A stretch of DNA of 64,000 nt. It comes from Lachnospiraceae bacterium. GTDB taxonomy: Bacteria; Bacillota; Clostridia; Lachnospirales; Lachnospiraceae. The position numbers and the translations under genes were made by a program. Position 1 is the first letter of the stretch, and each line of letters opens with the position of its first letter. The notes beneath the pieces are model-generated. The model was not told where the DNA came from and ran no database searches. It saw nothing but the letters and a program-made list of their open reading frames with translations. Shown here in pieces: positions 1 through 64,000 of the stretch. The stretch lies in contig JAQUXP010000007.1 of NCBI GenBank assembly GCA_028692395.1, forward strand, positions 57,389 to 121,388, in the 5' to 3' direction.

Positions 1-1
1 A

Positions 2-1120
2 AACTATCTGGGCTTTCACAATGTGGAATTGCACGACGGCTATCTTCATGAGTACAGATATCCCGATGTGGCATATTCTGAGAATCAGCTTCAGGCAGAC
101 GATTATTTTCACTGGCTGAAGGAGGAAAAGGGAATCAGTGCTGATGTGACCGATACGGGTCTGGACTGTAATTCCTGGGTGGCAAGACCGTGGATCTACG
201 AAGAAAAATACCATCCCACCAACTGGGTTACCTCGAGAAGCATCGATTTTCTGAGGAGGAGAGATCCGAGACAGCCGTTTTTCCTGATGACTTCCTATGT
301 CAGACCCCATGCGCCCTTCGACGCACCACAGTATTATTTTGATCTGTATCAGAATAAAAAATTAAAGCCTCCGGTTTATGGAGACTGGGATGATGTGGAG
401 GACTGGCAGGAGCGTGGATGGAACTATCATTCTCAGACAGGTCCCAATGATCCGGAACTGCTTCGCCAGGAGATGATCGGTTATTATGCCTGCATTACTC
501 ATCTGGATCATCAGATCGGAAGACTTTTGATGGCACTGGTGGAACATCAGCTCATGGATAATACGGTAATTTTATTTACTTCAGATCATGGAGATATGAT
601 GGGAGACCATCATCTATGTCAGAAAGGGCTGCCTTATCAGGGGAGTGTTCATATTCCCATGATTCTTTCGGGTCCGGAACATCTGATTGGGAAGAGAAAG
701 CAGGTGGATGAGTCCTTGGTGGAGCTTCGGGATGTCATGCCAACCTTCCTCGATTTTGCCGGAGGCAAAATCCCCAAAACACTGGAAGGGCAAAGTATAC
801 GGCACGGATTGACCCGGGAATACCTTCAGGGAGAACACACCTATGGAAAGAAATCCCATCAGTTTATACTGACAAAACAGGATAAATATATATGGTTTTC
901 CCAGACCGGGAAGGAACAGTACTTTAACCTGGAAAAGGATCCAAAGGAAACACATAATGTCATAGAGGATCCCCAATATAAGGAGCGGATTGCCTGTCTG
1001 AGAGACCTGCTGGTAAAAGAGCTTACCGGCAGGGAAGAAGGCTATAGCGATGGAACCCGTCTGATTCCGGGACGCCCCTTCCAGACAACGCTTTGCAATG
1101 TGAAGGAAAGAAACTGCTGA
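2..1120 (+). CDS. Sulfatase, 5' end outside window
   Basis: Hydrolyses a sulfate ester, probably on a glycan. The reading frame is open to the window edge (in-frame NYLGFHN precedes the track's GTG), so the gene starts upstream and the formylglycine motif (CxPSR type) is not visible. The visible part has the alkaline-phosphatase-superfamily metal motif TSDHGD followed by LPYQGSVHIPMI, and the C-terminal subdomain typical of S1 sulfatases (EQYFNLEKDPKETHNV). The stop lies 3 nt from the stop of a convergent AraC gene. An anSME-like maturase 5.6 kb downstream makes an anaerobically matured Cys-type sulfatase likely. The substrate cannot be read from the sequence; a NahK-type kinase nearby points to a sulfated N-acetylhexosamine. 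Confidence 0.88.
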   Translation, partial: NYLGFHNVELHDGYLHEYRYPDVAYSENQLQADDYFHWLKEEKGISADVTDTGLDCNSWVARPWIYEEKYHPTNWVTSRSIDFLRRRDPRQPFFLMTSYVRPHAPFDAPQYYFDLYQNKKLKPPVYGDWDDVEDWQERGWNYHSQTGPNDPELLRQEMIGYYACITHLDHQIGRLLMALVEHQLMDNTVILFTSDHGDMMGDHHLCQKGLPYQGSVHIPMILSGPEHLIGKRKQVDESLVELRDVMPTFLDFAGGKIPKTLEGQSIRHGLTREYLQGEHTYGKKSHQFILTKQDKYIWFSQTGKEQYFNLEKDPKETHNVIEDPQYKERIACLRDLLVKELTGREEGYSDGTRLIPGRPFQTTLCNVKERNC

Positions 1121-1123
1121 TGC

Positions 1124-2059
1124 TCAAGGCTGGATACCGTCCGAGATTACTTTTACAGAGTAGGCGTACTCAGAGGGTGTCATGCCTGCAATCTTTTTAA
1201 ACTGTCTGGAAAAATAATGGACGGAGGAATATCCCAGTGCGTCAGAGATCTGGGTAAAATTCATATGGTTGGCACGAATGTGCTCCTTGGCTGCGGCAAT
1301 CTTCATCCTGGAAAAATAGTTGATGATGCCGCAGCCGCTTTGTTCATTAAAGATTTTCTGTACCTGGGAACTTCCTACATGAAGCTCCTGACAGATCTGA
1401 TCAATCGTGAGCTGCTTATCAATATTTTCCTGGAGATAGGCAATCAGCTGCTCACAAAGCTGTTGATCATTCTTTTGTTTTACGGTCTTTTTTGTGGCAT
1501 CCGTGCCCTCAAAGGTATCCATGGGACTCTCAATCCGGTAGGTACTTTCTGTGTCCTTCCGGATAAAACGGATTAATAATTGTTCCAGATTTGTCTTAAT
1601 CAGCTGGAGGCTTCCAAAGGGAGCCTCCTCTTTGCATTCCAGTTCATTTAAGTAGGGATCGTCGAGTCTGGAGGAGAAGGTATGAAGCGCTTCCGTGATC
1701 AGATGGGCAAGGAGTGTACGCTCGCTCTCTCCGATTTTCAATATCTTATTGTGAAAATATTCCATGGAGGGGGAATCACAGTAAAAGGCAATCACTACAA
1801 GATTGGGCGCAATAGTCCCATTTGCACGGACATTATGGAACTCATTTGGCTTATGAAAGATAATATCTCCCTTTTTCAGGATATGCTCCTGCTCGTCCGC
1901 CATAACGATAACTTCTCCCTTATCCACGCAAAGAAATTCCCAGAAATCGTGATGCTCACCGGGAAAATAGAAATCACTGCTATATTCAAAATAGTGAATG
2001 GTAATAATATCTGTGACGTTGATTTCCTCTGTAAGAGGGGTTAATTTAAAATTTGGCAT
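1124..2059 (-). CDS. AraC-family transcriptional regulator with cupin-like sensor domain
   Basis: Probable activator of the divergent importer operon at 2359. It is 311 aa: an N-terminal cupin-like ligand domain (FPGEHHDFWEFLCVDKGEV, about residues 30-110) and a C-terminal double HTH (ICQELHVGSSQVQKIFNEQSG, then ISDALGYSSVHYFSRQFKKIAGMTPSEY), as in AraC/XylS sugar regulators. Read on the minus strand, the ATG is preceded by GAGGAG at good spacing. It is convergent with the sulfatase and divergent from the binding protein, the usual place for a local regulator. The ligand is unknown. Confidence 0.9.
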   Translation of the reverse strand: MPNFKLTPLTEEINVTDIITIHYFEYSSDFYFPGEHHDFWEFLCVDKGEVIVMADEQEHILKKGDIIFHKPNEFHNVRANGTIAPNLVVIAFYCDSPSMEYFHNKILKIGESERTLLAHLITEALHTFSSRLDDPYLNELECKEEAPFGSLQLIKTNLEQLLIRFIRKDTESTYRIESPMDTFEGTDATKKTVKQKNDQQLCEQLIAYLQENIDKQLTIDQICQELHVGSSQVQKIFNEQSGCGIINYFSRMKIAAAKEHIRANHMNFTQISDALGYSSVHYFSRQFKKIAGMTPSEYAYSVKVISDGIQP

Positions 2060-2079
2060 AGTATCGTCTCCTCAAAACT

Positions 2080-2085
2080 ATTATA
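2080..2085 (-). promoter_or_regulatory. Putative -10 box of the AraC gene
   Basis: On the minus strand TATAAT lies about 20 nt upstream of the AraC start codon. No convincing -35 box is visible. Confidence 0.4.
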
Positions 2086-2205
2086 ACCTATTCTGAGAAA
2101 ATGTGTAGTCTTGAAATCACATTTACAGGTAAAAATGAATTAAGGACAGAAAATGACATGCAAATGACGAAGAAGAAAAAAGAGCAGGAAAAAACGGGAA
2201 TATAG

Positions 2206-2295
2206 TTGCACAAAAGAAATGCAATATTCAAAAATATGATTGTGCACATTTACTGACGAATCGTGTAAAGCTTTTTTTCCTCAAGATGGTATGAT
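2206..2295 (+). promoter_or_regulatory. Importer promoter region with inverted TGCACA/TGTGCA repeat
   Basis: The 299-nt gap between the AraC and binding-protein genes holds no gene. It contains TGCACA at 2207 and its inverted copy TGTGCA at 2241, and a TATGAT -10-like hexamer at 2290-2295. The inverted repeat is a plausible AraC site by position only. Confidence 0.35.
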
Positions 2296-2358
2296 GAACT
2301 TACAACAAACGAGCACCTTAGAGGTAAGGTAACGTCAAGAATAAAGGAGGAATAAGGT

Positions 2359-3693
2359 ATGAAAAAGAAAGTGATAAGTGCAGTTCTGTGTACAACAATG
2401 GCAGTAGCTATGCTGGCTGGTTGTGGATCTAATGGGGGTGCAAAATCAAACTCTACATCAAAAGCAACATCCGCAGCTTCATCCGCAGCAGAGTCTACCT
2501 CAGCAAAATCAAAATCAACAGAGCCAGCGAAGGCAGAGGGTGGAAAAAACCTTGTATACTGGTCCATGTGGAATGAGACAGAGCCGCAGGCAGAAGTAAT
2601 CAAGGATGCGATTGAAGAATATCAGACTGAGAGCGGAAACACAGTTACTGTTGAGTGGAAAGGCCGTGACATCAGTACCATTATCCAGGCAGCATTAGAT
2701 GCCGGTGAGACAATTGACCTTTTCGATGAGGACTATCAGAGAGTTGGACAGCAGTATGCCAGCAAATGTATGGATCTGGAAGATATGGCAAAAGCAGCAG
2801 ATTACGAAACACACTCAGTAGAAGCTTTGCCGACAGCACTTCGTGGATGGGCAGGAAGCCTGAAGGGAATCGCATATCAGCCATATACATCGGGAATCTT
2901 CTATAATAAAGCAATGTTTAAAGAAGCAGGTATTGAAAAAGAGCCTGCAACCTGGACTGAGTTCCTCGATGCATGCAAGAAGCTCAAAGATGCAGGCTAT
3001 GCACCATTAGTACAGGATGATGCTTATGTATTATATTCTTACGGATTCCAGATCGCACGTCACCTGGGACAGGACGGCGTTGTAGATCTTTGCAAAAATG
3101 GTGGATGGGCAGAGAGCGAAGGCGCTCTGGCAGCAGCCAAAGAGATTCAGAGCCTGGTTGAGAGCGGATACTATTCAGAGTATGCACCAGATGCATATCC
3201 GAACAATGAAAATGAAATCGGTTATGAAAATGCAGCTATGATCGTAAATGCATCCTGGGTACCAAGTGAAATCACAAACAATACAAAATGTGATATTGAG
3301 TGGGGTATGTTTAACTATCCAACCGTAGATGGCGGCAAGGATCCTGCTACTGTAGCAAACGTAGGCGCACAGGCATTTGCGATTCCTGATAATTCCAAGA
3401 ATGGACAGGCAGCATTTGACCTTATTATGAAGATTACTACCGGTGCATTTGATCAGAAGATGGCTCTTGATACACAGAGTATCCCAGCAGACCCGACAAA
3501 CGAAGAGTGGCCTGAGATGATCGCTGGCTGTAAAGATGCATTCAACGCACTGACCAATGTATATGACTGGAACATGGGACTGAATACAGATGCAGATCTG
3601 AAGACTGTAATCCAGGACAACCTGATGAAGTTATTCGAAGGAAAGATGACAGCAGAAGAATTCATCGCAGCAGTTGATGCAGCAAGCAAGTAA
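2359..3693 (+). CDS. Extracellular sugar-binding lipoprotein (CUT1 family)
   Basis: Captures a sugar outside the membrane and delivers it to the permeases encoded downstream. It is 444 aa. The N-terminus is a lipoprotein signal (MAVAMLAGCGSN, lipidated Cys near 22), followed by a Ser/Ala/Lys-rich linker to about residue 60 and a family-1 binding fold starting at NLVYWSMWNETEPQAEVIKDAI. AAAGGAGGAATAAGGT before the ATG is a strong ribosome site. With the NahK-like kinase and sulfatase-maturation gene in the same operon, a sulfated or plain amino-sugar glycan is the likely cargo; this is inference. Confidence 0.92.
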   Translation: MKKKVISAVLCTTMAVAMLAGCGSNGGAKSNSTSKATSAASSAAESTSAKSKSTEPAKAEGGKNLVYWSMWNETEPQAEVIKDAIEEYQTESGNTVTVEWKGRDISTIIQAALDAGETIDLFDEDYQRVGQQYASKCMDLEDMAKAADYETHSVEALPTALRGWAGSLKGIAYQPYTSGIFYNKAMFKEAGIEKEPATWTEFLDACKKLKDAGYAPLVQDDAYVLYSYGFQIARHLGQDGVVDLCKNGGWAESEGALAAAKEIQSLVESGYYSEYAPDAYPNNENEIGYENAAMIVNASWVPSEITNNTKCDIEWGMFNYPTVDGGKDPATVANVGAQAFAIPDNSKNGQAAFDLIMKITTGAFDQKMALDTQSIPADPTNEEWPEMIAGCKDAFNALTNVYDWNMGLNTDADLKTVIQDNLMKLFEGKMTAEEFIAAVDAASK

Positions 3694-3751
3694 ACAGGAA
3701 GTTGTCTGACGGATCCGTGTATTTACCGCACAGATCATAAGAAAATAAAAA

Positions 3752-3780
3752 GGGTGGCATGTGTTGATACGCTGCCACCC
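3752..3780 (+). terminator. Hairpin between binding protein and first permease
   Basis: GGGTGGCA pairs with TGCCACCC around a 13-nt loop, followed by GATTTTATG, which is not a clean U-tract. Such hairpins between a binding-protein gene and its permeases commonly cause partial termination or mRNA stabilisation, giving more binding protein than permease. Confidence 0.55.
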
Positions 3781-3860
3781 GATTTTATGTAATAATCACG
3801 GGAGCAAAAGCCCGCAGGTAAGCAGAGGAAATGGAGACTGTTAGAACGGAGTGATGGCAT

Positions 3861-4763
3861 ATGAAAAGAAATAAAAAAATGATTATCGCATTTATCACGC
3901 CTGCATTAGTAACATTTTTGGTGATGTTTGTGTATCCGGTTATCAGAACCGTAATTATGAGCTTTTTCAAAGTAGAAAGCCTGACAGCATCCACCTCAGA
4001 ATGGCAGTTCGCAGGACTTGATAATTATATCGGTATCTGGAAGACACCGATCTTTCGAACTTCCATGATAAATATGGGAGTAATATGGCTGGTCGGCGGA
4101 GTTATCGTATTATCGGTATCGTTGCTGCTTGCAGTAATTCTGACCAGTGGTGTAAGATTCAAAAGCTTTTTCAGAGCAGCAATTTATCTTCCTAACGTAA
4201 TCAGTGCAGTTGCGCTGGCTATCATGTGGATACAGTATGTATTCAGCAAAAAGTATGGTATGCTCACCAGCTTTTTCAGAGCGCTGGGACTGGATAATCT
4301 GGCAAAAATCAGCTGGCTGGATTCAGATATGAAGTTCTGGGCTATGTTAATTGCTTTTTGTTTTGGAGCAGTTGGTTACTATATGCTGATTTTCTTAAGC
4401 GGAATCGAGCAGATACCGCAGGATCTGTTCGAGGCGGCAACCATTGATGGAGCCAATAAGATGGGACAGTTCGCTCATATCACCCTTCCGCTGTTAAAAG
4501 GTGTATTTAAGACGAATCTAACTTTCTGGAGTATCAACACCATGATGTTCTTCGTATGGAGTAAGATGTTTTCACCGGTGGAGACCGAGGCATCTACCAT
4601 ATCTCCGGTTGTTTACATGTATAATATTGTATTTGGAACAAAGGGAGTCACTCAGAGGGATGCAGGAAGAGGTGCAGCCATCGGTGTGACTATGGCACTG
4701 TTTGTATTGATAATTTTCTTCATCTTCAACCGGGTGTTGAAGGATGATGATCTGGAATATTAG
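3861..4763 (+). CDS. Sugar ABC transporter permease (MalF/UgpA type)
   Basis: Membrane subunit of the importer whose binding protein precedes it. It is 300 aa with about six hydrophobic segments and the cytoplasmic EAA loop DLFEAATIDGANKMGQFAHITLPLL, the contact site for the ATPase. It is followed 16 nt later by its partner permease. No ATPase gene is in this operon. Confidence 0.92.
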   Translation: MKRNKKMIIAFITPALVTFLVMFVYPVIRTVIMSFFKVESLTASTSEWQFAGLDNYIGIWKTPIFRTSMINMGVIWLVGGVIVLSVSLLLAVILTSGVRFKSFFRAAIYLPNVISAVALAIMWIQYVFSKKYGMLTSFFRALGLDNLAKISWLDSDMKFWAMLIAFCFGAVGYYMLIFLSGIEQIPQDLFEAATIDGANKMGQFAHITLPLLKGVFKTNLTFWSINTMMFFVWSKMFSPVETEASTISPVVYMYNIVFGTKGVTQRDAGRGAAIGVTMALFVLIIFFIFNRVLKDDDLEY

Positions 4764-4779
4764 AAAGGGGGAGTAAAAA

Positions 4780-5649
4780 ATGGCAAAGGAAAAGAAAGTA
4801 CGTGAACCTGTTAACTGGAAAAAAGAACTTCGTCTTTTACCGGGATATTTGATCTTGAGTCTCTGGATTATCTTCACAGCGGTACTATTGATCTGGATTC
4901 TGGCGGCCAGCTTCTCTACTTCCAGAGAGATATTTAAAGGTGATGTCTTCAAGTTTGCATCGGGATTTCACTGGGAGAATTATGTCACGGCATGGAAGAC
5001 ACAGAATGTATCTGTATTCCTGGCAAACTCTCTGCTGTATGCGTCCTGTGCGGTAGTTGGTATTCTTGCAATCTCTTCCGCAGCAGCATATGTGCTGGCA
5101 AGATTTACATTTCTTGGAAACAAAGTAATTAAGAGTGGATTCATCGTTGCCATGAGTATTCCGCTTATTATGATTATTCTTCCTATCTTTAATATTACTA
5201 CAAGATGGGGAATGACAGGATCAAGACTTTTGCTGATTGTTCTCTATATCTGTCTGAATGTGCCCTACACGACCACATTCCTGATGAACTTCTTTCGGAA
5301 TCTGTCCAGAAGCTATGAGGAAGCGGCGGCAATTGATGGCTGTTCTCCGATTATGACTTTCTGGAGAATTATGCTTCCCCTGGCGCAGCCGGGACTGATT
5401 ACAGTTGGAATCTTCAACTTCCTGTCGGTATGGAATGAGTATTTTATGGCATTGATTTTTGCAAGCTCGGACAATATGAAATCAGTAGGAACAGGACTTT
5501 TTTCTATGGTGAATTCTCTGAAGGCAGTAGGCGATTACGGAAGCTTGTTTGCGGCGGTAATTATTGTATTCCTCCCGACATTCCTGATGTATGTCTTCCT
5601 GTCTGAAAAGATTATAGCAGGTGTTACCGGAGGAGGCGTGAAGGGATGA
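4780..5649 (+). CDS. Sugar ABC transporter permease (MalG/UgpE type)
   Basis: Second membrane subunit of the importer. It is 289 aa, with six predicted membrane segments, the EAA loop SYEEAAAIDGCSPIMTFWRIMLPL, and the usual C-terminus ending in AGVTGGGVKG. GGGGGAG precedes the ATG. Its stop codon overlaps the start of the kinase gene (ATGATGA), implying translational coupling. Confidence 0.92.
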   Translation: MAKEKKVREPVNWKKELRLLPGYLILSLWIIFTAVLLIWILAASFSTSREIFKGDVFKFASGFHWENYVTAWKTQNVSVFLANSLLYASCAVVGILAISSAAAYVLARFTFLGNKVIKSGFIVAMSIPLIMIILPIFNITTRWGMTGSRLLLIVLYICLNVPYTTTFLMNFFRNLSRSYEEAAAIDGCSPIMTFWRIMLPLAQPGLITVGIFNFLSVWNEYFMALIFASSDNMKSVGTGLFSMVNSLKAVGDYGSLFAAVIIVFLPTFLMYVFLSEKIIAGVTGGGVKG

Positions 5650-6773
5650 TGAAGGAAGAAAAAGCAAAAAAGGCGGTAAAACATTTTTTCCCCAGGGATC
5701 TTATCCAGTCGGTAGAGCCATATGGCAGCGGTCATATCAACAGTACCTTTCTTCTGAAGGAAATGGATGAAAGTGGGGAAAGAAGATATATTCTTCAGAA
5801 AATCAATACAGACATCTTTCGGAATCCGGAAGGATTGATGGAGAATATTCGAAATGTGACAGAATATCTCCGAAAGGCCATCATAGAAAATGGCGGAGAT
5901 CAGGAGCGTGAAACACTGAATATTGTACTGACAACAGAGGGAAAACCTTTTTACAGAGATGAGGAGGGCGAGTGCTGGCGGGTGTATAAGTTTATCGAGG
6001 ACGCCATCAGCTATGATCTGGTAGAAAAACCGGAGGATTTTTATGAGAGTGCTGTGGCATTTGGTAACTTTCAAAGACTTCTGGCAGACTATCCGGCAGA
6101 AACTCTCTTTGAGACAATTCCGAAGTTCCATGACACCTGGTTTCGCTATCAGACCTTTGAACAATCCGTGCAGAAGGATGTCTGCGGAAGAGCAGCAGAG
6201 GTTTCCGAGGAGATCGCCTTTGTGAGAAATCACATGGAACTGGCGAAAAAGCTTGGCCGGATGCAGGAGGCGGGAGAACTGCCCCTGAGAGTTACACATA
6301 ATGACACCAAGCTGAATAATATTATGATTGACGAAAAGACCCGAAGAGGAATCTGTGTCATAGATCTGGATACGGTAATGCCGGGACTGGCTGTCAATGA
6401 TTTTGGAGATTCGATTCGATTTGGTGCCAATACTGCCTATGAGGATGAGACGGATCTTACGAAGGTGAGCTGTAGTTTGGAGCTGTTTGAACTTTATACA
6501 AAGGGATTCCTTGAGGGTCTGAATGGAAGCTTGACCAAAAAGGAGATCGACATGCTTCCAACAGGTGCCATGGCTATGACTTTTGAGTGCGGGATGAGAT
6601 TCCTTACAGATTATCTGGATGGAGATACCTACTTTAACATCCACCGCCCAGGCCATAATCTTGACAGATGCAGATGCCAGTTTGCACTGCTTGCAGATAT
6701 GGAAAGAAAAGAGAGTCAGCTGGACGCAGTCATTCAAAAGTATAGCAAGATATGCCAGATATCAGTGTGCTGA
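5646..6773 (+). CDS. N-acetylhexosamine 1-kinase-like phosphotransferase
   Basis: Probably phosphorylates the anomeric hydroxyl of an imported N-acetylhexosamine. The 375-aa protein matches my recollection of bifidobacterial NahK along its length: SVEPYGSGHINSTF near the N-terminus, ILQKINTDIFRNP, WRVYKFIEDAISYDLV, the catalytic-loop motif RVTHNDTKLNNIMID (Asp near 219) and the metal motif VIDLDTVMPG (near 240), then DFGDSIRFGAN and FECGMRFLTDYLDGD. It overlaps the upstream permease by 4 nt and the downstream anSME by 22 nt, so all three are one transcription unit. GlcNAc, GalNAc or a related sugar is inferred from homology. Confidence 0.85.
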   Translation: MMKEEKAKKAVKHFFPRDLIQSVEPYGSGHINSTFLLKEMDESGERRYILQKINTDIFRNPEGLMENIRNVTEYLRKAIIENGGDQERETLNIVLTTEGKPFYRDEEGECWRVYKFIEDAISYDLVEKPEDFYESAVAFGNFQRLLADYPAETLFETIPKFHDTWFRYQTFEQSVQKDVCGRAAEVSEEIAFVRNHMELAKKLGRMQEAGELPLRVTHNDTKLNNIMIDEKTRRGICVIDLDTVMPGLAVNDFGDSIRFGANTAYEDETDLTKVSCSLELFELYTKGFLEGLNGSLTKKEIDMLPTGAMAMTFECGMRFLTDYLDGDTYFNIHRPGHNLDRCRCQFALLADMERKESQLDAVIQKYSKICQISVC

Positions 6774-7879
6774 TAAAGCCCGCATCGGGAATGTGCAATA
6801 TGGCCTGCGAGTATTGCTTCTATGCGGATGAGATAAAAAAAAGAGAACAGGATTCCTATGGCTTTATGTCAGAGGAATCCTTAAAAAATGTAATTCGCAG
6901 GACCCTTCTGAAGTCCAGAAGCGGAATCAGTTATGCCTTTCAGGGAGGAGAACCAACACTGAGAGGACTTGCCTTCTTCGAAAAGGCACTTTATTATGAA
7001 AAGAAATATAATCGAAACCAGGTTCCGGTGTATAATTCTCTTCAGACGAACGGGTATCTGATCGATGAAAACTGGTGTCAGTTTTTAAAGGAGAATCATT
7101 TTCTGGTGGGACTTTCTGTGGACGGCACGAAGGAGCTGCATGATACATACCGCCATGACAAGGAAGGAAAACCAACCTTTGAAAGAGCAGAACATGCCGC
7201 CGATCTTATGAGCCGATATGGCGTGGAGTATAATATTCTTACGGTGGTACACGATAAAGTTGCTGCCTCCATTAAGGAGATTTACAGTTTTTATAAAAGA
7301 AAAGGCTGGAATTATCAACAGTATATTGCCTGCCTGGAGCCGTTGCAGGAGGGACATGCAAAGACGGGGTATGGAATTAGGCCGGAGGAATACGGAAACT
7401 TCTTAATCGAATTATTTGACCTGTGGTACAGGGACTGGAAAAAGGGAAGACAGCCATATATCCGGCAGTTTGAGAACTATATTGCCATGCTTTTGGGCTG
7501 CCAGCCGGAGTCCTGTGAACAGCGGGGTGTCTGCGGAATTCAAAATGTTGTAGAAGCAGATGGCAGTGTATATCCCTGTGATTTTTATGTCCTGGACGAA
7601 CTGAGACTTGGCAATCTAAATGAGATGACACTGCAGGAAATCTACGAAAACAGGAGAAAAAGTGATTTTTTGAAGCGCTCCGGCAAGCTTTCGGATAGCT
7701 GCATCAGCTGTGAATATTACTTCCTCTGCAGAGGCGGATGCCTGAGACACAGAGATTACCGGGAAGCGGGAGAGTATTATGAAAACTATTTTTGCCAGAG
7801 CTATCGGATGTTTTTTGAAAAGTGTCTGAGCAGGATGCAGGAGATTGCCGTCACTGAAAATAAAAATAGAGGCTTATAA
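6752..7879 (+). CDS. Anaerobic sulfatase-maturating enzyme (anSME), radical SAM/SPASM
   Basis: Converts the active-site Cys or Ser of a sulfatase to formylglycine without oxygen. It is 375 aa, close to the clostridial enzyme's length (about 370). The radical SAM motif CNMACEYC (Cys 15, 19, 22) comes directly after IKPASGM, followed by FQGGEPTLRG and LQTNGYLID. A C-terminal SPASM region (CGIQNVVEADGSVYPCDFY, CISCEYYFLCRGGC) would hold two auxiliary clusters. It overlaps the kinase by 22 nt. Its natural client is probably the sulfatase at the window start, although further sulfatases may exist outside the window. Confidence 0.92.
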   Translation: MPDISVLIKPASGMCNMACEYCFYADEIKKREQDSYGFMSEESLKNVIRRTLLKSRSGISYAFQGGEPTLRGLAFFEKALYYEKKYNRNQVPVYNSLQTNGYLIDENWCQFLKENHFLVGLSVDGTKELHDTYRHDKEGKPTFERAEHAADLMSRYGVEYNILTVVHDKVAASIKEIYSFYKRKGWNYQQYIACLEPLQEGHAKTGYGIRPEEYGNFLIELFDLWYRDWKKGRQPYIRQFENYIAMLLGCQPESCEQRGVCGIQNVVEADGSVYPCDFYVLDELRLGNLNEMTLQEIYENRRKSDFLKRSGKLSDSCISCEYYFLCRGGCLRHRDYREAGEYYENYFCQSYRMFFEKCLSRMQEIAVTENKNRGL

Positions 7880-7907
7880 TTAAATTTTTCTGAAAAAGCA
7901 TTTTCTT

Positions 7908-7951
7908 ATTTTGCATAGAATGCTATAATCAGACTAAATTATATGCAAAAT
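7908..7951 (+). promoter_or_regulatory. Extended -10 promoter inside a perfect 10-bp inverted repeat
   Basis: TGCTATAAT (7921-7929) is an extended -10 element. It is flanked by ATTTTGCATA (7908-7917) and its exact inverse TATGCAAAAT (7942-7951), with another related half, ATTTTGCA, near 7959. The arrangement suggests an operator that controls the downstream gene. No regulator gene is adjacent. Confidence 0.55.
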
Positions 7952-7985
7952 CTGAACATATTTTGCAAATTCAGGAGGATGACGT

Positions 7986-8867
7986 ATGGAAGAGGCAAAA
8001 GCAGTAGGACGATCATTTGGTTACGGAATGTGCAATCCGGTAATTAGAAAGATGGAAAGAAAATCCAATACACTGGAAATTACCAATGGGGAAGCTACAT
8101 ACCAGGGAGTAGCAGGAAAGACGATATACTTTTTGCTGTGCTGTGTACTGGGAGCTGTGGCATTCTTTGTTTCCCATAACATATTGATGCAGGATGCAAA
8201 TACATATGGTGGAGTCATTAACATGGAAAACATGGAGGGATGGGCAGGAATTCTGTCGATTCACACCAGTGTCATTGAGGCGGCTATATTTCCGATTGTT
8301 GGAATTATTGTGCTGTTTGCTCCGCTGTTTGCATGGCTGATCCGGCCTGCGATTCCGGTTGTGGGAACGCTCTATGCACTGTGTGAAGGCTATCTGATGG
8401 GGGCAATTACCGCAGCACTTGCGGATGAATATAAGTGGATTTCACTGGTTGCCTTTGTTCTGACGGTACTGCTGGTAGGAGTGATGCTGATTCTTTATGT
8501 AAAGAGAGTGGTAAAGGTAACGAAGAAGTTTAAAACTATCGTCACCACCTGCTTTTTAACCATGATTTTTGGAGGAATTGCGATATTCCTGTTAGGCCTG
8601 ATACCCGCCATGAGACCTATTATTATGGGAATCAAGACCTTTATGGATACGCCGGCTATCAGCATTGGCTGTTCTATCCTGTATATTATTATAGCGGCTT
8701 TGTTTCTTCTGGTTGATTTTGACACGATTGAAACATGCGTGGAACGTAAAATGCCGAAAAAGCTGGAGTGGATGGCTGCATTTGGACTGGTATACACGGT
8801 GATTTATATTTACTTTAAGATTTTGAATCTGATTCTTCAGATTGTAGGAAATTCAAAAAAAGAATAA
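7986..8867 (+). CDS. Bax inhibitor-1/YccA-like membrane protein
   Basis: Multi-pass membrane protein of 293 aa with about seven hydrophobic segments after a polar N-terminal 50 residues. The C-terminal LVDFDTIETCVERKMPKKLEWMAAFGL followed by a final membrane helix matches the bacterial Bax-inhibitor-1-like family, whose better-known members act as membrane pH/calcium-leak proteins. Its own role is unknown. It is monocistronic: its own promoter upstream and a strong terminator 15 nt after the stop. AGGAGGATGACGT precedes the ATG. Confidence 0.82.
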   Translation: MEEAKAVGRSFGYGMCNPVIRKMERKSNTLEITNGEATYQGVAGKTIYFLLCCVLGAVAFFVSHNILMQDANTYGGVINMENMEGWAGILSIHTSVIEAAIFPIVGIIVLFAPLFAWLIRPAIPVVGTLYALCEGYLMGAITAALADEYKWISLVAFVLTVLLVGVMLILYVKRVVKVTKKFKTIVTTCFLTMIFGGIAIFLLGLIPAMRPIIMGIKTFMDTPAISIGCSILYIIIAALFLLVDFDTIETCVERKMPKKLEWMAAFGLVYTVIYIYFKILNLILQIVGNSKKE

Positions 8868-8881
8868 AAAGGTATGATTAC

Positions 8882-8925
8882 AAAAAAAGCTGCTGTACGA
8901 ATGACTTCGTGCAGCAGCTTTTTTT
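8882..8925 (+). terminator. Intrinsic terminator
   Basis: AAAAAAAGCTGCTG...GTGCAGCAGCTTTTTTT forms a stem with a 3' U-tract directly after the Bax-inhibitor-like gene. The flanking A-tract would let it work in both directions. Confidence 0.9.
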
Positions 8926-8952
8926 GCTTAAAATTGACCGACTTTGCATGAA

Positions 8953-8976
8953 TTTAACGTTTTCTTTATGCGTTTT
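8953..8976 (+). promoter_or_regulatory. Direct repeat upstream of the ugp-like operon, possible Pho box
   Basis: TTTAACGTTTT and TTTATGCGTTTT lie in tandem about 12 nt apart, roughly 120 nt before ugpC. Spacing near one helical turn and the TTTA core resemble PhoP-type direct repeats, and the operon's function (organic phosphate uptake) fits. An A/T-rich stretch (TAAAATAAAAATAAT) downstream could hold the -10. Inference only. Confidence 0.3.
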
Positions 8977-9097
8977 AGGTAGTTCTAAAATAAAAATAAT
9001 GTTAGACTGACAAGGATTCCTGAGAGCTAACGGACAAAACAGAGTCAGATAATGAACATTTATGAAGAATAAAGGATTATGAGGGAGGAGAAATACG

Positions 9098-10240
9098 GTG
9101 TCAGAGATTACATTAAGAAATATCTGTAAAATGTATGATAAAGACCATTATGCAGTAAAGGATTTTAATTTGGAAATCCATGATAGAGAATTTGTTATAT
9201 TCGTAGGACCTTCAGGCTGCGGAAAATCAACAACACTTCGAATGATTGCGGGTCTTGAGGATATCAGTGATGGGGAGCTGTGGATTGACGGACAGCTATG
9301 CAACTATTTTGAACCGAAGGACAGAGGGCTGTCCATGGTATTCCAGAATTACGCACTGTATCCCAATATGACGGTATATGGCAATCTTGCATTTGCGTTA
9401 AAGGTACGTCATCTGCCAAAGGATGAGATTGACCGGACAGTAAAGCAGGTAGCTAAGACACTGGAGATTGAGAAGCTTTTAGAGCGTCATCCCAATGCTC
9501 TTTCGGGCGGACAGAAGCAGCGTGTGGCAATCGGAAGTGCGATTGTCAGAAGACCGAAGGCTTTTCTTATGGATGAGCCGCTGTCCAATCTGGATGCAAA
9601 GCTGAGAGCTCAGATGCGAATTGAGCTGGCAAAGATTCATAAGGAGACAGAGACAACCATCATCTATGTAACCCATGACCAGACAGAGGCGATGACTCTT
9701 GGGACTAAGATCGTTGTTATGAAGGACGGACTGGTGCAGCAGGTGGCCGCACCGGCAGAGGTTTACAACAACCCGGCAAACCTTTTTGTAGCAGGATTCA
9801 TCGGATCACCGTCTATGAACTTCTTCAAGGCTCTTGTTACGGAAGAAGACGGAAAGGCAGCACTGCTTTTGGGAAATGCCGCATCAGGCAGGAAGGTATT
9901 TCTGGAGGGTAAAAGAGCACAGAGGCTTCTGAAAGAGGAAAAAGACAGAGAAGTAACGCTTGGGATAAGACCGGAAGATATCTATGAATATCAGGAGGCT
10001 GTAGACGGAGGCTTTGAGAAGAATACAGTTGGGCTGGAGGAAGTCGTTGATACTAGAGAAATGCTGGGTGCAGAGGTTATTCTCTACTTTGAATCACAGG
10101 GCAAAACCCAGTCTGTGCGTCTGAAACCGGAGAATCAGTCCAAACCAGGCGAAACGATTAAGCTTTATATGAATCCGGAGAAGATCCAGATCTTTGATGC
10201 CGAAACAGAAGAAAATATTTTTTACGAGAGGGAGATCTAA
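9098..10240 (+). CDS. ugpC: ABC transporter ATP-binding protein, UgpC/MsmK/MalK type
   Basis: Powers a CUT1 importer. It is 380 aa with Walker [10 protein letters not shown] (residues 37-45), Q-loop [11 protein letters not shown], signature LSGGQKQR, Walker [14 protein letters not shown]-loop YVTHDQTEA and a C-terminal TOBE-like regulatory domain ([12 protein letters not shown]). After the signature it reads VAIGSAIVR where most relatives have VALGRAIVR. It starts with GTG behind GGGAGGAG. It heads the glycerophosphodiester operon and is the only ATPase of this kind in the window, so it may also serve the five importers here that lack one. Confidence 0.93.
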
Positions 10241-10242
10241 TC

Positions 10243-11109
10243 ATGAATAAGGCGAAGAAAAAGTGGAGTTTTACATCATACTGCTACTTGATTCCCAGCA
10301 TGCTGGTATTTATAGTATTCCTGTTTTATCCATTTGCGAAGACCATCTACCTCAGTCTGTTCAAGACCAATAAGATGGGGCAGGCGAAGATCTTTTACGG
10401 AATCGGAAACTACAAAGATCTTTTAAGTTCTCCTTCCTTCTGGAACAGCATGAAGGTAACCCTGATTTTTGCATTGATCGTTGTTGTGGGAAGTATGCTG
10501 CTGGGACTTGTAACCGCAGTACTTTGCAACAAAGCATTTCCCGGTATTCGCTTCTTCAGTACTGCATATGCACTTCCTATGGCGATTGCTTCCAGCTCTG
10601 CGGCCATGATTTTTGAGATGATGCTTCATCCGGCAGTGGGTATTGTGAATAAGCTGCTGGGACTGAATATCAACTGGCTGAATGATCCGAACACAGCACT
10701 TTATTGTGTGGCGATTCTTACGGCATGGCTGAACAGCGGAATCAATTTCCTGTATTTCTCGGCAGGTCTTGGAAATATCGATGATAGCATCTATGAGCGT
10801 GCTTCAGTAGACGGAGCCAGCGGTATTCAGCAGTTTTTCAACCTTACACTGCCGGGACTTTCCCCGATTATGTTCTACACGCTGGTAGTCAATATCATAC
10901 AGGCATTCCAGTCCTTTGGACAGATCAAGATCCTGACCGAGGGAGGACCAAATGAGTCAACAAACGTAATTGTGTATTCTATTTATCGAGATGCATTCTT
11001 CAACTATAAGTTTGGAAGCGCATCGGCACAGTCTGTGATCCTGTTTATTATTATCATGCTGATTACGATGGTAATGTTCCGGATAGAAAAGAAGGGAGTG
11101 AAATATTGA
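10243..11109 (+). CDS. ugpA: Glycerol-3-phosphate-type ABC permease (UgpA-like)
   Basis: Membrane subunit of the importer encoded by this operon. It is 288 aa with six predicted helices. The coupling loop SIYERASVDGASGIQQFFNLTLPGL has Arg where EAA is usual. It begins 2 nt after ugpC and its stop overlaps the next start (TGATG). The UgpA assignment rests on the operon content: a UgpB-like binding protein and a GDPD. Confidence 0.85.
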   Translation: MNKAKKKWSFTSYCYLIPSMLVFIVFLFYPFAKTIYLSLFKTNKMGQAKIFYGIGNYKDLLSSPSFWNSMKVTLIFALIVVVGSMLLGLVTAVLCNKAFPGIRFFSTAYALPMAIASSSAAMIFEMMLHPAVGIVNKLLGLNINWLNDPNTALYCVAILTAWLNSGINFLYFSAGLGNIDDSIYERASVDGASGIQQFFNLTLPGLSPIMFYTLVVNIIQAFQSFGQIKILTEGGPNESTNVIVYSIYRDAFFNYKFGSASAQSVILFIIIMLITMVMFRIEKKGVKY

Positions 11110-12038
11110 TGAACCAGAGTGGAGCAACAGTAGCACCGGGTAGAAACTTTTATAAAAATCAGATTTCCAAAGAGGAGCTTGAAGCTCTGAAGCTTGAGAT
11201 GAACAAAAAGGCGCTCATTAAGAGAAGATCCCAGACGATCTTTCGTCTGGCGGTAAATGTACTGGTAGCTTTCGTGGTACTTCTTCCGCTTTTGTATGCA
11301 ATCAGTATTGCATTCATGCCTTCAGGAGAGCTGTTTTCGCTGGATTTGAACCTGTTTCCCAAGAATCCTACTATTCAAAACTTTGTCAGTGCACTGAAGA
11401 ATGTGCCGCTGCTGCAATTTATACTGAACTCTTTTCTTGTGGCAGGATTGATTACACTGGGTCAGATTATCACCTGTTCTCTCTCGGCATTTGCTTTCTC
11501 TTTCCTGGAGTTTAAGGGAAAAGGAATCCTGTTTATGATCGTTATGGCAACAATGATGGTACCGGGTGAGGCGACGATTATCTCAAACTACCTTACGGTT
11601 GGTAATCTGGGAATGCTGGATACATATTCCGTATTGATTATTCCATACTTAACATCGGCTATGGGAATCTTCCTGTTCCGTCAGTTTTATATGACCTTCC
11701 CCATGTCTTTGTATGAATCTGCAAAGCTGGACGGATGTTCAAACCTGAGATTTATTCTTAAGATATTGATTCCGCTGACAAAATCAGCAATTGGAGCTAT
11801 GGCAGTATATACCTTTATTAATGCGTGGAACATGTATATGTGGCCGCTGCTTGTAACTGGTTCAGATAAGATGAGAACCGTACAGATTGGTATCAGCATG
11901 CTAAACAGTGTGGATTCACAGTCCATCACGTTAATGATAGCAGGTGTAGTAATTATCATCATTCCGTCAATATCAATCTTTATTGTCGGACAGAAGCAGC
12001 TGATTCGGGGTATGTTCTCCGGAGCAGTTAAGGGCTAA
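11109..12038 (+). CDS. ugpE: Glycerol-3-phosphate-type ABC permease (UgpE-like)
   Basis: Second membrane subunit. The track starts at a TTG (11106), but the ATG at 11109 overlaps the upstream stop and is the better start, giving 309 aa. After a polar N-terminal stretch of about 45 residues there are six helices, the loop SLYESAKLDGCSNLRFILKILIPL and the C-terminal RGMFSGAVKG typical of MalG/UgpE proteins. Confidence 0.85.
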   Translation: MNQSGATVAPGRNFYKNQISKEELEALKLEMNKKALIKRRSQTIFRLAVNVLVAFVVLLPLLYAISIAFMPSGELFSLDLNLFPKNPTIQNFVSALKNVPLLQFILNSFLVAGLITLGQIITCSLSAFAFSFLEFKGKGILFMIVMATMMVPGEATIISNYLTVGNLGMLDTYSVLIIPYLTSAMGIFLFRQFYMTFPMSLYESAKLDGCSNLRFILKILIPLTKSAIGAMAVYTFINAWNMYMWPLLVTGSDKMRTVQIGISMLNSVDSQSITLMIAGVVIIIIPSISIFIVGQKQLIRGMFSGAVKG

Positions 12039-12067
12039 CAAAAAAAGAAAAAATGAGGAGAAAAATT

Positions 12068-13498
12068 ATGAAGAAGAAAGTTGTTGCTGTATTATTGACA
12101 GCAGTTATGACCATGGGAACACTTGTGGGATGCGGAGGAAAAACTCTCGCAGAGCAGCAGGGAGGAACAGATGCAGCAGCGGCTGCTGAGACTACAGAAG
12201 GAGCAGCCACAGAAGGAGCAGCAGCGCAGGATTCCACAGCGGCTATGGCAGACGCCTCCGAGGTGAGCGGAACAGAAGTTACATTCTGGCATTCGATGGG
12301 TGGTGTGAATGGTGAGGCAATTGATTACCTTGTAAAGAAGTTTAACGATGAGAACAAATTGGGAATTAAAGTAACTGCCCAGTATCAGGGTGAGTATGAT
12401 GATTCTCTGAATAAATTAAAGAGTGCTCAGATCGGTAACATGGGAGCAGATCTGGTACAGGTATATGAGATCGGAACTCGTTTTATGATGGATTCCGGCT
12501 GGATTGTTCCGATGCAGGATCTGATTGATGCTGACAGCTATGATACTTCTGCTATCGAGCCAAACCTTGCAGCATATTATACCATCGACGGCAAACAGTA
12601 CTCTATGCCATTTAACTCTTCTACGCCTATTATGTACTATAACAAAGATATGTTTGCAAAGGCAGGAATTACAGAAGTACCCAACAGGCTGGAGGCAATC
12701 GGAGAAGTTGGCCAGCAGCTGGTTGACAAGGGCGGTGCCGGAGAAGCAATCTCCATGGGCATCTACGGCTGGTTCTTTGAGCAGCTGATCAGCGAGCAGG
12801 GATTACAGTATGCAGATAATGGAAATGGACGTGATGCAGCGGCGACTGCAGTTGCATTTGACGAAAATGGAGCAGCAAAGAACATTCTTACTGCATGGAA
12901 GAGCCTGTCAGAATCTGGTCTGGCTCCTAACGTAGGAAAAGGCGGAGATGCCGGACTTGCTGACTTCTCAGCAGGTAAATCTGCAATCACACTGGGATCC
13001 ACTGCTTCTCTGAAACAGATTCTGCAGGATGTAAATAATAAATTCGAAGTAGGTACTGCATATTTCCCGAAGGTTGCTTCCAGCGATAAGGGTGGAGTAT
13101 CCATCGGTGGTGCATCCTTATGGGCACTGAATAATAATGATCCGAAAAAACTGCGTGCTACCTGGGAGCTTGTTAAATTCCTTCTTTCCGCAGAGTCTCA
13201 GGCGTACTGGAATGCCCAGACCGGATACTTCCCTGTAACCACAGCTGCCCATGAGGAGCAGGTTTTCAAGGACAATATCGCAAAATATCCTCAGTTCCAG
13301 ACCGCTATTGATCAGCTGCATGACTCCGCACCAGAATATGCAGGTGCACTGCTCAGTGTATTCCCGGAGGCGAGAGCAACGGTAGAATCTGAGATCGAAA
13401 GTCTGCTGAACGGAAAAGAAGACGTGGATGCAGCCGTAAAGAATATGGCGGATTCTATTAACAAATCTATTGCAGATTACAATGAAGTAAATAGCTAA
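12068..13498 (+). CDS. ugpB: Glycerol-3-phosphate/glycerophosphodiester-binding lipoprotein (UgpB-like)
   Basis: Substrate-binding protein of the ugp-like importer. The start is the ATG at 12068, because the track's ATG at 12053 contains the ribosome site (GAGGAG). It is a 476-aa lipoprotein (GTLVGCGG) with an Ala/Glu/Thr-rich linker. Several stretches match E. coli UgpB closely: VTFWHSMGGVNGEAIDYL, LVQVYEIGTRFMMDSG, MPFNSSTPIMYYNKDMF, GGASLWALN and QTGYFPVT. This is the most diagnostic gene of the operon. Whether it takes glycerol-3-phosphate or intact glycerophosphodiesters is not shown. Confidence 0.88.
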   Translation: MKKKVVAVLLTAVMTMGTLVGCGGKTLAEQQGGTDAAAAAETTEGAATEGAAAQDSTAAMADASEVSGTEVTFWHSMGGVNGEAIDYLVKKFNDENKLGIKVTAQYQGEYDDSLNKLKSAQIGNMGADLVQVYEIGTRFMMDSGWIVPMQDLIDADSYDTSAIEPNLAAYYTIDGKQYSMPFNSSTPIMYYNKDMFAKAGITEVPNRLEAIGEVGQQLVDKGGAGEAISMGIYGWFFEQLISEQGLQYADNGNGRDAAATAVAFDENGAAKNILTAWKSLSESGLAPNVGKGGDAGLADFSAGKSAITLGSTASLKQILQDVNNKFEVGTAYFPKVASSDKGGVSIGGASLWALNNNDPKKLRATWELVKFLLSAESQAYWNAQTGYFPVTTAAHEEQVFKDNIAKYPQFQTAIDQLHDSAPEYAGALLSVFPEARATVESEIESLLNGKEDVDAAVKNMADSINKSIADYNEVNS

Positions 13499-13596
13499 TG
13501 GAAGCCATAAGCGCATAGAAACAAACAGGATAAAAGAGATGCTGCAGCGGTCAGAAGGACTGGTGTGGCATCTTGACGTTTGGGAGGAAGACATAG

Positions 13597-14331
13597 ATGA
13601 CGAAAACAAAAGTATTTGGACACAGGGGAGCCAGTGGCTATGCCCCGGAAAACACACTGCCAGCATTTGAACTGGCCATGGAGCAGCAGGCAGATGGGAT
13701 TGAACTGGATGTGCAGCTGACGAAAGATAACCAGGTGGTTGTGATACATGATGAGACCATTGACCGCACCAGCACCGGAAAAGGATTTGTAAAGGACTTC
13801 ACGCTGGAGGAATTGAGAACATTTTCCTTTCATAACCAGATGGAAGCCTGGTGCGGAACAAAGATTCCCCTGCTGAAGGAAGTGTTAGAGCTGGTAAAAA
13901 AGGGAACACTGGAAGTGAATATCGAGATAAAGACAGGTATAATATGGTATCCGGGGATCGAGAAAAAAACGCTGGAGATTGTAAGGGAAACCGGCATGGA
14001 GCGACGGGTCGTCTACTCTTCCTTTAACCACAACAGTATCCGGAAGATCCACGAGCTGGATCCATCGGCGGAAACAGCTTATCTTCTGGCTGATGTAATG
14101 GTGGATGCGGAAAATTATGCCAGAAACAACGAGGTGGAGGGACTGCATCCATCTCTTTACCAGATGAAAATGCCGGATTTTCTGCGTCAGTATCAGGAAA
14201 GCGGTTTAAAGGTTCGTGTGTGGACCGTGAATGAGGAGGAGGATCTGCGGCTGCTTATGGAGCAGAAGGTGGAGGCGGTTATCACCAACGATCCGGATAA
14301 AGCAGTAAAAGTTCGAAAGGAAATAGGGTGA
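13597..14331 (+). CDS. ugpQ: Glycerophosphodiester phosphodiesterase (UgpQ-like, cytoplasmic)
   Basis: Hydrolyses glycerophosphodiesters to glycerol-3-phosphate and an alcohol. It is 244 aa with no signal peptide, so it acts on imported substrate. The GDPD catalytic set is visible: HRGASGYAPENT (His9), GIELDVQLT (Glu36, Asp38) and VVIHDETIDRTS (His51). GGGAGGAAG lies before the ATG. It overlaps the HAD phosphatase start by the TGATG junction, so the two products are likely made together. Confidence 0.92.
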   Translation: MTKTKVFGHRGASGYAPENTLPAFELAMEQQADGIELDVQLTKDNQVVVIHDETIDRTSTGKGFVKDFTLEELRTFSFHNQMEAWCGTKIPLLKEVLELVKKGTLEVNIEIKTGIIWYPGIEKKTLEIVRETGMERRVVYSSFNHNSIRKIHELDPSAETAYLLADVMVDAENYARNNEVEGLHPSLYQMKMPDFLRQYQESGLKVRVWTVNEEEDLRLLMEQKVEAVITNDPDKAVKVRKEIG

Positions 14332-15122
14332 TGTTAAAGGATAAAAAATTATTTTTACTGGATATTGACGGAACAGTCTGCAAGGGAAAGCAGCTGATCG
14401 GAGGAACCTCAGAGTTTCTTAAGGATGTAAAGGAAAGCGGCGGACAGTTTGTGTTTATCACAAATAACGCAACGAAGAGTATTGATGATTATATTGAAAC
14501 CTTTCAGGGGCTTGGTATCACTACGGAGTATCATAACTTTATTACGGCATCCTTTGCGACGATTCAATACTTAAAAAAGCATTATCCCAATCAGCTGATC
14601 TATGTGCTGGGAACAAAATCATTTATCCGGGAGCTTAAAAGAAATCAAATCCAGGTAACTACCGACTGCCAGGATTTGGGAATTGCCTGTGTTCTGATTT
14701 CTTATGACAATCAGCTTACCTATGAGAAGCTCCAGGACACCTGTGAACTTTTAAGTACAAGAGAGACAGGCTATCTGGCTACGAATCCGGATTATGTATG
14801 TCCCATAGAATTCGGTTATGTTCCGGACTGTGGTGCGATCTGTCAGATGCTGGAGCACGCCGTGAACCGGCTGCCTTATTATATCGGAAAACCGGAAACT
14901 GCCATGGTTGATTTTGCACTAAAGCTGAATCATTATACCAGAGAAGAGACGCTGGTAGTTGGAGACCGCTTGTACACAGATATTCTCTGCGGATATAATG
15001 CTCATGTTGAAAGTGCGCTGGTACTGACTGGTGAGGCAACCCGTGAGGAGGCAGAACAGTTCGAACATAAGCCGGATTATATCTTTTCCTCTGTAGCAGC
15101 CCTTCATAAGGCATGGAAGTAG
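14331..15122 (+). CDS. HAD-IIA family phosphatase (NagD/AraL-like)
   Basis: Probable small-molecule phosphatase. The ATG at 14331 overlaps the GDPD stop and is preferred to the track's GTG, giving 263 aa. HAD motifs: LLDIDGTV (Asp11, Asp13), FITNNAT and VVGDRLYTDI, with the C2-type cap between them as in NagD, AraL and phosphoglycolate phosphatases. The position after a GDPD suggests removal of phosphate from glycerol phosphate to release glycerol and inorganic phosphate; that substrate is inferred. Confidence 0.85.
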   Translation: MLKDKKLFLLDIDGTVCKGKQLIGGTSEFLKDVKESGGQFVFITNNATKSIDDYIETFQGLGITTEYHNFITASFATIQYLKKHYPNQLIYVLGTKSFIRELKRNQIQVTTDCQDLGIACVLISYDNQLTYEKLQDTCELLSTRETGYLATNPDYVCPIEFGYVPDCGAICQMLEHAVNRLPYYIGKPETAMVDFALKLNHYTREETLVVGDRLYTDILCGYNAHVESALVLTGEATREEAEQFEHKPDYIFSSVAALHKAWK

Positions 15123-15210
15123 AGAAACATAAGCCAGATGGCTTTGCAGGGATCTTCTTTGCCGCTTTTTTGCAGAAGCCGCTTGAAAAGGCGGGACAAA
15201 TACGGTAGGA

Positions 15211-15224
15211 TATATAATTATATA
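15211..15224. promoter_or_regulatory. Perfect 14-bp palindrome over a TATAAT box
   Basis: TATATAATTATATA is an exact palindrome 21 nt upstream of the ArsR-type gene and contains a TATAAT -10 sequence. It could be an autoregulatory operator, but AT-rich palindromes also arise by chance. Confidence 0.35.
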
Positions 15225-15244
15225 TGTTGGGAGGAATCGGGGGA

Positions 15245-16165
15245 ATGGCAAAGTTAATGGATTATGATACGGAGCGGGTGGAGGAGCTCTGCGAACTGGG
15301 AAAAGCGTTATCCTCTCCGGTGAGAGTAGAGATTCTGCGGCTGCTCTATGATCAAAGCCTGATCATAGGAGAGATTGCCAAAGAGATGAACCTTCCGGCA
15401 TCGAGTACGGCGTTTCATCTGAAGATTCTGGAGCAGGCGGGACTGGTTCGCATGGAGGAACAGCCTGGGACCAGGGGGACCATGAAGCTGTGCACAAGAA
15501 AAACAGATTTTGTCACCATCAATCTGGTAAAGAAAAACACGAATATCAATGAGATCTTCAGCATGGAAATGCCGGTGGGTGCCTACAGTGGATGCAATGT
15601 CACACCAACCTGCGGGCTCTGCGGAGCGGACGGAATTATCGGAAATGAAGATAAAGATTACTGCTTCTTTTTTCCGGAACGTTATAAGGCAGGTCTTCTG
15701 TGGAGCTCTTCCGGATATGTGGAATATAAATTTGCCAATGGAGTACCTAAAAACCGAAGAGTCAAAAGGATTTCCGTCTGTATGGAAATCTGCTCTGAGG
15801 CACCAGGCTATCGGGAGGACTGGAAGTCAGACCTTACGTTGTGGATCAATGGGGTTGAGTGTGGCACCTGGACCTGTCCGGGAGATTATGGAGCCAGAAG
15901 AGGAAGGCTTACTCCGGTGATGTGGACGGATGGAGCAACGCAATACGGACTGCAGGTAGTATGGGAGGTTCGGGAAGATGGATGTTATCTGAATGGAAAA
16001 CATGTTTCCCAAACAGGAGTAGAGAGCCTGGCACTTATGGAAAAGGCATATGTTGCAGTTCGTATCGGTAATAAACCGGATGCCAGATATATTGGTGGAT
16101 TCAATATATTCGGAAAGGGATTTGGCGATTATGATCAGGACATTGTGTTGACGATGGAATATTGA
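15245..16165 (+). CDS. ArsR-type HTH regulator with large C-terminal domain
   Basis: Predicted repressor of the importer/GH2 operon that follows. The start is the ATG at 15245, after GGGAGGAATCGGGGGA; the track start at 15224 would place that ribosome site inside the gene. It is 306 aa. Residues about 8-85 form a winged helix (ALSSPVRVEILRLLYDQSLIIGEIAKEMNLPASSTAFHLKILEQAGLVR). The remaining 215 residues are an extra domain rich in Trp, Gly and Cys (CNVTPTCGLCGADGIIG) that probably senses a ligand. Classical ArsR proteins are only about 100-120 aa, so this is a long architecture. It has no CxCxxC metal site in the recognition helix. Confidence 0.8.
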   Translation: MAKLMDYDTERVEELCELGKALSSPVRVEILRLLYDQSLIIGEIAKEMNLPASSTAFHLKILEQAGLVRMEEQPGTRGTMKLCTRKTDFVTINLVKKNTNINEIFSMEMPVGAYSGCNVTPTCGLCGADGIIGNEDKDYCFFFPERYKAGLLWSSSGYVEYKFANGVPKNRRVKRISVCMEICSEAPGYREDWKSDLTLWINGVECGTWTCPGDYGARRGRLTPVMWTDGATQYGLQVVWEVREDGCYLNGKHVSQTGVESLALMEKAYVAVRIGNKPDARYIGGFNIFGKGFGDYDQDIVLTMEY

Positions 16166-16181
16166 TGCAGGAGTAACAGAT

Positions 16182-16217
16182 AAGGGTATCCTATGTGAGT
16201 GGGAGGCCCTTTTTTTA
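16182..16217 (+). terminator. Possible weak terminator after the ArsR-type gene
   Basis: AAGGG...CCCTTTTTTT can form a short, bulged stem followed by seven T. The stem is weak, but the T-tract and position directly after the stop support termination. Confidence 0.4.
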
Positions 16218-16275
16218 TGCATAAAATAAGTGCTAAATTAAGCCCGAAGGAATTTGGTAAATATTCACAAATCAA

Positions 16276-16288
16276 ACAGAAAGAATGT
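16276..16288. promoter_or_regulatory. Degenerate ACAG-N5-CTGT site
   Basis: ACAGAAAGAATGT differs from the palindromes downstream at one position of the right half. It is a fourth, weaker member of the array. Confidence 0.35.
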
Positions 16289-16317
16289 CCTAAATGAAAA
16301 TAAGGGAAACAAAATAG

Positions 16318-16330
16318 ACAGAAATACTGT
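16318..16330. promoter_or_regulatory. Operator-like palindrome ACAGAAATACTGT
   Basis: First perfect ACAG-N5-CTGT palindrome, about 75 nt upstream of the -35 box of the importer promoter. Confidence 0.55.
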
Positions 16331-16391
16331 TTAAATAAAGAAGATCAACAACTAAAACCATACAAAATAACGAAAAAAGCAAGAAAGTATG

Positions 16392-16419
16392 TTGACAAAC
16401 CGTCAATATTGGTTATAAT
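16392..16419 (+). promoter_or_regulatory. Strong sigma-A promoter of the importer/GH2 operon
   Basis: TTGACA (16392-16397), 16-nt spacer, TATAAT (16414-16419): both hexamers are consensus. Transcription would start near 16426 and run through a leader of about 145 nt to the binding-protein gene. The rest of the 405-nt gap from 16166 to 16571 holds the palindrome array and no gene. Confidence 0.8.
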
Positions 16420-16431
16420 GAAGTTAAAAGA

Positions 16432-16444
16432 ACAGAAAAACTGT
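16432..16444. promoter_or_regulatory. Operator-like palindrome ACAGAAAAACTGT
   Basis: Second perfect palindrome. It begins about 6 nt after the predicted transcription start, a position where a bound repressor would block RNA polymerase. It is followed by TTTTAAACAGAAG, which carries another half site. Confidence 0.6.
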
Positions 16445-16485
16445 TTTAAACAGAAGCCTGCTGTCTCATGTGACGAAGGATTAAA

Positions 16486-16498
16486 ACAGTAATACTGT
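16486..16498. promoter_or_regulatory. Operator-like palindrome ACAGTAATACTGT
   Basis: Third perfect palindrome, 54 nt downstream of the second (about five helical turns). Confidence 0.55.
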
Positions 16499-16571
16499 CA
16501 GAAATATTCGGCCGAAGGTAAGAAGAAACAGATTGATTTTATTTCCACAGGAATTCAAAAAGGAGGATCTT

Positions 16572-17972
16572 ATGAAAAGTAAAGTAATTGCGATGTTATT
16601 AACAGCAACAATGGCAGCGGGAATATTAGCAGGTTGTGGAGGAACAGGGAATGCAGGAGGTGCCGATGCTACAAGTAAAAAGAGTACGGATACGGATTCT
16701 GCATCAGCGGTATCTGGCAGTCAGGAAGCTGGGGGAGAAACAAGTGTCAATGAAGATGGTACCGTTAATAATCCGGAGGAAGTAGCAGTTGACGAAAATA
16801 AACTGGTATTCTGGTCCCTGTTCAGCGGTGGTGATGGAGAATTCATGGATCAGATTATCTCTGATTACAATGCTGCAAAGCCAACGAAGGAAGTTCAGTC
16901 CATCATGCTTGTGTGGGATGATTATTATACAAAGCTTCAGACAGCAGTTGCTGCGGGAAAAGGACCGGATATCGGTATTTCCCATGCATCAAAGCTTCCG
17001 GAGCTGGTGGATCAAGGGGTTGTAGAGCCTCTGGATTCTTACCTGAAGGACCTGGGAGTGGATTTATCTTCTATGTATGCCGAGAATTCCATGGACTCTG
17101 TTACCTTTGACGGAGAAGTGTATGCGATTCCTCTGGATACCCATGCAGAGATTCTGTACTATAACAAAGATATTCTGGAAAAAGCCGGAGTGGCTCTGAA
17201 CGCCGATGGGCAGATTGATATTAAGAGCAAAGATGACTTTATCGCTATCCTGGATAAGTGTAAAGCAGTGATGGGAGATGGAGAATCTACGATAGCACTG
17301 ACCAATAATGGGGACGATCCATATCGTATCTGGTGGGCAACTTACTTCCAGATGGGTGGAGCACCGCTTATCAATGATGAAGGAACAAAAGTTACCCTGG
17401 ATAAGGATATCGCTGTTCAGGCAGCAGATTTTGTAAAATCTCTGTATGATGGCGGTTATGTGGCAGAAGGAATTGACGATCACCAGAAGTTCTTCCAGAG
17501 TGGAAAAGCAGCATTTTACTTCGGTGGAACATGGGGAACAGGTGCACTTGAGAAGACAGATGGTCTGAACTTTGCTGCACAGCCATGGCCGCAGCTTTAT
17601 GAAAATGCTTCCTGCTGGGCAGATTCCCATACATTGATTCTGCCTGTAAACCCTGACAGAACAGAGGAAGAGACAAAAGCAGCAGTAGAATTCATGATTT
17701 CAGTTTCCAAGGATGGCGGCCTTACCTGGGCAGGCTCCGGACAGATACCGGCAAACAAAGCGGTGCTGGAGAGTCAGGAATACAAGGATATGCCATACAG
17801 AAGCAGCTATAAGTCAGCACTTGATACCGCTGTTCTTCCTTCAAAGAATGCACATTTCTATGCAATGAAGGCAGGAATGATCGACAGCTTGAATACCTTA
17901 TGGTCTAACACGGCAGATGCACAGGCAGCTATTGATTCTCTTGTGGGAGAGCTGGAGTCCAATCTGGATTAA
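16572..17972 (+). CDS. Extracellular sugar-binding lipoprotein (CUT1 family)
   Basis: Binding protein for the ArsR-linked importer. The true start is the ATG at 16572 after AAAGGAGGATCTT; the track's TTG start at 16533 adds a spurious tail. It is 466 aa: lipoprotein signal (AAGILAGCGG), Ser/Gly/Thr-rich linker to about residue 70, then a family-1 fold (NKLVFWSLFSGGDGEFMDQIISDYN, GPDIGISHASKLPELVDQG, YAIPLDTHAEILYYNKDILEKAG). The substrate is unknown; the GH2 gene at the operon end suggests a beta-linked oligosaccharide. Confidence 0.92.
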   Translation: MKSKVIAMLLTATMAAGILAGCGGTGNAGGADATSKKSTDTDSASAVSGSQEAGGETSVNEDGTVNNPEEVAVDENKLVFWSLFSGGDGEFMDQIISDYNAAKPTKEVQSIMLVWDDYYTKLQTAVAAGKGPDIGISHASKLPELVDQGVVEPLDSYLKDLGVDLSSMYAENSMDSVTFDGEVYAIPLDTHAEILYYNKDILEKAGVALNADGQIDIKSKDDFIAILDKCKAVMGDGESTIALTNNGDDPYRIWWATYFQMGGAPLINDEGTKVTLDKDIAVQAADFVKSLYDGGYVAEGIDDHQKFFQSGKAAFYFGGTWGTGALEKTDGLNFAAQPWPQLYENASCWADSHTLILPVNPDRTEEETKAAVEFMISVSKDGGLTWAGSGQIPANKAVLESQEYKDMPYRSSYKSALDTAVLPSKNAHFYAMKAGMIDSLNTLWSNTADAQAAIDSLVGELESNLD

Positions 17973-17995
17973 AAAGCAGCAGTGATGCTTGCGAG

Positions 17996-18017
17996 GGGGA
18001 GCGCTGGCTCCCCTTTT
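17996..18017 (+). terminator. Hairpin with T-tract between binding protein and permeases
   Basis: GGGGAGC-GCTG-GCTCCCC followed by TTTT. It probably gives partial termination, so the binding protein is made in excess over the permeases. Confidence 0.7.
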
Positions 18018-18069
18018 CCTAAACCGGACCATGAGCTGTTAACTTCCAAAAAGGACAGGAGGAGGGAAC

Positions 18070-18957
18070 ATGAGTAAGGCACGAAAAAGAAAAAAGTTTC
18101 TGGTAGCTTTAGCCTTTATTCTACCGTTTTTTATTCTATATACAATATTTACCATATGGCCAGTGCTGCAGGGCTTTTATGTCAGCCTGCATAAATGGGG
18201 CCTCATGGGAAAGCAGAAGTTTATTGGATTTGATAATTATGCCAAGTTTTTAACTGATAAAAATTTTTGGGGTGCCCTGAAAAACACAGCTATTTTTGCT
18301 GCTATCACAACACCAATGCTGGTTGTTATGGCCATGCTTCTGGCGATGCTGGCAAATCGTGGAACGAAGATGAAGAAAGGACTTAGAATTATCTATTATC
18401 TTCCCAGTGTGCTTTCCGTATCCGTAGCATCCTTTATCGCCAAGTATACTTTCACACCGTACACCGGGCTGATGAATGGCGTACTGCATTCTCTGGGAAT
18501 TCTTCCGGCGTCTAAGGAACTGCAGTGGCTGCAGGATCCCAAACTGGTCTGGATATCGATATCCGCTATGACGGTGTGGTGGACCATTGGATTCAGTATG
18601 TTCCTGTATCTGTCAGCACTGCAGGATATCTCGGCAGATATTTATGAGGCGGCGGCCCTGGATGGTGCCACCAAGAGACAGCAGTTTTTCAGCATTGTGC
18701 TGCCGCTGCTGAAACCCACAACCTGGCTGATTACCCTGCTGCAGATGATTGCCTGCTTCAAGGTCTTTGGACAGATTTATATGATCACTGGAGGAGGTCC
18801 CGCATCTTCTACAAGACCGATGATTCAGTATATCTATGAAAATGCATTTGAAAAGAATAATATGGGATATGCGGCAGCTATGTCCTATGTCCTGTTTGGA
18901 ATTTTGCTTATACTTTCACTGGGACAGCAGATCTTGCAGAGAAGGGGGGAGGATTAG
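18070..18957 (+). CDS. Sugar ABC transporter permease (MalF/UgpA type)
   Basis: Membrane subunit partnering the preceding binding protein. It is 295 aa with six predicted helices and coupling loop DIYEAAALDGATKRQQFFSIVLPLL. GGAGGAGGGAAC precedes the ATG. The operon encodes no ATPase. Confidence 0.92.
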   Translation: MSKARKRKKFLVALAFILPFFILYTIFTIWPVLQGFYVSLHKWGLMGKQKFIGFDNYAKFLTDKNFWGALKNTAIFAAITTPMLVVMAMLLAMLANRGTKMKKGLRIIYYLPSVLSVSVASFIAKYTFTPYTGLMNGVLHSLGILPASKELQWLQDPKLVWISISAMTVWWTIGFSMFLYLSALQDISADIYEAAALDGATKRQQFFSIVLPLLKPTTWLITLLQMIACFKVFGQIYMITGGGPASSTRPMIQYIYENAFEKNNMGYAAAMSYVLFGILLILSLGQQILQRRGED

Positions 18958-18958
18958 T

Positions 18959-19786
18959 ATGAAGCAGAAGAAAACGATGGGACACTGGGCCCTTAATATT
19001 GTATCTATTTTGCTGGCGGTCATATTCATCGCTCCGATTCTGTGGGCACTGGCGGTATCACTGCAGCATGAGGGAAAACAGATTAAGTCTGTGGTGGACT
19101 GGTTTACGCCACCGTATACTTTGTCTAATTATCCTGATATTATTCTGAATTCCTCCGTTCCCACCTGGCTGATTAACAGTCTTGTTATCGCAGTGGTGGT
19201 GACGGTGCTGACCGTAGTTTTTTCATCTATGGCAGCCTATGCGATTGCAAAGCTTCATTTTAAAGGAAGCAGTATGTTTTTCCTTTATTTCCTGCTGGGC
19301 CTGATGGTTCCGGGAGAAGCTACCATAGTTCCACTGTTCATCACAGTCAATCAGATGAATCTTATCGACAGCTATGCGGGTATGATTCTTCCGTCTATTG
19401 CTGGATCCATGAATCTGATTATCATGGTGACCTTTTTTAAAGGAATTCCAAATGAACTGCTGGAGGCGGTGGAGATCGATGGAGGCGGAGCGGCTACAAC
19501 ATTCTTTAAGATTGTTATGCCCTTGTCAAAGCCGATTATTGCTACAGTCAGTATCTTTTCTTTCGTAGGAAGCTGGAACAACTACCTTTGGCCGTTGCTT
19601 TGTGCCATGAGCAGTAAGCTTTTTACACTTCCGGTTGGTATTCCGACTTTTGCGGGAACCTATACGGTGGACTATGTAAAGCCGCTGACAGCCAGCATGG
19701 TAGCATCGCTTCCCATGATAATTATCTATATAGTGTTTGAAAAACAAATCGTTGCCGGTATGATGTCCGGAGCGGTTAAGGGTTAA
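18959..19786 (+). CDS. Sugar ABC transporter permease (MalG/UgpE type)
   Basis: Second membrane subunit. The track begins at 18836 inside the previous gene; the ATG at 18959, one base after the upstream stop and behind GGGGGGAGGA, is the credible start and gives 275 aa. It has six helices, the loop ELLEAVEIDGGGAATTFFKIVMPLS and the C-terminus AGMMSGAVKG. Confidence 0.9.
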   Translation: MKQKKTMGHWALNIVSILLAVIFIAPILWALAVSLQHEGKQIKSVVDWFTPPYTLSNYPDIILNSSVPTWLINSLVIAVVVTVLTVVFSSMAAYAIAKLHFKGSSMFFLYFLLGLMVPGEATIVPLFITVNQMNLIDSYAGMILPSIAGSMNLIIMVTFFKGIPNELLEAVEIDGGGAATTFFKIVMPLSKPIIATVSIFSFVGSWNNYLWPLLCAMSSKLFTLPVGIPTFAGTYTVDYVKPLTASMVASLPMIIIYIVFEKQIVAGMMSGAVKG

Positions 19787-19814
19787 AAAGTAAAATGATG
19801 GAGGAATAGTAAGT

Positions 19815-21614
19815 ATGAAGTGTTACAAGAAGGATTATCCAAGACCGCAGTTTGTCAGAGATAACTGGGTGAATTTGAACGGGACCTGGGATTTTGCGTT
19901 TGACGATGCAAACCTGGGGGAGAAAGAAAGATGGTATGCGAAGTTTCCGAAGGAGAAAGAAATTCAGGTTCCTTTTACCTATGAGACAAAGCTCAGTGGA
20001 ATCCAGGATGAGAGCAGACATGATAATGTCTGGTATTACAGAAGTATCTCTGTAGATGGAGCAATGCTGGATAAAAACAACTATGTTCTGCATTTTGAAG
20101 GAAGTGATTTCATCACTAAGGTGTGGGTGAACGGACAGCTGGCAGGCAGTCACAGAGGCGGATATTCCAGATTTTCCTTCGATATCAGTGACCTGATAAG
20201 GGATGGAGAGAATGATCTTATCGTTAAGGTGGAAGATTCTTATGATGCTCAGCAGCCCCGTGGAAAACAGCGCTGGATCGATGAGAACTTTGGCTGCTGG
20301 TATGTGCAGACAACCGGTATCTGGAAGACAGTCTGGACAGAATATGTACCCAAGATCAGTCTGGATCATGTAAAAATGACGCCAAATATGGAGGCATATG
20401 CGCTGGAATTGGAGCTGGAGGTAGCTGCACCGGAACACCTGTATGGTTCTGATCTGATGGTGGAGATCATGGTTTCCTATGACGGAGCGTTTATCAATAA
20501 AACAGCTACAAGCGTTGTCTGCGGTCATATAAGAACCGAGATTGATCTTCTGGCACAAAATCCCAAGGGATATGAATGGGCTGTCAGAACATGGAGTCCG
20601 GAGGAACCAAACCTCTATGATATCGAATTCCGTGTGCTGCAAAAGCATGAGGTTGTGGATGTAGTGGAGTCTTACTTTGCCATGCGTGAAATCCGTATTG
20701 ATGGGCCTAACATTCTTCTAAATGGAAGACCACTGTACCAGAGATTAATCCTGGATCAGGGTTACTGGGAGGAGTCACATCTTACCCCCCCAAGTGAGGA
20801 AGCCTTACTGGAGGATATCGATAAGATCCATGCGCTGGGATATAATGGACTTCGAAAGCATCAGAAAATCGAAGACGAAAGATTCCTGTATTGGTGCGAC
20901 GTGAAGGGAATGCTTGTATGGAGTGAGGCAGCAGCCGCTTATCAATATTCCGATTACGCAGTGGCGGAATTCACCAGAGAATGGCTGGAAATTGTAAAGC
21001 AGAATTATAATCATCCATGTATCATTACATGGACTCCCTTCAACGAGTCCTGGGGGATCAGCCGCATAGAGACTGAGCCTATGGAACAGCATTTTACAGA
21101 AAGCATCTATTATCTGACAAAGAGCCTGGATAAATACAGACCGGTTATTGTAAATGACGGATGGGAGCACACGATTTCTGATATTATTACCCTGCATGAT
21201 TATGAGGAAGTCGGTGAAATATTCAGGGAAAGATATAAAAATTACAGGGATGAAATTATGACAACCGAATTCTACCACAGCAATCATAAGTCAGCCATGG
21301 CCAATGGATACAAATATAAAGGGCAGCCTGTGATCATCAGTGAGTATGGTGGAATCGCATTTAATAATGATGATTCCGGCTGGGGATATGGAAATAAGGT
21401 TAATACAGAAGAGGCGTTCATCAAGCGATTCGATGAGATCACAACAGCAGTAAAAGAGGTTCCCTACATCTGCGGCTTCTGTTATACCCAGGTTTCCGAT
21501 GTACAGCAGGAGATCAACGGATTAATGGACGGCAAGCGCAATTTCAAGATTGATCCAGAAATCATCAAAGAGATCAATGAGCGAAAAGTAGGATATTGGA
21601 GATCCTTCATGTAA
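19815..21614 (+). CDS. Glycoside hydrolase family 2 (beta-glycosidase, substrate unknown)
   Basis: Cytoplasmic retaining beta-glycosidase, 599 aa without signal peptide. Order: N-terminal sugar-binding jelly roll (about 1-175, PRPQFVRDNWVNLNGTWDFAFDD), immunoglobulin-like domain (about 180-285), then a TIM barrel. The acid/base is predicted as Glu411 in TPFNESWG and the nucleophile as Glu510 in ISEYGG. It is shorter than LacZ (about 1,000 aa) and resembles the 600-aa GH2 group common in gut Firmicutes, whose specificity (galactosidase, glucuronidase, arabinosidase) cannot be told by eye. It is the last gene of the operon, with a large palindrome 30 nt after its stop. Confidence 0.88.
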   Translation: MKCYKKDYPRPQFVRDNWVNLNGTWDFAFDDANLGEKERWYAKFPKEKEIQVPFTYETKLSGIQDESRHDNVWYYRSISVDGAMLDKNNYVLHFEGSDFITKVWVNGQLAGSHRGGYSRFSFDISDLIRDGENDLIVKVEDSYDAQQPRGKQRWIDENFGCWYVQTTGIWKTVWTEYVPKISLDHVKMTPNMEAYALELELEVAAPEHLYGSDLMVEIMVSYDGAFINKTATSVVCGHIRTEIDLLAQNPKGYEWAVRTWSPEEPNLYDIEFRVLQKHEVVDVVESYFAMREIRIDGPNILLNGRPLYQRLILDQGYWEESHLTPPSEEALLEDIDKIHALGYNGLRKHQKIEDERFLYWCDVKGMLVWSEAAAAYQYSDYAVAEFTREWLEIVKQNYNHPCIITWTPFNESWGISRIETEPMEQHFTESIYYLTKSLDKYRPVIVNDGWEHTISDIITLHDYEEVGEIFRERYKNYRDEIMTTEFYHSNHKSAMANGYKYKGQPVIISEYGGIAFNNDDSGWGYGNKVNTEEAFIKRFDEITTAVKEVPYICGFCYTQVSDVQQEINGLMDGKRNFKIDPEIIKEINERKVGYWRSFM

Positions 21615-21644
21615 CGGATCGCAGAGATTCATAGTAAAAAAATG

Positions 21645-21887
21645 GGGGCTGTCGCACTTCGGTGTCCGGGAGCCCCTTATGAGGGCGGTACACATTTGCA
21701 GAAGTCCTAAGTATACCAAAACAACCGGTTTTGCGTTATAAGAAATCAGCATACTGTCTGAGCGCAGCGAGTTTATGCTGATTTCTTATGATTTTAGCAA
21801 AATCGGTTGTTTTTCGTATACTCTTGGACTTCGAAACCGTGTACCGCCCTCATAAGGGACTCCCGGACACCGAAGTGCGACAGCCCC
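21645..21887. repeat. Long palindromic interspersed repeat, copy 1 (complete)
   Basis: A 243-bp imperfect inverted repeat that fills the gap between convergent GH2 and GH31 genes. Outer arms: GGGGCTGTCGCACTTCGGTG... and ...CACCGAAGTGCGACAGCCCC. Inner arms: AGAAATCAGCATA (21741) and TATGCTGATTTCT (21773), around a loop of about 19 nt. Each arm is about 110 nt. It has no coding capacity. Related copies lie at 42745 and 63632. It could be a MITE-like element or a bidirectional terminator. The 289-nt gap holds nothing else. Confidence 0.85.
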
Positions 21888-21903
21888 TCATCAAACTGCT
21901 TTT

Positions 21904-23913
21904 TTAAATCTGGTGGATCAGGTAGTCCTGGCTGCCATTTTTCAGGTATACGGGCAGGGTATCGATAGATGCTGCTGCGAGTACTGTCTGACCGCCTTGT
22001 AGAACTTCACCGGTTCTGGCATCGGTCCAGGTGCAGCCGGAGGGAAGATAAACTTCACGTTCGGTGGCATGCTCGTGACAGATGGGAGCCACAAGAATGT
22101 CCGGCCCATACAGGTATTCATCCGTAATATCCCAGCATTTGTCATCATGGGAAAACTCATAGAATAAGGTACGCATGACCGGGGTTCCGTGCTGATGAGC
22201 CTCTTCCATAAGAGAGCGTGTATAGTCTCGCATCATCTCACGAATCAGGATGAATTTCTTCATAATTTGATAATTCTCTTCTCCGTAACTCCAGATTTCA
22301 TTATCCGCACCGGACCATTCACGAACTTCTCCGGCTTTGTTAATGATTGTCTCGCCTGGTTGGCGCAGTCCGTGAAGACGCATCACAGGGCAGAAGGTAC
22401 CAAACTGGAACCAGCGGATCAAAAGCTCCTTAAAGTTTTCATCTTCGATGTTACCGCCGTGGAAACCGCCGATATCTGTGGTCCACCAGGGGATGCCGCA
22501 AAGGCCCATATGAAGTCCGGCACAGAGCTGCTTTCTCAGGTCTTCGTAGCTGGACCAGATGTCTCCGGACCATACCAGAGCGCCATATCGCTGGCTTCCA
22601 ACCCAGGCGCAGCGCACCAGATTCACGATATCCTCCTGGCCGTCTTGCTGCTGTCCTTCGTAGAACAGACGGGAGTATTCTCTGGGATAAATGTTGCCAA
22701 TCTCTTCCACTGTTCCTGCATGATAGCGGTACATATCATAATCATAGGTGGTAAATTCCGGTTCTGCCTCATCCAGCCAGAATGTCTTGATTCCGTAGTC
22801 GGCATAGTTCTGTCTGCATTTGTCCCAGACATAGGCACGGGTTCTTGGATTCGTGGCGTCCATAAATACGTTATTTCCGTGGAAAATCATCTGCACATCG
22901 ATACCGGAGCGAATCTTTACCAGCAGACCCTGCTGCTTCATCTCTTCGTAATTTTCACTTCGCCAGTCTACCTGAGGCCAGATGGATACCATAGTTTCGA
23001 TGCCCATATCGTGAAGCTCCTGCACCATGGCCTTCGGATCCGGAAAATATTCTTCATCAAAGCGCCAGTCGCCGCATCTTGGCCAGTGATAGTAATCGAT
23101 AACAAGCACATCCAGAGGAACCTCCCGCTTTTTATACTCCCGGGCAATCTGAAGTACCTGTTCCTGATTATAGTAACGAAGCTTACACTGCCAGAAGCCA
23201 AGACCATATTCCGGCATCATGGGAACTGTTCCGGTAGATTCGGCATACTGCTGTTCAATCTGGGCAGGAGTGTCCCCGGCGGTAATCCAGTAATCCATCT
23301 TCGTGGTGGAACCGGCAATCCATTCGGTAGTATTCTTACCAAAATGCACCTCTCCAACGGCAGCATTGTGCCACAAAAATCCATATCCAAGACTGGAGAT
23401 GTAAAATGGAATACTTGCCTGAGAATTTCTGTGAGCAAGCTCCAGATTACAGCCCTTCAGATCCATAATTTCCTGCTGATACTGTCCCATACCATAAAGC
23501 TTTTCAGAAGGGTTGGAGGAAAAGCTGACAGTAAGCTTGCAGCTGTCTCCCTGAAGTGCCTGGAATTTACGTGCTTTTCTCACCAGGGCACCTCCGTCTG
23601 AGATCTCCTGAAGGAGTACTTCCCCCTTTTGATTATAGAAGGTAATCTGCAGGGCATTTCCCCATTCCTGGACATGCAGGCGGGCTGTGATCAGACCATT
23701 TGTGATGATCGCATGGCGTTCATCTTCCAACTGGATATGACAGCCGCTGTGGTTTGCAGGGTTAGGAGGAAGCAAAGCAATATCCCCCTCTGGAATCTGA
23801 TCCATCAGGGAAGACTGAACCCGAAGGCTGTTGGTGTTCCAGGGCTGGATAGACAGGAGTTCACCATCATTTCTAAAAAAGAGCTGATTTTCTTTCTGTT
23901 CAAAAAAATTCAT
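21904..23913 (-). CDS. Glycoside hydrolase family 31 (alpha-glucosidase/alpha-xylosidase type)
   Basis: Retaining alpha-glycosidase, 669 aa, no signal peptide, so it is cytoplasmic. Order: N-terminal beta domain (galactose-mutarotase-like, about 1-220), a TIM barrel beginning at GLGFWQCKLRYYNQEQVLQIA, and C-terminal beta sheets. The nucleophile is predicted as Asp381 in FWLDEAEPE and the acid/base as Asp451 in VWSGDIWSSYEDL; IPWWTTDIGGFHGG follows. The WLDEAEPE form resembles alpha-xylosidase-like GH31 members more than maltases, but specificity is unproven. It is divergent from an AraC gene that probably controls it. No AGGAG-like site is clear before the ATG. Confidence 0.88.
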   Translation of the reverse strand: MNFFEQKENQLFFRNDGELLSIQPWNTNSLRVQSSLMDQIPEGDIALLPPNPANHSGCHIQLEDERHAIITNGLITARLHVQEWGNALQITFYNQKGEVLLQEISDGGALVRKARKFQALQGDSCKLTVSFSSNPSEKLYGMGQYQQEIMDLKGCNLELAHRNSQASIPFYISSLGYGFLWHNAAVGEVHFGKNTTEWIAGSTTKMDYWITAGDTPAQIEQQYAESTGTVPMMPEYGLGFWQCKLRYYNQEQVLQIAREYKKREVPLDVLVIDYYHWPRCGDWRFDEEYFPDPKAMVQELHDMGIETMVSIWPQVDWRSENYEEMKQQGLLVKIRSGIDVQMIFHGNNVFMDATNPRTRAYVWDKCRQNYADYGIKTFWLDEAEPEFTTYDYDMYRYHAGTVEEIGNIYPREYSRLFYEGQQQDGQEDIVNLVRCAWVGSQRYGALVWSGDIWSSYEDLRKQLCAGLHMGLCGIPWWTTDIGGFHGGNIEDENFKELLIRWFQFGTFCPVMRLHGLRQPGETIINKAGEVREWSGADNEIWSYGEENYQIMKKFILIREMMRDYTRSLMEEAHQHGTPVMRTLFYEFSHDDKCWDITDEYLYGPDILVAPICHEHATEREVYLPSGCTWTDARTGEVLQGGQTVLAAASIDTLPVYLKNGSQDYLIHQI

Positions 23914-24100
23914 GCATACACCGGGGAGACAGTAAATGTCTCCGAATCCTTTCTTTTTTATTGATTTTGTCTGTATTTAAATTTAATTATATTGCGGTTT
24001 TGGTAAAAATACTTTATTATTATTGATGAATCATAAAACATTATTGATAAGTATTTTGCTTGTTGTGCTATTTGCTAAAAGAGATGATTTGAGGTGCAGG

Positions 24101-24958
24101 ATGAAGCTTAGAAAGAATCTGGAAGAGCAGCGGATGCATGGGGAGCTGGGATTTAATATCTCCATGTATTATAATCAGTCAGCAGTGGGCCCCGGGGATT
24201 TTCTGGCGCCGCTGCATTACCATACGGAGTTTGAATTCCTTGCAGCTCTGGAAGGGGAAATATGCGTACCTGTGGAGGAGCAGGAGGTGAGAGTTCAGGA
24301 GGGGGAGGGTGTTTTTATCAATTCCTCGAGGCTGCACTCCATCAGGGCGGAAGGGGGAGCCGGGCATCATATTCTTGCAGTGGTATTTGCTCCGGACTTT
24401 CTGGCTTCCAGAGAGGAGCGGATTTTTAAGAAATATCTATATAATATCATGGAGAATCGGATCGAGGTTCCCATGAAGCTGGAGACGTATCATGTCCAGA
24501 GCCTGAAGCTGCTGTATGAGAGCTACGAAAGACAGGAATACGGATTTGAGATTACGTTAAAAAGCAGACTGCTTGCTATTATGGGAGATCTGGTGGCGCA
24601 TTCTTCCGCACGAGATGACGCACGTATCGTCCCAAGATATGAGAGTATAAAGTCTGTTCTCGCCTACATAGAGGAAAACTATATGAATGAAATTATGCTG
24701 GAGGACCTGGCAAAGACAGCAGGCTTAAGCCGGGAACATTTCTGCAGGGTATTCTCAGAGGTTGCAGATGTTTCGGCCATTACCTATCTGAACAGATTCC
24801 GCATTCAGAAAAGCATGGAGCTTTTGAAAAACACAGATCAGACAATCTCGGAGATCAGTGCAGCCTGCGGATTCAATAACTGCAGCTATTACAATAAGCT
24901 GTTTCGGCGGTTTGTATGTGAGACCCCAAAGCAATATCGGAAATATAGACAAGCCTAA
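24101..24958 (+). CDS. AraC-family transcriptional regulator
   Basis: Probable regulator of the divergent GH31 gene. The track starts at 24023 with an unlikely hydrophobic leader (TLLISILLVVLF); the ATG at 24101 directly after GAGGTGCAGG gives a normal 285-aa protein. It has an N-terminal cupin (PLHYHTEFEFLAALEGEICVP, VFINSSRLHSIRAEGG) and a C-terminal AraC HTH pair (LEDLAKTAGLSREHFCRVFSEVADVSAITYLNRFRI, ISAACGFNNCSYYNKLFRRFVCETPKQYRKY). It ends 8 nt before the stop of a convergent histidine kinase gene. Confidence 0.88.
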   Translation: MKLRKNLEEQRMHGELGFNISMYYNQSAVGPGDFLAPLHYHTEFEFLAALEGEICVPVEEQEVRVQEGEGVFINSSRLHSIRAEGGAGHHILAVVFAPDFLASREERIFKKYLYNIMENRIEVPMKLETYHVQSLKLLYESYERQEYGFEITLKSRLLAIMGDLVAHSSARDDARIVPRYESIKSVLAYIEENYMNEIMLEDLAKTAGLSREHFCRVFSEVADVSAITYLNRFRIQKSMELLKNTDQTISEISAACGFNNCSYYNKLFRRFVCETPKQYRKYRQA

Positions 24959-24966
24959 TGGGGCAG

Positions 24967-26259
24967 TTATGGAAGAATCACTACAAACTCCGCTCCGCCA
25001 ATGGACGCCTCCTCCACCCGGATACTCCCTTTGTGGAGCAGCAGGATCTCCTGGGCGATGCACAGACCCAGACCAAAGTGGGAACGGTCGGAACGGGAGC
25101 TGTCCCCCCGGTAAAAGCGGCCAAATATCAGTGCTCTTTGTTCCACGGGGATTCCGGGACCACTGTCCGCCACACGCAGCTGAAAGCCACTATCACCGGT
25201 ATATAACAGGCGCAGGATAATCTGTCCGCCCTCCGGTGTATAGCGCAGGGCATTATCCAGCAGGATAGAGAGAACCTGAGTGATGCGCACACTATCGCAG
25301 AGACAGTTGGGAAGCTCTGATTCCGGGAGCTCCACAGAGAGATGAATCTGATGTCTGGCAGATAAAATCTCGTATTTTTCATAGGTATCTAAAAGCAAAG
25401 TATCCAGCTGTGTGGGTACTTTTTTAATCTTCCAGGTGTGAGCATCCGAGTTGGCCAGGGTCAGCATCTCATTTACCAGGGCTGCCATACGATCTCCCTC
25501 CGAGTGTATCGCTTCCAGAAAGCGGTGGGTATCCTGGCTGGAGGCCGGAACACGTTCCAGCGCAGAAGCACTGGAGAGAATCACACTTAAGGGGGAGCGA
25601 AGCTCGTGGGAGGCAGAGGCGATAAACTGAGCCTGCTGTCTTCGGTTTTCTTCCAGAGGGCGCAGGAGATGTCGGGTGAAAATCCAGCAAAAGAGAGCAA
25701 TTACCAGAATCGACCCAAGATCAAGCAGGGCAAAGGTCAGTCGCTGCTGCATAATATGAGCATGCTCACCAAAGCGGGAATAGAGCACCAGGGCGTGCAA
25801 AACACCCTGTTCCTTCTGCAGGGTCATGGCAGAGACATAATATCCGATCCGGTTCTCATCTTCCATGGAAAATTCCACATGGGAGGAGAGCCGGCTGCGG
25901 CTTCCGGTGTCCATGGAGTAACCATGCTCGGTTTGAGCAAGGGACAGGGCCTGGGCGAGAACAGCCTTTTGCGCCTGACTGTGAGCCAGTTCACTCATAT
26001 AGAACTCCTGACCATTATCATAGACGGAGATTAGAAAGGTGCCGTGCTGCTCCTGCTTTGCCAGCCATTCCTGGGTGACAACATCCTGATTTTCCAGATA
26101 GGACATAATCATATTCATGGAATTAAGAAAAGTAACGTAGTTCGTCTGCAGCAGTCCATGCTCTGACAGATATAAGGAAAGGACTGTCATAAGAACCACA
26201 ATCAGACCGGTAACTCCGGTAAAAAAAAGTGTCAGATGTACATGAAGTTTTTTAAACAT
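24967..26259 (-). CDS. Membrane sensor histidine kinase (HisKA type)
   Basis: Sensor of the two-component system next to the importer/adaptor operon. It is 430 aa: membrane helix near 8-30, extracytoplasmic sensor of about 130 residues, second helix near 170-190 (LLDLGSILVIALFCWIF), HisKA box IASASHELRSPLSVILSSASAL with the phospho-accepting His, then the ATPase domain with N box DNALRYTPEGGQI, G1 VADSGPGIP and G2 HFGLGLCIA. Its start overlaps the response-regulator stop by 8 nt. There is no clear HAMP domain. Confidence 0.9.
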   Translation of the reverse strand: MFKKLHVHLTLFFTGVTGLIVVLMTVLSLYLSEHGLLQTNYVTFLNSMNMIMSYLENQDVVTQEWLAKQEQHGTFLISVYDNGQEFYMSELAHSQAQKAVLAQALSLAQTEHGYSMDTGSRSRLSSHVEFSMEDENRIGYYVSAMTLQKEQGVLHALVLYSRFGEHAHIMQQRLTFALLDLGSILVIALFCWIFTRHLLRPLEENRRQQAQFIASASHELRSPLSVILSSASALERVPASSQDTHRFLEAIHSEGDRMAALVNEMLTLANSDAHTWKIKKVPTQLDTLLLDTYEKYEILSARHQIHLSVELPESELPNCLCDSVRITQVLSILLDNALRYTPEGGQIILRLLYTGDSGFQLRVADSGPGIPVEQRALIFGRFYRGDSSRSDRSHFGLGLCIAQEILLLHKGSIRVEEASIGGAEFVVILP

Positions 26260-26932
26260 GCTCCTCCTCCAGACAGTAGCCGATTCCTCTGAGGGTCTTT
26301 AAGGTGACACAGCTGTGTAAAGAAGAAAGTCTGCGGCGGATAAAATGAATATAATTATCCAGATTTCCATCCTCCACGGCAGCATCCGGGCCCCAGACCC
26401 GGGACAGAATCAGACTGCGGGGAAGTGTCTGACAGGTGTTGCGCAGCAGAAATTCCATAAGCGCACCTTCTCTTTTTGAGAGCAGCACGGACTTTTGAGA
26501 GCAGGTCATTTCTCTTGTGACAGCATTATAGGTTAAGTCACCAAAGCTTTGAAGCTGTGTATCATTCCACTGGATCGGACGCCGCACGATACAGCGAATC
26601 CGGGCAACCAGCTCCTCATATTCAAAGGGCTTTACAATATAATCATCTGCACCGGCATCCAGTCCGGTAATACGGTCTGAAAGCTCCCCAAGAGCCGTGA
26701 CCATCAAAATAGGGGTGGAGATACCGGCTCTTCGGGATTTCTGCAAGAGCGTCATTCCATCTATCTCCGGCAGCATACGATCCAGAAGGATCACATCACT
26801 GGACTGCTGCTGTATCATATACCACCCGTCTGTCCCATCGTGGCAGTCATCTACGGTGTATCCGTCCTGTTCCAATTGATAACGGAGGGAGTCACACAGC
26901 CGCAGATCATCTTCTATAATCAATATTCGCAT
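26252..26932 (-). CDS. OmpR/PhoB-family response regulator
   Basis: DNA-binding partner of the kinase. It is 226 aa: receiver domain with acidic pocket IIEDD and phospho-acceptor Asp51 (VILLDRMLPEIDG), conserved Thr in PILMVTA and Lys in IVKPFEYEELVAR; winged-helix effector from about 130 (LTYNAVTREMTCSQKSVLLSKREGALMEFLL, VWGPDAAVEDGNLDNYIHFIRRRL). AAAGAGG lies before the ATG. It is divergent from the binding-protein gene at 27106, and the repeats in between are its likely targets. Confidence 0.93.
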   Translation of the reverse strand: MRILIIEDDLRLCDSLRYQLEQDGYTVDDCHDGTDGWYMIQQQSSDVILLDRMLPEIDGMTLLQKSRRAGISTPILMVTALGELSDRITGLDAGADDYIVKPFEYEELVARIRCIVRRPIQWNDTQLQSFGDLTYNAVTREMTCSQKSVLLSKREGALMEFLLRNTCQTLPRSLILSRVWGPDAAVEDGNLDNYIHFIRRRLSSLHSCVTLKTLRGIGYCLEEEHV

Positions 26933-26989
26933 GATAATATCCTCTTTCTGATTGTTTCCTATCTGATCATACCACAGTTTTCTTTAAGT

Positions 26990-26999
26990 TTTCTCTAAA
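26990..26999 (-). promoter_or_regulatory. Inverted half of the response-regulator box
   Basis: TTTCTCTAAA is the exact inverse of TTTAGAGAAA found in the two tandem boxes downstream. It lies about 58 nt upstream of the response-regulator start and suggests autoregulation. Confidence 0.4.
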
Positions 27000-27021
27000 A
27001 AGTAAAAGAGATCGGTGTATA

Positions 27022-27062
27022 TTTAGAGAAAAAATAGAGCTTTTTTTAGAGAAAAGATAGAG
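27022..27062 (+). promoter_or_regulatory. Tandem 18-bp direct repeats, predicted response-regulator boxes
   Basis: TTTAGAGAAAAAATAGAG (27022-27039) and TTTAGAGAAAAGATAGAG (27045-27062) differ at one base and start 23 nt apart, about two helical turns. They end 10 nt before an extended -10 (TGCTATCAT, 27070-27078), covering the -35 region, the classic layout for OmpR-type activation. Confidence 0.65.
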
Positions 27063-27069
27063 ATTGCCC

Positions 27070-27078
27070 TGCTATCAT
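27070..27078 (+). promoter_or_regulatory. Extended -10 of the importer/adaptor operon
   Basis: TGCTATCAT lies directly downstream of the tandem boxes, with no good -35, as expected of an activator-dependent promoter. Confidence 0.5.
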
Positions 27079-27105
27079 GGGAGTCACAGAAGAAAGGAGA
27101 ATCGT

Positions 27106-29439
27106 ATGAGAACATATAAAAAGAAAAGTATCGGTATTCTGCTGGCAGGAATTCTTGCTGCACTGTCTGTGACAGGATGCGGAAGTCCAAAGGGAGGAAC
27201 GTCCCCGGACAGTGCTGCCAGAAGCGGTGAGAAGGTATCAAATACCAGTCAGGCTATGGGACGATATCTGGAGGAAGAGCTTCCTCTTCCCGAAGGCTTG
27301 GATGAGGTGCAGGATCTGATCCTTTTGGATGATGGGAGCTATGAAATTGCAGGCTGTAACAATAGTACGATGCAGTATCTGCGTTATAAGATGACAGATG
27401 GAGCATCCTGGACGGATGTGGGAGTTCCGGAGGCCATCAATTCCGGAGAATTGAATGCAAATGGAGAAAGCCTGACACTTTGTTTGGCCCCGGCGGGAGA
27501 CATTCTGGTAACGGCCAGCTCTTATGATGAGGAACAGGGGAGTCTGACAGAAACCTTTACTTATTTTGATCCACAGGGCCAGAAGCAGCTCCTGGATATA
27601 CAGGTTCCTCAGGACAAAAATCCGGGAAATAATGTTTACAAGGCAAGATTTACCCAAAGCGGGCAGCTTTTTGTACAGGATTATGGCAGGGTGAATTATG
27701 AGATTGACAAGGCAACCGGAGCGATTCTTAAAACCTACGATGCCGATGGTGCAGACATTCTTTTGAGTGCCCCTGCGGGTAACCGCTGGGTGATTGTGAC
27801 GGCGGATCAGGTGCTCTGCTATGACATATCGACCGGAGAAGAGCTGCCAAAGGACAGTGTACTGTCTCAGCAGATCATGGAAAGAAAGGAATCACTGGGT
27901 GATTCCAGCGGCTCTTCCGAAGGAATTCTCTTTGCGGGAGACCAGAAGGATGGACTGTTCTACTGCGACAGGCGTGGTATCTATTATCATGCAGCAGGGG
28001 GAAGTGTCTGTGAGCAGATGGTAGATGGACAGCTGGTCAGTCTTTCCAATCCCACCACGATGCTGCAAAAGCTGTTAAAGTCAGAGGATGATTCCTTTCT
28101 GGTGGAGGCAGTGGATGAAAATATGGTCTGCCGGCTGTTAAAATACACCTATTCTGCCGACACTCCTGCGGTTCCGGCTACGGAGCTGAAGGTATATTCA
28201 CTGGAGGATCATACCTTTTTGCGTCAGGCAATCAATCAGTTCCAGCATGTCAACCCGGATATCTATGTCAATCTGGAGATTGGTGTGACAGGCAAGGATG
28301 CGGTAACCAGAGAAGATGCACTTCGCACACTGAACACAGATATTCTGGCGGGAAATGGACCGGATGTACTGATTCTGGACGGCATGCCCCTGAACAGCTA
28401 TATAGAGAAAAATATGCTCCTTGACATCAGCGATATCCTGCAGAAAATCAGGGAGACGGATGGCGTGTTTGAAAATGTTGCAAATACGTTTCAAAAAGAC
28501 GAAAAGGTCTATGCAATACCTGCAAAATTCGCTGTTCCCATCATTGTGGGAGATGCAGATACGGCAGCATCCGGCAGTACGCTGAAAGCATTCGCTGATC
28601 GGGCAGAGGCCATGCGTGCAAAGGATGGGGAAAAGAATGTATATGAGCGTATTGATGAAAAGATTCTGCTGCAGGAGTTATTTGCTGCGGACTCGGCCGG
28701 ATGGCTGCAGGAGGACGGAAGTATCTCTGAGGTGGAGCTTCAGAATTACCTTACCCAGGCAAAGCGGATCTATGGTACAAACAGCCATGAAGGAGAAGAT
28801 GCCAGCAACAGTTATACCTATGATACATTTCAGGAGTATACCAGTGACAGCATTTCCAATTATATACTGGATACAGTACTGGGAGGAAGTCAGTGTGCCT
28901 TTGGATTGCTGAGCAGTATGCAAAGCTATGCTACAGTGACCTCTGCGACAGACAGCAAACCGGATGCCGGTTTTACCATGGGACTCTTCGGAGGAGAGGT
29001 CAACTCCCACAGCTTTGTGCCATCGGAGATTGTGGGAATCAGCAGTACCACCGGAGAGGAAAAAGCAGCTCGTTCCTTTATCCAGACGATGCTTAGCAGC
29101 GATACGGCAACCAGCGGCAGCTACACCTTTTCCACCAACAAAAAAGCATATGAAAATGCCAAGGTCCAGCCATGGGGCGATGATGAGGGTAATGTCGGGG
29201 GCTATTCTGTCAGCAGCCAGGATGGAACACAGCTGGAGTTTATGATCAGATGGCCCTCACAGGAACATATGGATCAGCTTACAAAGATGCTGGAAAGCCT
29301 GAATCGTCCCTGCATCAATGACGGAATTATCCTGGATATTGTACTGGAGCAGGGCGGGGCCTATCTAAAAGGAGAACAGTCTTTGGAGGATACCAGCAAG
29401 ACGATTCTTCAGAAGATGAATCTGTATCTGGCAGAATAG
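27106..29439 (+). CDS. Large binding lipoprotein: beta-rich N-terminal domain plus CUT1 binding fold
   Basis: The start is the ATG at 27106 after AAAGGAGAATCGT (the track start 27064 lies upstream of the promoter). It is 777 aa, against about 420-480 for ordinary CUT1 binding proteins. Lipoprotein signal ALSVTGCGS. Residues about 50-355 are beta-rich with recurring blade-like units (DGSYEIAG, GDILVTAS, GQLFVQDYG, NRWVIVTADQVLCYD, DGLFYCDRRGIYYH), suggesting a beta-propeller. From about 366 (LKVYSLEDHTFLRQAINQFQHVNPDIYVNLEIGV) a family-1 binding fold follows, with GNGPDVLILDGMPL. It heads an operon with two permeases, an adaptor and a MacB-like protein. The ligand is unknown. Confidence 0.82.
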   Translation: MRTYKKKSIGILLAGILAALSVTGCGSPKGGTSPDSAARSGEKVSNTSQAMGRYLEEELPLPEGLDEVQDLILLDDGSYEIAGCNNSTMQYLRYKMTDGASWTDVGVPEAINSGELNANGESLTLCLAPAGDILVTASSYDEEQGSLTETFTYFDPQGQKQLLDIQVPQDKNPGNNVYKARFTQSGQLFVQDYGRVNYEIDKATGAILKTYDADGADILLSAPAGNRWVIVTADQVLCYDISTGEELPKDSVLSQQIMERKESLGDSSGSSEGILFAGDQKDGLFYCDRRGIYYHAAGGSVCEQMVDGQLVSLSNPTTMLQKLLKSEDDSFLVEAVDENMVCRLLKYTYSADTPAVPATELKVYSLEDHTFLRQAINQFQHVNPDIYVNLEIGVTGKDAVTREDALRTLNTDILAGNGPDVLILDGMPLNSYIEKNMLLDISDILQKIRETDGVFENVANTFQKDEKVYAIPAKFAVPIIVGDADTAASGSTLKAFADRAEAMRAKDGEKNVYERIDEKILLQELFAADSAGWLQEDGSISEVELQNYLTQAKRIYGTNSHEGEDASNSYTYDTFQEYTSDSISNYILDTVLGGSQCAFGLLSSMQSYATVTSATDSKPDAGFTMGLFGGEVNSHSFVPSEIVGISSTTGEEKAARSFIQTMLSSDTATSGSYTFSTNKKAYENAKVQPWGDDEGNVGGYSVSSQDGTQLEFMIRWPSQEHMDQLTKMLESLNRPCINDGIILDIVLEQGGAYLKGEQSLEDTSKTILQKMNLYLAE

Positions 29440-29464
29440 AAAATCGTACGGCTGAAAGGATATT

Positions 29465-30331
29465 ATGAGAAAAAACAGAAAAAAGAACGGATATCAGGGA
29501 CTTTTGTTTCTGCTGCCGAGTCTGCTGGGGGTCGGTATCTTCGTACTGACCCCTTATCTGGATGTTGTGCGCCGCTCTTTTACTTCAGCGATTGGTCAAA
29601 ACTTCACAGGGTTGGAGAATTATCGGAAAATCTTTGAGAATACAGCATTCCAGCTGGCCTGTAGCAATACGCTGCGCTTTGTGGCGGTCTGCATTCCCCT
29701 GCTTTTACTGCTCTCCTTACTACTTGCACTTTTGCTGCAGCGGCTGGGGAAGAAGGGGCAGTGGTTCAAACAGTGTTTTCTTTTTCCTATGGCGATTCCG
29801 GTGGCATCCGTGGTGCTGTTGTGGAGGATACTTTTTGATCGCCATGGTATGGTAAATGCGCTGCTGAACGATGTGGGATTCGCAGGCAGAGACTGGATGA
29901 ATTCCTCCAGTGCATTTGGAGTGCTGGTTTTCAGTTATATCTGGAAAAATCTGGGCTATGATATTGTGCTGATGCTGGCAGGACTTTCTTCCATATCCAC
30001 AGATATTTATGAGGCGGCACGGGTGGATGGCGCCGGAGAATGGAGAATCTTTCACAGCATTACGCTGCCGAATCTTCTTCCGTCCCTCTACACCATCACG
30101 GTACTTTCCCTGCTGAATTCCTTCAAGGTATTCCGGGAGGCTTATCTGGTGGCCGGAAATTATCCGGATGACAGCATGTATCTGCTGCAGCATCTGTTCA
30201 ATAACTGGTTTCGGGAGCTTTCGATGGATAAGATGGCAGCGGGAGCAGTGGTGATGACGCTGGTGATCTTTCTGGTGGTTTTGATTCTCACCAAAACGTG
30301 GGGAAAGGAGGGGCATGGCGATGGAACATAA
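29465..30331 (+). CDS. Sugar ABC transporter permease (MalF/UgpA type)
   Basis: It is 288 aa with six predicted helices and coupling loop DIYEAARVDGAGEWRIFHSITLPNLL. GAAAGGA precedes the ATG. It overlaps the next permease by 17 nt. No ATPase is encoded in the operon. Confidence 0.9.
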   Translation: MRKNRKKNGYQGLLFLLPSLLGVGIFVLTPYLDVVRRSFTSAIGQNFTGLENYRKIFENTAFQLACSNTLRFVAVCIPLLLLLSLLLALLLQRLGKKGQWFKQCFLFPMAIPVASVVLLWRILFDRHGMVNALLNDVGFAGRDWMNSSSAFGVLVFSYIWKNLGYDIVLMLAGLSSISTDIYEAARVDGAGEWRIFHSITLPNLLPSLYTITVLSLLNSFKVFREAYLVAGNYPDDSMYLLQHLFNNWFRELSMDKMAAGAVVMTLVIFLVVLILTKTWGKEGHGDGT

Positions 30332-31172
30332 AAGAAAACACTGGATAGGACTTTTACTTTTGCTGCCCTTATGCTTTCTCGCCTGCTATCCGGTGTGGTT
30401 TTTATGCAGTGGTTCTTTGATGGGTTCTGTTCAGCTGAAAGATGCCCTCGCACCGGTACTTGGAAGCCGGGAGGGCTATGTTTCCTTTCCAGTGATGCCG
30501 CTGTATCCTACTTTGCGGCACTATGTGGCATTACTGCTGGACTCACCGGAGTTCTTTCAGATGTTCTGGAATTCTGTGAGGTTTGCGGGAGGCATCCTTC
30601 TTGGACAGCTGTGTGTAAGTGTTCCTGCGGCATGGGGATTCGCCCGCTTTGAATTCCTGGGAAAGCGGGCATTATTCCTGCTGTATCTGGTGCTGATGAT
30701 GATGCCCTTTCAGGTTACGATGCTGTCCGGGTATCTCGTGCTTGATACTTTGAAGCTTTTGGATACCCGGTGGGCGATTATTCTTCCCGGTGTGTTCTCG
30801 ACTTTCCCGGTATTTTTGATGTATCGTTTTTTTGAGGGGATTCCCGAAGCGCTAATTGAATCAGCAAAGCTGGATGGAGCAGGCAGCTGGCAGATCTTTC
30901 TCAGGGTAGGACTGCCTCTTGGGTCTTCCGGGATTCTTTCAGCTATGGTGCTGGGATTTCTGGAATATTGGAATCTGATAGAACAGCCACTTACCTATCT
31001 GAAGGATAAAACCTTATGGCCCCTGTCCTTGTATCTTCCGCAGATTGGACTGGAACAGGCCCCGGAAGCCTTCGTATCCTCTGTGGCGGCACTGATTCCG
31101 GCCTTTCTGGTGTTCCTGGCAGGAAGAGATTATCTGGAACAGGGGATCGTGGCGGCGGCGATCAAGGAGTAG
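30315..31172 (+). CDS. Sugar ABC transporter permease (MalG/UgpE type)
   Basis: It is 285 aa, starting at an ATG behind AAAGGAGGGGC inside the previous gene. Six predicted helices and coupling loop ALIESAKLDGAGSWQIFLRVGLPLG; the C-terminus EQGIVAAAIKE replaces the usual GAVKG. The adaptor gene starts 2 nt after its stop, so importer and adaptor appear to be one unit. Confidence 0.88.
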   Translation: MAMEHKRKHWIGLLLLLPLCFLACYPVWFLCSGSLMGSVQLKDALAPVLGSREGYVSFPVMPLYPTLRHYVALLLDSPEFFQMFWNSVRFAGGILLGQLCVSVPAAWGFARFEFLGKRALFLLYLVLMMMPFQVTMLSGYLVLDTLKLLDTRWAIILPGVFSTFPVFLMYRFFEGIPEALIESAKLDGAGSWQIFLRVGLPLGSSGILSAMVLGFLEYWNLIEQPLTYLKDKTLWPLSLYLPQIGLEQAPEAFVSSVAALIPAFLVFLAGRDYLEQGIVAAAIKE

Positions 31173-31174
31173 GT

Positions 31175-32830
31175 ATGGAAAAGGTGCACAGGGAGAAAGG
31201 TGTTGTTGGAAAGATGAGAATTGTGCTTAATAAGATGAAGACTTTTTTTGAAGGGATAAAACCGGCAGCTGGTTTTTTGGAGAAGAACCATCTGGCGGGA
31301 GCATTTGTACTGTTCCTTTGTATGATGCTGGGGTTTACAGTGATTTCCAGAGCTGCAGCAAGCTTTACGGTGCCCCAGGTGACGGTGGTGAAACCCGCAG
31401 CAAAGGTGATTGAGCACCGGGTTTCGGCTGACGGGAAGGTGGAGCAGAATCTGGAGCGGGCTGTATTTACCGAGAAAAATCAGATTGTGGAGCAGGTGTG
31501 TGTCCGTGAGGGGCAGCAGGTGGCAGCGCAGGATGTGCTTTTTACTCTGAATCTGGATCAGCTGAAAAAGTCTGTTGAGGATCTGAAAAAGGAGATTGAA
31601 AAGCTTCAGCTTGGCAGTCAGGATGCTCTCAGTGATGCGCAGGTGGCAGCCAGACAGAAGGAAAATGCCAGTGCGAGAGCCAGAGAGGATTATAACACGG
31701 CAGCCCAGTCTGGCGATCAGGCGGCAGCCTTTGCACTGGAGGAGCTGAATCGTGCGGAGGATTCCCTGAATCAGTTTTATAACAGGACTGCTTCTGCTGG
31801 GGAAGGGGAGGATGCCCTCCTGCAGCAGCTGAATCAGGAGTGCGAGAAAAAGGCAGAAGCGTTGAGTGATGCCCAGGCGGCCCTTTCCCAGCTTTCATCC
31901 GATGCCACGCAGGAAGAGCGGGATGCCTGTGAGGGACAGGTATCAGATGCTCAGGGGGACTTGTCCCAGGCCCAGGCGGCCAGGGAGGCTTACCAGCAGC
32001 AAAAGGATGCCCAGGCTCAGACGGATATGGACACCCAGGAGGCACAGCTAAAGGCAGATGTGGCGGCAAAGAAATATGCGTATGAAGAGGCGCTTCGCAC
32101 CAGGGAAAAGAGTCTTGTGGCAGCAAAACGTGCGATTCAGGATGCAGATGCAGCTTCGGCAAGCGACAGTACAGTGACCTCCAATCAACTGGATATTGAT
32201 ACGAAGCAGAAGGCTTTGGAGGAGCTGCAGAAGGTTTTGGATCAGGAAGGAAAGGTGACGGCAGGCACCGATGGTGTAGTGACAAAGCTGAATATAGAGA
32301 CAGGGGGACTGACAGCCGAGACGTCAGCAGTTACCCTGGCAGATCTCTCCTCGGGCACGACATTTACAGCTCAGATCACAAAAGAAGATGGAAAATATGT
32401 GAGTACCGGGTCGGAGGTAACCCTGAAGTCTTCCGTGGGAGGGCAGGAAGTGAAGGGACTGCAGGTGACCTCTGTTTTGCCGGATGAAAAGGAGGAGACG
32501 CTGCTGGACGTGACGGTGGCCCTTCCGCCTGGCAGTCTGTCCATCGGAACCACAGCATCTATGGTGGTTTCGCAGAAGTCCCAAAGCTATCCCGTCTGTA
32601 TTCCCATCCAGGCACTGCATCAGGATCATAATCAGTATTATGTGCTGATCCTGCAGGAGCAGGAGGGCGTGCTGGGAACAGCCTATATATCAAAGCGCAT
32701 GGAGGTGACTGTGCTGGAAAAGAATACGGAGTATGCAGCTTTGCAGGAGGGAAGTATTACCACAGCAAATGATGTGATTCAAAGTGCAGACCGGGAGGTT
32801 TCGGCAGGAGGGACGGTGCGTCTTGCTTAA
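31175..32830 (+). CDS. HlyD/MacA/YknX-like membrane-fusion adaptor
   Basis: Extracytoplasmic adaptor of the type that partners MacB-like ABC exporters. The ATG at 31175 is the credible start (the track ORF begins 159 nt earlier inside the permease), giving 551 aa. One N-terminal membrane helix (AFVLFLCMMLGFTVIS, about 40-60), a lipoyl-like half (ENQ-type AVFTEKNQIVEQVCVREGQQVAAQDVLFTLN), an alpha-helical coiled coil (about 125-360, rich in Ala/Gln/Glu), the second lipoyl half (GTDGVVTKLNIETGGLTAE), then beta-barrel and membrane-proximal domains. It is unusual within an importer operon. Confidence 0.85.
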   Translation: MEKVHREKGVVGKMRIVLNKMKTFFEGIKPAAGFLEKNHLAGAFVLFLCMMLGFTVISRAAASFTVPQVTVVKPAAKVIEHRVSADGKVEQNLERAVFTEKNQIVEQVCVREGQQVAAQDVLFTLNLDQLKKSVEDLKKEIEKLQLGSQDALSDAQVAARQKENASARAREDYNTAAQSGDQAAAFALEELNRAEDSLNQFYNRTASAGEGEDALLQQLNQECEKKAEALSDAQAALSQLSSDATQEERDACEGQVSDAQGDLSQAQAAREAYQQQKDAQAQTDMDTQEAQLKADVAAKKYAYEEALRTREKSLVAAKRAIQDADAASASDSTVTSNQLDIDTKQKALEELQKVLDQEGKVTAGTDGVVTKLNIETGGLTAETSAVTLADLSSGTTFTAQITKEDGKYVSTGSEVTLKSSVGGQEVKGLQVTSVLPDEKEETLLDVTVALPPGSLSIGTTASMVVSQKSQSYPVCIPIQALHQDHNQYYVLILQEQEGVLGTAYISKRMEVTVLEKNTEYAALQEGSITTANDVIQSADREVSAGGTVRLA

Positions 32831-33836
32831 AGACAGAAGAAATGATGTTTTTCGAATTCTATGTATACTGGTGTGTCTGTTCCTGTTTCAGCTTATGGCT
32901 CTGAACATGTGGAAAATGCCGGAAGAGAACAGAAGAGTCTCTGCCCAAAAGGATCAGGGATATTGGACCCAGGCGGAGATTCTGGCACTTTGGCAGGCAG
33001 AGCAGGGGCAGGAGACTCCCAGTGCATTTACCGTATGGGGGCAGCAAGATGCCACAGAGATCCAAAGCGTGGATCTGGAAAGGACGGTACGTGGGGATGT
33101 GCTGGAGCTTATGGGAGACAGCAGCCGGGTGGTCACGGATCCGGAAGTACTCATGGACGGAGATAAGAAGGGCTGTCTGATCGGAGAACAGCTTGCAAAA
33201 AAGCTGTTTGGAAGCCGGGAGGTGACGGGTCTGGAAGTAAACTGTGAAGAGCGGATACTGAAGATTCAGGGCGTGCTGAAGGAATATCCGGATATCCTGG
33301 TGGTACAGTGGGATGGAACGGGGGACTCCTGTCTTTGCCGGGTGAATCTTCTGAATCCGGCAGAGGAAGAGCTTGCAGGATTTCTGATGCGAAACAATAT
33401 TGACGCAACCCGGATCGAGGATTTTTTTTTATATGACGGGATTCGAATCTGTGGTGAATTACTGCCTCTGTCCTGTTTTATCTGGATGCTTTTGAAGGTT
33501 TTGAAAAGATGGAGAAGCGGATGGAGGAATCCTCTGGTTCTGGTGCTTGTTTTGACCGGTGTGGCGGCAGCAACAGGGGTCTTCTTTTGGTGTTTTCCGC
33601 TTCGGCTGAGCCTGTTTCGTGACTTTATGCCTGCAAAGTGGTCCGAATTCTCCTACTATGGAACCTATCTGCAGAACAAGGGTGCGGCTTTTTGGAGACT
33701 TTGCAGTATGAAAAAGACGGCGGCAGATCAGCCACTTCTGATATTGGCAGGAAAGATGCTGCTCTTTGCGGTTTGTGGCGAAGTGAGTCTTTACGGGGCG
33801 GTGCATCATAACATAAAAAAATACAAGAAATCATAA
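32823..33836 (+). CDS. MacB-like membrane protein (periplasmic-core domain, 1+3 helices), no ATPase
   Basis: Not a family I can name with certainty. The best start is TTG at 32823 after GCAGGAGGGACGG, overlapping the adaptor end, giving 337 aa. One N-terminal helix (RILCILVCLFLFQLMAL), an extracellular domain of about 165 residues, then three helices (LLPLSCFIWMLLKVL, PLVLVLVLTGVAAATGVFFW, LLILAGKMLLFAVCGEVSLYG). The extracellular part contains CLIGEQLAKKLFGSREVTGLEVNCEERILKIQGVLKE, which resembles the MacB core pattern (G..LAKKLFG...G..V......F.V.GV). The 1+3 topology is also that of MacB/FtsX-type permeases. Last gene of the operon; no ATPase is nearby. Confidence 0.6.
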   Translation: MLKDRRNDVFRILCILVCLFLFQLMALNMWKMPEENRRVSAQKDQGYWTQAEILALWQAEQGQETPSAFTVWGQQDATEIQSVDLERTVRGDVLELMGDSSRVVTDPEVLMDGDKKGCLIGEQLAKKLFGSREVTGLEVNCEERILKIQGVLKEYPDILVVQWDGTGDSCLCRVNLLNPAEEELAGFLMRNNIDATRIEDFFLYDGIRICGELLPLSCFIWMLLKVLKRWRSGWRNPLVLVLVLTGVAAATGVFFWCFPLRLSLFRDFMPAKWSEFSYYGTYLQNKGAAFWRLCSMKKTAADQPLLILAGKMLLFAVCGEVSLYGAVHHNIKKYKKS

Positions 33837-33942
33837 TCTGATTCATGTTCGGGCCGATTCTTCCCCTTCCCGGGGATATGGCCAGCTGAATATCCGACAG
33901 AAAATAAGAATATCCTTTATTTATTTCCCTCTGGTGATTTTC

Positions 33943-33948
33943 TATAAT
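33943..33948 (+). promoter_or_regulatory. -10 box of the LplB/YtcP importer operon
   Basis: TATAAT about 50 nt upstream of the first permease, with no good -35 at 17 nt. The promoter would suit activation, for example by the YesN-type regulator at 49617. The 161-nt gap also holds a short CCCC/GGGG hairpin near 33862. Confidence 0.45.
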
Positions 33949-33997
33949 AATCTCATAAAGGTTAACCGATATAGCATAGAAAAGAAGGAGGTTTATT

Positions 33998-34924
33998 ATG
34001 CGAAAGACACCAGGTGTAAGTGGTGGAGTCAGAAAAAAGATGCCAGAGGGGAAAAAGTTTTTTCTTGCGTCAATTCCTTTTCTGATTTTGGTTTTCGCAT
34101 TTGCTTATGTCCCGCTGATGGGATGGGCATATGCATTTTTTGACTATCATCCGGGAATGTCTCTGTTTGACTGTGATTTTGTGGGGTTAAAGACCTTCGC
34201 AAAGATATGGGCAAACAAGGAGGAGCTGTTCCGTGTTATGAGAAATACCCTTGCGTTGAGTTTTTTCAGTATTCTGGGAATGCCACTGGCAGTTATCTTT
34301 GCCGTTATGCTTAATGAGATTAAAAGTTCTAAATTTCGTAAGCTGGTACAGACTACTACAACACTTCCAAACTTTATCAGCTGGATTGTAGTATTTACAC
34401 TGGCATTCGCCATGTTTTCCACCGACGGTATGGTGGCAGGCGTCTTCCGGGCAATCGGAGTGGACAAGGTTGTCAATTTCCTGGGCGATAACAAGCATGC
34501 CTGGCTGTTCCAGTGGTCGCTGGCAACGTGGAAATGCCTTGGCTGGAGTGCAATTATCTATATTGCAACCATAGCTGGAATTGACAGTGAACTTTATGAT
34601 GCGGCGCACGTAGATGGTGCAAACCGCATGCAGACCATACGGCATATTACGATTCCGGGACTGTATTCTACGTTCTTTGTTCAGATGCTGCTGGCAATCA
34701 GTAACATGCTGAGTAATGGATTTGAACAGTACTTCGTCTTCTACAATCCACTGACAGCGGACAAGATCGAAGTCCTCGACTACTATGTGTATAAGATCGG
34801 AGTTCTGACCAACGACTATCCGCAGTCCATCGCACTTGGCATGGCAAAAACGGTGATATCCGTCATCCTTTTGTTCTCGGCAAACCAGTTGTCCAAGCGG
34901 GTACGCGGTGAATCGATCGTATAG
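33998..34924 (+). CDS. ABC transporter permease, LplB type
   Basis: Membrane subunit of an oligosaccharide importer of the LplB/LplC/LplA class, typically controlled by YesM/YesN systems. It is 308 aa: polar N-terminus with KKMPEGKKFFLASIPFLILVFAFAYVPLMGWAYAF, six helices, and coupling loop ELYDAAHVDGANRMQTIRHITIPGL. AAGAAGGAGG precedes the ATG. The partner permease follows 12 nt later. Confidence 0.92.
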   Translation: MRKTPGVSGGVRKKMPEGKKFFLASIPFLILVFAFAYVPLMGWAYAFFDYHPGMSLFDCDFVGLKTFAKIWANKEELFRVMRNTLALSFFSILGMPLAVIFAVMLNEIKSSKFRKLVQTTTTLPNFISWIVVFTLAFAMFSTDGMVAGVFRAIGVDKVVNFLGDNKHAWLFQWSLATWKCLGWSAIIYIATIAGIDSELYDAAHVDGANRMQTIRHITIPGLYSTFFVQMLLAISNMLSNGFEQYFVFYNPLTADKIEVLDYYVYKIGVLTNDYPQSIALGMAKTVISVILLFSANQLSKRVRGESIV

Positions 34925-34936
34925 GAGGAGCAGGAA

Positions 34937-35824
34937 ATGAAAATCAAAAAAACAAAGGCGGAAAGAGCGGGAGATATTGTGATTTATATTATCAGTGCGC
35001 TGCTCATGATTGTCTGTATCTATCCGTTTTATTATGTTATCATTTATTCAATCAGTGATCCGGCAGAAGCGGCAAAAGGAATCTTTCTTTTGCCAAGGGG
35101 ACTGGACCTTAGCACCTATCAGGGAATTATTAAGCTGAATGATATTCCCGGAGCGTATCTGGTATCAATCCTTCGAACCTTTTTTGGAACGGGGCTTACT
35201 ATTATATGTTCTTCCTTTTTTGCTTATCTGGTCACGAACCAGAAGATGTATTTTCGTAAATTTGTCTATCGATTTGTAATTATCACCATGTACATCAATG
35301 CCGGACTGATTCCCTGGTATATGACCATGAAGTTCTACGGGTTCCAGAATAACTTTTTACTTTACATTATTCCGGGAGCGGTGTGTGCCTATTATGTAAT
35401 TCTGCTGAAGACTTATATGGAGTCACTGCCCAAAGAGCTTGAGGAGTCGGCAAAGATCGATGGTGCGGGAATGTTTACAATCTTCGGAAGAATCGTATTC
35501 CCGCTTTCCAAGCCGATTCTTGCTACTGTCGGAGTCTTCTCCATGGTAGGACAGTGGAATCAATGGCAGGATAACTACTTCCTTGTAACGGATGCAAAGC
35601 TGCAGACACTGCAGATGGTATTATATAATTATCTGAACCAGGCAAACAGGTTTCAGAGTATGTCCAGTAATGCAATCGATGCATCGGCAGTGACGAGCTC
35701 GATTACACCATCTTCCATAAAGATGTGTATCACAGTGCTGGTAGTTTTTCCGATTATGTGTGTGTACCCGTTCCTTCAGAGATATTTTGAAAAAGGTATT
35801 ATGATGGGAGCTGTTAAGGGGTAA
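34937..35824 (+). CDS. ABC transporter permease, YtcP/LplC type
   Basis: It is 295 aa with six predicted helices, coupling loop ELEESAKIDGAGMFTIFGRIVFPLS and the family's C-terminus YFEKGIMMGAVKG. TAGGAGGAGCAGG precedes the ATG. It precedes its binding protein. Confidence 0.92.
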   Translation: MKIKKTKAERAGDIVIYIISALLMIVCIYPFYYVIIYSISDPAEAAKGIFLLPRGLDLSTYQGIIKLNDIPGAYLVSILRTFFGTGLTIICSSFFAYLVTNQKMYFRKFVYRFVIITMYINAGLIPWYMTMKFYGFQNNFLLYIIPGAVCAYYVILLKTYMESLPKELEESAKIDGAGMFTIFGRIVFPLSKPILATVGVFSMVGQWNQWQDNYFLVTDAKLQTLQMVLYNYLNQANRFQSMSSNAIDASAVTSSITPSSIKMCITVLVVFPIMCVYPFLQRYFEKGIMMGAVKG

Positions 35825-35876
35825 TACAGACCCTGGGGTCTGCAAAATATAAGAATAAACAATGGGAGGAATTTTC

Positions 35877-37661
35877 ATGAAAAGAAGAATGAAGAAAATA
35901 ACAGCCTTATGTATGGCAGCGGCCATGACCGTTTCGCTGGCAGCCTGTGGAGGCGGCAGCAGTGAAAGCTCAAAAGGAGCTGATGCATCGTCTTCCGCAG
36001 CAGCTTCCGGCGGAAGCTCAGACGAACCTGTGACTCTGACCATCTGGAATACAGAGGTTCTGCAGCCGGGAGTTCAGACCAACGAGATCGCAAAGGAAAT
36101 TGAAAAACGTTTTGGAATCAAGATGGATGTTGTTCAGGGTGATGCCCAGAAGTTCAGTATCCTGGTTGCAGGCGGTGACCTTCCGGATATCATCTATACC
36201 AATCCGGCACAGCAGAATACGGCTTCCAACAATCTGATCACCAGCGGACAGCTGCTGGCGATGGACGATCTGATCGAACAGTACGGAGAGAATGTGAAAA
36301 AGAATTTCCCGGATCGTCTGAAGTACTCCAAGCAGTTTGCAAGTAATGGTGAGGATAAGGTTTATTATCTGCCTGTTCGTGCTTATGAGGCAGATGAGGA
36401 GCATCCGAATATCAGCTACTCTATCGAAAATATTGGACTGATGACAAGATGGGATATCTATCAGGCGATCGGATGCCCCGAGATTCAGACAACGGATGAT
36501 TACCTGGATGTGTTAAAGCAGATGCAGGATTATGCGAGAGAGAAGGATCTGGCGGACGGAAAGCAGATCTATGCAATCTCCGGATGGAGTGACTGGGGAT
36601 TATGGCCATGGTGGCTTTCCAATGCAAGAGAGATGGGCTACATGGATCTTGCTAATGACACAATCTTCAACTACGATACACAGTCAGTGGAAGGCCTGTA
36701 CACCAGTGAGGCGTTCTGGGAGTCACTGAAGTTTTATAACAAGGCATACAATATGGGAATCCTGGATCCGGAAGCATTTACGATGAAAAATGACCAGTAC
36801 TGGGAGAAATGTAAGAATGGTCAGGTACTTATGGCATATGCAAGCTGGCAGACCGAGAATATCAACAGATCCTTCGTAAGTGACGGACATGAGGGCTGGA
36901 GTTTCCAGAAACTGCCCTATGACGGTTATGAATATATCTCCGGAATTGTATCCACCAATGCGCCTCTGGGCGGTGGTATCGAGTATGCAACAGCAATCAC
37001 AAAGAACTGTAAGAATCCGGAAAAGGCGATGCAGTTGATCGACTTCTTCAATTCTGAGGAAGGTGCAAGACTGATCTACAGCGGTATTGAAGGCACACAC
37101 TGGACAGACAATGACGGTAAACCACAGCCAACCGATGAGTTTATCGAGAAATCAAAGAGCGATTCGAATTACAAGGACAATGTAGGTGTGAATCTCTATA
37201 ACAAGCTTTGTGCATTCATGGACATTCAGGTACTTTCCGATGGCTATCCGGCAGATCTTATGAAGTCTGACGAGCAGAAAGCGGCAAATATCTCAGATCA
37301 GGATAAGAGCTACTGCGACTATTATGCACAGCAGGAGGGCGGCGATTATCAGTATCCGGGACAGGTACTCTATGACATGTGGCAGAAGGGTAAAGTTAAA
37401 ACCATCACCGATTACTATCTGTACCCGACACTTGTTCAAAGCCCAAGCGAGGAGACACTGAATATTATCGCACAGTGTGACCAGTACATGAATGTACAGG
37501 GTGTCAATGCAATTATGACAGGTACAGAGGATGAGTTTAACGCCTGCAAGGAAGAAACCTTAAAGGGACTGGAAAACAAAAACTATGAGCAGGCAAAAAC
37601 AGAGATTGCAGATCTGTATGCGAAGGCTGAAAAAGAGGCAGATGCCTTTGGCATGAAATAG
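35877..37661 (+). CDS. Extracellular binding lipoprotein, LplA type
   Basis: The start is the ATG at 35877 after GGGAGGAATTTTC; the track's 35862 start lies within that ribosome site. It is 594 aa: lipoprotein signal (TVSLAACGGG), Ser/Ala linker, then a large binding fold (VTLTIWNTEVLQPGVQTNEIAKEIEKRFGIKMDVVQGD, GGDLPDIIYTNPAQ, YYLPVRAYE). Length about 550-600 is usual for LplA-class proteins that bind oligosaccharides. It ends the importer module just before a clear terminator. Confidence 0.92.
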   Translation: MKRRMKKITALCMAAAMTVSLAACGGGSSESSKGADASSSAAASGGSSDEPVTLTIWNTEVLQPGVQTNEIAKEIEKRFGIKMDVVQGDAQKFSILVAGGDLPDIIYTNPAQQNTASNNLITSGQLLAMDDLIEQYGENVKKNFPDRLKYSKQFASNGEDKVYYLPVRAYEADEEHPNISYSIENIGLMTRWDIYQAIGCPEIQTTDDYLDVLKQMQDYAREKDLADGKQIYAISGWSDWGLWPWWLSNAREMGYMDLANDTIFNYDTQSVEGLYTSEAFWESLKFYNKAYNMGILDPEAFTMKNDQYWEKCKNGQVLMAYASWQTENINRSFVSDGHEGWSFQKLPYDGYEYISGIVSTNAPLGGGIEYATAITKNCKNPEKAMQLIDFFNSEEGARLIYSGIEGTHWTDNDGKPQPTDEFIEKSKSDSNYKDNVGVNLYNKLCAFMDIQVLSDGYPADLMKSDEQKAANISDQDKSYCDYYAQQEGGDYQYPGQVLYDMWQKGKVKTITDYYLYPTLVQSPSEETLNIIAQCDQYMNVQGVNAIMTGTEDEFNACKEETLKGLENKNYEQAKTEIADLYAKAEKEADAFGMK

Positions 37662-37724
37662 AACATAGCGCAGCAAAGATGAAATGCAGACCATTCTCCT
37701 ACAGATATTTATGCAGAACGGTGC

Positions 37725-37755
37725 AAAAGGGGAAGCCTTAAAAGCTTCCCCTTTT
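37725..37755 (+). terminator. Intrinsic terminator after the LplA-type gene
   Basis: AAAAGGGGAAGC-CTTAAAA-GCTTCCCCTTTT, a 12-bp stem whose 3' arm ends in a short U-tract. It separates importer expression from the methyl-transfer genes, fully or partly. Confidence 0.85.
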
Positions 37756-37822
37756 AAAAAAAAAGACAAAAGCAAGTAAAAAACTAGGAAACACACTGAT
37801 ACATGGAACTGAATCCCCAGAA

Positions 37823-37838
37823 TTGAACCCATGTTCAA
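37823..37838. promoter_or_regulatory. Inverted repeat TTGAAC-CCAT-GTTCAA upstream of methyl-transfer genes
   Basis: A perfect 6-bp-arm inverted repeat 28 nt upstream of the first UroD-fold gene. It could be an operator or part of a leader hairpin. No clear promoter is visible, and no cobalamin riboswitch core was recognised here. Confidence 0.3.
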
Positions 37839-37866
37839 ATCGGTTATGTGAAAAGGAGCGATCAAT

Positions 37867-38916
37867 ATGAACTGTTTGACAAGACAGGAAGTAAAAGATG
37901 TGATTGAGGGAAGAAAAGCAGCTTCCCGTCCGCCGATTCTCTATGATCTGTGGATCGGTAACAATGTATTTAACTGGAATGATGAAGCAAGAGAGCAGTG
38001 GCTCTCAAAATATCCAAGAGATGTGGAGGACATTTTTCTGAACATACCGGATCTGATTCATGCTCCGGCAGATGATCCCAATTACCGCTGGGCGGGAACG
38101 GATATGTCAGATATGGAGGATCAGGGACTGGATGCCAGAATTCTGATCGAGGACTGGGAAGGAGAAGAGGCAGATCTTTTCTTTCAGACCTTTCCTGATC
38201 CGGAATATCCGGGACTGATTCCTGAGAAAAAACCGTCGGGAGAACGCTATACGATTGCCCGCTGGTGGTTCGGCTTATTCGAACGTCACTGGTCACTGCG
38301 GGGCATGGAAAATGCACTGATGGACTTTTATCTGTACCCGGATGAGATTCATAAGCTGTATCAGAAGCTGACGGATTTCTATATCAGAATTATGGAAAGA
38401 GCGTGTACCGAGATGAAAATAGATGGATTTTTTGTCTCGGATGATCTGGGAACGCAGCATTCCTCCTTCTTTTCCCTTGATATCTTCCGTGAGTTTTTTA
38501 AGCCATATTACAGACAGATTTTTGCAAAAGCCCATGAGCTGGGAGCACATTTCTGGCTGCATACTTGTGGAAATATTGAACTGTTTCTTCCAGACTTTAT
38601 TGAGATTGGACTGGATGTGATTCATCCGATTCAGAAATACACGATGGAAGAAAAGAAAATTGCAGAGCTTTATGGAGACAGGATCTGTATCCTTGCCGGA
38701 TTCGATGTACAGCAGACGATTCCCTTTGGGACGCCTGAGGATGTAAGAAAAGAAGTGAGATATCTTTTGGATGCCTATCAAAGAGAGGATGGACGGCTGA
38801 TGCTTACGATGGGTAACGGATCCACCGAAGACTGGAAACTGGAAAGCCTTCAGGCATTATATGAGGAAACGATAGCGTATGGCAGTAAAGATCAAAAAAG
38901 GGGTGGAGGTAAGTAG
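37867..38916 (+). CDS. UroD-fold (uroporphyrinogen decarboxylase family) protein, methyltransferase-like
   Basis: A TIM-barrel protein of 349 aa in the family that includes UroD and the corrinoid methyltransferases MtaA, MtbA and CmuA. Placed in a corrinoid set, it more likely transfers methyl groups than makes haem. LHTCGNIE carries the His-x-Cys pair of the methyltransferase zinc site (His232, Cys234), but the third ligand is missing: the C-terminal position reads TMGNGSTEDW. It could be the substrate-side methyltransferase that demethylates the imported compound. AAAGGAGCGATCAAT precedes the ATG. The next gene follows 3 nt after its stop. Confidence 0.8.
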   Translation: MNCLTRQEVKDVIEGRKAASRPPILYDLWIGNNVFNWNDEAREQWLSKYPRDVEDIFLNIPDLIHAPADDPNYRWAGTDMSDMEDQGLDARILIEDWEGEEADLFFQTFPDPEYPGLIPEKKPSGERYTIARWWFGLFERHWSLRGMENALMDFYLYPDEIHKLYQKLTDFYIRIMERACTEMKIDGFFVSDDLGTQHSSFFSLDIFREFFKPYYRQIFAKAHELGAHFWLHTCGNIELFLPDFIEIGLDVIHPIQKYTMEEKKIAELYGDRICILAGFDVQQTIPFGTPEDVRKEVRYLLDAYQREDGRLMLTMGNGSTEDWKLESLQALYEETIAYGSKDQKRGGGK

Positions 38917-38919
38917 CAT

Positions 38920-39933
38920 ATGAAGAGAAATATGAAGCAATGGTTAAAGGACTATAAGGACGCTCCGGTAAAAAAAGCGATGCCGATTCTGTCCTTTCCA
39001 GGAGCCGTTATGATGAATCGCACGGTGAATGAGCTGGTAAGAGACGGACATCTGCAGGCCCTCTGTATGAAAACAATCGCTGATCGATTCGATACAGGAG
39101 CAGCATTTAGCCTGATGGATCTGTCTGTGGAAGCAGAAGCCTTCGGAAGCCCCGTGCTTTACAGCGATGAGGATGTGCCCACGGTAAATGGAGTGCTGAT
39201 TCACGAGGAAGAGGAAGCACAGGCTTTGAAGGTTCCAAAGGTAGGAGACGGAAGGACAGGCGCCTGTGTGGAGGGGATCAAAGAAGCCAGTCAGCTGATC
39301 ACGGATCGCCCGGTACTTGCGGGAATTATCGGACCATTTTCTCTGGCCGGAAGGCTGACGGATATGACAGAAATCATGTATCTCTGCTTTGACGAGCCGG
39401 AAATGGTGGAATGTCTTCTGGAGAAAGCAACAGAGTTTCTGATCCAGTATGCACTGGCCTTCAAAGAAGCGGGAGCCAATGGCGTGTGTATGGCGGAACC
39501 GGCGGCAGGACTGCTTTCGCCACAGCTTTTTGAAGAATTTTCAGTACCTTATGTACAGAAGATACGCTCTGCGGTGGAGGATGAGAACTTTATTGTGATG
39601 TATCATAACTGCGGCAATATCAAACCGCTTTTGCCTGCTGTGAAAGAGATTGGAGCATGTGCATACAGCGTGGGAAACAGTATTGATATCGAGGATGCAC
39701 TTAAGGTGCTTCCGGAGGATGCGATGGTGATCGGAAACATCGATCCGGCAGGAGTGATCCGCAGTGGTACCCCGGAGCTGATCTATCAGGAAACATTACA
39801 GCTTTTGGAGCGCTGCAGCAGATATGGGAATTTTGTGCTTGCATCCGGCTGTGATATCCCGCCGATGTCACCGGTGGAAAACATACAGGCCCTGTTTGAT
39901 GCAGTGCAGGAGTTTTATAAAGACAAAGCGTAG
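38920..39933 (+). CDS. MtaA/MtbA-like corrinoid methyltransferase (UroD family)
   Basis: It is 337 aa. Unlike the preceding paralogue it has the complete zinc signature of MtaA-type methyltransferases: YHNCGN (His229, Cys231) and SGCDIPP (Cys311), which activates a thiol or similar acceptor. In methanogens MtaA moves methyl from the corrinoid protein to coenzyme M; the acceptor in a Firmicute is unknown (tetrahydrofolate or a thiol are possible). It lies between the first UroD-fold gene and the corrinoid protein gene, clearly one operon. Confidence 0.85.
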   Translation: MKRNMKQWLKDYKDAPVKKAMPILSFPGAVMMNRTVNELVRDGHLQALCMKTIADRFDTGAAFSLMDLSVEAEAFGSPVLYSDEDVPTVNGVLIHEEEEAQALKVPKVGDGRTGACVEGIKEASQLITDRPVLAGIIGPFSLAGRLTDMTEIMYLCFDEPEMVECLLEKATEFLIQYALAFKEAGANGVCMAEPAAGLLSPQLFEEFSVPYVQKIRSAVEDENFIVMYHNCGNIKPLLPAVKEIGACAYSVGNSIDIEDALKVLPEDAMVIGNIDPAGVIRSGTPELIYQETLQLLERCSRYGNFVLASGCDIPPMSPVENIQALFDAVQEFYKDKA

Positions 39934-39994
39934 CAACTATTCAGTAAGGATTCAGCAGTAAGCATTCAAAGATAAAAAAGCGGAGGAAGAAAAG

Positions 39995-40645
39995 ATGGCA
40001 ATTATAGAAGAAATCTCAGAGTTTTTACAGAAGGGAAGAGCAAAGAATGTAAAGAAGCTGGTGCAGCAGGCCCTGGATGAAGGGTTTGATCCAAAGGAGA
40101 TTCTAAACGATGGACTCCTTAGCGGAATGATGATTGTAGGTGGAAAGTTTAAGCGAGAAGAGGTCTTCGTACCGGATGTTCTGGTGGCAGCCAGGGCGAT
40201 GAATATGGGAATTGAGATTCTGGAGCCAAGACTGGTAGCAGCAGGAAATGAGCCCATCGGAAAAGCAGTGATCGGAACCGTAAAGGGTGATCTCCATGAT
40301 ATCGGAAAGAATCTGGTAACGATGATGATGAAGGGTGCAGGATTTGAGATCTACGATCTAGGGGTCGATGTGGAGGCATCCGCATTTATTGATAAGGCAG
40401 AGGAGGTTGGTGCTGACATTATCTGCATTTCCGCACTTTTAACTACCACCATGCCAAATATGAAGGATGTGATCTCACTTCTCGAAGAGAGAGGGCTTCG
40501 TGAGAAATACGTTGTGATGATTGGCGGCGCACCGGTAACAGAAAACTTTGCAAAAGAGATTGGAGCAGATTATTATACAGCAGACGCTACCTCGGCGGCT
40601 GAAACTGCAAAACAGGTTGCAGAAAAAGGTAATATACCAGCGTAG
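39995..40645 (+). CDS. Corrinoid (cobalamin-binding) methyl-carrier protein, MtaC/MtbC type
   Basis: Carries the methyl group on cobalt between methyltransferases. It is 216 aa: helical cap (about 1-85) and Rossmann B12 domain with the lower-ligand motif GDLHDIG (Asp99-x-His101-xx-Gly104), then ISALLTTTM and MIGGAPV. GCGGAGGAAG precedes the ATG. Its presence with MtaA-like and UroD-fold genes is the strongest evidence for a corrinoid methyl-transfer pathway. Confidence 0.93.
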   Translation: MAIIEEISEFLQKGRAKNVKKLVQQALDEGFDPKEILNDGLLSGMMIVGGKFKREEVFVPDVLVAARAMNMGIEILEPRLVAAGNEPIGKAVIGTVKGDLHDIGKNLVTMMMKGAGFEIYDLGVDVEASAFIDKAEEVGADIICISALLTTTMPNMKDVISLLEERGLREKYVVMIGGAPVTENFAKEIGADYYTADATSAAETAKQVAEKGNIPA

Positions 40646-40652
40646 ATATGAC

Positions 40653-40689
40653 GACCATGGTCATGTGCGAAATGTGCATGGACATGGTC
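40653..40689 (+). terminator. Hairpin after the corrinoid protein gene
   Basis: GACCATGGTCATGTGC pairs imperfectly with TGTGCATGGACATGGTC around a small loop. No U-tract follows, so it is more likely an mRNA stability or processing hairpin that favours high carrier-protein expression. Confidence 0.4.
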
Positions 40690-40758
40690 ATCTTTGACTT
40701 TATCAGGTAAGGAAGCGGATTGAGAAAAGCTGCTTCTTCCTGAATCAGGAGGAAAAGA

Positions 40759-41397
40759 ATGGACAGTGTAAAGAAAATTACAGATATTCCCGTGATAATA
40801 TCCAAAAAAGAAGTGCTTCAGATGTTAAACTGTGACGCAGATTGTTCTTCTTATGGAGCTGTAAGTGACCTCTATGATGAGGTGCTGGAGGATACCAGAG
40901 CGCTTCTGGATCCGGTGATTCTCTTTTGCTTTGGAACCGTACCAAAGGAGTATGCGTCAGGGGACATGAAAGAGGGAGAGGAGCTTATATATGCCATCAC
41001 AAGTGTGGGCGGTGAGGTCAGCCGAAGAAGCAGCGCAGCCTTTAGGCAGGGTGATCCGCTGTCCGGGATGCTTCTGAATGCAATTGCGGATTCGGCGCTT
41101 TTTCATATGGAGGAGAGTCTGAATCGTGTCCTGCGAAAAGCCTGCACGGATAGGAAAAGGGGTATTTTGAAGCGTCTGGAGGCACCACAGGATATACCCA
41201 TGGAGACGCAGAAGCTGGTGTTCGAGCAGACACATGCGGCGCAGCTTTATCAGATGAAAATCTCTTCTGGATTCATGCTGGATCCGGTGAAAAGCAGTGC
41301 AAATATCTTTCTGCTGACCAGTGATGAAAAGGTATTCCGTGCACAGCATGACTGCAGAAACTGCAGTAAACTGGACTGCTCTATGCGAAAGGAATAG
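40759..41397 (+). CDS. MetH activation-domain-like protein with C-terminal Cys cluster
   Basis: A 212-aa protein resembling the reactivation domain of cobalamin-dependent methionine synthase (LSGMLLNAIADSALFHMEESL). It ends in HDCRNCSKLDCSMRKE, a C-x2-C-x4-C pattern that could bind metal or a small Fe-S cluster. Corrinoid methyltransferase systems need a partner that returns inactive cob(II)alamin to cob(I)alamin; no RamA-like protein is in the window, so this gene may do or assist that. AGGAGGAAAAGA precedes the ATG. It is followed after 3 nt by a MATE transporter. Confidence 0.7.
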   Translation: MDSVKKITDIPVIISKKEVLQMLNCDADCSSYGAVSDLYDEVLEDTRALLDPVILFCFGTVPKEYASGDMKEGEELIYAITSVGGEVSRRSSAAFRQGDPLSGMLLNAIADSALFHMEESLNRVLRKACTDRKRGILKRLEAPQDIPMETQKLVFEQTHAAQLYQMKISSGFMLDPVKSSANIFLLTSDEKVFRAQHDCRNCSKLDCSMRKE

Positions 41398-41400
41398 ATC

Positions 41401-42744
41401 GTGGAAAAGAATATAACAAAAGATATGACCAAGGGGTCTCCCTGGAGATGTATCCTGGAATTTGCGGTTCCCTCTTTTCTGGGACTGCTGTTTTATCAGT
41501 TTTATGGAATGGTGGATTCTGTTATTGTAGGAAAATGTCTGGGAGTCCAGGCACTGGCAGCAGTGGGCTCCACAGGCTCTATCAATTACATGATCTGTGG
41601 ATTCTGTATGGGCGTCTGCAACGGATTTGTAATCCCTGTTGCCCAGAAGTTTGGAGCAGGGGATGATAGAGCACTGCGTAAATTCGTGGCAAACAGTGCA
41701 TGGCTTTCCGTAATATTCTCCCTTGTCACTACAACGCTGGTGTGCAGCCTGTGCAGGCAGATCCTGCTGTGGATGAAGACACCGGACAATATTTTTCATG
41801 ATGCCTACAGCTATATATTTGTGATCTTTCTGGGCATTCCCATCATCTTTGTCGGCAATGTATCAGGGGGAATCATAAGGTCGTTTGGAGATAGTAAAAC
41901 ACCGCTGTATTTTACTATAATCTCCTCATTTTTGAACATTGTGCTGGACCTGGTCTCTATCCTTGTACTGCATATGACAGTTGTGGGACCGGCACTTGCC
42001 ACGGTAATCTCCCAGGGCTTTTCCAGTGCGCTGAATCTTTTGTATATCCGGAAAAAATGTGATCTTTTGCGGATGGAACGAGAGGAATGGAAGCCGGATG
42101 GAGCTTATATGAAGATACTGTGCAGTATGGGAATTCCCATGGGACTGCAGCATTCCATCACTGCAGTGGGAAGCGTTGTGATTCAGACCTCGGTCAACAC
42201 CTTTGGAGCTGCCTCCATCGCAGCGGTGACAGCTGCGAACAGGGTAAACATGTTGGTCTGCACGCCCTTCGATGCCCTGGCAACCACGATGAGTACTTAT
42301 TCCGGACAGAATATGGGAGCAAAAAAAGTGGATCGCATTCATGCAGGAGTGCGTGTTTCCCTGATTCTTGGATCCGTGTATGCGGCAGCTTCTTTTCTCA
42401 TTCTTTCTGTCTGGGGAAGGGATATCACCCGGCTGTTTGTAAGTGCATCTGAGACGGAGATCCTGGATAAGGCGCATCAGTTTTTAGTCATCAACAGCCT
42501 GTTTTTTATTCTTCTTCTGGTGGTAAATGTGCTCCGACTGAGCATCCAGGGTATGGGTTTTACCGGTGTTGCAATGTTTGCAGGTGTATGCGAGATGGCA
42601 GCCAGGATTCTGGCAGCATTTGTGATGGTTCCACTCTTTGGCTACACGGCAGTATGCTTTGCCAACCCGCTGGCCTGGATCTGCGCAGATCTCTTTCTGA
42701 TCTTGACCTATGTGCGGATCACACGAAATTTATATCGGATATGA
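41401..42744 (+). CDS. MATE-family efflux transporter
   Basis: Twelve-helix membrane exporter or antiporter, 447 aa, start GTG. Family features: N-terminal helix with ILEFAVPSFLGLLFYQFYGMVDSVIVGKCLG, the repeat-type ALAAVGSTGSI, and in the second half GIPMGLQHSITAVGSVVIQTSVNTFGAASIAAVTAANRV. It is 3 nt after the MetH-activation-like gene, so it is co-transcribed with the methyl-transfer set and may export a demethylated aglycone or other product. A half copy of the palindromic repeat starts right after its stop. Confidence 0.88.
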   Translation: MEKNITKDMTKGSPWRCILEFAVPSFLGLLFYQFYGMVDSVIVGKCLGVQALAAVGSTGSINYMICGFCMGVCNGFVIPVAQKFGAGDDRALRKFVANSAWLSVIFSLVTTTLVCSLCRQILLWMKTPDNIFHDAYSYIFVIFLGIPIIFVGNVSGGIIRSFGDSKTPLYFTIISSFLNIVLDLVSILVLHMTVVGPALATVISQGFSSALNLLYIRKKCDLLRMEREEWKPDGAYMKILCSMGIPMGLQHSITAVGSVVIQTSVNTFGAASIAAVTAANRVNMLVCTPFDALATTMSTYSGQNMGAKKVDRIHAGVRVSLILGSVYAAASFLILSVWGRDITRLFVSASETEILDKAHQFLVINSLFFILLLVVNVLRLSIQGMGFTGVAMFAGVCEMAARILAAFVMVPLFGYTAVCFANPLAWICADLFLILTYVRITRNLYRI

Positions 42745-42870
42745 TGCCTCGGTGGTCGGAAATCCCTTATGAGGGCGGAACAGGGTTTCGAAGTCCAAGA
42801 GTATACAAAAAAACAACCGATTTTGCTAAAACCATAAGAAATCAGCATAAACTCGCTGTGCGATAGCCCC
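42745..42870. repeat. Palindromic interspersed repeat, copy 2 (single arm)
   Basis: From GCCTCGGTGG through CCCTTATGAGGGCGG, GGTTTCGAAGTCCAAGAGTATAC and AAGAAATCAGCATAAACTCGCTG it matches one arm plus loop start of copy 1 with few differences. It then jumps to GTGCGATAGCCCC, which equals the outer end of the second arm. Most of the second arm is therefore deleted. The rest of the 312-nt gap to 43056 holds an extended -10 (TGCTATAAT) at 42977-42985 and no gene. Confidence 0.75.
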
Positions 42871-42976
42871 CTGAGCTGCTATATGATACCACGGATTACT
42901 CCGCACCATGTGCTACCGTAATCCTAATATTTTAAAAGAAATAATAATTTATTGCATGTAATCGGAAGGCTGTAAT

Positions 42977-42985
42977 TGCTATAAT
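42977..42985 (+). promoter_or_regulatory. Extended -10 promoter before the dehydrogenase/isomerase operon
   Basis: TGCTATAAT, 72 nt upstream of the first dehydrogenase start. A TTGCAT at 42952 is too far (22 nt) to be a good -35. Confidence 0.5.
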
Positions 42986-43056
42986 GCAGTCAATGAAAGA
43001 TGTGCTGTAATAGAGGAAAAAGGGGTTTACACTATAACACAACCAGGAGGTGTTTT

Positions 43057-44043
43057 ATGATACCAGAGAACAGGAAGGCATGGGTGCTGACGGAGCCTGG
43101 AAGGCTGGAACTGCAGCGGATTCCGATGCCGGAAATCAGGGATAATCAGGTTTTGGTGGAGATTGACCGGGCCTGCATCTGTAATGGTTCAGATCCGGGA
43201 ATTTACCACGGACATGAGGCCTATCAGACGCCCCTTGTCTTTGGCCATGAGGCAAGCGGAGTTATCGTAAAAGCAGGAAATTTGGTCACGGATTTCTCTG
43301 TGGGGGATCGGGTCTGCTGGTGGTTTGAGGCAGGAGCATTTACTGAGTATCAGGCGATTACCCCTGAAAATATAGCGATTTTTAAAGTGCCGGAAGGGAT
43401 TACGAGGGATGAAGCACCGGTGATGGAGCTGGTGCTGGCAGCCTGCAGGGCGCTGATGGAGGTACCGCCAAAACTGGCGGGAGGAAGGCTTTTGATCTGT
43501 GGTCTTGGACCCAGTGGTCTGGTGCTTCTTCAATATGCAAAAGCCCTGGGTTATGACAGAGTAATCGGCTGGGATCTATATGAATCCAGAAGAGAGCTGG
43601 CGAAGAAGCTGGGAGCAGACGAGGTCTATGATCCGAAGGAACTGACCAAAGAGGCTGTGGAAGGCATGGACTCTTCAGATGTAGGCGTACTGATGATGGG
43701 AAATGACTGCCTGCCGGGAGAGCCCACGGCAACGCTTCTTATGCGTGCCCTGCGAAGCGGCGGAACGGTGATTTCCTATGGACATCCGGAGGGCGGCTGT
43801 CGGTTCAGCCCTTATGTATTCCAGTCCAGAAACCTGAATATGAGGAGTCCCTCCAGTGACTGGTCAGTGATCCGGCAAAGGGGTCAGGAGATCGTAAAGT
43901 TGGTGGAACAGGGAAAGATAAGGATCAAGCCACTGATTACAGATGTTGTAGAGATGGATGATTTTCTTCCGGCATTTATAAGGGTGCTGGAACGCCCATG
44001 GGAGCAGATCAAGGTCATCTTAAAGGTGAAAGGGGATACATAA
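43057..44043 (+). CDS. Zinc-type medium-chain dehydrogenase without structural-zinc loop (1)
   Basis: Probable NAD-dependent sugar or polyol oxidoreductase. The start is the ATG at 43057 after CCAGGAGGTGTTTT (the track start is upstream), giving 328 aa. Catalytic-zinc region CICNGSDPGIYHGH and GHEASG are present, but the four-Cys structural zinc loop normally after GDRV is absent (GDRVCWWFEAGAFTEY). Rossmann motif GLGPSG is followed by an acidic residue at strand 2 (IGWDLYESRR), which favours NAD over NADP. It is directly followed by the isomerase gene. Confidence 0.82.
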   Translation: MIPENRKAWVLTEPGRLELQRIPMPEIRDNQVLVEIDRACICNGSDPGIYHGHEAYQTPLVFGHEASGVIVKAGNLVTDFSVGDRVCWWFEAGAFTEYQAITPENIAIFKVPEGITRDEAPVMELVLAACRALMEVPPKLAGGRLLICGLGPSGLVLLQYAKALGYDRVIGWDLYESRRELAKKLGADEVYDPKELTKEAVEGMDSSDVGVLMMGNDCLPGEPTATLLMRALRSGGTVISYGHPEGGCRFSPYVFQSRNLNMRSPSSDWSVIRQRGQEIVKLVEQGKIRIKPLITDVVEMDDFLPAFIRVLERPWEQIKVILKVKGDT

Positions 44044-44925
44044 ATGAAAACAGATCAGAAGTTACAGCTTGGCATCTCGGGGCAGGCGCTGGGAGAGGTC
44101 ATGGAGTTTGAAAAAATCGTGGAGCTTGCGGCAAAGTATGATATTCGTCACTTTGAACTCTGGCCGTGTAATGTGCCGGGAACAGGCTTTGGATACAGGG
44201 ACAGAGACATTTCCGTGATTCAGAGGATCCAAAAGGAGAAGGATATTGTGATTGATTGTGTCACTTTGGAGGCTGCTTTTTGTGAGCAGGCGGTAGAGAC
44301 GCCGGAATACTACACGGAGCTTTTGAAAGGATCCATCGATGCAGCCTGTGCGGTAGGGGCAAAGCTGGTGAATCATTACTGCTACTTTATCAATCTGGAT
44401 GAGAAGCCGGACTTTGAGAGAATGGATGCTTTCTGGCTGCCTGCACTGGCTTATGCGAAAGAAAAGGGTATCACTTTGGTGCTTGAAAACGAAGCCCATG
44501 ATGCCACAAGAAGACCGGAGCTTACGGCGGCGATTATGGAACATTATCAGGATGCTGCATTTTTAACAAATTATGACGCCACCAATTATTTTCATGCCAG
44601 TGCGGAGGCCTTTCCGGCTGCCTATGAGATCCTGAAGCCATACATCGGTTATGTACATCTGAAGAATGCATGTATCCACCGTGAGGGTGCAGGACAGCCG
44701 AAGGAAAATCTGGGAGCGCCCATGTCAGGTGTATTCGAACCTGCTTCCATCCAGTATGCAGTGATTCCGGAGGGAAGCGTGAATGTTGCAGGGATTTTAA
44801 CACAGCTTTTGAAGGATGGAATTTATACAGGAACCTGCACCCTGGAGCCTCATACGACACCGGAATGTGTGGAGCATTTCTATCAGGTGGAAAGTACATG
44901 GCTCAGAGAAAGAGGATATTTTTAG
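44044..44925 (+). CDS. Sugar isomerase/epimerase, xylose-isomerase-like TIM barrel
   Basis: It is 293 aa of the AP-endonuclease-2/xylose-isomerase-like fold. The metal-site residues typical of this family are visible in order: LVLENEAHD (Glu), NYDATNYF (Asp), YVHLKN (His) and CTLEPH (Glu). It probably isomerises or epimerises an unphosphorylated or phosphorylated keto sugar. It starts at the base after the first dehydrogenase stop and is followed by the second dehydrogenase, so the three likely act in sequence. A related TIM-barrel fold is used in some C-glycoside-cleaving enzymes, but the second subunit of those is not present here. Confidence 0.82.
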   Translation: MKTDQKLQLGISGQALGEVMEFEKIVELAAKYDIRHFELWPCNVPGTGFGYRDRDISVIQRIQKEKDIVIDCVTLEAAFCEQAVETPEYYTELLKGSIDAACAVGAKLVNHYCYFINLDEKPDFERMDAFWLPALAYAKEKGITLVLENEAHDATRRPELTAAIMEHYQDAAFLTNYDATNYFHASAEAFPAAYEILKPYIGYVHLKNACIHREGAGQPKENLGAPMSGVFEPASIQYAVIPEGSVNVAGILTQLLKDGIYTGTCTLEPHTTPECVEHFYQVESTWLRERGYF

Positions 44926-44941
44926 AAGGGAGATAAATATT

Positions 44942-45937
44942 ATGTTAGCAGCAGTAGTTACAGAACCAGGAAAGCTGGAGATTAAAGAGGTGGAGCGCCC
45001 AATACCGGGACCAGGACAGTTTCTCATCAAAACACTGGCATCATCCATCTGTAATGCCACAGACAATCATATTCTGGAGGGGATTTTTGATGGCTATCAC
45101 GATCACTATCCACAGATTCTGGGACATGAGGTGTGCGGGGAGGTCGTGGAGCTGGGAGCGGATATCACAGATGTAAAAATCGGGGATCGGATTGCCATGT
45201 ACACTCCTTATGGAGCATTTGCAGAGTATGTTCCGGTGGACCGGTATGGATATGGATATGCCAAAGTACCGGATAATATGAGTAATGAGGTAGCTTCCAT
45301 CTGCGAGATGTTTGACGGGGCTTTTCGAAGCACCATCGCCTGTGCCGAGATCCAGGAAGGGGAGAAGGTACTGATCATCGGAGCCGGTCCTATGGGTCTT
45401 ACGGCAGCCTCTGCGGCAGCGGCCTGCGGCGGTGAGGTAATCAGTGTTGATTTCCATGAAAATCGTCTGCAAAAGGCATTGGAAATGGGAGCCAGACACG
45501 TGTATAATAGAAGCAGACTCAGTGCGGCGGAAGTGGTAGAAGCGATCAAAAAAGATGTGGGAGAAGTGGATGTGGCATTCATGTGCATCGCACTGGATCG
45601 CGCAGAAGAGCAGGATGCATTCTATATTCCGGTAGAAGCTCTGAGAGAGAACGGAAGGATGAGCAGTCTGAATGTTGAGGTGAAGCTTGAGCATCACAAT
45701 CACCGCATGAATCCGTTCCATCTGAACCGTAAGAATATCAAATATCGCCATATGCTCGAAAGAGGCGGCACAATCGAAGATTTCCAGCACGGCTATGATC
45801 TGGCCGCCGCCGGAAAAATACCGATGGAAAAGCTGATTACACATAAGATCACACTGGATCAGCTTGCCTGGGGTCTTGACATGTGCCACAATCATCTGGA
45901 CGAATGTATTAAGTTTATTGTGTACCCCAAACATTGA
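44942..45937 (+). CDS. Zinc-type medium-chain dehydrogenase without structural-zinc loop (2)
   Basis: The start is the ATG at 44942 after AGAAGGGAGATAAATAT; the track start lies inside the isomerase. It is 331 aa. Zinc-region motifs SSICNATDNH and LGHEVCGE are present, the structural Cys loop is again missing (GDRIAMYTPYGAFAEY), and the nucleotide site reads IIGAGPMG with VDFHENR (NAD-type Asp). It is similar in plan to the first dehydrogenase but quite different in sequence, so the pair likely handles two different oxidation states or positions of one sugar. Confidence 0.82.
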   Translation: MLAAVVTEPGKLEIKEVERPIPGPGQFLIKTLASSICNATDNHILEGIFDGYHDHYPQILGHEVCGEVVELGADITDVKIGDRIAMYTPYGAFAEYVPVDRYGYGYAKVPDNMSNEVASICEMFDGAFRSTIACAEIQEGEKVLIIGAGPMGLTAASAAAACGGEVISVDFHENRLQKALEMGARHVYNRSRLSAAEVVEAIKKDVGEVDVAFMCIALDRAEEQDAFYIPVEALRENGRMSSLNVEVKLEHHNHRMNPFHLNRKNIKYRHMLERGGTIEDFQHGYDLAAAGKIPMEKLITHKITLDQLAWGLDMCHNHLDECIKFIVYPKH

Positions 45938-45974
45938 TAAGGATGCGAAAAGCATGAGGGAGGAGCGTTAGAAT

Positions 45975-48422
45975 ATGTTGAAGATCAATCTGCAGTCAAA
46001 CTGGCAGTTCCATGAGGTGGATTCTGAAAAATGGATGCGTGCAAGGGTTCCCGGCACTGTCTATACGGATCTTTTGGAGCAGGGCGAGATGGAGGATCCT
46101 TTCTTCCGGGATAACGAGGATCAGGCCCTGGAGCTTATGCGCCGGGATTATGAGTATCGCTGTTCCTTTGACTGTGAAAAGGAGTGGGAGGAGCTGTCAG
46201 GGTGCGATCAGATTCTGCTTCATTTTGACGGACTGGATACGCTGGCGGACATTACCCTTAACGGACATATGCTGGGAAGCGCCTGCAACATGCACAGAAT
46301 CTGGGAATACGATATCAAGGATGATCTGAAGCAGTGTGATAATCAGCTGCAGATTTATCTTCATTCGCCTGTTCAGTATATCGAAGAGGCATATAAAAAA
46401 GCTCCCACCAGAGGCAGTGAAGACGCCATGCCGGGTTTTGTTCACCTGCGAAAAGCACACTGTATGTTTGGATGGGACTGGGGCGCACATCTTCCGGATG
46501 CCGGTATTTTCAGACCGGTAAGTCTTCTCGGAATTCAAAAAGCCAGGCTGGAGGATGTGGAAATCCGTCAGCACCATGAAGTAGATGCCTGTGGTGACAC
46601 TGTTTGCGTAACACTGGAAGTGCTGGTAAAAGGAGCAGAGAATCTGGAATATGACGTGGTACTGACAAGCCCGGAAGGAACCAAAAAGCGTTACAGTCAT
46701 TCACCCAAAAAGGTGACGGTTGATCAGCCCAGACTTTGGTGGCCAAATGGCTATGGAGAGCAGCCCCTTTACAACGTACAGGTCATACTTTGCGAGAAAG
46801 AGAAGGTGCTGGATGTCTGGGAAAGGCGGATCGGTCTTCGCCGGGTCACCATGAGAAGAGAGAAGGATCAGTGGGGTGAATCCTTTGCTCAGGAGATCAA
46901 CGGAGTTGCCATGTTTGCCATGGGAGCAGACTATATTCCGGAGGATCATCTGCTGGGGAGAGTCAGCGAAGCGACCACCAGAAAGCTGTTGGAAAAAGCG
47001 ATTTTTGCAAACTTTAATACCGTCCGGGTATGGGGAGGCGGTTATTATCCGGAGGACTGGTTTTATGATCTGTGTGATGAACTGGGACTTTTGGTATGGC
47101 AGGACTTTATGTTTGCCTGCGGCGCCTATGATCTGACACCGGAGTTTGAAGAGAATATTGTCCATGAATTTATCGACAATATCAGACGGCTGCGGCATCA
47201 TGCTTCCCTGGCTTTGATGTGTGGAAATAATGAGATGGAGATGTTTATGAAGCAGGGAAACTGGGTATCCAAGCCCAGTGAAATCCGTGATTATCTCTTT
47301 ATGTATGAGCGGATTCTTCCGGCACTGATGAAGCAGTATGCACCTCAGGTATTCTACTGGCCGGCAAGTCCTTCCTCAGGCGGAAGCTTCGACGAACCAA
47401 ATGACGAAAATCGTGGGGATGTCCATTACTGGGATGTGTGGCATGGCAATAAACCATTTACCGAGTATCGTAAATTCTTCTTCCGCTATCTGTCTGAATT
47501 CGGATTCCAGTCATTTCCGATGGAAAAGACGGTGGAGGGAATCACGGACCGGGAAGAGGAGAGGAATGTATTCTCCTATATTATGGAAAGACATCAGCGC
47601 AACGGAAGCGCAAACGGAAAGATCATGCTTTATATGCAGCAGATGTTTCGGTATCCGTCCGATTTTTCTGCTGTTCTATATGCCTCTCAGCTTTTGCAGG
47701 CAGAGGGTATCAAGTATGGAACAGAGCATTTTCGAAGAAACAGGGGACGCTGTATGGGTGCGATCTACTGGCAGCTCAATGACTGCTGGCCTGTGGCATC
47801 CTGGTCCAGTATCGATTATGGCGGACGCCTGAAGGCCCTGCATTATTATGCCAGAAGGTTCTTTGCGCCACTGATGATCTCCTGTGAAGAACAGGGAATG
47901 CTTTCCTCCGGACTGCAGTTGAATCAGCTTCCCTTTACCTATGAAAAGTCCATCCGCCTGAATGTGGCGAATGAAACCATGGAAGAAAAGGCAGTGACAG
48001 TACGGTGGCAGCTCCGGGATACGAAAGCACGGATTTTAAGACAGGAAGAAGAAAAGCTGAGTGTTCCTGCCCTTGAGAGTGTGTGGCTGGATAAGGTCCT
48101 GCTGTCTGAGATACAGGTATTTGAAGAATATGTAAGCTATGAGCTTTTAGAAAATGGAACAGTGGTTTCAGAAGGAACGCTCAACCTCTCCTATCCAAAG
48201 TATTTCCGTTATGAGGATCCCAAGCTTTCGGCACGGGTAGAGGGAAACCAGATCATCGTCTCCGCATCCGCCTATGCAAAGAGCGTAGAGATCTTAAATG
48301 AAGAGGAAGATTTAATTCTTTCCGATAACTATTTTGACTTAAATGCCGGAGAAAAAGCGGTAGATATCATCAGCGGAGAACCGGTGAATCTGAGGCTGCG
48401 AAGCGTTTACGACATCAGATAG
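45975..48422 (+). CDS. Beta-mannosidase-like glycoside hydrolase family 2
   Basis: Cytoplasmic exo-beta-glycosidase of 815 aa with no signal peptide. The N-terminus NWQFHEVDSEKWMRARVPGTVYTDLLEQG and the segment HCMFGWDWGAHLPDAGIFRPV are characteristic of beta-mannosidases. Acid/base is predicted as Glu420 in MCGNNEMEMF and nucleophile as Glu508 in YLSEFGFQSFP. GGGAGGAGCGTTAGAAT precedes the ATG. The neighbours imply that it releases a sugar from an imported glycoside, which the dehydrogenases and isomerase then process. Mannose specificity is by family resemblance only. Confidence 0.88.
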   Translation: MLKINLQSNWQFHEVDSEKWMRARVPGTVYTDLLEQGEMEDPFFRDNEDQALELMRRDYEYRCSFDCEKEWEELSGCDQILLHFDGLDTLADITLNGHMLGSACNMHRIWEYDIKDDLKQCDNQLQIYLHSPVQYIEEAYKKAPTRGSEDAMPGFVHLRKAHCMFGWDWGAHLPDAGIFRPVSLLGIQKARLEDVEIRQHHEVDACGDTVCVTLEVLVKGAENLEYDVVLTSPEGTKKRYSHSPKKVTVDQPRLWWPNGYGEQPLYNVQVILCEKEKVLDVWERRIGLRRVTMRREKDQWGESFAQEINGVAMFAMGADYIPEDHLLGRVSEATTRKLLEKAIFANFNTVRVWGGGYYPEDWFYDLCDELGLLVWQDFMFACGAYDLTPEFEENIVHEFIDNIRRLRHHASLALMCGNNEMEMFMKQGNWVSKPSEIRDYLFMYERILPALMKQYAPQVFYWPASPSSGGSFDEPNDENRGDVHYWDVWHGNKPFTEYRKFFFRYLSEFGFQSFPMEKTVEGITDREEERNVFSYIMERHQRNGSANGKIMLYMQQMFRYPSDFSAVLYASQLLQAEGIKYGTEHFRRNRGRCMGAIYWQLNDCWPVASWSSIDYGGRLKALHYYARRFFAPLMISCEEQGMLSSGLQLNQLPFTYEKSIRLNVANETMEEKAVTVRWQLRDTKARILRQEEEKLSVPALESVWLDKVLLSEIQVFEEYVSYELLENGTVVSEGTLNLSYPKYFRYEDPKLSARVEGNQIIVSASAYAKSVEILNEEEDLILSDNYFDLNAGEKAVDIISGEPVNLRLRSVYDIR

Positions 48423-48447
48423 GAAATAATAGAAAGCAGGTGCAGCA

Positions 48448-49536
48448 ATGTATTACAAGGAAGATTGGGAGAAGGCAAAGGCAAGACTTACCGCACTGTG
48501 GGATAATGAAATACTGGATCGCTGCTGCGTATCTGTGGCGGCACCAAGAGATCAGAAAACAAATGTACATATATTTGCACAGGGAGCATGTAATCCGGAT
48601 GACCCGAAGGATATTGAGGATTACTGGCTAAATCCGGACAGAATCTGGAAGCGGAATGTACAAAGGCTTGAGCATACTTACTTTGGAGGCGAATCCCTTC
48701 CGCTGGTAATGCCAAACTTTGGAGCATCCGGACACTGTGTCTATTACGGAGCAAAATATACGCTGAAGCCGGATACCATCTGGTTTGACACCACGGTTTC
48801 CGATCTGGAAGACCATGTGTGGAAATATGACCGGGAAAACAGCTTTTACCGCAGACAGCGTGAGATTGTGCAGTATCTGGCAGAAAAAGGAAAAGGCAAT
48901 TACCTGTTGTCCATGCCGGATAACTGTGGTACGCTGGATGCAATCGGACATTTACACGGATCCATAGAGACTTTGATGGATATGTATGACTGCCCGGAAG
49001 CACTGACAGCTGCCATAGCGGCGATCAATGAGGGCTGGACCGATGCAGCGGAAACATTTTATCAGCTGATTCGGGACTGCGATGAAGGCGGAAGCTGTGT
49101 GGGATGGATGGACACCTGGGCACCCGGGCGGCATGCGCAGATGCAGTGTGATATGTCGGTGATGTTTTCACCGGATGCCTATGAACAGTTTGCCATCCCG
49201 GAACTGAAAAAACAGATGGAGTGGGAAGAATACCCGGTGTATCACCTGGATGGAAAGGAACAGATTCACCATCTGGAGCATCTGTTAAAGCTTGAGGATC
49301 TAAAGATGATTCAGTGGACGAATGTGGACGGTCAGGAAACACCGGCACACTTTATTCCGGAATTAAGACGGATGCAGGAAGCGGGAAAGAGAATCCTTGT
49401 TCTCACCCCGGCATCAGATATTCCGGCCCTGATGGAGAATCTTTCCTCAAAGGGACTATATCTGCACACCTATGCAAACTCAGTGGATGAAGCAGATCAG
49501 ATTATACGTTACGTGGAACAGCATACAAGGGAATAA
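48448..49536 (+). CDS. Third UroD-fold protein, zinc motif lost
   Basis: It is 362 aa with a UroD-like C-terminal half (DMSVMFSPDAYEQFAIPELKKQMEWEEYPVYHLDGKEQIHHLEHLLKLEDLKMIQWT). The position of the methyltransferase His-x-Cys reads YHLDGK, so Cys is replaced by Asp (His266, Asp268), and no late Cys ligand is seen. It is therefore unlikely to be an MtaA-type zinc methyltransferase. It could bind the methylated substrate, or act as a non-zinc lyase or methyl donor-side enzyme. It closes the dehydrogenase/isomerase/mannosidase operon, 25 nt after the GH2 gene. Confidence 0.72.
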   Translation: MYYKEDWEKAKARLTALWDNEILDRCCVSVAAPRDQKTNVHIFAQGACNPDDPKDIEDYWLNPDRIWKRNVQRLEHTYFGGESLPLVMPNFGASGHCVYYGAKYTLKPDTIWFDTTVSDLEDHVWKYDRENSFYRRQREIVQYLAEKGKGNYLLSMPDNCGTLDAIGHLHGSIETLMDMYDCPEALTAAIAAINEGWTDAAETFYQLIRDCDEGGSCVGWMDTWAPGRHAQMQCDMSVMFSPDAYEQFAIPELKKQMEWEEYPVYHLDGKEQIHHLEHLLKLEDLKMIQWTNVDGQETPAHFIPELRRMQEAGKRILVLTPASDIPALMENLSSKGLYLHTYANSVDEADQIIRYVEQHTRE

Positions 49537-49541
49537 TTGTA

Positions 49542-49581
49542 CTCCCGCAGGCACAGTGCAACACTGCTGTGCCTGCGGGAG
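49542..49581 (+). terminator. Very stable hairpin between the operon and yesN-like gene
   Basis: CTCCCGCAGGCACAG and CTGTGCCTGCGGGAG form a perfect 15-bp stem with a 10-nt loop. No good U-tract follows (CATAGTCGTTTA), so it may be an inefficient terminator or a processing site before the regulator gene. Confidence 0.65.
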
Positions 49582-49616
49582 CATAGTCGTTTATTATGTG
49601 GTTTGGGGGAACTTAC

Positions 49617-51188
49617 ATGTACAAAGTATTAATAGCGGAAGATGAAATGTTTGTGCGGCTTGGCGTTAAAATGTCTGTGGACTGGGGAAAACTTGGCATG
49701 GAAGTGATTGCAGATGTGGAAAACGGCAGTCAGGCAATGGAGGTTTATGAGAAGGAAAAGCCGGATATTATTATCACTGACATTAAGATGCCGATTCTGG
49801 ATGGAATTGGTCTGATCAAGAAAATACGTAAGACAGACAGCAGAACCAGATTTATTATTCTAAGCTGTATGGAAGAATTTAACATTGTCCGGGAGGCGAT
49901 CTCTCTTGGGGTGTCCGATTATGTGCTGAAGCTCAGCATGACACAGTCCGATATGGAAAAGGTGCTGGAGAAGACAAAGAAAGAATTATCTATGAATGAT
50001 AAGGTACGGGAGGCAGGAAAGAACAGGCACAGTTATAAAAAACTGGAGGAAAATCTGAAAACCTTTCTCTATTATCACATGGAGCTGAATGAAGAGATGG
50101 GGTTGTGGCTCAATGAAAAATTCGCTTCTGTGGATCGGGTCATGCGTATGTTAATCCTGGAGATTGATGATTACGCAAGATGCAAACAGATCTTCAATGA
50201 TTCTTATGGGGAAATACTTGGCTCTGCGGTGGAAAATATATTATCAGAGCTGCTTCTGGAAGAAACCTTCATCCTTATGCAGGAACAAAACGGAAGAATC
50301 ATCATTATTCTGGAAGATGTAATATGTGATGGACTTTCCGGACATCTGCTGGAATTGATAGAAAAGACCAGAGAAGTGCTGAAAAAATATATCAAAACAT
50401 CCATTTCCTTTGGAATCAGCGAGGAGGCAAAGCATTACGACAGACTGCCTGAGCTATATCATCAGTGCACCTCTGCCCTTGACATGAAATTCTTTTACGG
50501 AGTGGACCGTAATAATATCTGGCAGTCCAAAAACCAGGAGGACTGTGAGCTGGCGATTCAAAGAAAGATGAACCGTCTGATACGGACACTGGGGAAGGAT
50601 GAGGCTGTGGGAAAACAGCTGGCAGAGGCCATGAGCGGATTCTGTCAGCACAAGAATCCACCCACAATCCGCCATTACTTTGAGCACATCGTCAATGCCA
50701 GGATGTGCAGTATGCTTCCGGAGGGACAGGCGAGATACCAGATCATTGAGCGTTTTACCAGCCAGATCAATACCGCTCAGACTTTTGATAAAGTTCTTGG
50801 GATCTATGAAAAATGCACGGAATATCTGAAGGAATCCTCGGAGGAGAAGGGAAATTTAAGCAAACCGGTAAAGGATATTATATTTTATGTAAGTCAACAC
50901 TATGGGGAGGATATCACCCTGGAGCAGCTTGCAGATATGGTAGAGCTAAGCCGGACCTATGTGTGCGGTCTGTTCAAAAAAGAGATGGATATCAATATCA
51001 CAAACTATATCATGGGCTATCGGGTAGAGAAGGCACAGGAGCTTTTCCGGGATACGAATCTGAAATCCTATGAAATAGCCGAAAAGGTTGGATTTATGGA
51101 CGAGAGTTACTTTAGCCGCACGTTCAAGAAGGTAACCGGGCAATCTCCCAATGCATACAAAAAAGGACTGGTAAAGACCTGGGAATAG
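49617..51188 (+). CDS. YesN-type response regulator with AraC output domain
   Basis: Transcription regulator, 523 aa from the ATG at 49617 (the track's extra residues precede the ribosome site TTGGGGGAAC). Receiver domain: AEDE acidic pair and phospho-acceptor Asp55 (IIITDIKMPILDG), IILS and a Lys in YVLKLSM. A middle linker of about 280 residues precedes a C-terminal AraC HTH pair (LEQLADMVELSRTYVCGLFKKEMDINITNYI, EIAEKVGFMDESYFSRTFKKVTGQSPNAYK). It pairs with the kinase 15 nt downstream. The LplB/YtcP importer at 33998 is the likely target. Confidence 0.92.
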   Translation: MYKVLIAEDEMFVRLGVKMSVDWGKLGMEVIADVENGSQAMEVYEKEKPDIIITDIKMPILDGIGLIKKIRKTDSRTRFIILSCMEEFNIVREAISLGVSDYVLKLSMTQSDMEKVLEKTKKELSMNDKVREAGKNRHSYKKLEENLKTFLYYHMELNEEMGLWLNEKFASVDRVMRMLILEIDDYARCKQIFNDSYGEILGSAVENILSELLLEETFILMQEQNGRIIIILEDVICDGLSGHLLELIEKTREVLKKYIKTSISFGISEEAKHYDRLPELYHQCTSALDMKFFYGVDRNNIWQSKNQEDCELAIQRKMNRLIRTLGKDEAVGKQLAEAMSGFCQHKNPPTIRHYFEHIVNARMCSMLPEGQARYQIIERFTSQINTAQTFDKVLGIYEKCTEYLKESSEEKGNLSKPVKDIIFYVSQHYGEDITLEQLADMVELSRTYVCGLFKKEMDINITNYIMGYRVEKAQELFRDTNLKSYEIAEKVGFMDESYFSRTFKKVTGQSPNAYKKGLVKTWE

Positions 51189-51203
51189 GATGGGGAAAAG
51201 CTT

Positions 51204-53012
51204 ATGAAAACAAAGGAAAAAACCTTTAGCTGGAAACTGCGCACACAGCTTATGCTGATCTCTGTGATTACCGTTACGTTACTGGTAGTGGCAGTTTCTG
51301 TTCTGAATTATAAGCGCTCGGAAAAAGTCATACAGGAGCAGTCCGCCAACACGATTCAGCAGTATTTTGCTCAAAATCAGTACAGTATTATCAACTTTAC
51401 AAATGAAGTCGAGAAGGTTCTGCGGCTTTTGATGACCCAGGAGCAGATGACGGAATACATGCGGCAGGGCTGGACCAATCAGTTTGAAAGTGTACAAAAG
51501 GCCAATCAGGTTTTCGACTATGCGCAGACCATGATGCAGAATTATGAATATATTGATTCGATCTATTACTTTGGAAATGACGGGACCATGCTGGGAGAAA
51601 AGAAGAGCCGCAACATCCTCAATCTGGAGCCGGATCACTCTCTGCCCTGGTATTCTCTCAGGATGAAGGATCATGTGAAGGAAAATCTGGGAAAGATCCA
51701 GTGGTTTGGCGGATATACCAACCTGGACATGGATACGGAGGAGGATGCAGAGGAGAAATACGGAAAAATCCCCTACGTGACAGCCGTGGGTGGGGTATGG
51801 CTTGGCAATGGAAGATATGTCTCGGTGGTAGTGAATGTCAGAGAAAGTGCATTTGTCAATCTCTTTACGAAATCAGATGCCTCAGATGAACGAGAGAGCT
51901 ATCTGATGGACAGCAGCGGAACGATTATTGTTCACAGGGATGATGAACGGCTTGGAAAAAAGGCTGACGTCACAATCAAAGAGCTGGAACGGGCAGATGG
52001 CAACTACCTTATGAAAAAAGACATTCAGATTAACTACTACAAGCTGGATAAGCTCGACTGGAGGCTCATCTCCGAGATCTCTACGGACGCACTTTACGGG
52101 GACCTGACTTCTTTGAAAACATGGTTTATTGTACTTGCATTTGCAGCATTAACCGTGGGTTTTATTCTGTTTTCCTATATGATTAATGTGCTGACCACCC
52201 CGCTCAAGCAGCTTCGGGTAGTGATGGGGCACATGGAGAATGGAGCCCTGGGTGAGCAGCTGGATGAGAGCAGCAGAAATGAACTTGGAATGCTGGGACG
52301 CCAGTTCAATCATATGTCAAGAAGCATCGAAAACATGGTGGCTCAGATGAAAGAGATCGAAGAGGAAAAGCGTGTACTGGAAAATGAAGCACTGCATGCC
52401 CAGCTGAATCCACATTTTCTCTTTAACACCTTAAGCAACATGCGTTTTATGGCGAAGATGGGGCAGACAGAGGTTTTGGAGGAATGCTTTACTTCACTGG
52501 GTAATATGCTGCAGCCTATGTACCGCAGTGTGGGCGATCTGTGGAGTCTTCGGCAGGAGATGGATTACATGTCCAACTACATAGCAATTATGAACTGCAG
52601 ATTTGGTGGAAAGCTTTCCATGGAATTTGAAATACCGGAATATCTTGTAGAACTGCAGGTACTGAAGTTCATCCTTCAGCCCATGGTGGAAAATGCAGTG
52701 GAGCATGGCTTCGCCGCCAGTGGAGGGGAAGGATTTATCGTGATGGGTGCCCAGAAGTATGATGATATCCTGGAATTGTATGTGGAGGATAACGGAAGTG
52801 GTATCACGGAGCTGGAGCTGGAGCAGCTGCAGCAAAACCTCAGACAGGCAGAAAATCAAAAAGAGCTGTATAAGAATCACGTGGGCGTGGTAAATGTTCA
52901 CCGCAGGTTAAAGGTGCACTTTGGAGAGGCCTACGGTATTCGGATAGAAAGTGTGCCGGGAGAATCCACCTGTGTGTATCTTAGAATGCCGGTGATTACA
53001 GAATGTGAATAG
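51204..53012 (+). CDS. YesM-type sensor histidine kinase
   Basis: Membrane sensor of 602 aa. First helix about 14-34 (LMLISVITVTLLVVAVSVL), a large extracellular Cache-like sensor (about 40-305), second helix (TWFIVLAFAALTVGFILFSYMI), HAMP, then the YesM/LytS kinase core with H box EALHAQLNPHFLFNTLSNMRFMA, N box QPMVENAVEHGF and G box EDNGSGI. It probably senses a sugar directly or through a binding protein. It is co-transcribed with the upstream regulator. Confidence 0.93.
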   Translation: MKTKEKTFSWKLRTQLMLISVITVTLLVVAVSVLNYKRSEKVIQEQSANTIQQYFAQNQYSIINFTNEVEKVLRLLMTQEQMTEYMRQGWTNQFESVQKANQVFDYAQTMMQNYEYIDSIYYFGNDGTMLGEKKSRNILNLEPDHSLPWYSLRMKDHVKENLGKIQWFGGYTNLDMDTEEDAEEKYGKIPYVTAVGGVWLGNGRYVSVVVNVRESAFVNLFTKSDASDERESYLMDSSGTIIVHRDDERLGKKADVTIKELERADGNYLMKKDIQINYYKLDKLDWRLISEISTDALYGDLTSLKTWFIVLAFAALTVGFILFSYMINVLTTPLKQLRVVMGHMENGALGEQLDESSRNELGMLGRQFNHMSRSIENMVAQMKEIEEEKRVLENEALHAQLNPHFLFNTLSNMRFMAKMGQTEVLEECFTSLGNMLQPMYRSVGDLWSLRQEMDYMSNYIAIMNCRFGGKLSMEFEIPEYLVELQVLKFILQPMVENAVEHGFAASGGEGFIVMGAQKYDDILELYVEDNGSGITELELEQLQQNLRQAENQKELYKNHVGVVNVHRRLKVHFGEAYGIRIESVPGESTCVYLRMPVITECE

Positions 53013-53039
53013 AATAGATGACGGAAAAGAGGAGCAGGT

Positions 53040-54878
53040 ATGACAAAAGAAGAAGTATTAAAGAAATATTTTGGTTACAGCGAGTTTCGGGAGGGGCAGG
53101 CGCCTCTGATTGACAGTATTTTGTCGGGGAAGGATACCTTTGGAATTATACCGACCTCCGGTGGAAAATCCCTTTGTTATCAGATACCGGCACTGCTTTT
53201 TCCGGGAATTACGCTGGTCATATCCCCTCTGATCTCTCTGATGCGTGATCAGGTGATTGCCCTGAATGAGGCCGGAGTTCACGCGGCATATCTGAACAGC
53301 TCTCTGACCCAGGGACAGTATTATAAGGCTCTGGAGAATATGAAACAGGGACAGTATAAGATTGTATATGTGGCACCGGAGCGTTTGCTGACGGATTCCT
53401 TCCTGCAGGCGGCATCCCAGGTAGAGATTTCCATGGTCAGTGTGGATGAGGCTCACTGTATCTCTCAGTGGGGGCAGGATTTTAGACCCAGCTATCTGAA
53501 GGTGATTGAATTTATCGCATATCTGCCAACACGTCCGGTAGTCAGTGCATTTACCGCAACCGCAACAAAGCAGGTCCGGGAGGATGTGATCGCACTTTTG
53601 CGTCTGAAGGATCCCACCATATTAATCACGGGATTTGACCGTGAGAATCTGAAGTTTTCTGTGCTGCATCCCAAAGACCGCTATCAGGTTACTGCGGATT
53701 ATGTGAAGGAGCACAGGGAGGAATGCGGGATTATCTACTGTCTTACCAGAAAGCTTGTGGAGGAGGTGGCAGAGAAGCTGCAGCAGGAGGGTATCAGCGT
53801 TACCCGGTATCACGCAGGCTTAAGTGACGGGGAGCGCAGACAGAATCAGGATGCATTCATCTACGATCAAAAGCAGGTTATGGTGGCGACCAACGCATTT
53901 GGAATGGGAATCGACAAGTCGAATGTCCGGTATGTGATTCACTACAATATGCCTAAAAATATAGAAAGTTACTATCAGGAAGCGGGAAGAGCGGGAAGAG
54001 ATGGATTGAATTCCGAGTGTATCCTGCTTTATGGAGGACAGGATGTGGTGACGAATCAGTTCTTTATCGACAGGCAGCAGGAGGCGGAGGCCGAGATGGA
54101 GCCCCAGCAGGTAGCGGCGGTGAAGGAAAGTGAACGGGAGCGTCTGCGAAAGATGACCTTTTACTGTTTTACCAATGATTGTCTCCGGGAATATATCCTG
54201 AATTATTTTGGGGAGAAGGCGCCAAACTACTGTGGAAACTGCTCCAATTGTCTGACGCAGTTCGAAGATGTGGATATTACAGAGATTGCCAGAAAGCTGA
54301 TCGGCTGTGTGGAGACAAGTCATCAGCGGTACGGAATCGTGATGATCGTGGACACGGTACATGGCAGCACAAATGCCAAAATTCAGCGGTGCCGGATGGA
54401 TGAGAATCCTTATTATGGAACGCTGGGGGAGGTGCCGATACACCGTCTTCGCCAGATTATGAATTATCTTACGCTAAAAGGCTATCTGCTTTTGACCAAT
54501 GACGAATATCCGATCTTAAAGCTTTCCCCACAGTCCCGGCAGTTGGTAAGCCAGGAAGAGCCGCTGATGATGAAGGTGGCAAAGGAACGGGAGAAGACAG
54601 AAGCGAAGAAGGAAAAGAAGGGAAGAAAAGCCAAAATTACGGCAGCATCTCTGGAGGAAGCAGACGAGGAGCTGTTTGAAGGGCTGCGAGCACTTAGAAC
54701 CGAGATTGCAAAAGCAGAGAAGGTTCCTCCCTATATCGTATTCTCAGATAAGACGCTGATACAGATGTGCACCCTGAAGCCCAAAACAAGGGAAGAGATG
54801 CTGGAGGTTTCCGGTGTGGGCGAGGCCAAATATCAGAAGTACGGCGATCGGTTCCTGGAAGTGTTACTTGGATTTTGA
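53040..54878 (+). CDS. recQ: RecQ-family ATP-dependent DNA helicase
   Basis: 3'-5' DNA helicase for recombination repair, 612 aa, full length. Motif 0 YFGYSEFREGQ, Walker A IPTSGGKSLCYQ (the common form is PTGGGKS), DEAH box SVDEAHCISQWGQDFRPSY, motif III SAFTATAT, motif VI YYQEAGRAGRDG; RecQ zinc site with CLREYILNYFG...CGNCSNC; then winged helix and a C-terminal HRDC-like domain (TREEMLEVSGVGEAKYQKYG). It is unrelated to the sugar genes around it and nothing suggests a defence role. It is convergent with the AraC gene, 12 nt apart. Confidence 0.94.
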   Translation: MTKEEVLKKYFGYSEFREGQAPLIDSILSGKDTFGIIPTSGGKSLCYQIPALLFPGITLVISPLISLMRDQVIALNEAGVHAAYLNSSLTQGQYYKALENMKQGQYKIVYVAPERLLTDSFLQAASQVEISMVSVDEAHCISQWGQDFRPSYLKVIEFIAYLPTRPVVSAFTATATKQVREDVIALLRLKDPTILITGFDRENLKFSVLHPKDRYQVTADYVKEHREECGIIYCLTRKLVEEVAEKLQQEGISVTRYHAGLSDGERRQNQDAFIYDQKQVMVATNAFGMGIDKSNVRYVIHYNMPKNIESYYQEAGRAGRDGLNSECILLYGGQDVVTNQFFIDRQQEAEAEMEPQQVAAVKESERERLRKMTFYCFTNDCLREYILNYFGEKAPNYCGNCSNCLTQFEDVDITEIARKLIGCVETSHQRYGIVMIVDTVHGSTNAKIQRCRMDENPYYGTLGEVPIHRLRQIMNYLTLKGYLLLTNDEYPILKLSPQSRQLVSQEEPLMMKVAKEREKTEAKKEKKGRKAKITAASLEEADEELFEGLRALRTEIAKAEKVPPYIVFSDKTLIQMCTLKPKTREEMLEVSGVGEAKYQKYGDRFLEVLLGF

Positions 54879-54890
54879 TCATGGAGCGGA

Positions 54891-55778
54891 TCACTTGTGG
54901 AACAGCATGCGCTTCTCAAAGGAATTACGGTATTCGCTGGGAGTCAGACCAACCACCTTTTTGTATGCCTTTGCAAAGTTGTGGCTGTCGATAAAGCCAA
55001 GAGAAAAAGCAATATCGGTAATCGAAGCATTGGAGTCTGTCAGCATAAAGTTGGCGGTCTCCATTTTATTCGTCAGAATAAACTGCTTCAGGGGAATACC
55101 GGCGATGCTGCCAAACAGATGAGACAGATACTTTTCATTGTAGCCAAAGTGATTGGCAACATCCGTGACCTTCAAGGAGACATGGACATTCGTCTTCACG
55201 TAGTCTATGATATCGTGGTAGATCTGTTTCTGGTTTTTCTTGATTTTTATAGTATCGGCATCATGGAACAGACGAAGCTGATCACAGAGGGTCGAGAGAA
55301 TTACAGTTGCGGAATAATCAAGGGTATGCGTGTGATAATTGCTCCGCACGGCATTTTGCAGCTGTTTCATAAGTACAATAATTTTTTCAGGAGCCGGGAT
55401 GGCGCCCTGCATGGGCAGCAGCAGAGAGGTATCCGACAGAGAAGCCAGGCATTCGCCGTACTTTTCGTCGGGTATCTCTTTTTTGATGGGAGCGGCTGCA
55501 TCCTCAAAGTGCATCCAGTAAAAGGAACACGCAGAGGGATAATAGCCCCGCCGCCGGTTGTTCGGTGGGATACCGGGTGGCAGAAGGAGGAATTCGCCCG
55601 CCTTCACCTCGAAGCGGTCCTCATTATAGGCAATATAGAGCGTTCCTTCTGTGATGACAAATAGTTCGTAGTCGATCAGAGGGAAATTCTCATGCACCCA
55701 GTTTTGAGAAGGCGCCTCAAATTTACCGGTATAATTGTAATGCAATGGTTTCGCAATTGACAGTTCAAACGTGTACAT
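54891..55778 (-). CDS. AraC-family regulator of the arabinofuranoside locus
   Basis: The ATG at 55778 (minus strand) follows GAGGTATCTT and is preferred to the track start, giving 295 aa. N-terminal cupin (LFVITEGTLYIAYNEDRFEVKAGEFLLLPPGIP, FYWMHFED) and C-terminal HTH pair (VTDVANHFGYNEKYLSHLFGSIAGIPLKQFI, ITDIAFSLGFIDSHNFAKAYKKVVGLTPSEYR). It is divergent from the GH127 gene, which with the importer further on is its likely target. Confidence 0.9.
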   Translation of the reverse strand: MYTFELSIAKPLHYNYTGKFEAPSQNWVHENFPLIDYELFVITEGTLYIAYNEDRFEVKAGEFLLLPPGIPPNNRRRGYYPSACSFYWMHFEDAAAPIKKEIPDEKYGECLASLSDTSLLLPMQGAIPAPEKIIVLMKQLQNAVRSNYHTHTLDYSATVILSTLCDQLRLFHDADTIKIKKNQKQIYHDIIDYVKTNVHVSLKVTDVANHFGYNEKYLSHLFGSIAGIPLKQFILTNKMETANFMLTDSNASITDIAFSLGFIDSHNFAKAYKKVVGLTPSEYRNSFEKRMLFHK

Positions 55779-55948
55779 AAGATACCTCATTTCAAAAAAA
55801 CAAATCATGGGAAAGTTCCAAAAAACAACAGAGAATCAATCAAAAATAACATATCATTTTTAAGCCCAAATACAAAACGTATTCAAATTATACAATAGAA
55901 ATACTTAAAAGTAAAATAAAACATACAATATAGTCAAAAGGTTAGAAG

Positions 55949-56008
55949 AAGTGTAAATAAGTGAGATGATAAAGGGGTAAAAACAGAAGATATTACTTTC
56001 TTACACTT
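55949..56008. promoter_or_regulatory. Inverted AAGTGTAA / TTACACTT pair in the AraC-GH127 gap
   Basis: Perfect 8-bp arms at 55949-55956 and 56001-56008, centred 52 nt apart, in a 309-nt AT-rich gap with no gene. They could be AraC-type half sites. A clear -10/-35 pair was not found. Confidence 0.35.
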
Positions 56009-56087
56009 TATATAAGCTTTGTAGCTTTACCAAAACAGGCAAAGCGTATATTATGTGCCTACAGATGAGAGAGGAAGGGAACATGAT

Positions 56088-58361
56088 ATGAACAAAACCC
56101 CAAACAGAATCCTGATCCAGGATCTGGCTTACGCAGATATTGAGCTTCAAAGCCCGGAGCTGCTTCATGCAGCGGTGCTGGAACAGCGGTATCTTGCTTC
56201 TCTGGATTCGGATAAGCTGATGACAGGATTTGCGGAGACTGCGGGCTGCCGGGCGAAGGCGATCCGTTATGCCGGATGGGAAAAGACGGAGATTCAGGGA
56301 CATACACTTGGACATTATATGACAGCATTGGCACAGGTCTATGGGGCGATGCCATCACGGGAGCTTAAGGAAAAGACGGAATATATCGTTAGAGAACTGG
56401 AACGTTTTCAGCGTGCAGACGGTTACCTGTTCGCATCCAGGGAGGAAATCTTTGACCGGGTTGAGCAGAAGAAACCGGCGTGGGTGCCCTGGTATACCAT
56501 GCACAAGATCCTGCAGGGCCTGGTGGATATCTATCATTACACCGGCAGTGAGACTGCAAATCGTGTCATGCGAAAACTCGGCATCTGGATCTATGAGCGG
56601 TGCAGTCGATGGGATACGGATATGCAGGCACAGGTACTCTCGGTGGAGTATGGCGGTATGAATGACTGTCTGTATAATCTCTATATGGAAACACAGGATG
56701 AGCGTTTTGCCCAGGCAGCACATAAATTTGATGAGGAGCCGTTGTTTACAGCGATGTGTGAAAAGCGGGATATCCTGAACGGGCTGCATGCAAACACCAC
56801 AATCCCCAAAATCATCGGGGCGGTAAAGCGGTATATTGCACTTGGAGAATCCGAGGAAGACTATCTTAGAGCCGGTAAAAATTTCTGGGAGATGGTACTT
56901 TGTCATCATACCTACATTACAGGCGGAAACAGCGAGTGGGAGCACTTCGGTGAACCCGACATTCTGGATCAGGAGCGGACGGCGTGCAACTGTGAGACCT
57001 GCAATACTTACAATATGCTAAAGCTGTCCAAGCTGTTGTTTATGATCACCGGGGAAGGGAAATATCTGGATTACTATGAGCAGGCATTTACGAACACGAT
57101 CCTCTCATCACAGAATCCTGAAACCGGGATGGGAACTTATTTTCAGCCAATGGCTACCGGATATTTCAAGGTATTCAGCACTCCCTACGACAGCTTCTGG
57201 TGTTGTACCGGAAGCAGTATGGAGAACTTCACAAAGCTGCAGGAAGGCATCTGTTTCCACGACCGACAGACACTCTATATAGGGAGAGCCGCAAGCGCCC
57301 GGGTGTCCTGGCCGGAGAAAAAATTTCGGGTGGTGACCAGTGTATCGGTGGAGGAGAACGTATATAAGGAAGAGATCTGCATCGAGCAGGCAGAGAAAGC
57401 ATCAGTTGCACTGGCGATAAGGATTCCATACTGGGCGAGGGAAGGCTTTCAGATTGCGGTCAATAACAGGAAGACTTCATTTACAGAGAAAAAGGGGTTT
57501 GCAGTTCTTTTACAGCCATGGAAAACGGGGGATGTGATCACGGTATCTATGGAAATGAAGCTTACCATTCACACACTGCCTGACAACAAAAACTGTGCCG
57601 CCTTTCAGTATGGTCCCTATGTTCTGAGCGCAGGGCTTGGAAAGATTATGATGGATACCGATTATACCGGTGTGGATGTGCTGGTTCCAAAGAAAGATAT
57701 TGTGATTCGTGATTATCTGGTCATTGCAGGCACCACAATCGACCAGTGGAAGGAAAATATCGAAGATTATATGAAAAAAGAGCCCGAAAGGCTTGTATTT
57801 ACCATAGAAAATGCCGGTGACACACTGGTATTTACGCCACATTACCGGCGCTATACCGAGCGGTACGGTATCTACTGGAGGCTGTATCAGAAGGAATCCA
57901 AGGAGCTTGGGACACTTCTGAAAAAACAGCAGCAGAAGGAAAAGCTGAAACATTCACAGATTGATGTAATCCCTGTGGGAAATGATCAGTATGAGTTAGC
58001 GCATCATATCCGGGGAGAAAAAACAGACATCATCCGTGAGGATGGACATGTAGGTAGATTTCTTAAGGAAGACGGCTATGTCACCTACGACATGAAGCCG
58101 GGAGATACAGAGCAGTCGCTGTGTGTCACCTACTGTAGAAAGGATGCTAAAGGCATCCTGGAGATCTTTCTGGATGAGCGGCTGTTTGTGACGGAGATAA
58201 TTGAAGAAGGCGTGGGATATTACAGCAGGGAATACGACATTCCAGCAGAATTCATACAGGGAAATAACACGTTAAGCGTGAGATTTCATAACAAAAACAT
58301 GCAGTGTACGACGCATATTTTTGACGAGGTATTTCTTAAAAAGAAGGAGGAAGTAGTGTGA
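56088..58361 (+). CDS. GH127 beta-L-arabinofuranosidase
   Basis: Removes beta-L-arabinofuranose from plant arabino-oligosaccharides or hydroxyproline-linked arabinans. The start is ATG 56088 behind GAGGAAGGGAAC, giving 757 aa without signal peptide, so it is cytoplasmic. An (alpha/alpha)6 barrel carries the GH127 zinc-thiolate signature: TACNCETCNTYN (Cys300, Cys302, Cys305) and FWCCTGSSMENF (Cys372, Cys373), with the acidic GEPDIL just upstream. In this family a Cys is the nucleophile and a zinc site holds it. C-terminal beta domains end at FDEVFLKK. An IS110 element now separates it from the importer genes. Confidence 0.93.
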   Translation: MNKTPNRILIQDLAYADIELQSPELLHAAVLEQRYLASLDSDKLMTGFAETAGCRAKAIRYAGWEKTEIQGHTLGHYMTALAQVYGAMPSRELKEKTEYIVRELERFQRADGYLFASREEIFDRVEQKKPAWVPWYTMHKILQGLVDIYHYTGSETANRVMRKLGIWIYERCSRWDTDMQAQVLSVEYGGMNDCLYNLYMETQDERFAQAAHKFDEEPLFTAMCEKRDILNGLHANTTIPKIIGAVKRYIALGESEEDYLRAGKNFWEMVLCHHTYITGGNSEWEHFGEPDILDQERTACNCETCNTYNMLKLSKLLFMITGEGKYLDYYEQAFTNTILSSQNPETGMGTYFQPMATGYFKVFSTPYDSFWCCTGSSMENFTKLQEGICFHDRQTLYIGRAASARVSWPEKKFRVVTSVSVEENVYKEEICIEQAEKASVALAIRIPYWAREGFQIAVNNRKTSFTEKKGFAVLLQPWKTGDVITVSMEMKLTIHTLPDNKNCAAFQYGPYVLSAGLGKIMMDTDYTGVDVLVPKKDIVIRDYLVIAGTTIDQWKENIEDYMKKEPERLVFTIENAGDTLVFTPHYRRYTERYGIYWRLYQKESKELGTLLKKQQQKEKLKHSQIDVIPVGNDQYELAHHIRGEKTDIIREDGHVGRFLKEDGYVTYDMKPGDTEQSLCVTYCRKDAKGILEIFLDERLFVTEIIEEGVGYYSREYDIPAEFIQGNNTLSVRFHNKNMQCTTHIFDEVFLKKKEEVV

Positions 58362-58448
58362 AAGAAAGTAGAGGTCAGCCACAAAGGGGCGCACTTAAAC
58401 AAGCTGTCAAAAATGACAACTTTTAAAAAGTAGATTACTGATGATCAG

Positions 58449-59732
58449 TTAGGAAGCTAGAGGTTCTTTTGGTGGTGGATATAGTCCTTCACGTTCTAAT
58501 AACTTCATTGCTTGCTTAATAGCTTTTGCCTTTTGTTTTTCTACAAGGACTTCAGGCATATCGATTTTGTACAAATCGCTTGGATTCCATGCTTCACCAG
58601 TTGATAGCATCTGGTAGATTGCAGTAAGAATCATACGAGCGATAGCAACGATGGCTCTTTTCTTGCCACGGCGTTTCATAAGAGATTCATATTTCTTTTT
58701 GTAGTAAGGAGACTTTTCAGATTTAACGGCTGCATGAGCACACTGTACTAATGCAGGTTTGAGGTAAACTCCAGCACGTGTAATCCGAACAGATTTCTTC
58801 TTACCACCAGTTTCATTTCTGCCAGGGACTAAGCCAGCCCAACAGCATAAGCGTTTTGAAGAGCAGAATTGAGACATATCAATCCCTATTTCGGAGATGA
58901 TAGTGATTGCACTGTCACGTTTAACACCCGGAATAGTCATTAGGAACCGGATAGCATTTTCATAATCAGGATCAGAAGAAATCATAGATTCTATCATAGA
59001 GTCTACATCATTTATCTCTGCTGTGATATAATCCATATGTGCGCGTACGAGGCGCATACGATATTTTTGTGGATCAGTCATCTGGTATCCTTCAATGGAT
59101 TCAATCACAGCATCTTCTTTGGATTTGAGACGTCTGAGAAGTTTAGAAGCGATTTCTTCATGGTTGATAAAATTGTCAGTCTGTTCAAGCAGGTAGTCAA
59201 TAATGGATGTAGATGACTTCCCAAAGATATCGGAAACAACAGAATCTAAAGCGACATTACAAACAGTAAGCGCATTCTGATATCTATTTTTTTCACTGGA
59301 GCGACAGCAAACCAGCTTATAGCGATACCGTGTATATTCCCGTAAAATACGGATTTTTTTACAAGGTATGTAGCTGCCTCGCACAAGTCCAAGACGGAAT
59401 AAGTCTCCAATCCATTTAGAATCTTTGGTGTCATCTTTGTTGCCTTTTACAGCTTTTACCCATTTAGGGTTAGCGATGGTAACATTAATTACATCTTCCA
59501 GAAGATTAAAAACAGGAACCCAGTATTTACCAGTGGATTCCATACAGACATCATGGCAATCATTTTCGAGAAGCCATTGCTTGAACTCAAGAATAGAGTT
59601 GTTAAAGGTGGAAAATCGTTTTTTCTGGTAAGAAGGTTCGACGCCACCAGTGGTCTTGACGATTGTGGCAACGAGAAAAGATTTGTGAACATCGACACCA
59701 CAACAGGTTAGGTAAGTAACTTTCATAGTCAT
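58449..59732 (-). CDS. IS110-family transposase (DEDD recombinase)
   Basis: RNA-guided DEDD recombinase of the IS110 family. The start is the ATG at 59732 after AAAGGAGT; the track's 59789 start is upstream of that site. It is 427 aa. N-terminal RuvC-like domain: CCGVDVHKSFLVATIV and CMESTGKYWVPVFNLL; C-terminal domain with MTIPGVKRDSAITIISEIGIDMSQF and CCWAGLVPGRNETGGKKKSVRITRAGVYLKPALVQCAHAA. It appears intact, so the element may be active. IS110 members read a bridge RNA from the noncoding end upstream of the transposase. Confidence 0.95.
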   Translation of the reverse strand: MTMKVTYLTCCGVDVHKSFLVATIVKTTGGVEPSYQKKRFSTFNNSILEFKQWLLENDCHDVCMESTGKYWVPVFNLLEDVINVTIANPKWVKAVKGNKDDTKDSKWIGDLFRLGLVRGSYIPCKKIRILREYTRYRYKLVCCRSSEKNRYQNALTVCNVALDSVVSDIFGKSSTSIIDYLLEQTDNFINHEEIASKLLRRLKSKEDAVIESIEGYQMTDPQKYRMRLVRAHMDYITAEINDVDSMIESMISSDPDYENAIRFLMTIPGVKRDSAITIISEIGIDMSQFCSSKRLCCWAGLVPGRNETGGKKKSVRITRAGVYLKPALVQCAHAAVKSEKSPYYKKKYESLMKRRGKKRAIVAIARMILTAIYQMLSTGEAWNPSDLYKIDMPEVLVEKQKAKAIKQAMKLLEREGLYPPPKEPLAS

Positions 59733-59950
59733 ACTCCTTTCGTAAAAAGATAAGAAGCCATTGACTGAACTGCCACACAATTTAACCAAGGCGTTAAAAC
59801 AATTCTTAGTGTACGGACTCGTAGTACCACTTATTTGTGCTTGAAAAGGCAGAACTTACACTGATTAAAATGCTGTCTAAAACGAGAAAGAATTTACAAC
59901 TCCTCCTCCCGTGCTTTGTAGTATAGCTTCTTGAAGTTATTATCTCATGG
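59733..59950 (-). ncRNA. Candidate IS110 bridge-RNA region
   Basis: A 218-nt noncoding stretch upstream of the transposase start, the position where IS110 elements encode their bridge RNA. Short self-complementary pieces are present (for example CTTCAAGAAG on the minus strand), but I did not derive a fold or guide loops. The call rests on family knowledge and location. Confidence 0.4.
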
Positions 59951-59986
59951 AGTAGAGGTTTTGAAAATCTTTCATTACTATTTGTG

Positions 59987-60006
59987 CCGCGCCCGAAGGC
60001 GCGCGG
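59987..60006 (+). promoter_or_regulatory. GC-rich hairpin at the ribosome-site edge of the binding-protein gene
   Basis: CCGCGCC-CGAA-GGCGCGCGG folds into a short, very stable GC stem with one bulge, ending 13 nt before the ATG of the binding protein. It stands out in AT-rich surroundings. It might block translation, or be a stabilising 5' hairpin left by RNA processing. Confidence 0.45.
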
Positions 60007-60019
60007 AATGGAGATTAAA

Positions 60020-61732
60020 ATGAAGAAGAAACTGGTATCAATCTTATTAACAGCTACAATGGCGGCAGGAATGCTTGCAGGATGCGGGGGTGCACCGGCA
60101 GCAACATCTACCACAGGAGCTTCATCCGCATCATCTGAGGCGGCAGCGACGTCTTCCGGTGCAGCAGAAGAGACAGAAAGCGTAAAAGGAACGACTGGAA
60201 GTGGAAGTACCCATCTGAGTGCCCTGTTCGTGGCACATCCACTGACTGAAAGTGTTTCCGACATGAAGTGGCTGGAGGAAATCTGCGATGCGGCCGATGT
60301 AACGGTAGAGTGGGAGATGATCTACACAGACTGGCTGACCGTAAAATCCACAAGATTCGCAGCAGGGGATATCCCGGATCTTTTGTTTAATGCCACTTTG
60401 GATTCTGATTATACAACTTATAACGGACTGTTCCAGGATCTTTCTGAGCTGATTGAGAAGGACGCTCCGAATATCCAGACAATGTTTGAGGAAGAGCCTG
60501 ACACGAAGGTACTTGCAACTACGATGGAGGGCGAAATATACGGAACACCAAAATTCCAGGGAAAATGGCCGGAGACGAATACGGTTATGTTTATCAACCA
60601 GACCTGGCTTGATAACCTTGGATTAAAGCAGCCGACCACATTTACTGAGCTTGAGGAAGTATTAAAGGCATTCAAAGAGCAGGATGCCAACGGCAACGGT
60701 GATGCAAGCGATGAGATCCCTATGGATTACAATGCTTACGGTGGAAACAATGCCTGGTTTAACAGTGCCTATTCTCTCACAAACCTGATGGGTGCCATGG
60801 GAATTCAGCTGACCGACTGGGGCACAGATGCATATTTTGCAGAGGATGGAACCGTAAAAAACTATGCAGTGGACGAGCGATATAAACTGTTTATGAAATA
60901 TCTGCAGAATCTCTACGCAGAAGGTCTGATTAACGAAAATGCACTGACAAACGATTACTCTGCATTCCAGTCTCTCTCCAGAGGCAATGAGAACGGTGAC
61001 GCATCTGTAGGTGTGGTATTCGGATGGGAAGAGACCGATAAATTCGGTGAGACCCTGGCATCTCAGTATAAGGCACTTGCTCCCCTTGATTACGATATCG
61101 ACTGTGCAGCAGGAACCTATGACACAAGATGGAGAAATGACTTTACCGGACTTAACATGTCGGCAAACCGTGTCTGCATGAGCGCAAAATGTGAAAATCA
61201 GGATGCAGCGATGAAGTTCATCGATCAGTTCTACGATCAGACACACAGTGTAGAGTCACTGTTTGGCGGTATCTCAGATGGCAATATTGAGCAGGTGGAC
61301 GACACAACTTATAATGTACTGCCTCCTCAGGATTCCGAGACAGATGCAGGTACCTGGAAATGGACCACTGCATTTGCTGATAACGGACCGATGTATATCC
61401 GTCAGGCGATTACCCTGAACATGTCTCAGGATATGACAAATGCGCTGAATGAGCGTACCGTATACACTGATACGATTGCAAAGGCAACAACAGAGGATAC
61501 CTATCCCCAGATGTTTATGAAATATTCTGCTGAGGATCAGAACGCCATGGCAGTTGCTCAGGCAAACATTAACAACATTATTGATAACTACTGGTCACTG
61601 TGGATGACAGGTCAGTCCGATATTGATGCTGACTGGGATTCCTATGTGGAAAGCGTTGATGCTGCAGGTCTGCAGGATATCCTGAAGATCCGTCAGACAG
61701 CATTTGATACCTACCTTGCGGGACAGAAATAA
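60020..61732 (+). CDS. Extracellular binding lipoprotein, LplA type (arabino-oligosaccharide candidate)
   Basis: The start is the ATG at 60020 after AATGGAGATTAA; the track start at 59984 lies in the upstream GC hairpin. It is 570 aa: lipoprotein signal (AAGMLAGCGG), Ala/Ser/Glu linker, then binding fold (HLSALFVAHPLTESVSDMKWLEEICDAADVTVEWEMIY, AGDIPDLLFNATLDSDYTTYNG, YGTPKFQGKWPETNTVMFINQTWLDNLG). DANGNGDASDEIPMDYNAYG resembles a calcium-binding loop seen in this class. With GH127 and the two permeases it should import arabinose-containing oligosaccharides. Confidence 0.9.
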   Translation: MKKKLVSILLTATMAAGMLAGCGGAPAATSTTGASSASSEAAATSSGAAEETESVKGTTGSGSTHLSALFVAHPLTESVSDMKWLEEICDAADVTVEWEMIYTDWLTVKSTRFAAGDIPDLLFNATLDSDYTTYNGLFQDLSELIEKDAPNIQTMFEEEPDTKVLATTMEGEIYGTPKFQGKWPETNTVMFINQTWLDNLGLKQPTTFTELEEVLKAFKEQDANGNGDASDEIPMDYNAYGGNNAWFNSAYSLTNLMGAMGIQLTDWGTDAYFAEDGTVKNYAVDERYKLFMKYLQNLYAEGLINENALTNDYSAFQSLSRGNENGDASVGVVFGWEETDKFGETLASQYKALAPLDYDIDCAAGTYDTRWRNDFTGLNMSANRVCMSAKCENQDAAMKFIDQFYDQTHSVESLFGGISDGNIEQVDDTTYNVLPPQDSETDAGTWKWTTAFADNGPMYIRQAITLNMSQDMTNALNERTVYTDTIAKATTEDTYPQMFMKYSAEDQNAMAVAQANINNIIDNYWSLWMTGQSDIDADWDSYVESVDAAGLQDILKIRQTAFDTYLAGQK

Positions 61733-61771
61733 TACAGCAGACAGATTAGAAACACGGGAGGTAGAACGATA

Positions 61772-62701
61772 ATGAAACAAAAAAAGCCTCGATTGGGCGT
61801 AAAAAAATATTTTCAGCATACATGGCAGCTTTGGGTCATGCTGCTCCCGGCCATGCTTTACATACTGATCTTCTGTTATGTGCCCATGTATGGTATTCAG
61901 CTGGCATTCCGTGAATACAGCTTCGATGCAGGCATCACCGGAGGTCAGTGGGTCGGAATGAAATATTTCAATCAGTATTTCCAGAGCCCGATGTTCTGGA
62001 GCACTTTGAAAAATACCTTTGTGATTGCGGGAACCAGTATTCTCTTTGGATTCCCGGCACCGATCATTCTTGCGATGGTCATTAACCAGATACGTAATAA
62101 AAAGTGGAAAAAGGTCGTACAGACCACTGTCTACATTCCGTATTTCATTTCCGTCGTGGTACTGGTGTCCATGATGAACGTTATGCTCTCCAACGGAAGC
62201 GGCGTTCTCAGCAATTTCCTCAAGGATCTTCATCTGGTAGGAGAGAGTACCAATATTCTCGGAAGCGCAAAGACTTTTACGCCGCTCTATGTGATCTCAG
62301 GTATCTGGCAGAGCATGGGATGGAACAGTATTATCTTCATCGCCGCACTCTCCGGAGTCGATACGCAGCTTTATGATGCATGTAAAATTGACGGAGCCAA
62401 CCGCTGGCAGACCATGATTCATATTGATCTGCCGGCGATCATGCCGACAATCATCATTTTGCTTATTATGAATATGGGAAGTATCTTAAATGTAGGATTT
62501 GACAAGGTATATCTGATGCAGAACAGTCTGAATCTGGGAGCATCGCAGGTAATCTCTACCTATGTATATTCCGTGGGTATCAAATCTTCCCAGTTTAGCT
62601 TTGGTGCAGCAGTCGGTCTTTTTAATACCGTTATTAATTTCGTATTTCTGGTTGTAACGAACGCTGTTGCGAAACGTACCTCCGGAACCGGTTTGATGTA
62701 A
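61772..62701 (+). CDS. ABC transporter permease, LplB type
   Basis: It is 309 aa with six predicted helices. The N-terminus QHTWQLWVMLLPAMLYILIFCYVPMYGIQLAF and coupling loop QLYDACKIDGANRWQTMIHIDLPAIM are typical. GGGAGGTAGAAC precedes the ATG. It follows its binding protein by 39 nt. Confidence 0.92.
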   Translation: MKQKKPRLGVKKYFQHTWQLWVMLLPAMLYILIFCYVPMYGIQLAFREYSFDAGITGGQWVGMKYFNQYFQSPMFWSTLKNTFVIAGTSILFGFPAPIILAMVINQIRNKKWKKVVQTTVYIPYFISVVVLVSMMNVMLSNGSGVLSNFLKDLHLVGESTNILGSAKTFTPLYVISGIWQSMGWNSIIFIAALSGVDTQLYDACKIDGANRWQTMIHIDLPAIMPTIIILLIMNMGSILNVGFDKVYLMQNSLNLGASQVISTYVYSVGIKSSQFSFGAAVGLFNTVINFVFLVVTNAVAKRTSGTGLM

Positions 62702-62713
62702 GGAGGCTGGAAG

Positions 62714-63616
62714 ATGAGCAAAGTAAATAATAAGATCAAGACCAGAAATCCTGCAGACCTGATTTTCGGTGCAGCGGTTATTATCATCAGTATCATTGTA
62801 TTTATCATCATCCTGTATCCACTGTGGTTCGTGGTGATCGCCTCGATCAGCAACTCGGATCTCGTAAATCTGGGTAAGGTAACATTTCTTCCCAAGGATA
62901 TTCGTCTTTACGGCTATGAGCAGATTATGCAGGACGCCAGAATCTGGAAGGGCTACGCTAACACGATCTTCTACGTGGTGGCCGGAACGCTGCTTAACAT
63001 GGCAGTCACTATGCCGGCAGCCTATGCACTCTCCAGAAAAGACTTCAAGGGCAGAAACAAAGTCATGTTCTACTTTGTGTTCACGATGTTCTTCAGCGGC
63101 GGTCTTGTACCGCTGTATATGACAATCAGTGCCCTGCATCTGATCAGCACAAAGACCATCCTGGTGATGCTGGTTGCTGTCAATACCTACAACCTGATCA
63201 TCGCAAGAACCTTTATTGAAAACTCCATCCCGGAGGATCTCTACGAAGCGGCAGTACTGGACGGCTGCAGCCACTTTAAATATTTCTTTAAGGTGGTTAT
63301 CCCGCTGTCAAAAGCCGTGATCGCCGTGCTGATTCTGTATTATGCAGTATTCCACTGGAATGATTATTTCAATGCCCTGATGTTCAACAGTAACAATAAC
63401 AACGAGCCCCTGCAGATCGTGCTGCGGCGTATCCTGCTCCTGAATGAGGCATTCTCAAACGGAAGCGGAGGTGTGGCCGGAGGCTACGCACAGTCCAGTG
63501 CCGATCAGGTCAAATATGCGGTTATTATTGTATCCACAGTTCCGATACTCTGCGTATATCCGTTCATTCAGAAATACTTTGAGAAAGGTGTTATGATCGG
63601 AGCTGTGAAGGGCTGA
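62714..63616 (+). CDS. ABC transporter permease, YtcP/LplC type
   Basis: It is 300 aa with six predicted helices, coupling loop DLYEAAVLDGCSHFKYFFKVVIPLS and the usual C-terminus YFEKGVMIGAVKG. AAGGAGGCTGGAAG precedes the ATG. It is the last gene of the importer, with a diverged palindromic repeat 16 nt after the stop. No ATPase is encoded nearby. Confidence 0.92.
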   Translation: MSKVNNKIKTRNPADLIFGAAVIIISIIVFIIILYPLWFVVIASISNSDLVNLGKVTFLPKDIRLYGYEQIMQDARIWKGYANTIFYVVAGTLLNMAVTMPAAYALSRKDFKGRNKVMFYFVFTMFFSGGLVPLYMTISALHLISTKTILVMLVAVNTYNLIIARTFIENSIPEDLYEAAVLDGCSHFKYFFKVVIPLSKAVIAVLILYYAVFHWNDYFNALMFNSNNNNEPLQIVLRRILLLNEAFSNGSGGVAGGYAQSSADQVKYAVIIVSTVPILCVYPFIQKYFEKGVMIGAVKG

Positions 63617-63631
63617 TCCGCTGATGGGAAA

Positions 63632-63760
63632 AGGAGTTGTGGCACCTTGGTGGCTGGGAGCTCCTTCGGAGGTCTGAACACGGTTTAAAAGTTCAAGAGC
63701 ATACGACAAAGAATAGATTTTGCTGAGTACTTACAACGCAAATTCTATTCTTTTTCGTAT
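63632..63760. repeat. Palindromic interspersed repeat, copy 3 (diverged)
   Basis: GGAGTTGTGGCACCTTGGTGG...GGGAGCTCCTTCGGAGG...AACACGGTTTAAAAGTTCAAGAGCATACGA aligns along the arm of copies 1 and 2 with many substitutions. Its inner part is a separate hairpin: ATACGACAAAGAATAGATTTTGC against GCAAATTCTATTCTTTTTCGTAT. It probably also acts as the terminator of the importer operon. Confidence 0.6.
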
Positions 63761-63785
63761 TTTATATAAAAATTCTTTCTGCCTC

Positions 63786-63819
63786 TTGACAATGGTAATT
63801 ATGTGTGATATAACACATA
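63786..63819 (+). promoter_or_regulatory. Consensus promoter with palindromic operator at the window end
   Basis: TTGACA (63786-63791), 17-nt spacer, TATAAC (63809-63814). TATGTGT-GATATA-ACACATA (63800-63819) overlaps the -10, as a repressor site would; GntR/YtrA-type regulators use such sites. The controlled gene lies beyond the window. The region 63820-64000 has two more perfect palindromes (ATTGCGAA/TTCGCAAT at 63883-63903; GAATTGCTGCA/TGCAGCAATTC at 63923-63945) and an ATG at 63950 opening a frame (KKHILVKRVHLIKFVD) to the edge without a ribosome site. Confidence 0.65.
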
Positions 63820-64000
63820 TAGAACAAGAGGAACAAAGATGTTTTCCTTATTCGCAAACAGCGTATAACGTGGAAATAGGTAATTGCGAAACGAGTTCGC
63901 AATACTGATTCAAAACAAGGAAGAATTGCTGCATTGCAGCAATTCTAATATGAAAAAGCATATATTGGTAAAAAGGGTGCACTTAATAAAGTTTGTGGAT

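Follow-up and report, generated by a model that had tools for sequence, protein, structure and literature searches.

Type I (CUT1) importers and MacB/membrane fusion protein (MFP) systems are regarded as distinct ABC classes. The window analysed here, a 64,000-nt stretch of a Lachnospiraceae contig (JAQUXP010000007.1), carries parts of both in one five-gene unit that contains no ATPase gene, which raises the question of whether these parts form a single machine and, if so, how it is powered and what it serves. An earlier note on this DNA offered two readings: either the export-type adaptor and MacB-like protein serve as an outward extension of the importer through the cell envelope, or the whole is a sensor/transport complex of a new type.

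The five packed plus-strand genes lie where that note had placed them, with slightly shifted starts for the last two (Table 1). The solute-binding lipoprotein (SBP) gene is followed after 25 nt by permease A, which overlaps permease B by 17 nt; the adaptor follows after 2 nt and overlaps the MacB-like gene by 8 nt. The adaptor start was corrected to ATG 31175 (ribosome-binding site AAGGAG), while the MacB-like gene most likely starts at TTG 32823 (ribosome-binding site AGGAGG). The divergent OmpR-type regulator and kinase pair upstream of the operon was also confirmed; promoter and terminator scans gave scores no better than shuffles. Neighbours of the unit in this glycan-gene rich region include a GH31-like enzyme, a GH2-like enzyme and other CUT1 operons, with which a glycan role for the unit would be compatible. 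Elsewhere in the window, sulfated-glycan use near the unit is suggested by two genes (6752-7879 and 23-1120), one for a radical-SAM enzyme similar to those that mature sulfatases, the other sulfatase-like.

Table 1 Features of the five-gene unit and associated loci in the window.
Feature	Position	Strand	Description
Histidine kinase	24967-26259	-	2 TM helices, extracytoplasmic domain ~130 aa, HisKA + HATPase_c
OmpR/PhoB-type response regulator	26252-26932	-	Response_reg 96.8 bits, Trans_reg_C 52.8 bits
Half-site of candidate operator	26989-26998	opposite strand	
Candidate operator	27022-27065	+	Two 21-nt direct repeats TTTAGAGAAAA[AG]ATAGAG, 23 nt apart
Solute-binding lipoprotein (SBP)	27106-29439	+	Beta-rich N-terminal domain 51-354, then SBP domain 355-777
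CUT1-type permease A	29465-30331	+	EAA motif; signature NSFKVFREAYLxAGxYPxxSxYxLQHLFNNWF
CUT1-type permease B	30315-31172	+	EAA motif
HlyD/MacA-type adaptor (MFP)	31175-32830	+	N-terminal TM helix, lipoyl halves, long coiled coil
MacB/YknZ-like protein without ATPase	32823-33836	+	TM1, extracellular MacB_PCD-type domain, TM2-4
UgpC/MsmX-type ATPase of neighbouring CUT1 operon, outside the unit	9098-10240	+	448.8 bits vs cut-off 432

The first three genes encode parts of an importer. The SBP scores above the Pfam cut-off for SBP_bac_1 (35.4 bits; cut-off 26), as do permeases A and B for BPD_transp_1 (64.5 and 47.2 bits; cut-off 26.4). An EAA coupling motif is readable in both permeases (P0002 and P0003), and permease A resembles those of CUT1 importers (LpqY-SugABC-type, AlgM1M2 and MalFG). 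The lipobox cysteine of the SBP (Cys25) is nearly invariant across relatives. In the SBP model, a beta-rich domain (residues 51-354) lies ahead of the SBP fold; it matches engineered and WD40 propellers in a profile search, contains an Asp-box-like motif (SxDxGxxW) and, judging by its sequence, appears propeller-like.

For the other two proteins the window sequences fall below the family cut-offs: the adaptor scores 20.0 bits against HlyD_3 (cut-off 22.2) and 45.1 bits against RND_mfp (E 6e-12; cut-off 94.9), and the MacB-like protein 14.3 bits against MacB_PCD (Pfam cut-off 27). Both are identified by graded homology to relatives that do pass, the adaptor relatives exceeding the HlyD_D23 and HlyD_3 cut-offs and the MacB-like relatives reaching 42-68 bits against MacB_PCD. 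The adaptor has the features of HlyD/RND membrane fusion proteins (N-terminal anchor, lipoyl halves around the coiled coil, HlyD core). After its TM anchor, a conserved SRAADS-like segment (A2; window about 31290-31370) is a candidate contact to membrane partners.

The 1+3-helix topology proposed for the MacB-like protein is borne out by an AlphaFold2 model (alignment of 47 sequences, pLDDT 92), with TM1 at residues 2-29, an extracellular alpha/beta domain, and TM2, TM3 and TM4 at 200-231, 236-256 and 299-327. Foldseek retrieved MacB, the YknZ extracellular domain, Spr0695 and LolC/E (E 2e-7 to 1e-4), the MacB_PCD-type domain between TM1 and TM2 gave a fold match at E 2.7e-6, and the family profile matches YknZ by sequence (E 1.7e-6); the protein is a member of the MacB/YknZ/LolCE fold. 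None of 105 family members carries the FtsX coupling motif and no FtsX domain hit was obtained. In MacB, the major ATPase-coupling helix sits between TM2 and TM3 (PMC5985334), which in the model are linked by only 4 residues; since the ATPase-coupling part is missing, this is not a MacB awaiting an ATPase. A P..[WFH]S[DNE] (PxxWSD-type) motif in the extracellular TM3-TM4 loop, present in 81/89 type I MacB-like proteins (locus types are given below) and 0/16 of type II (MPAKWSEFSYY in the window, 33595-33660), is a possible docking site for permease or adaptor.

Relatives of the MacB-like protein were found in 25 of 200 Lachnospiraceae genomes, and nearly all loci read have the SBP, both permeases and the adaptor adjoining, most with a divergent two-component system. 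Several architectures were distinguished. Type I, as in the window, consists of the two-component system diverging from SBP-A-B-adaptor-MacB-like, with a rearranged form SBP-(small lipoprotein)-adaptor-MacB-like-A-B-ATPase. Type II comprises A-B-adaptor-MacB-like with one to three large SBPs, or, in a version from another class, A-B-adaptor-MacB-like-ATPase-SBP, and type III has SBP, adaptor and permeases without a MacB-like gene. Membership is constant across architectures while gene order varies. The cassette permeases (n=51) form a single clade separate from ordinary CUT1 permeases (support 100/99), within which those of type I have their own clade (support 100/99). Two or three different large SBPs per permease pair are found in three type II loci (L175, L187 and L188), and the extra small lipoprotein of rearranged units, between SBP and adaptor, carries an SxCSDTGCxI-like motif (L042:2484-2999; L046:12487-13122; L212:5839-6306). 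Permeases A and B share one 541-aa frame (L209:9356-10981, +) in a type III-like locus from a different family.

The permease A motif was used as sole selector of loci, so that the component under test did not choose them; the SBP alignment was too divergent as a search query, and the permease C-terminal motif worked instead. Among 80 loci selected in this way from named records (including Hungatella hathewayi, C. symbiosum, Eisenbergiella tayi, Ruminococcus flavefaciens, Clostridium celatum and Paraclostridium ghonii), the adaptor is encoded in 76 and the MacB-like protein in 66, once as a fusion; contig ends account for part of the exceptions. Of the loci with at least 6 kb of flank on each side, all 62 of type I and 14 of the 15 of type II encode the adaptor. 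The MacB-like gene is truly missing in about seven lineages with enough flank and is therefore not indispensable. One Oscillospiraceae MAG from a termite gut has a single 724-aa frame covering MacB-like protein and permease A (L111:8036-10210, +), which is suggestive of a real fusion, or of an indel artefact between neighbouring genes on this single MAG contig.

The permease motif occurs in 119/397 Lachnospiraceae genomes (~30%; 66 of these at 105 bits or more, type I), in 47/391 Clostridia genomes and in 9/399 genomes drawn across the phylum. In the 391 Clostridia genomes, permease-motif and MacB-like-profile searches were run independently and their overlap counted from both lists: in at least 33 of the 47 permease-positive genomes the two hits share contig and strand and are ~4 kb apart or less. 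An adaptor-only query retrieved no relative from the genome collection. The five-gene set thus recurs in Lachnospiraceae, and its arrangement, kept in more than 100 loci, goes far beyond chance. In line with the earlier note, importer and exporter parts are joined in a unit that has its own two-component system; the unit is conserved, and it is very likely one functional unit.

The two-component system belongs to the unit: a cassette-family kinase adjoins 42 of the 62 type I loci that have 6 kb or more of flank. In 47 regulator-SBP intergenic regions upstream of the operon, TTTAGAGAAA-like sites number 54 against 3.0 expected, often as direct repeats with a spacing of 11 or 23 nt, and this enrichment supports control by the divergent regulator, which is predicted to switch the operon on via TTTAGAGA repeats. 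Such control would also suit a complex mainly for sensing, in which SBP, permeases and the MacB/adaptor assembly respond to envelope stress or an envelope ligand and pass the signal to the divergent kinase while transport is secondary, as in BceAB-BceRS, where an FtsX/MacB-superfamily protein likewise stands beside a two-component system. No partner other than the two-component system recurs with the cassette, operators are shared in the intergenic region, and the binding protein may not bind nutrients. However, BceS-type kinases lack an extracytoplasmic sensor domain, whereas the cassette kinase has its own, ~130 aa between TM1 and TM2 and conserved in relatives. The cassette further differs from BceAB-BceRS in its importer-type permeases, SBP and adaptor, and type II and III units, usually without the cassette-family kinase, retain the transporter parts. 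We therefore keep the sensor complex as a rival, but an unlikely one, to the outward extension of an importer.

An extended importer needs an energy source, and the earlier note had all ATP hydrolysis borrowed. The window unit indeed contains no ATPase gene, which is nothing unusual for CUT1 importers dependent on a shared MsmX, and 17 related loci encode such an ATPase in the unit. The MsmX/UgpC-type ATPase of CUT1 importers is often encoded elsewhere (PMC5730181), and MsmX common to several importers is established (PMC5730181, PMC9601137). The genome, with 97 permease-domain matches, contains an orphan UgpC/MsmX ATPase (496.7 bits; cut-off 432), whose 4.1-kb surroundings encode no permease, and the ATPase of the neighbouring CUT1 operon in the window (Table 1) is a possible alternative donor. 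In the 17 relatives' loci, the ATPase gene lies on the same strand adjoining the MacB-like or a permease gene and is always of the MsmX/UgpC importer type, the four tested all being at or above the UgpC cut-off. No MacB-type ATPase belonging to the unit was found in any locus read; candidates near L109 and L158 were rejected as unit parts and belong to separate upstream MacAB-like sets. For the cassette family, this also rejects the idea that adaptor and MacB-like genes elsewhere always come with their own ATPase. The puzzle of the missing ATPase is largely solved by the orphan MsmX and the in-unit MsmX-type genes of relatives, and the unit is probably MsmX-driven.

The same findings bear on the possibility of an exporter, with adaptor and MacB-like protein as exit path, permeases and MsmX expelling a compound, and the SBP as extracellular acceptor or plug. 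Adaptors and MacB-type proteins otherwise function in efflux or secretion (PMC5985334, PMC5768738), and the window genome's two other adaptor genes sit in canonical MacAB sets, each complete with its ATPase. Against this, permease A resembles CUT1 importers, the ATPase is importer-type and a MacB-type ATPase is absent from the unit, which makes export quite improbable; with CUT1-type permease partners, the cassette is not a self-sufficient MacAB/YknWXYZ efflux pump.

The closest solved relative of the SBP is CbpC of C. thermocellum 'transporter C' (profile E 1.5e-35; fold TM 0.71 on CbpC), which is also the sole solved relative of type III SBPs. CbpC reportedly showed no sugar binding by ITC or NMR, its pocket is blocked by an extra loop (Yan et al. 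2022, PMC9601137) and the mutant grows normally (PMC9601137); an earlier study (Nataf 2009), as cited in later papers, gave CbpC a sub-micromolar affinity for glucose and cellodextrins. No catabolic neighbour recurs beside type I units (3 alpha-amylases among 130 flanking genes), and catabolic context was dropped as a substrate clue. The lack of a recurrent catabolic enzyme and the 2022 findings on CbpC together make a nutrient-sugar role doubtful, and the ligand is probably non-catabolic. An ordinary sugar importer, with adaptor and MacB-like genes as passengers co-regulated for envelope reasons, is very improbable, since although SBP, CUT1 permeases and MsmX are all standard parts and the window region is rich in glycan genes, the adaptor is kept in all 62 type I loci and in three architectures of differing gene order, the permeases form a separate clade and no catabolic neighbours recur.

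The best explanation, and a reasonably probable one, is a single envelope complex in which a CUT1-type core is driven by MsmX and extended outside the cell by the MFP and the MacB-like protein. Of the two readings in the earlier note, the outward extension is thus preferred, by analogy with YknZ, the extracellular domain of which binds the adaptor YknX (PMC4887032). Complex formation is well supported by inference; its span across the wall, direction, ligand and stoichiometry are putative. Permeases A and B would form the channel. Their driving ATPase, of MsmX/UgpC type, would be the orphan MsmX acting in trans or, in some relatives, one encoded within the unit, and the lipoprotein SBP would catch or present the ligand. 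On the outer face, the MacB-like protein, which lacks a nucleotide-binding domain, would dock the adaptor with its extracellular domain as YknZ docks YknX. The adaptor is probably ring-shaped, like MacA/YknX, and the two together would lengthen the importer across the cell wall, serving as conduit or scaffold. Inward transport is slightly the likelier direction, and the likely job would be to take up or retrieve a non-nutrient ligand that is bulky or derived from the envelope. It is conceivable, if tentative, that this is a new ABC architecture, in which an MsmX-driven type I importer core works with an ATPase-less MacB-like protein and MFP ring to pass conformational work or substrate across the Gram-positive wall, the SBP perhaps having given up its classical ligand pocket for a structural or sensing role.

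The nearest known systems share some parts with the cassette. CUT1 importers with a shared MsmX (MalEFG-K, B. subtilis AraNPQ-MsmX) also have an SBP_bac_1 lipoprotein and two EAA-motif BPD_transp_1 permeases; the cassette adds the adaptor, the MacB-like subunit and the propeller-type N-terminal domain of the SBP, and differs in its separate permease clade, dedicated OmpR-type two-component system and lack of catabolic genes. YknWXYZ, MacAB and Spr0693-0695 pumps share the adaptor and a MacB_PCD-type permease with 1+3 TM helices. In the cassette, by contrast, the MacB-like protein lacks both the FtsX coupling motif and a dedicated ATPase, and it goes together with an importer core and an SBP. 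'Transporter C' (CbpC, Cthe_2125-2128 / clo1313_2783-2786) has an SBP domain homologous over its full length and two permeases in a four-gene unit. Three of its genes are the SBP and permeases (PMC8303734), and acrA is listed in a figure legend among five C. thermocellum clusters (PMC9601137); by elimination, the fourth gene would be the acrA-type adaptor, matching type III loci and making 'transporter C' a type III member. Its SBP, unlike that of the window unit, lacks the propeller domain and, if the fourth gene is the adaptor, there is no MacB-like gene. 'Transporter C' has been described only as a putative sugar transporter, and no description of a composite importer with adaptor and MacB-like protein was found in the open-access literature. 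The cassette suggests why CbpC of C. thermocellum resisted assignment as a sugar-binding protein and, by joining import and MacB/MFP parts in a conserved set that occurs in ~30% of sampled Lachnospiraceae genomes and also in other Bacillota, points to an envelope machine of common gut bacteria that has gone unrecognised.
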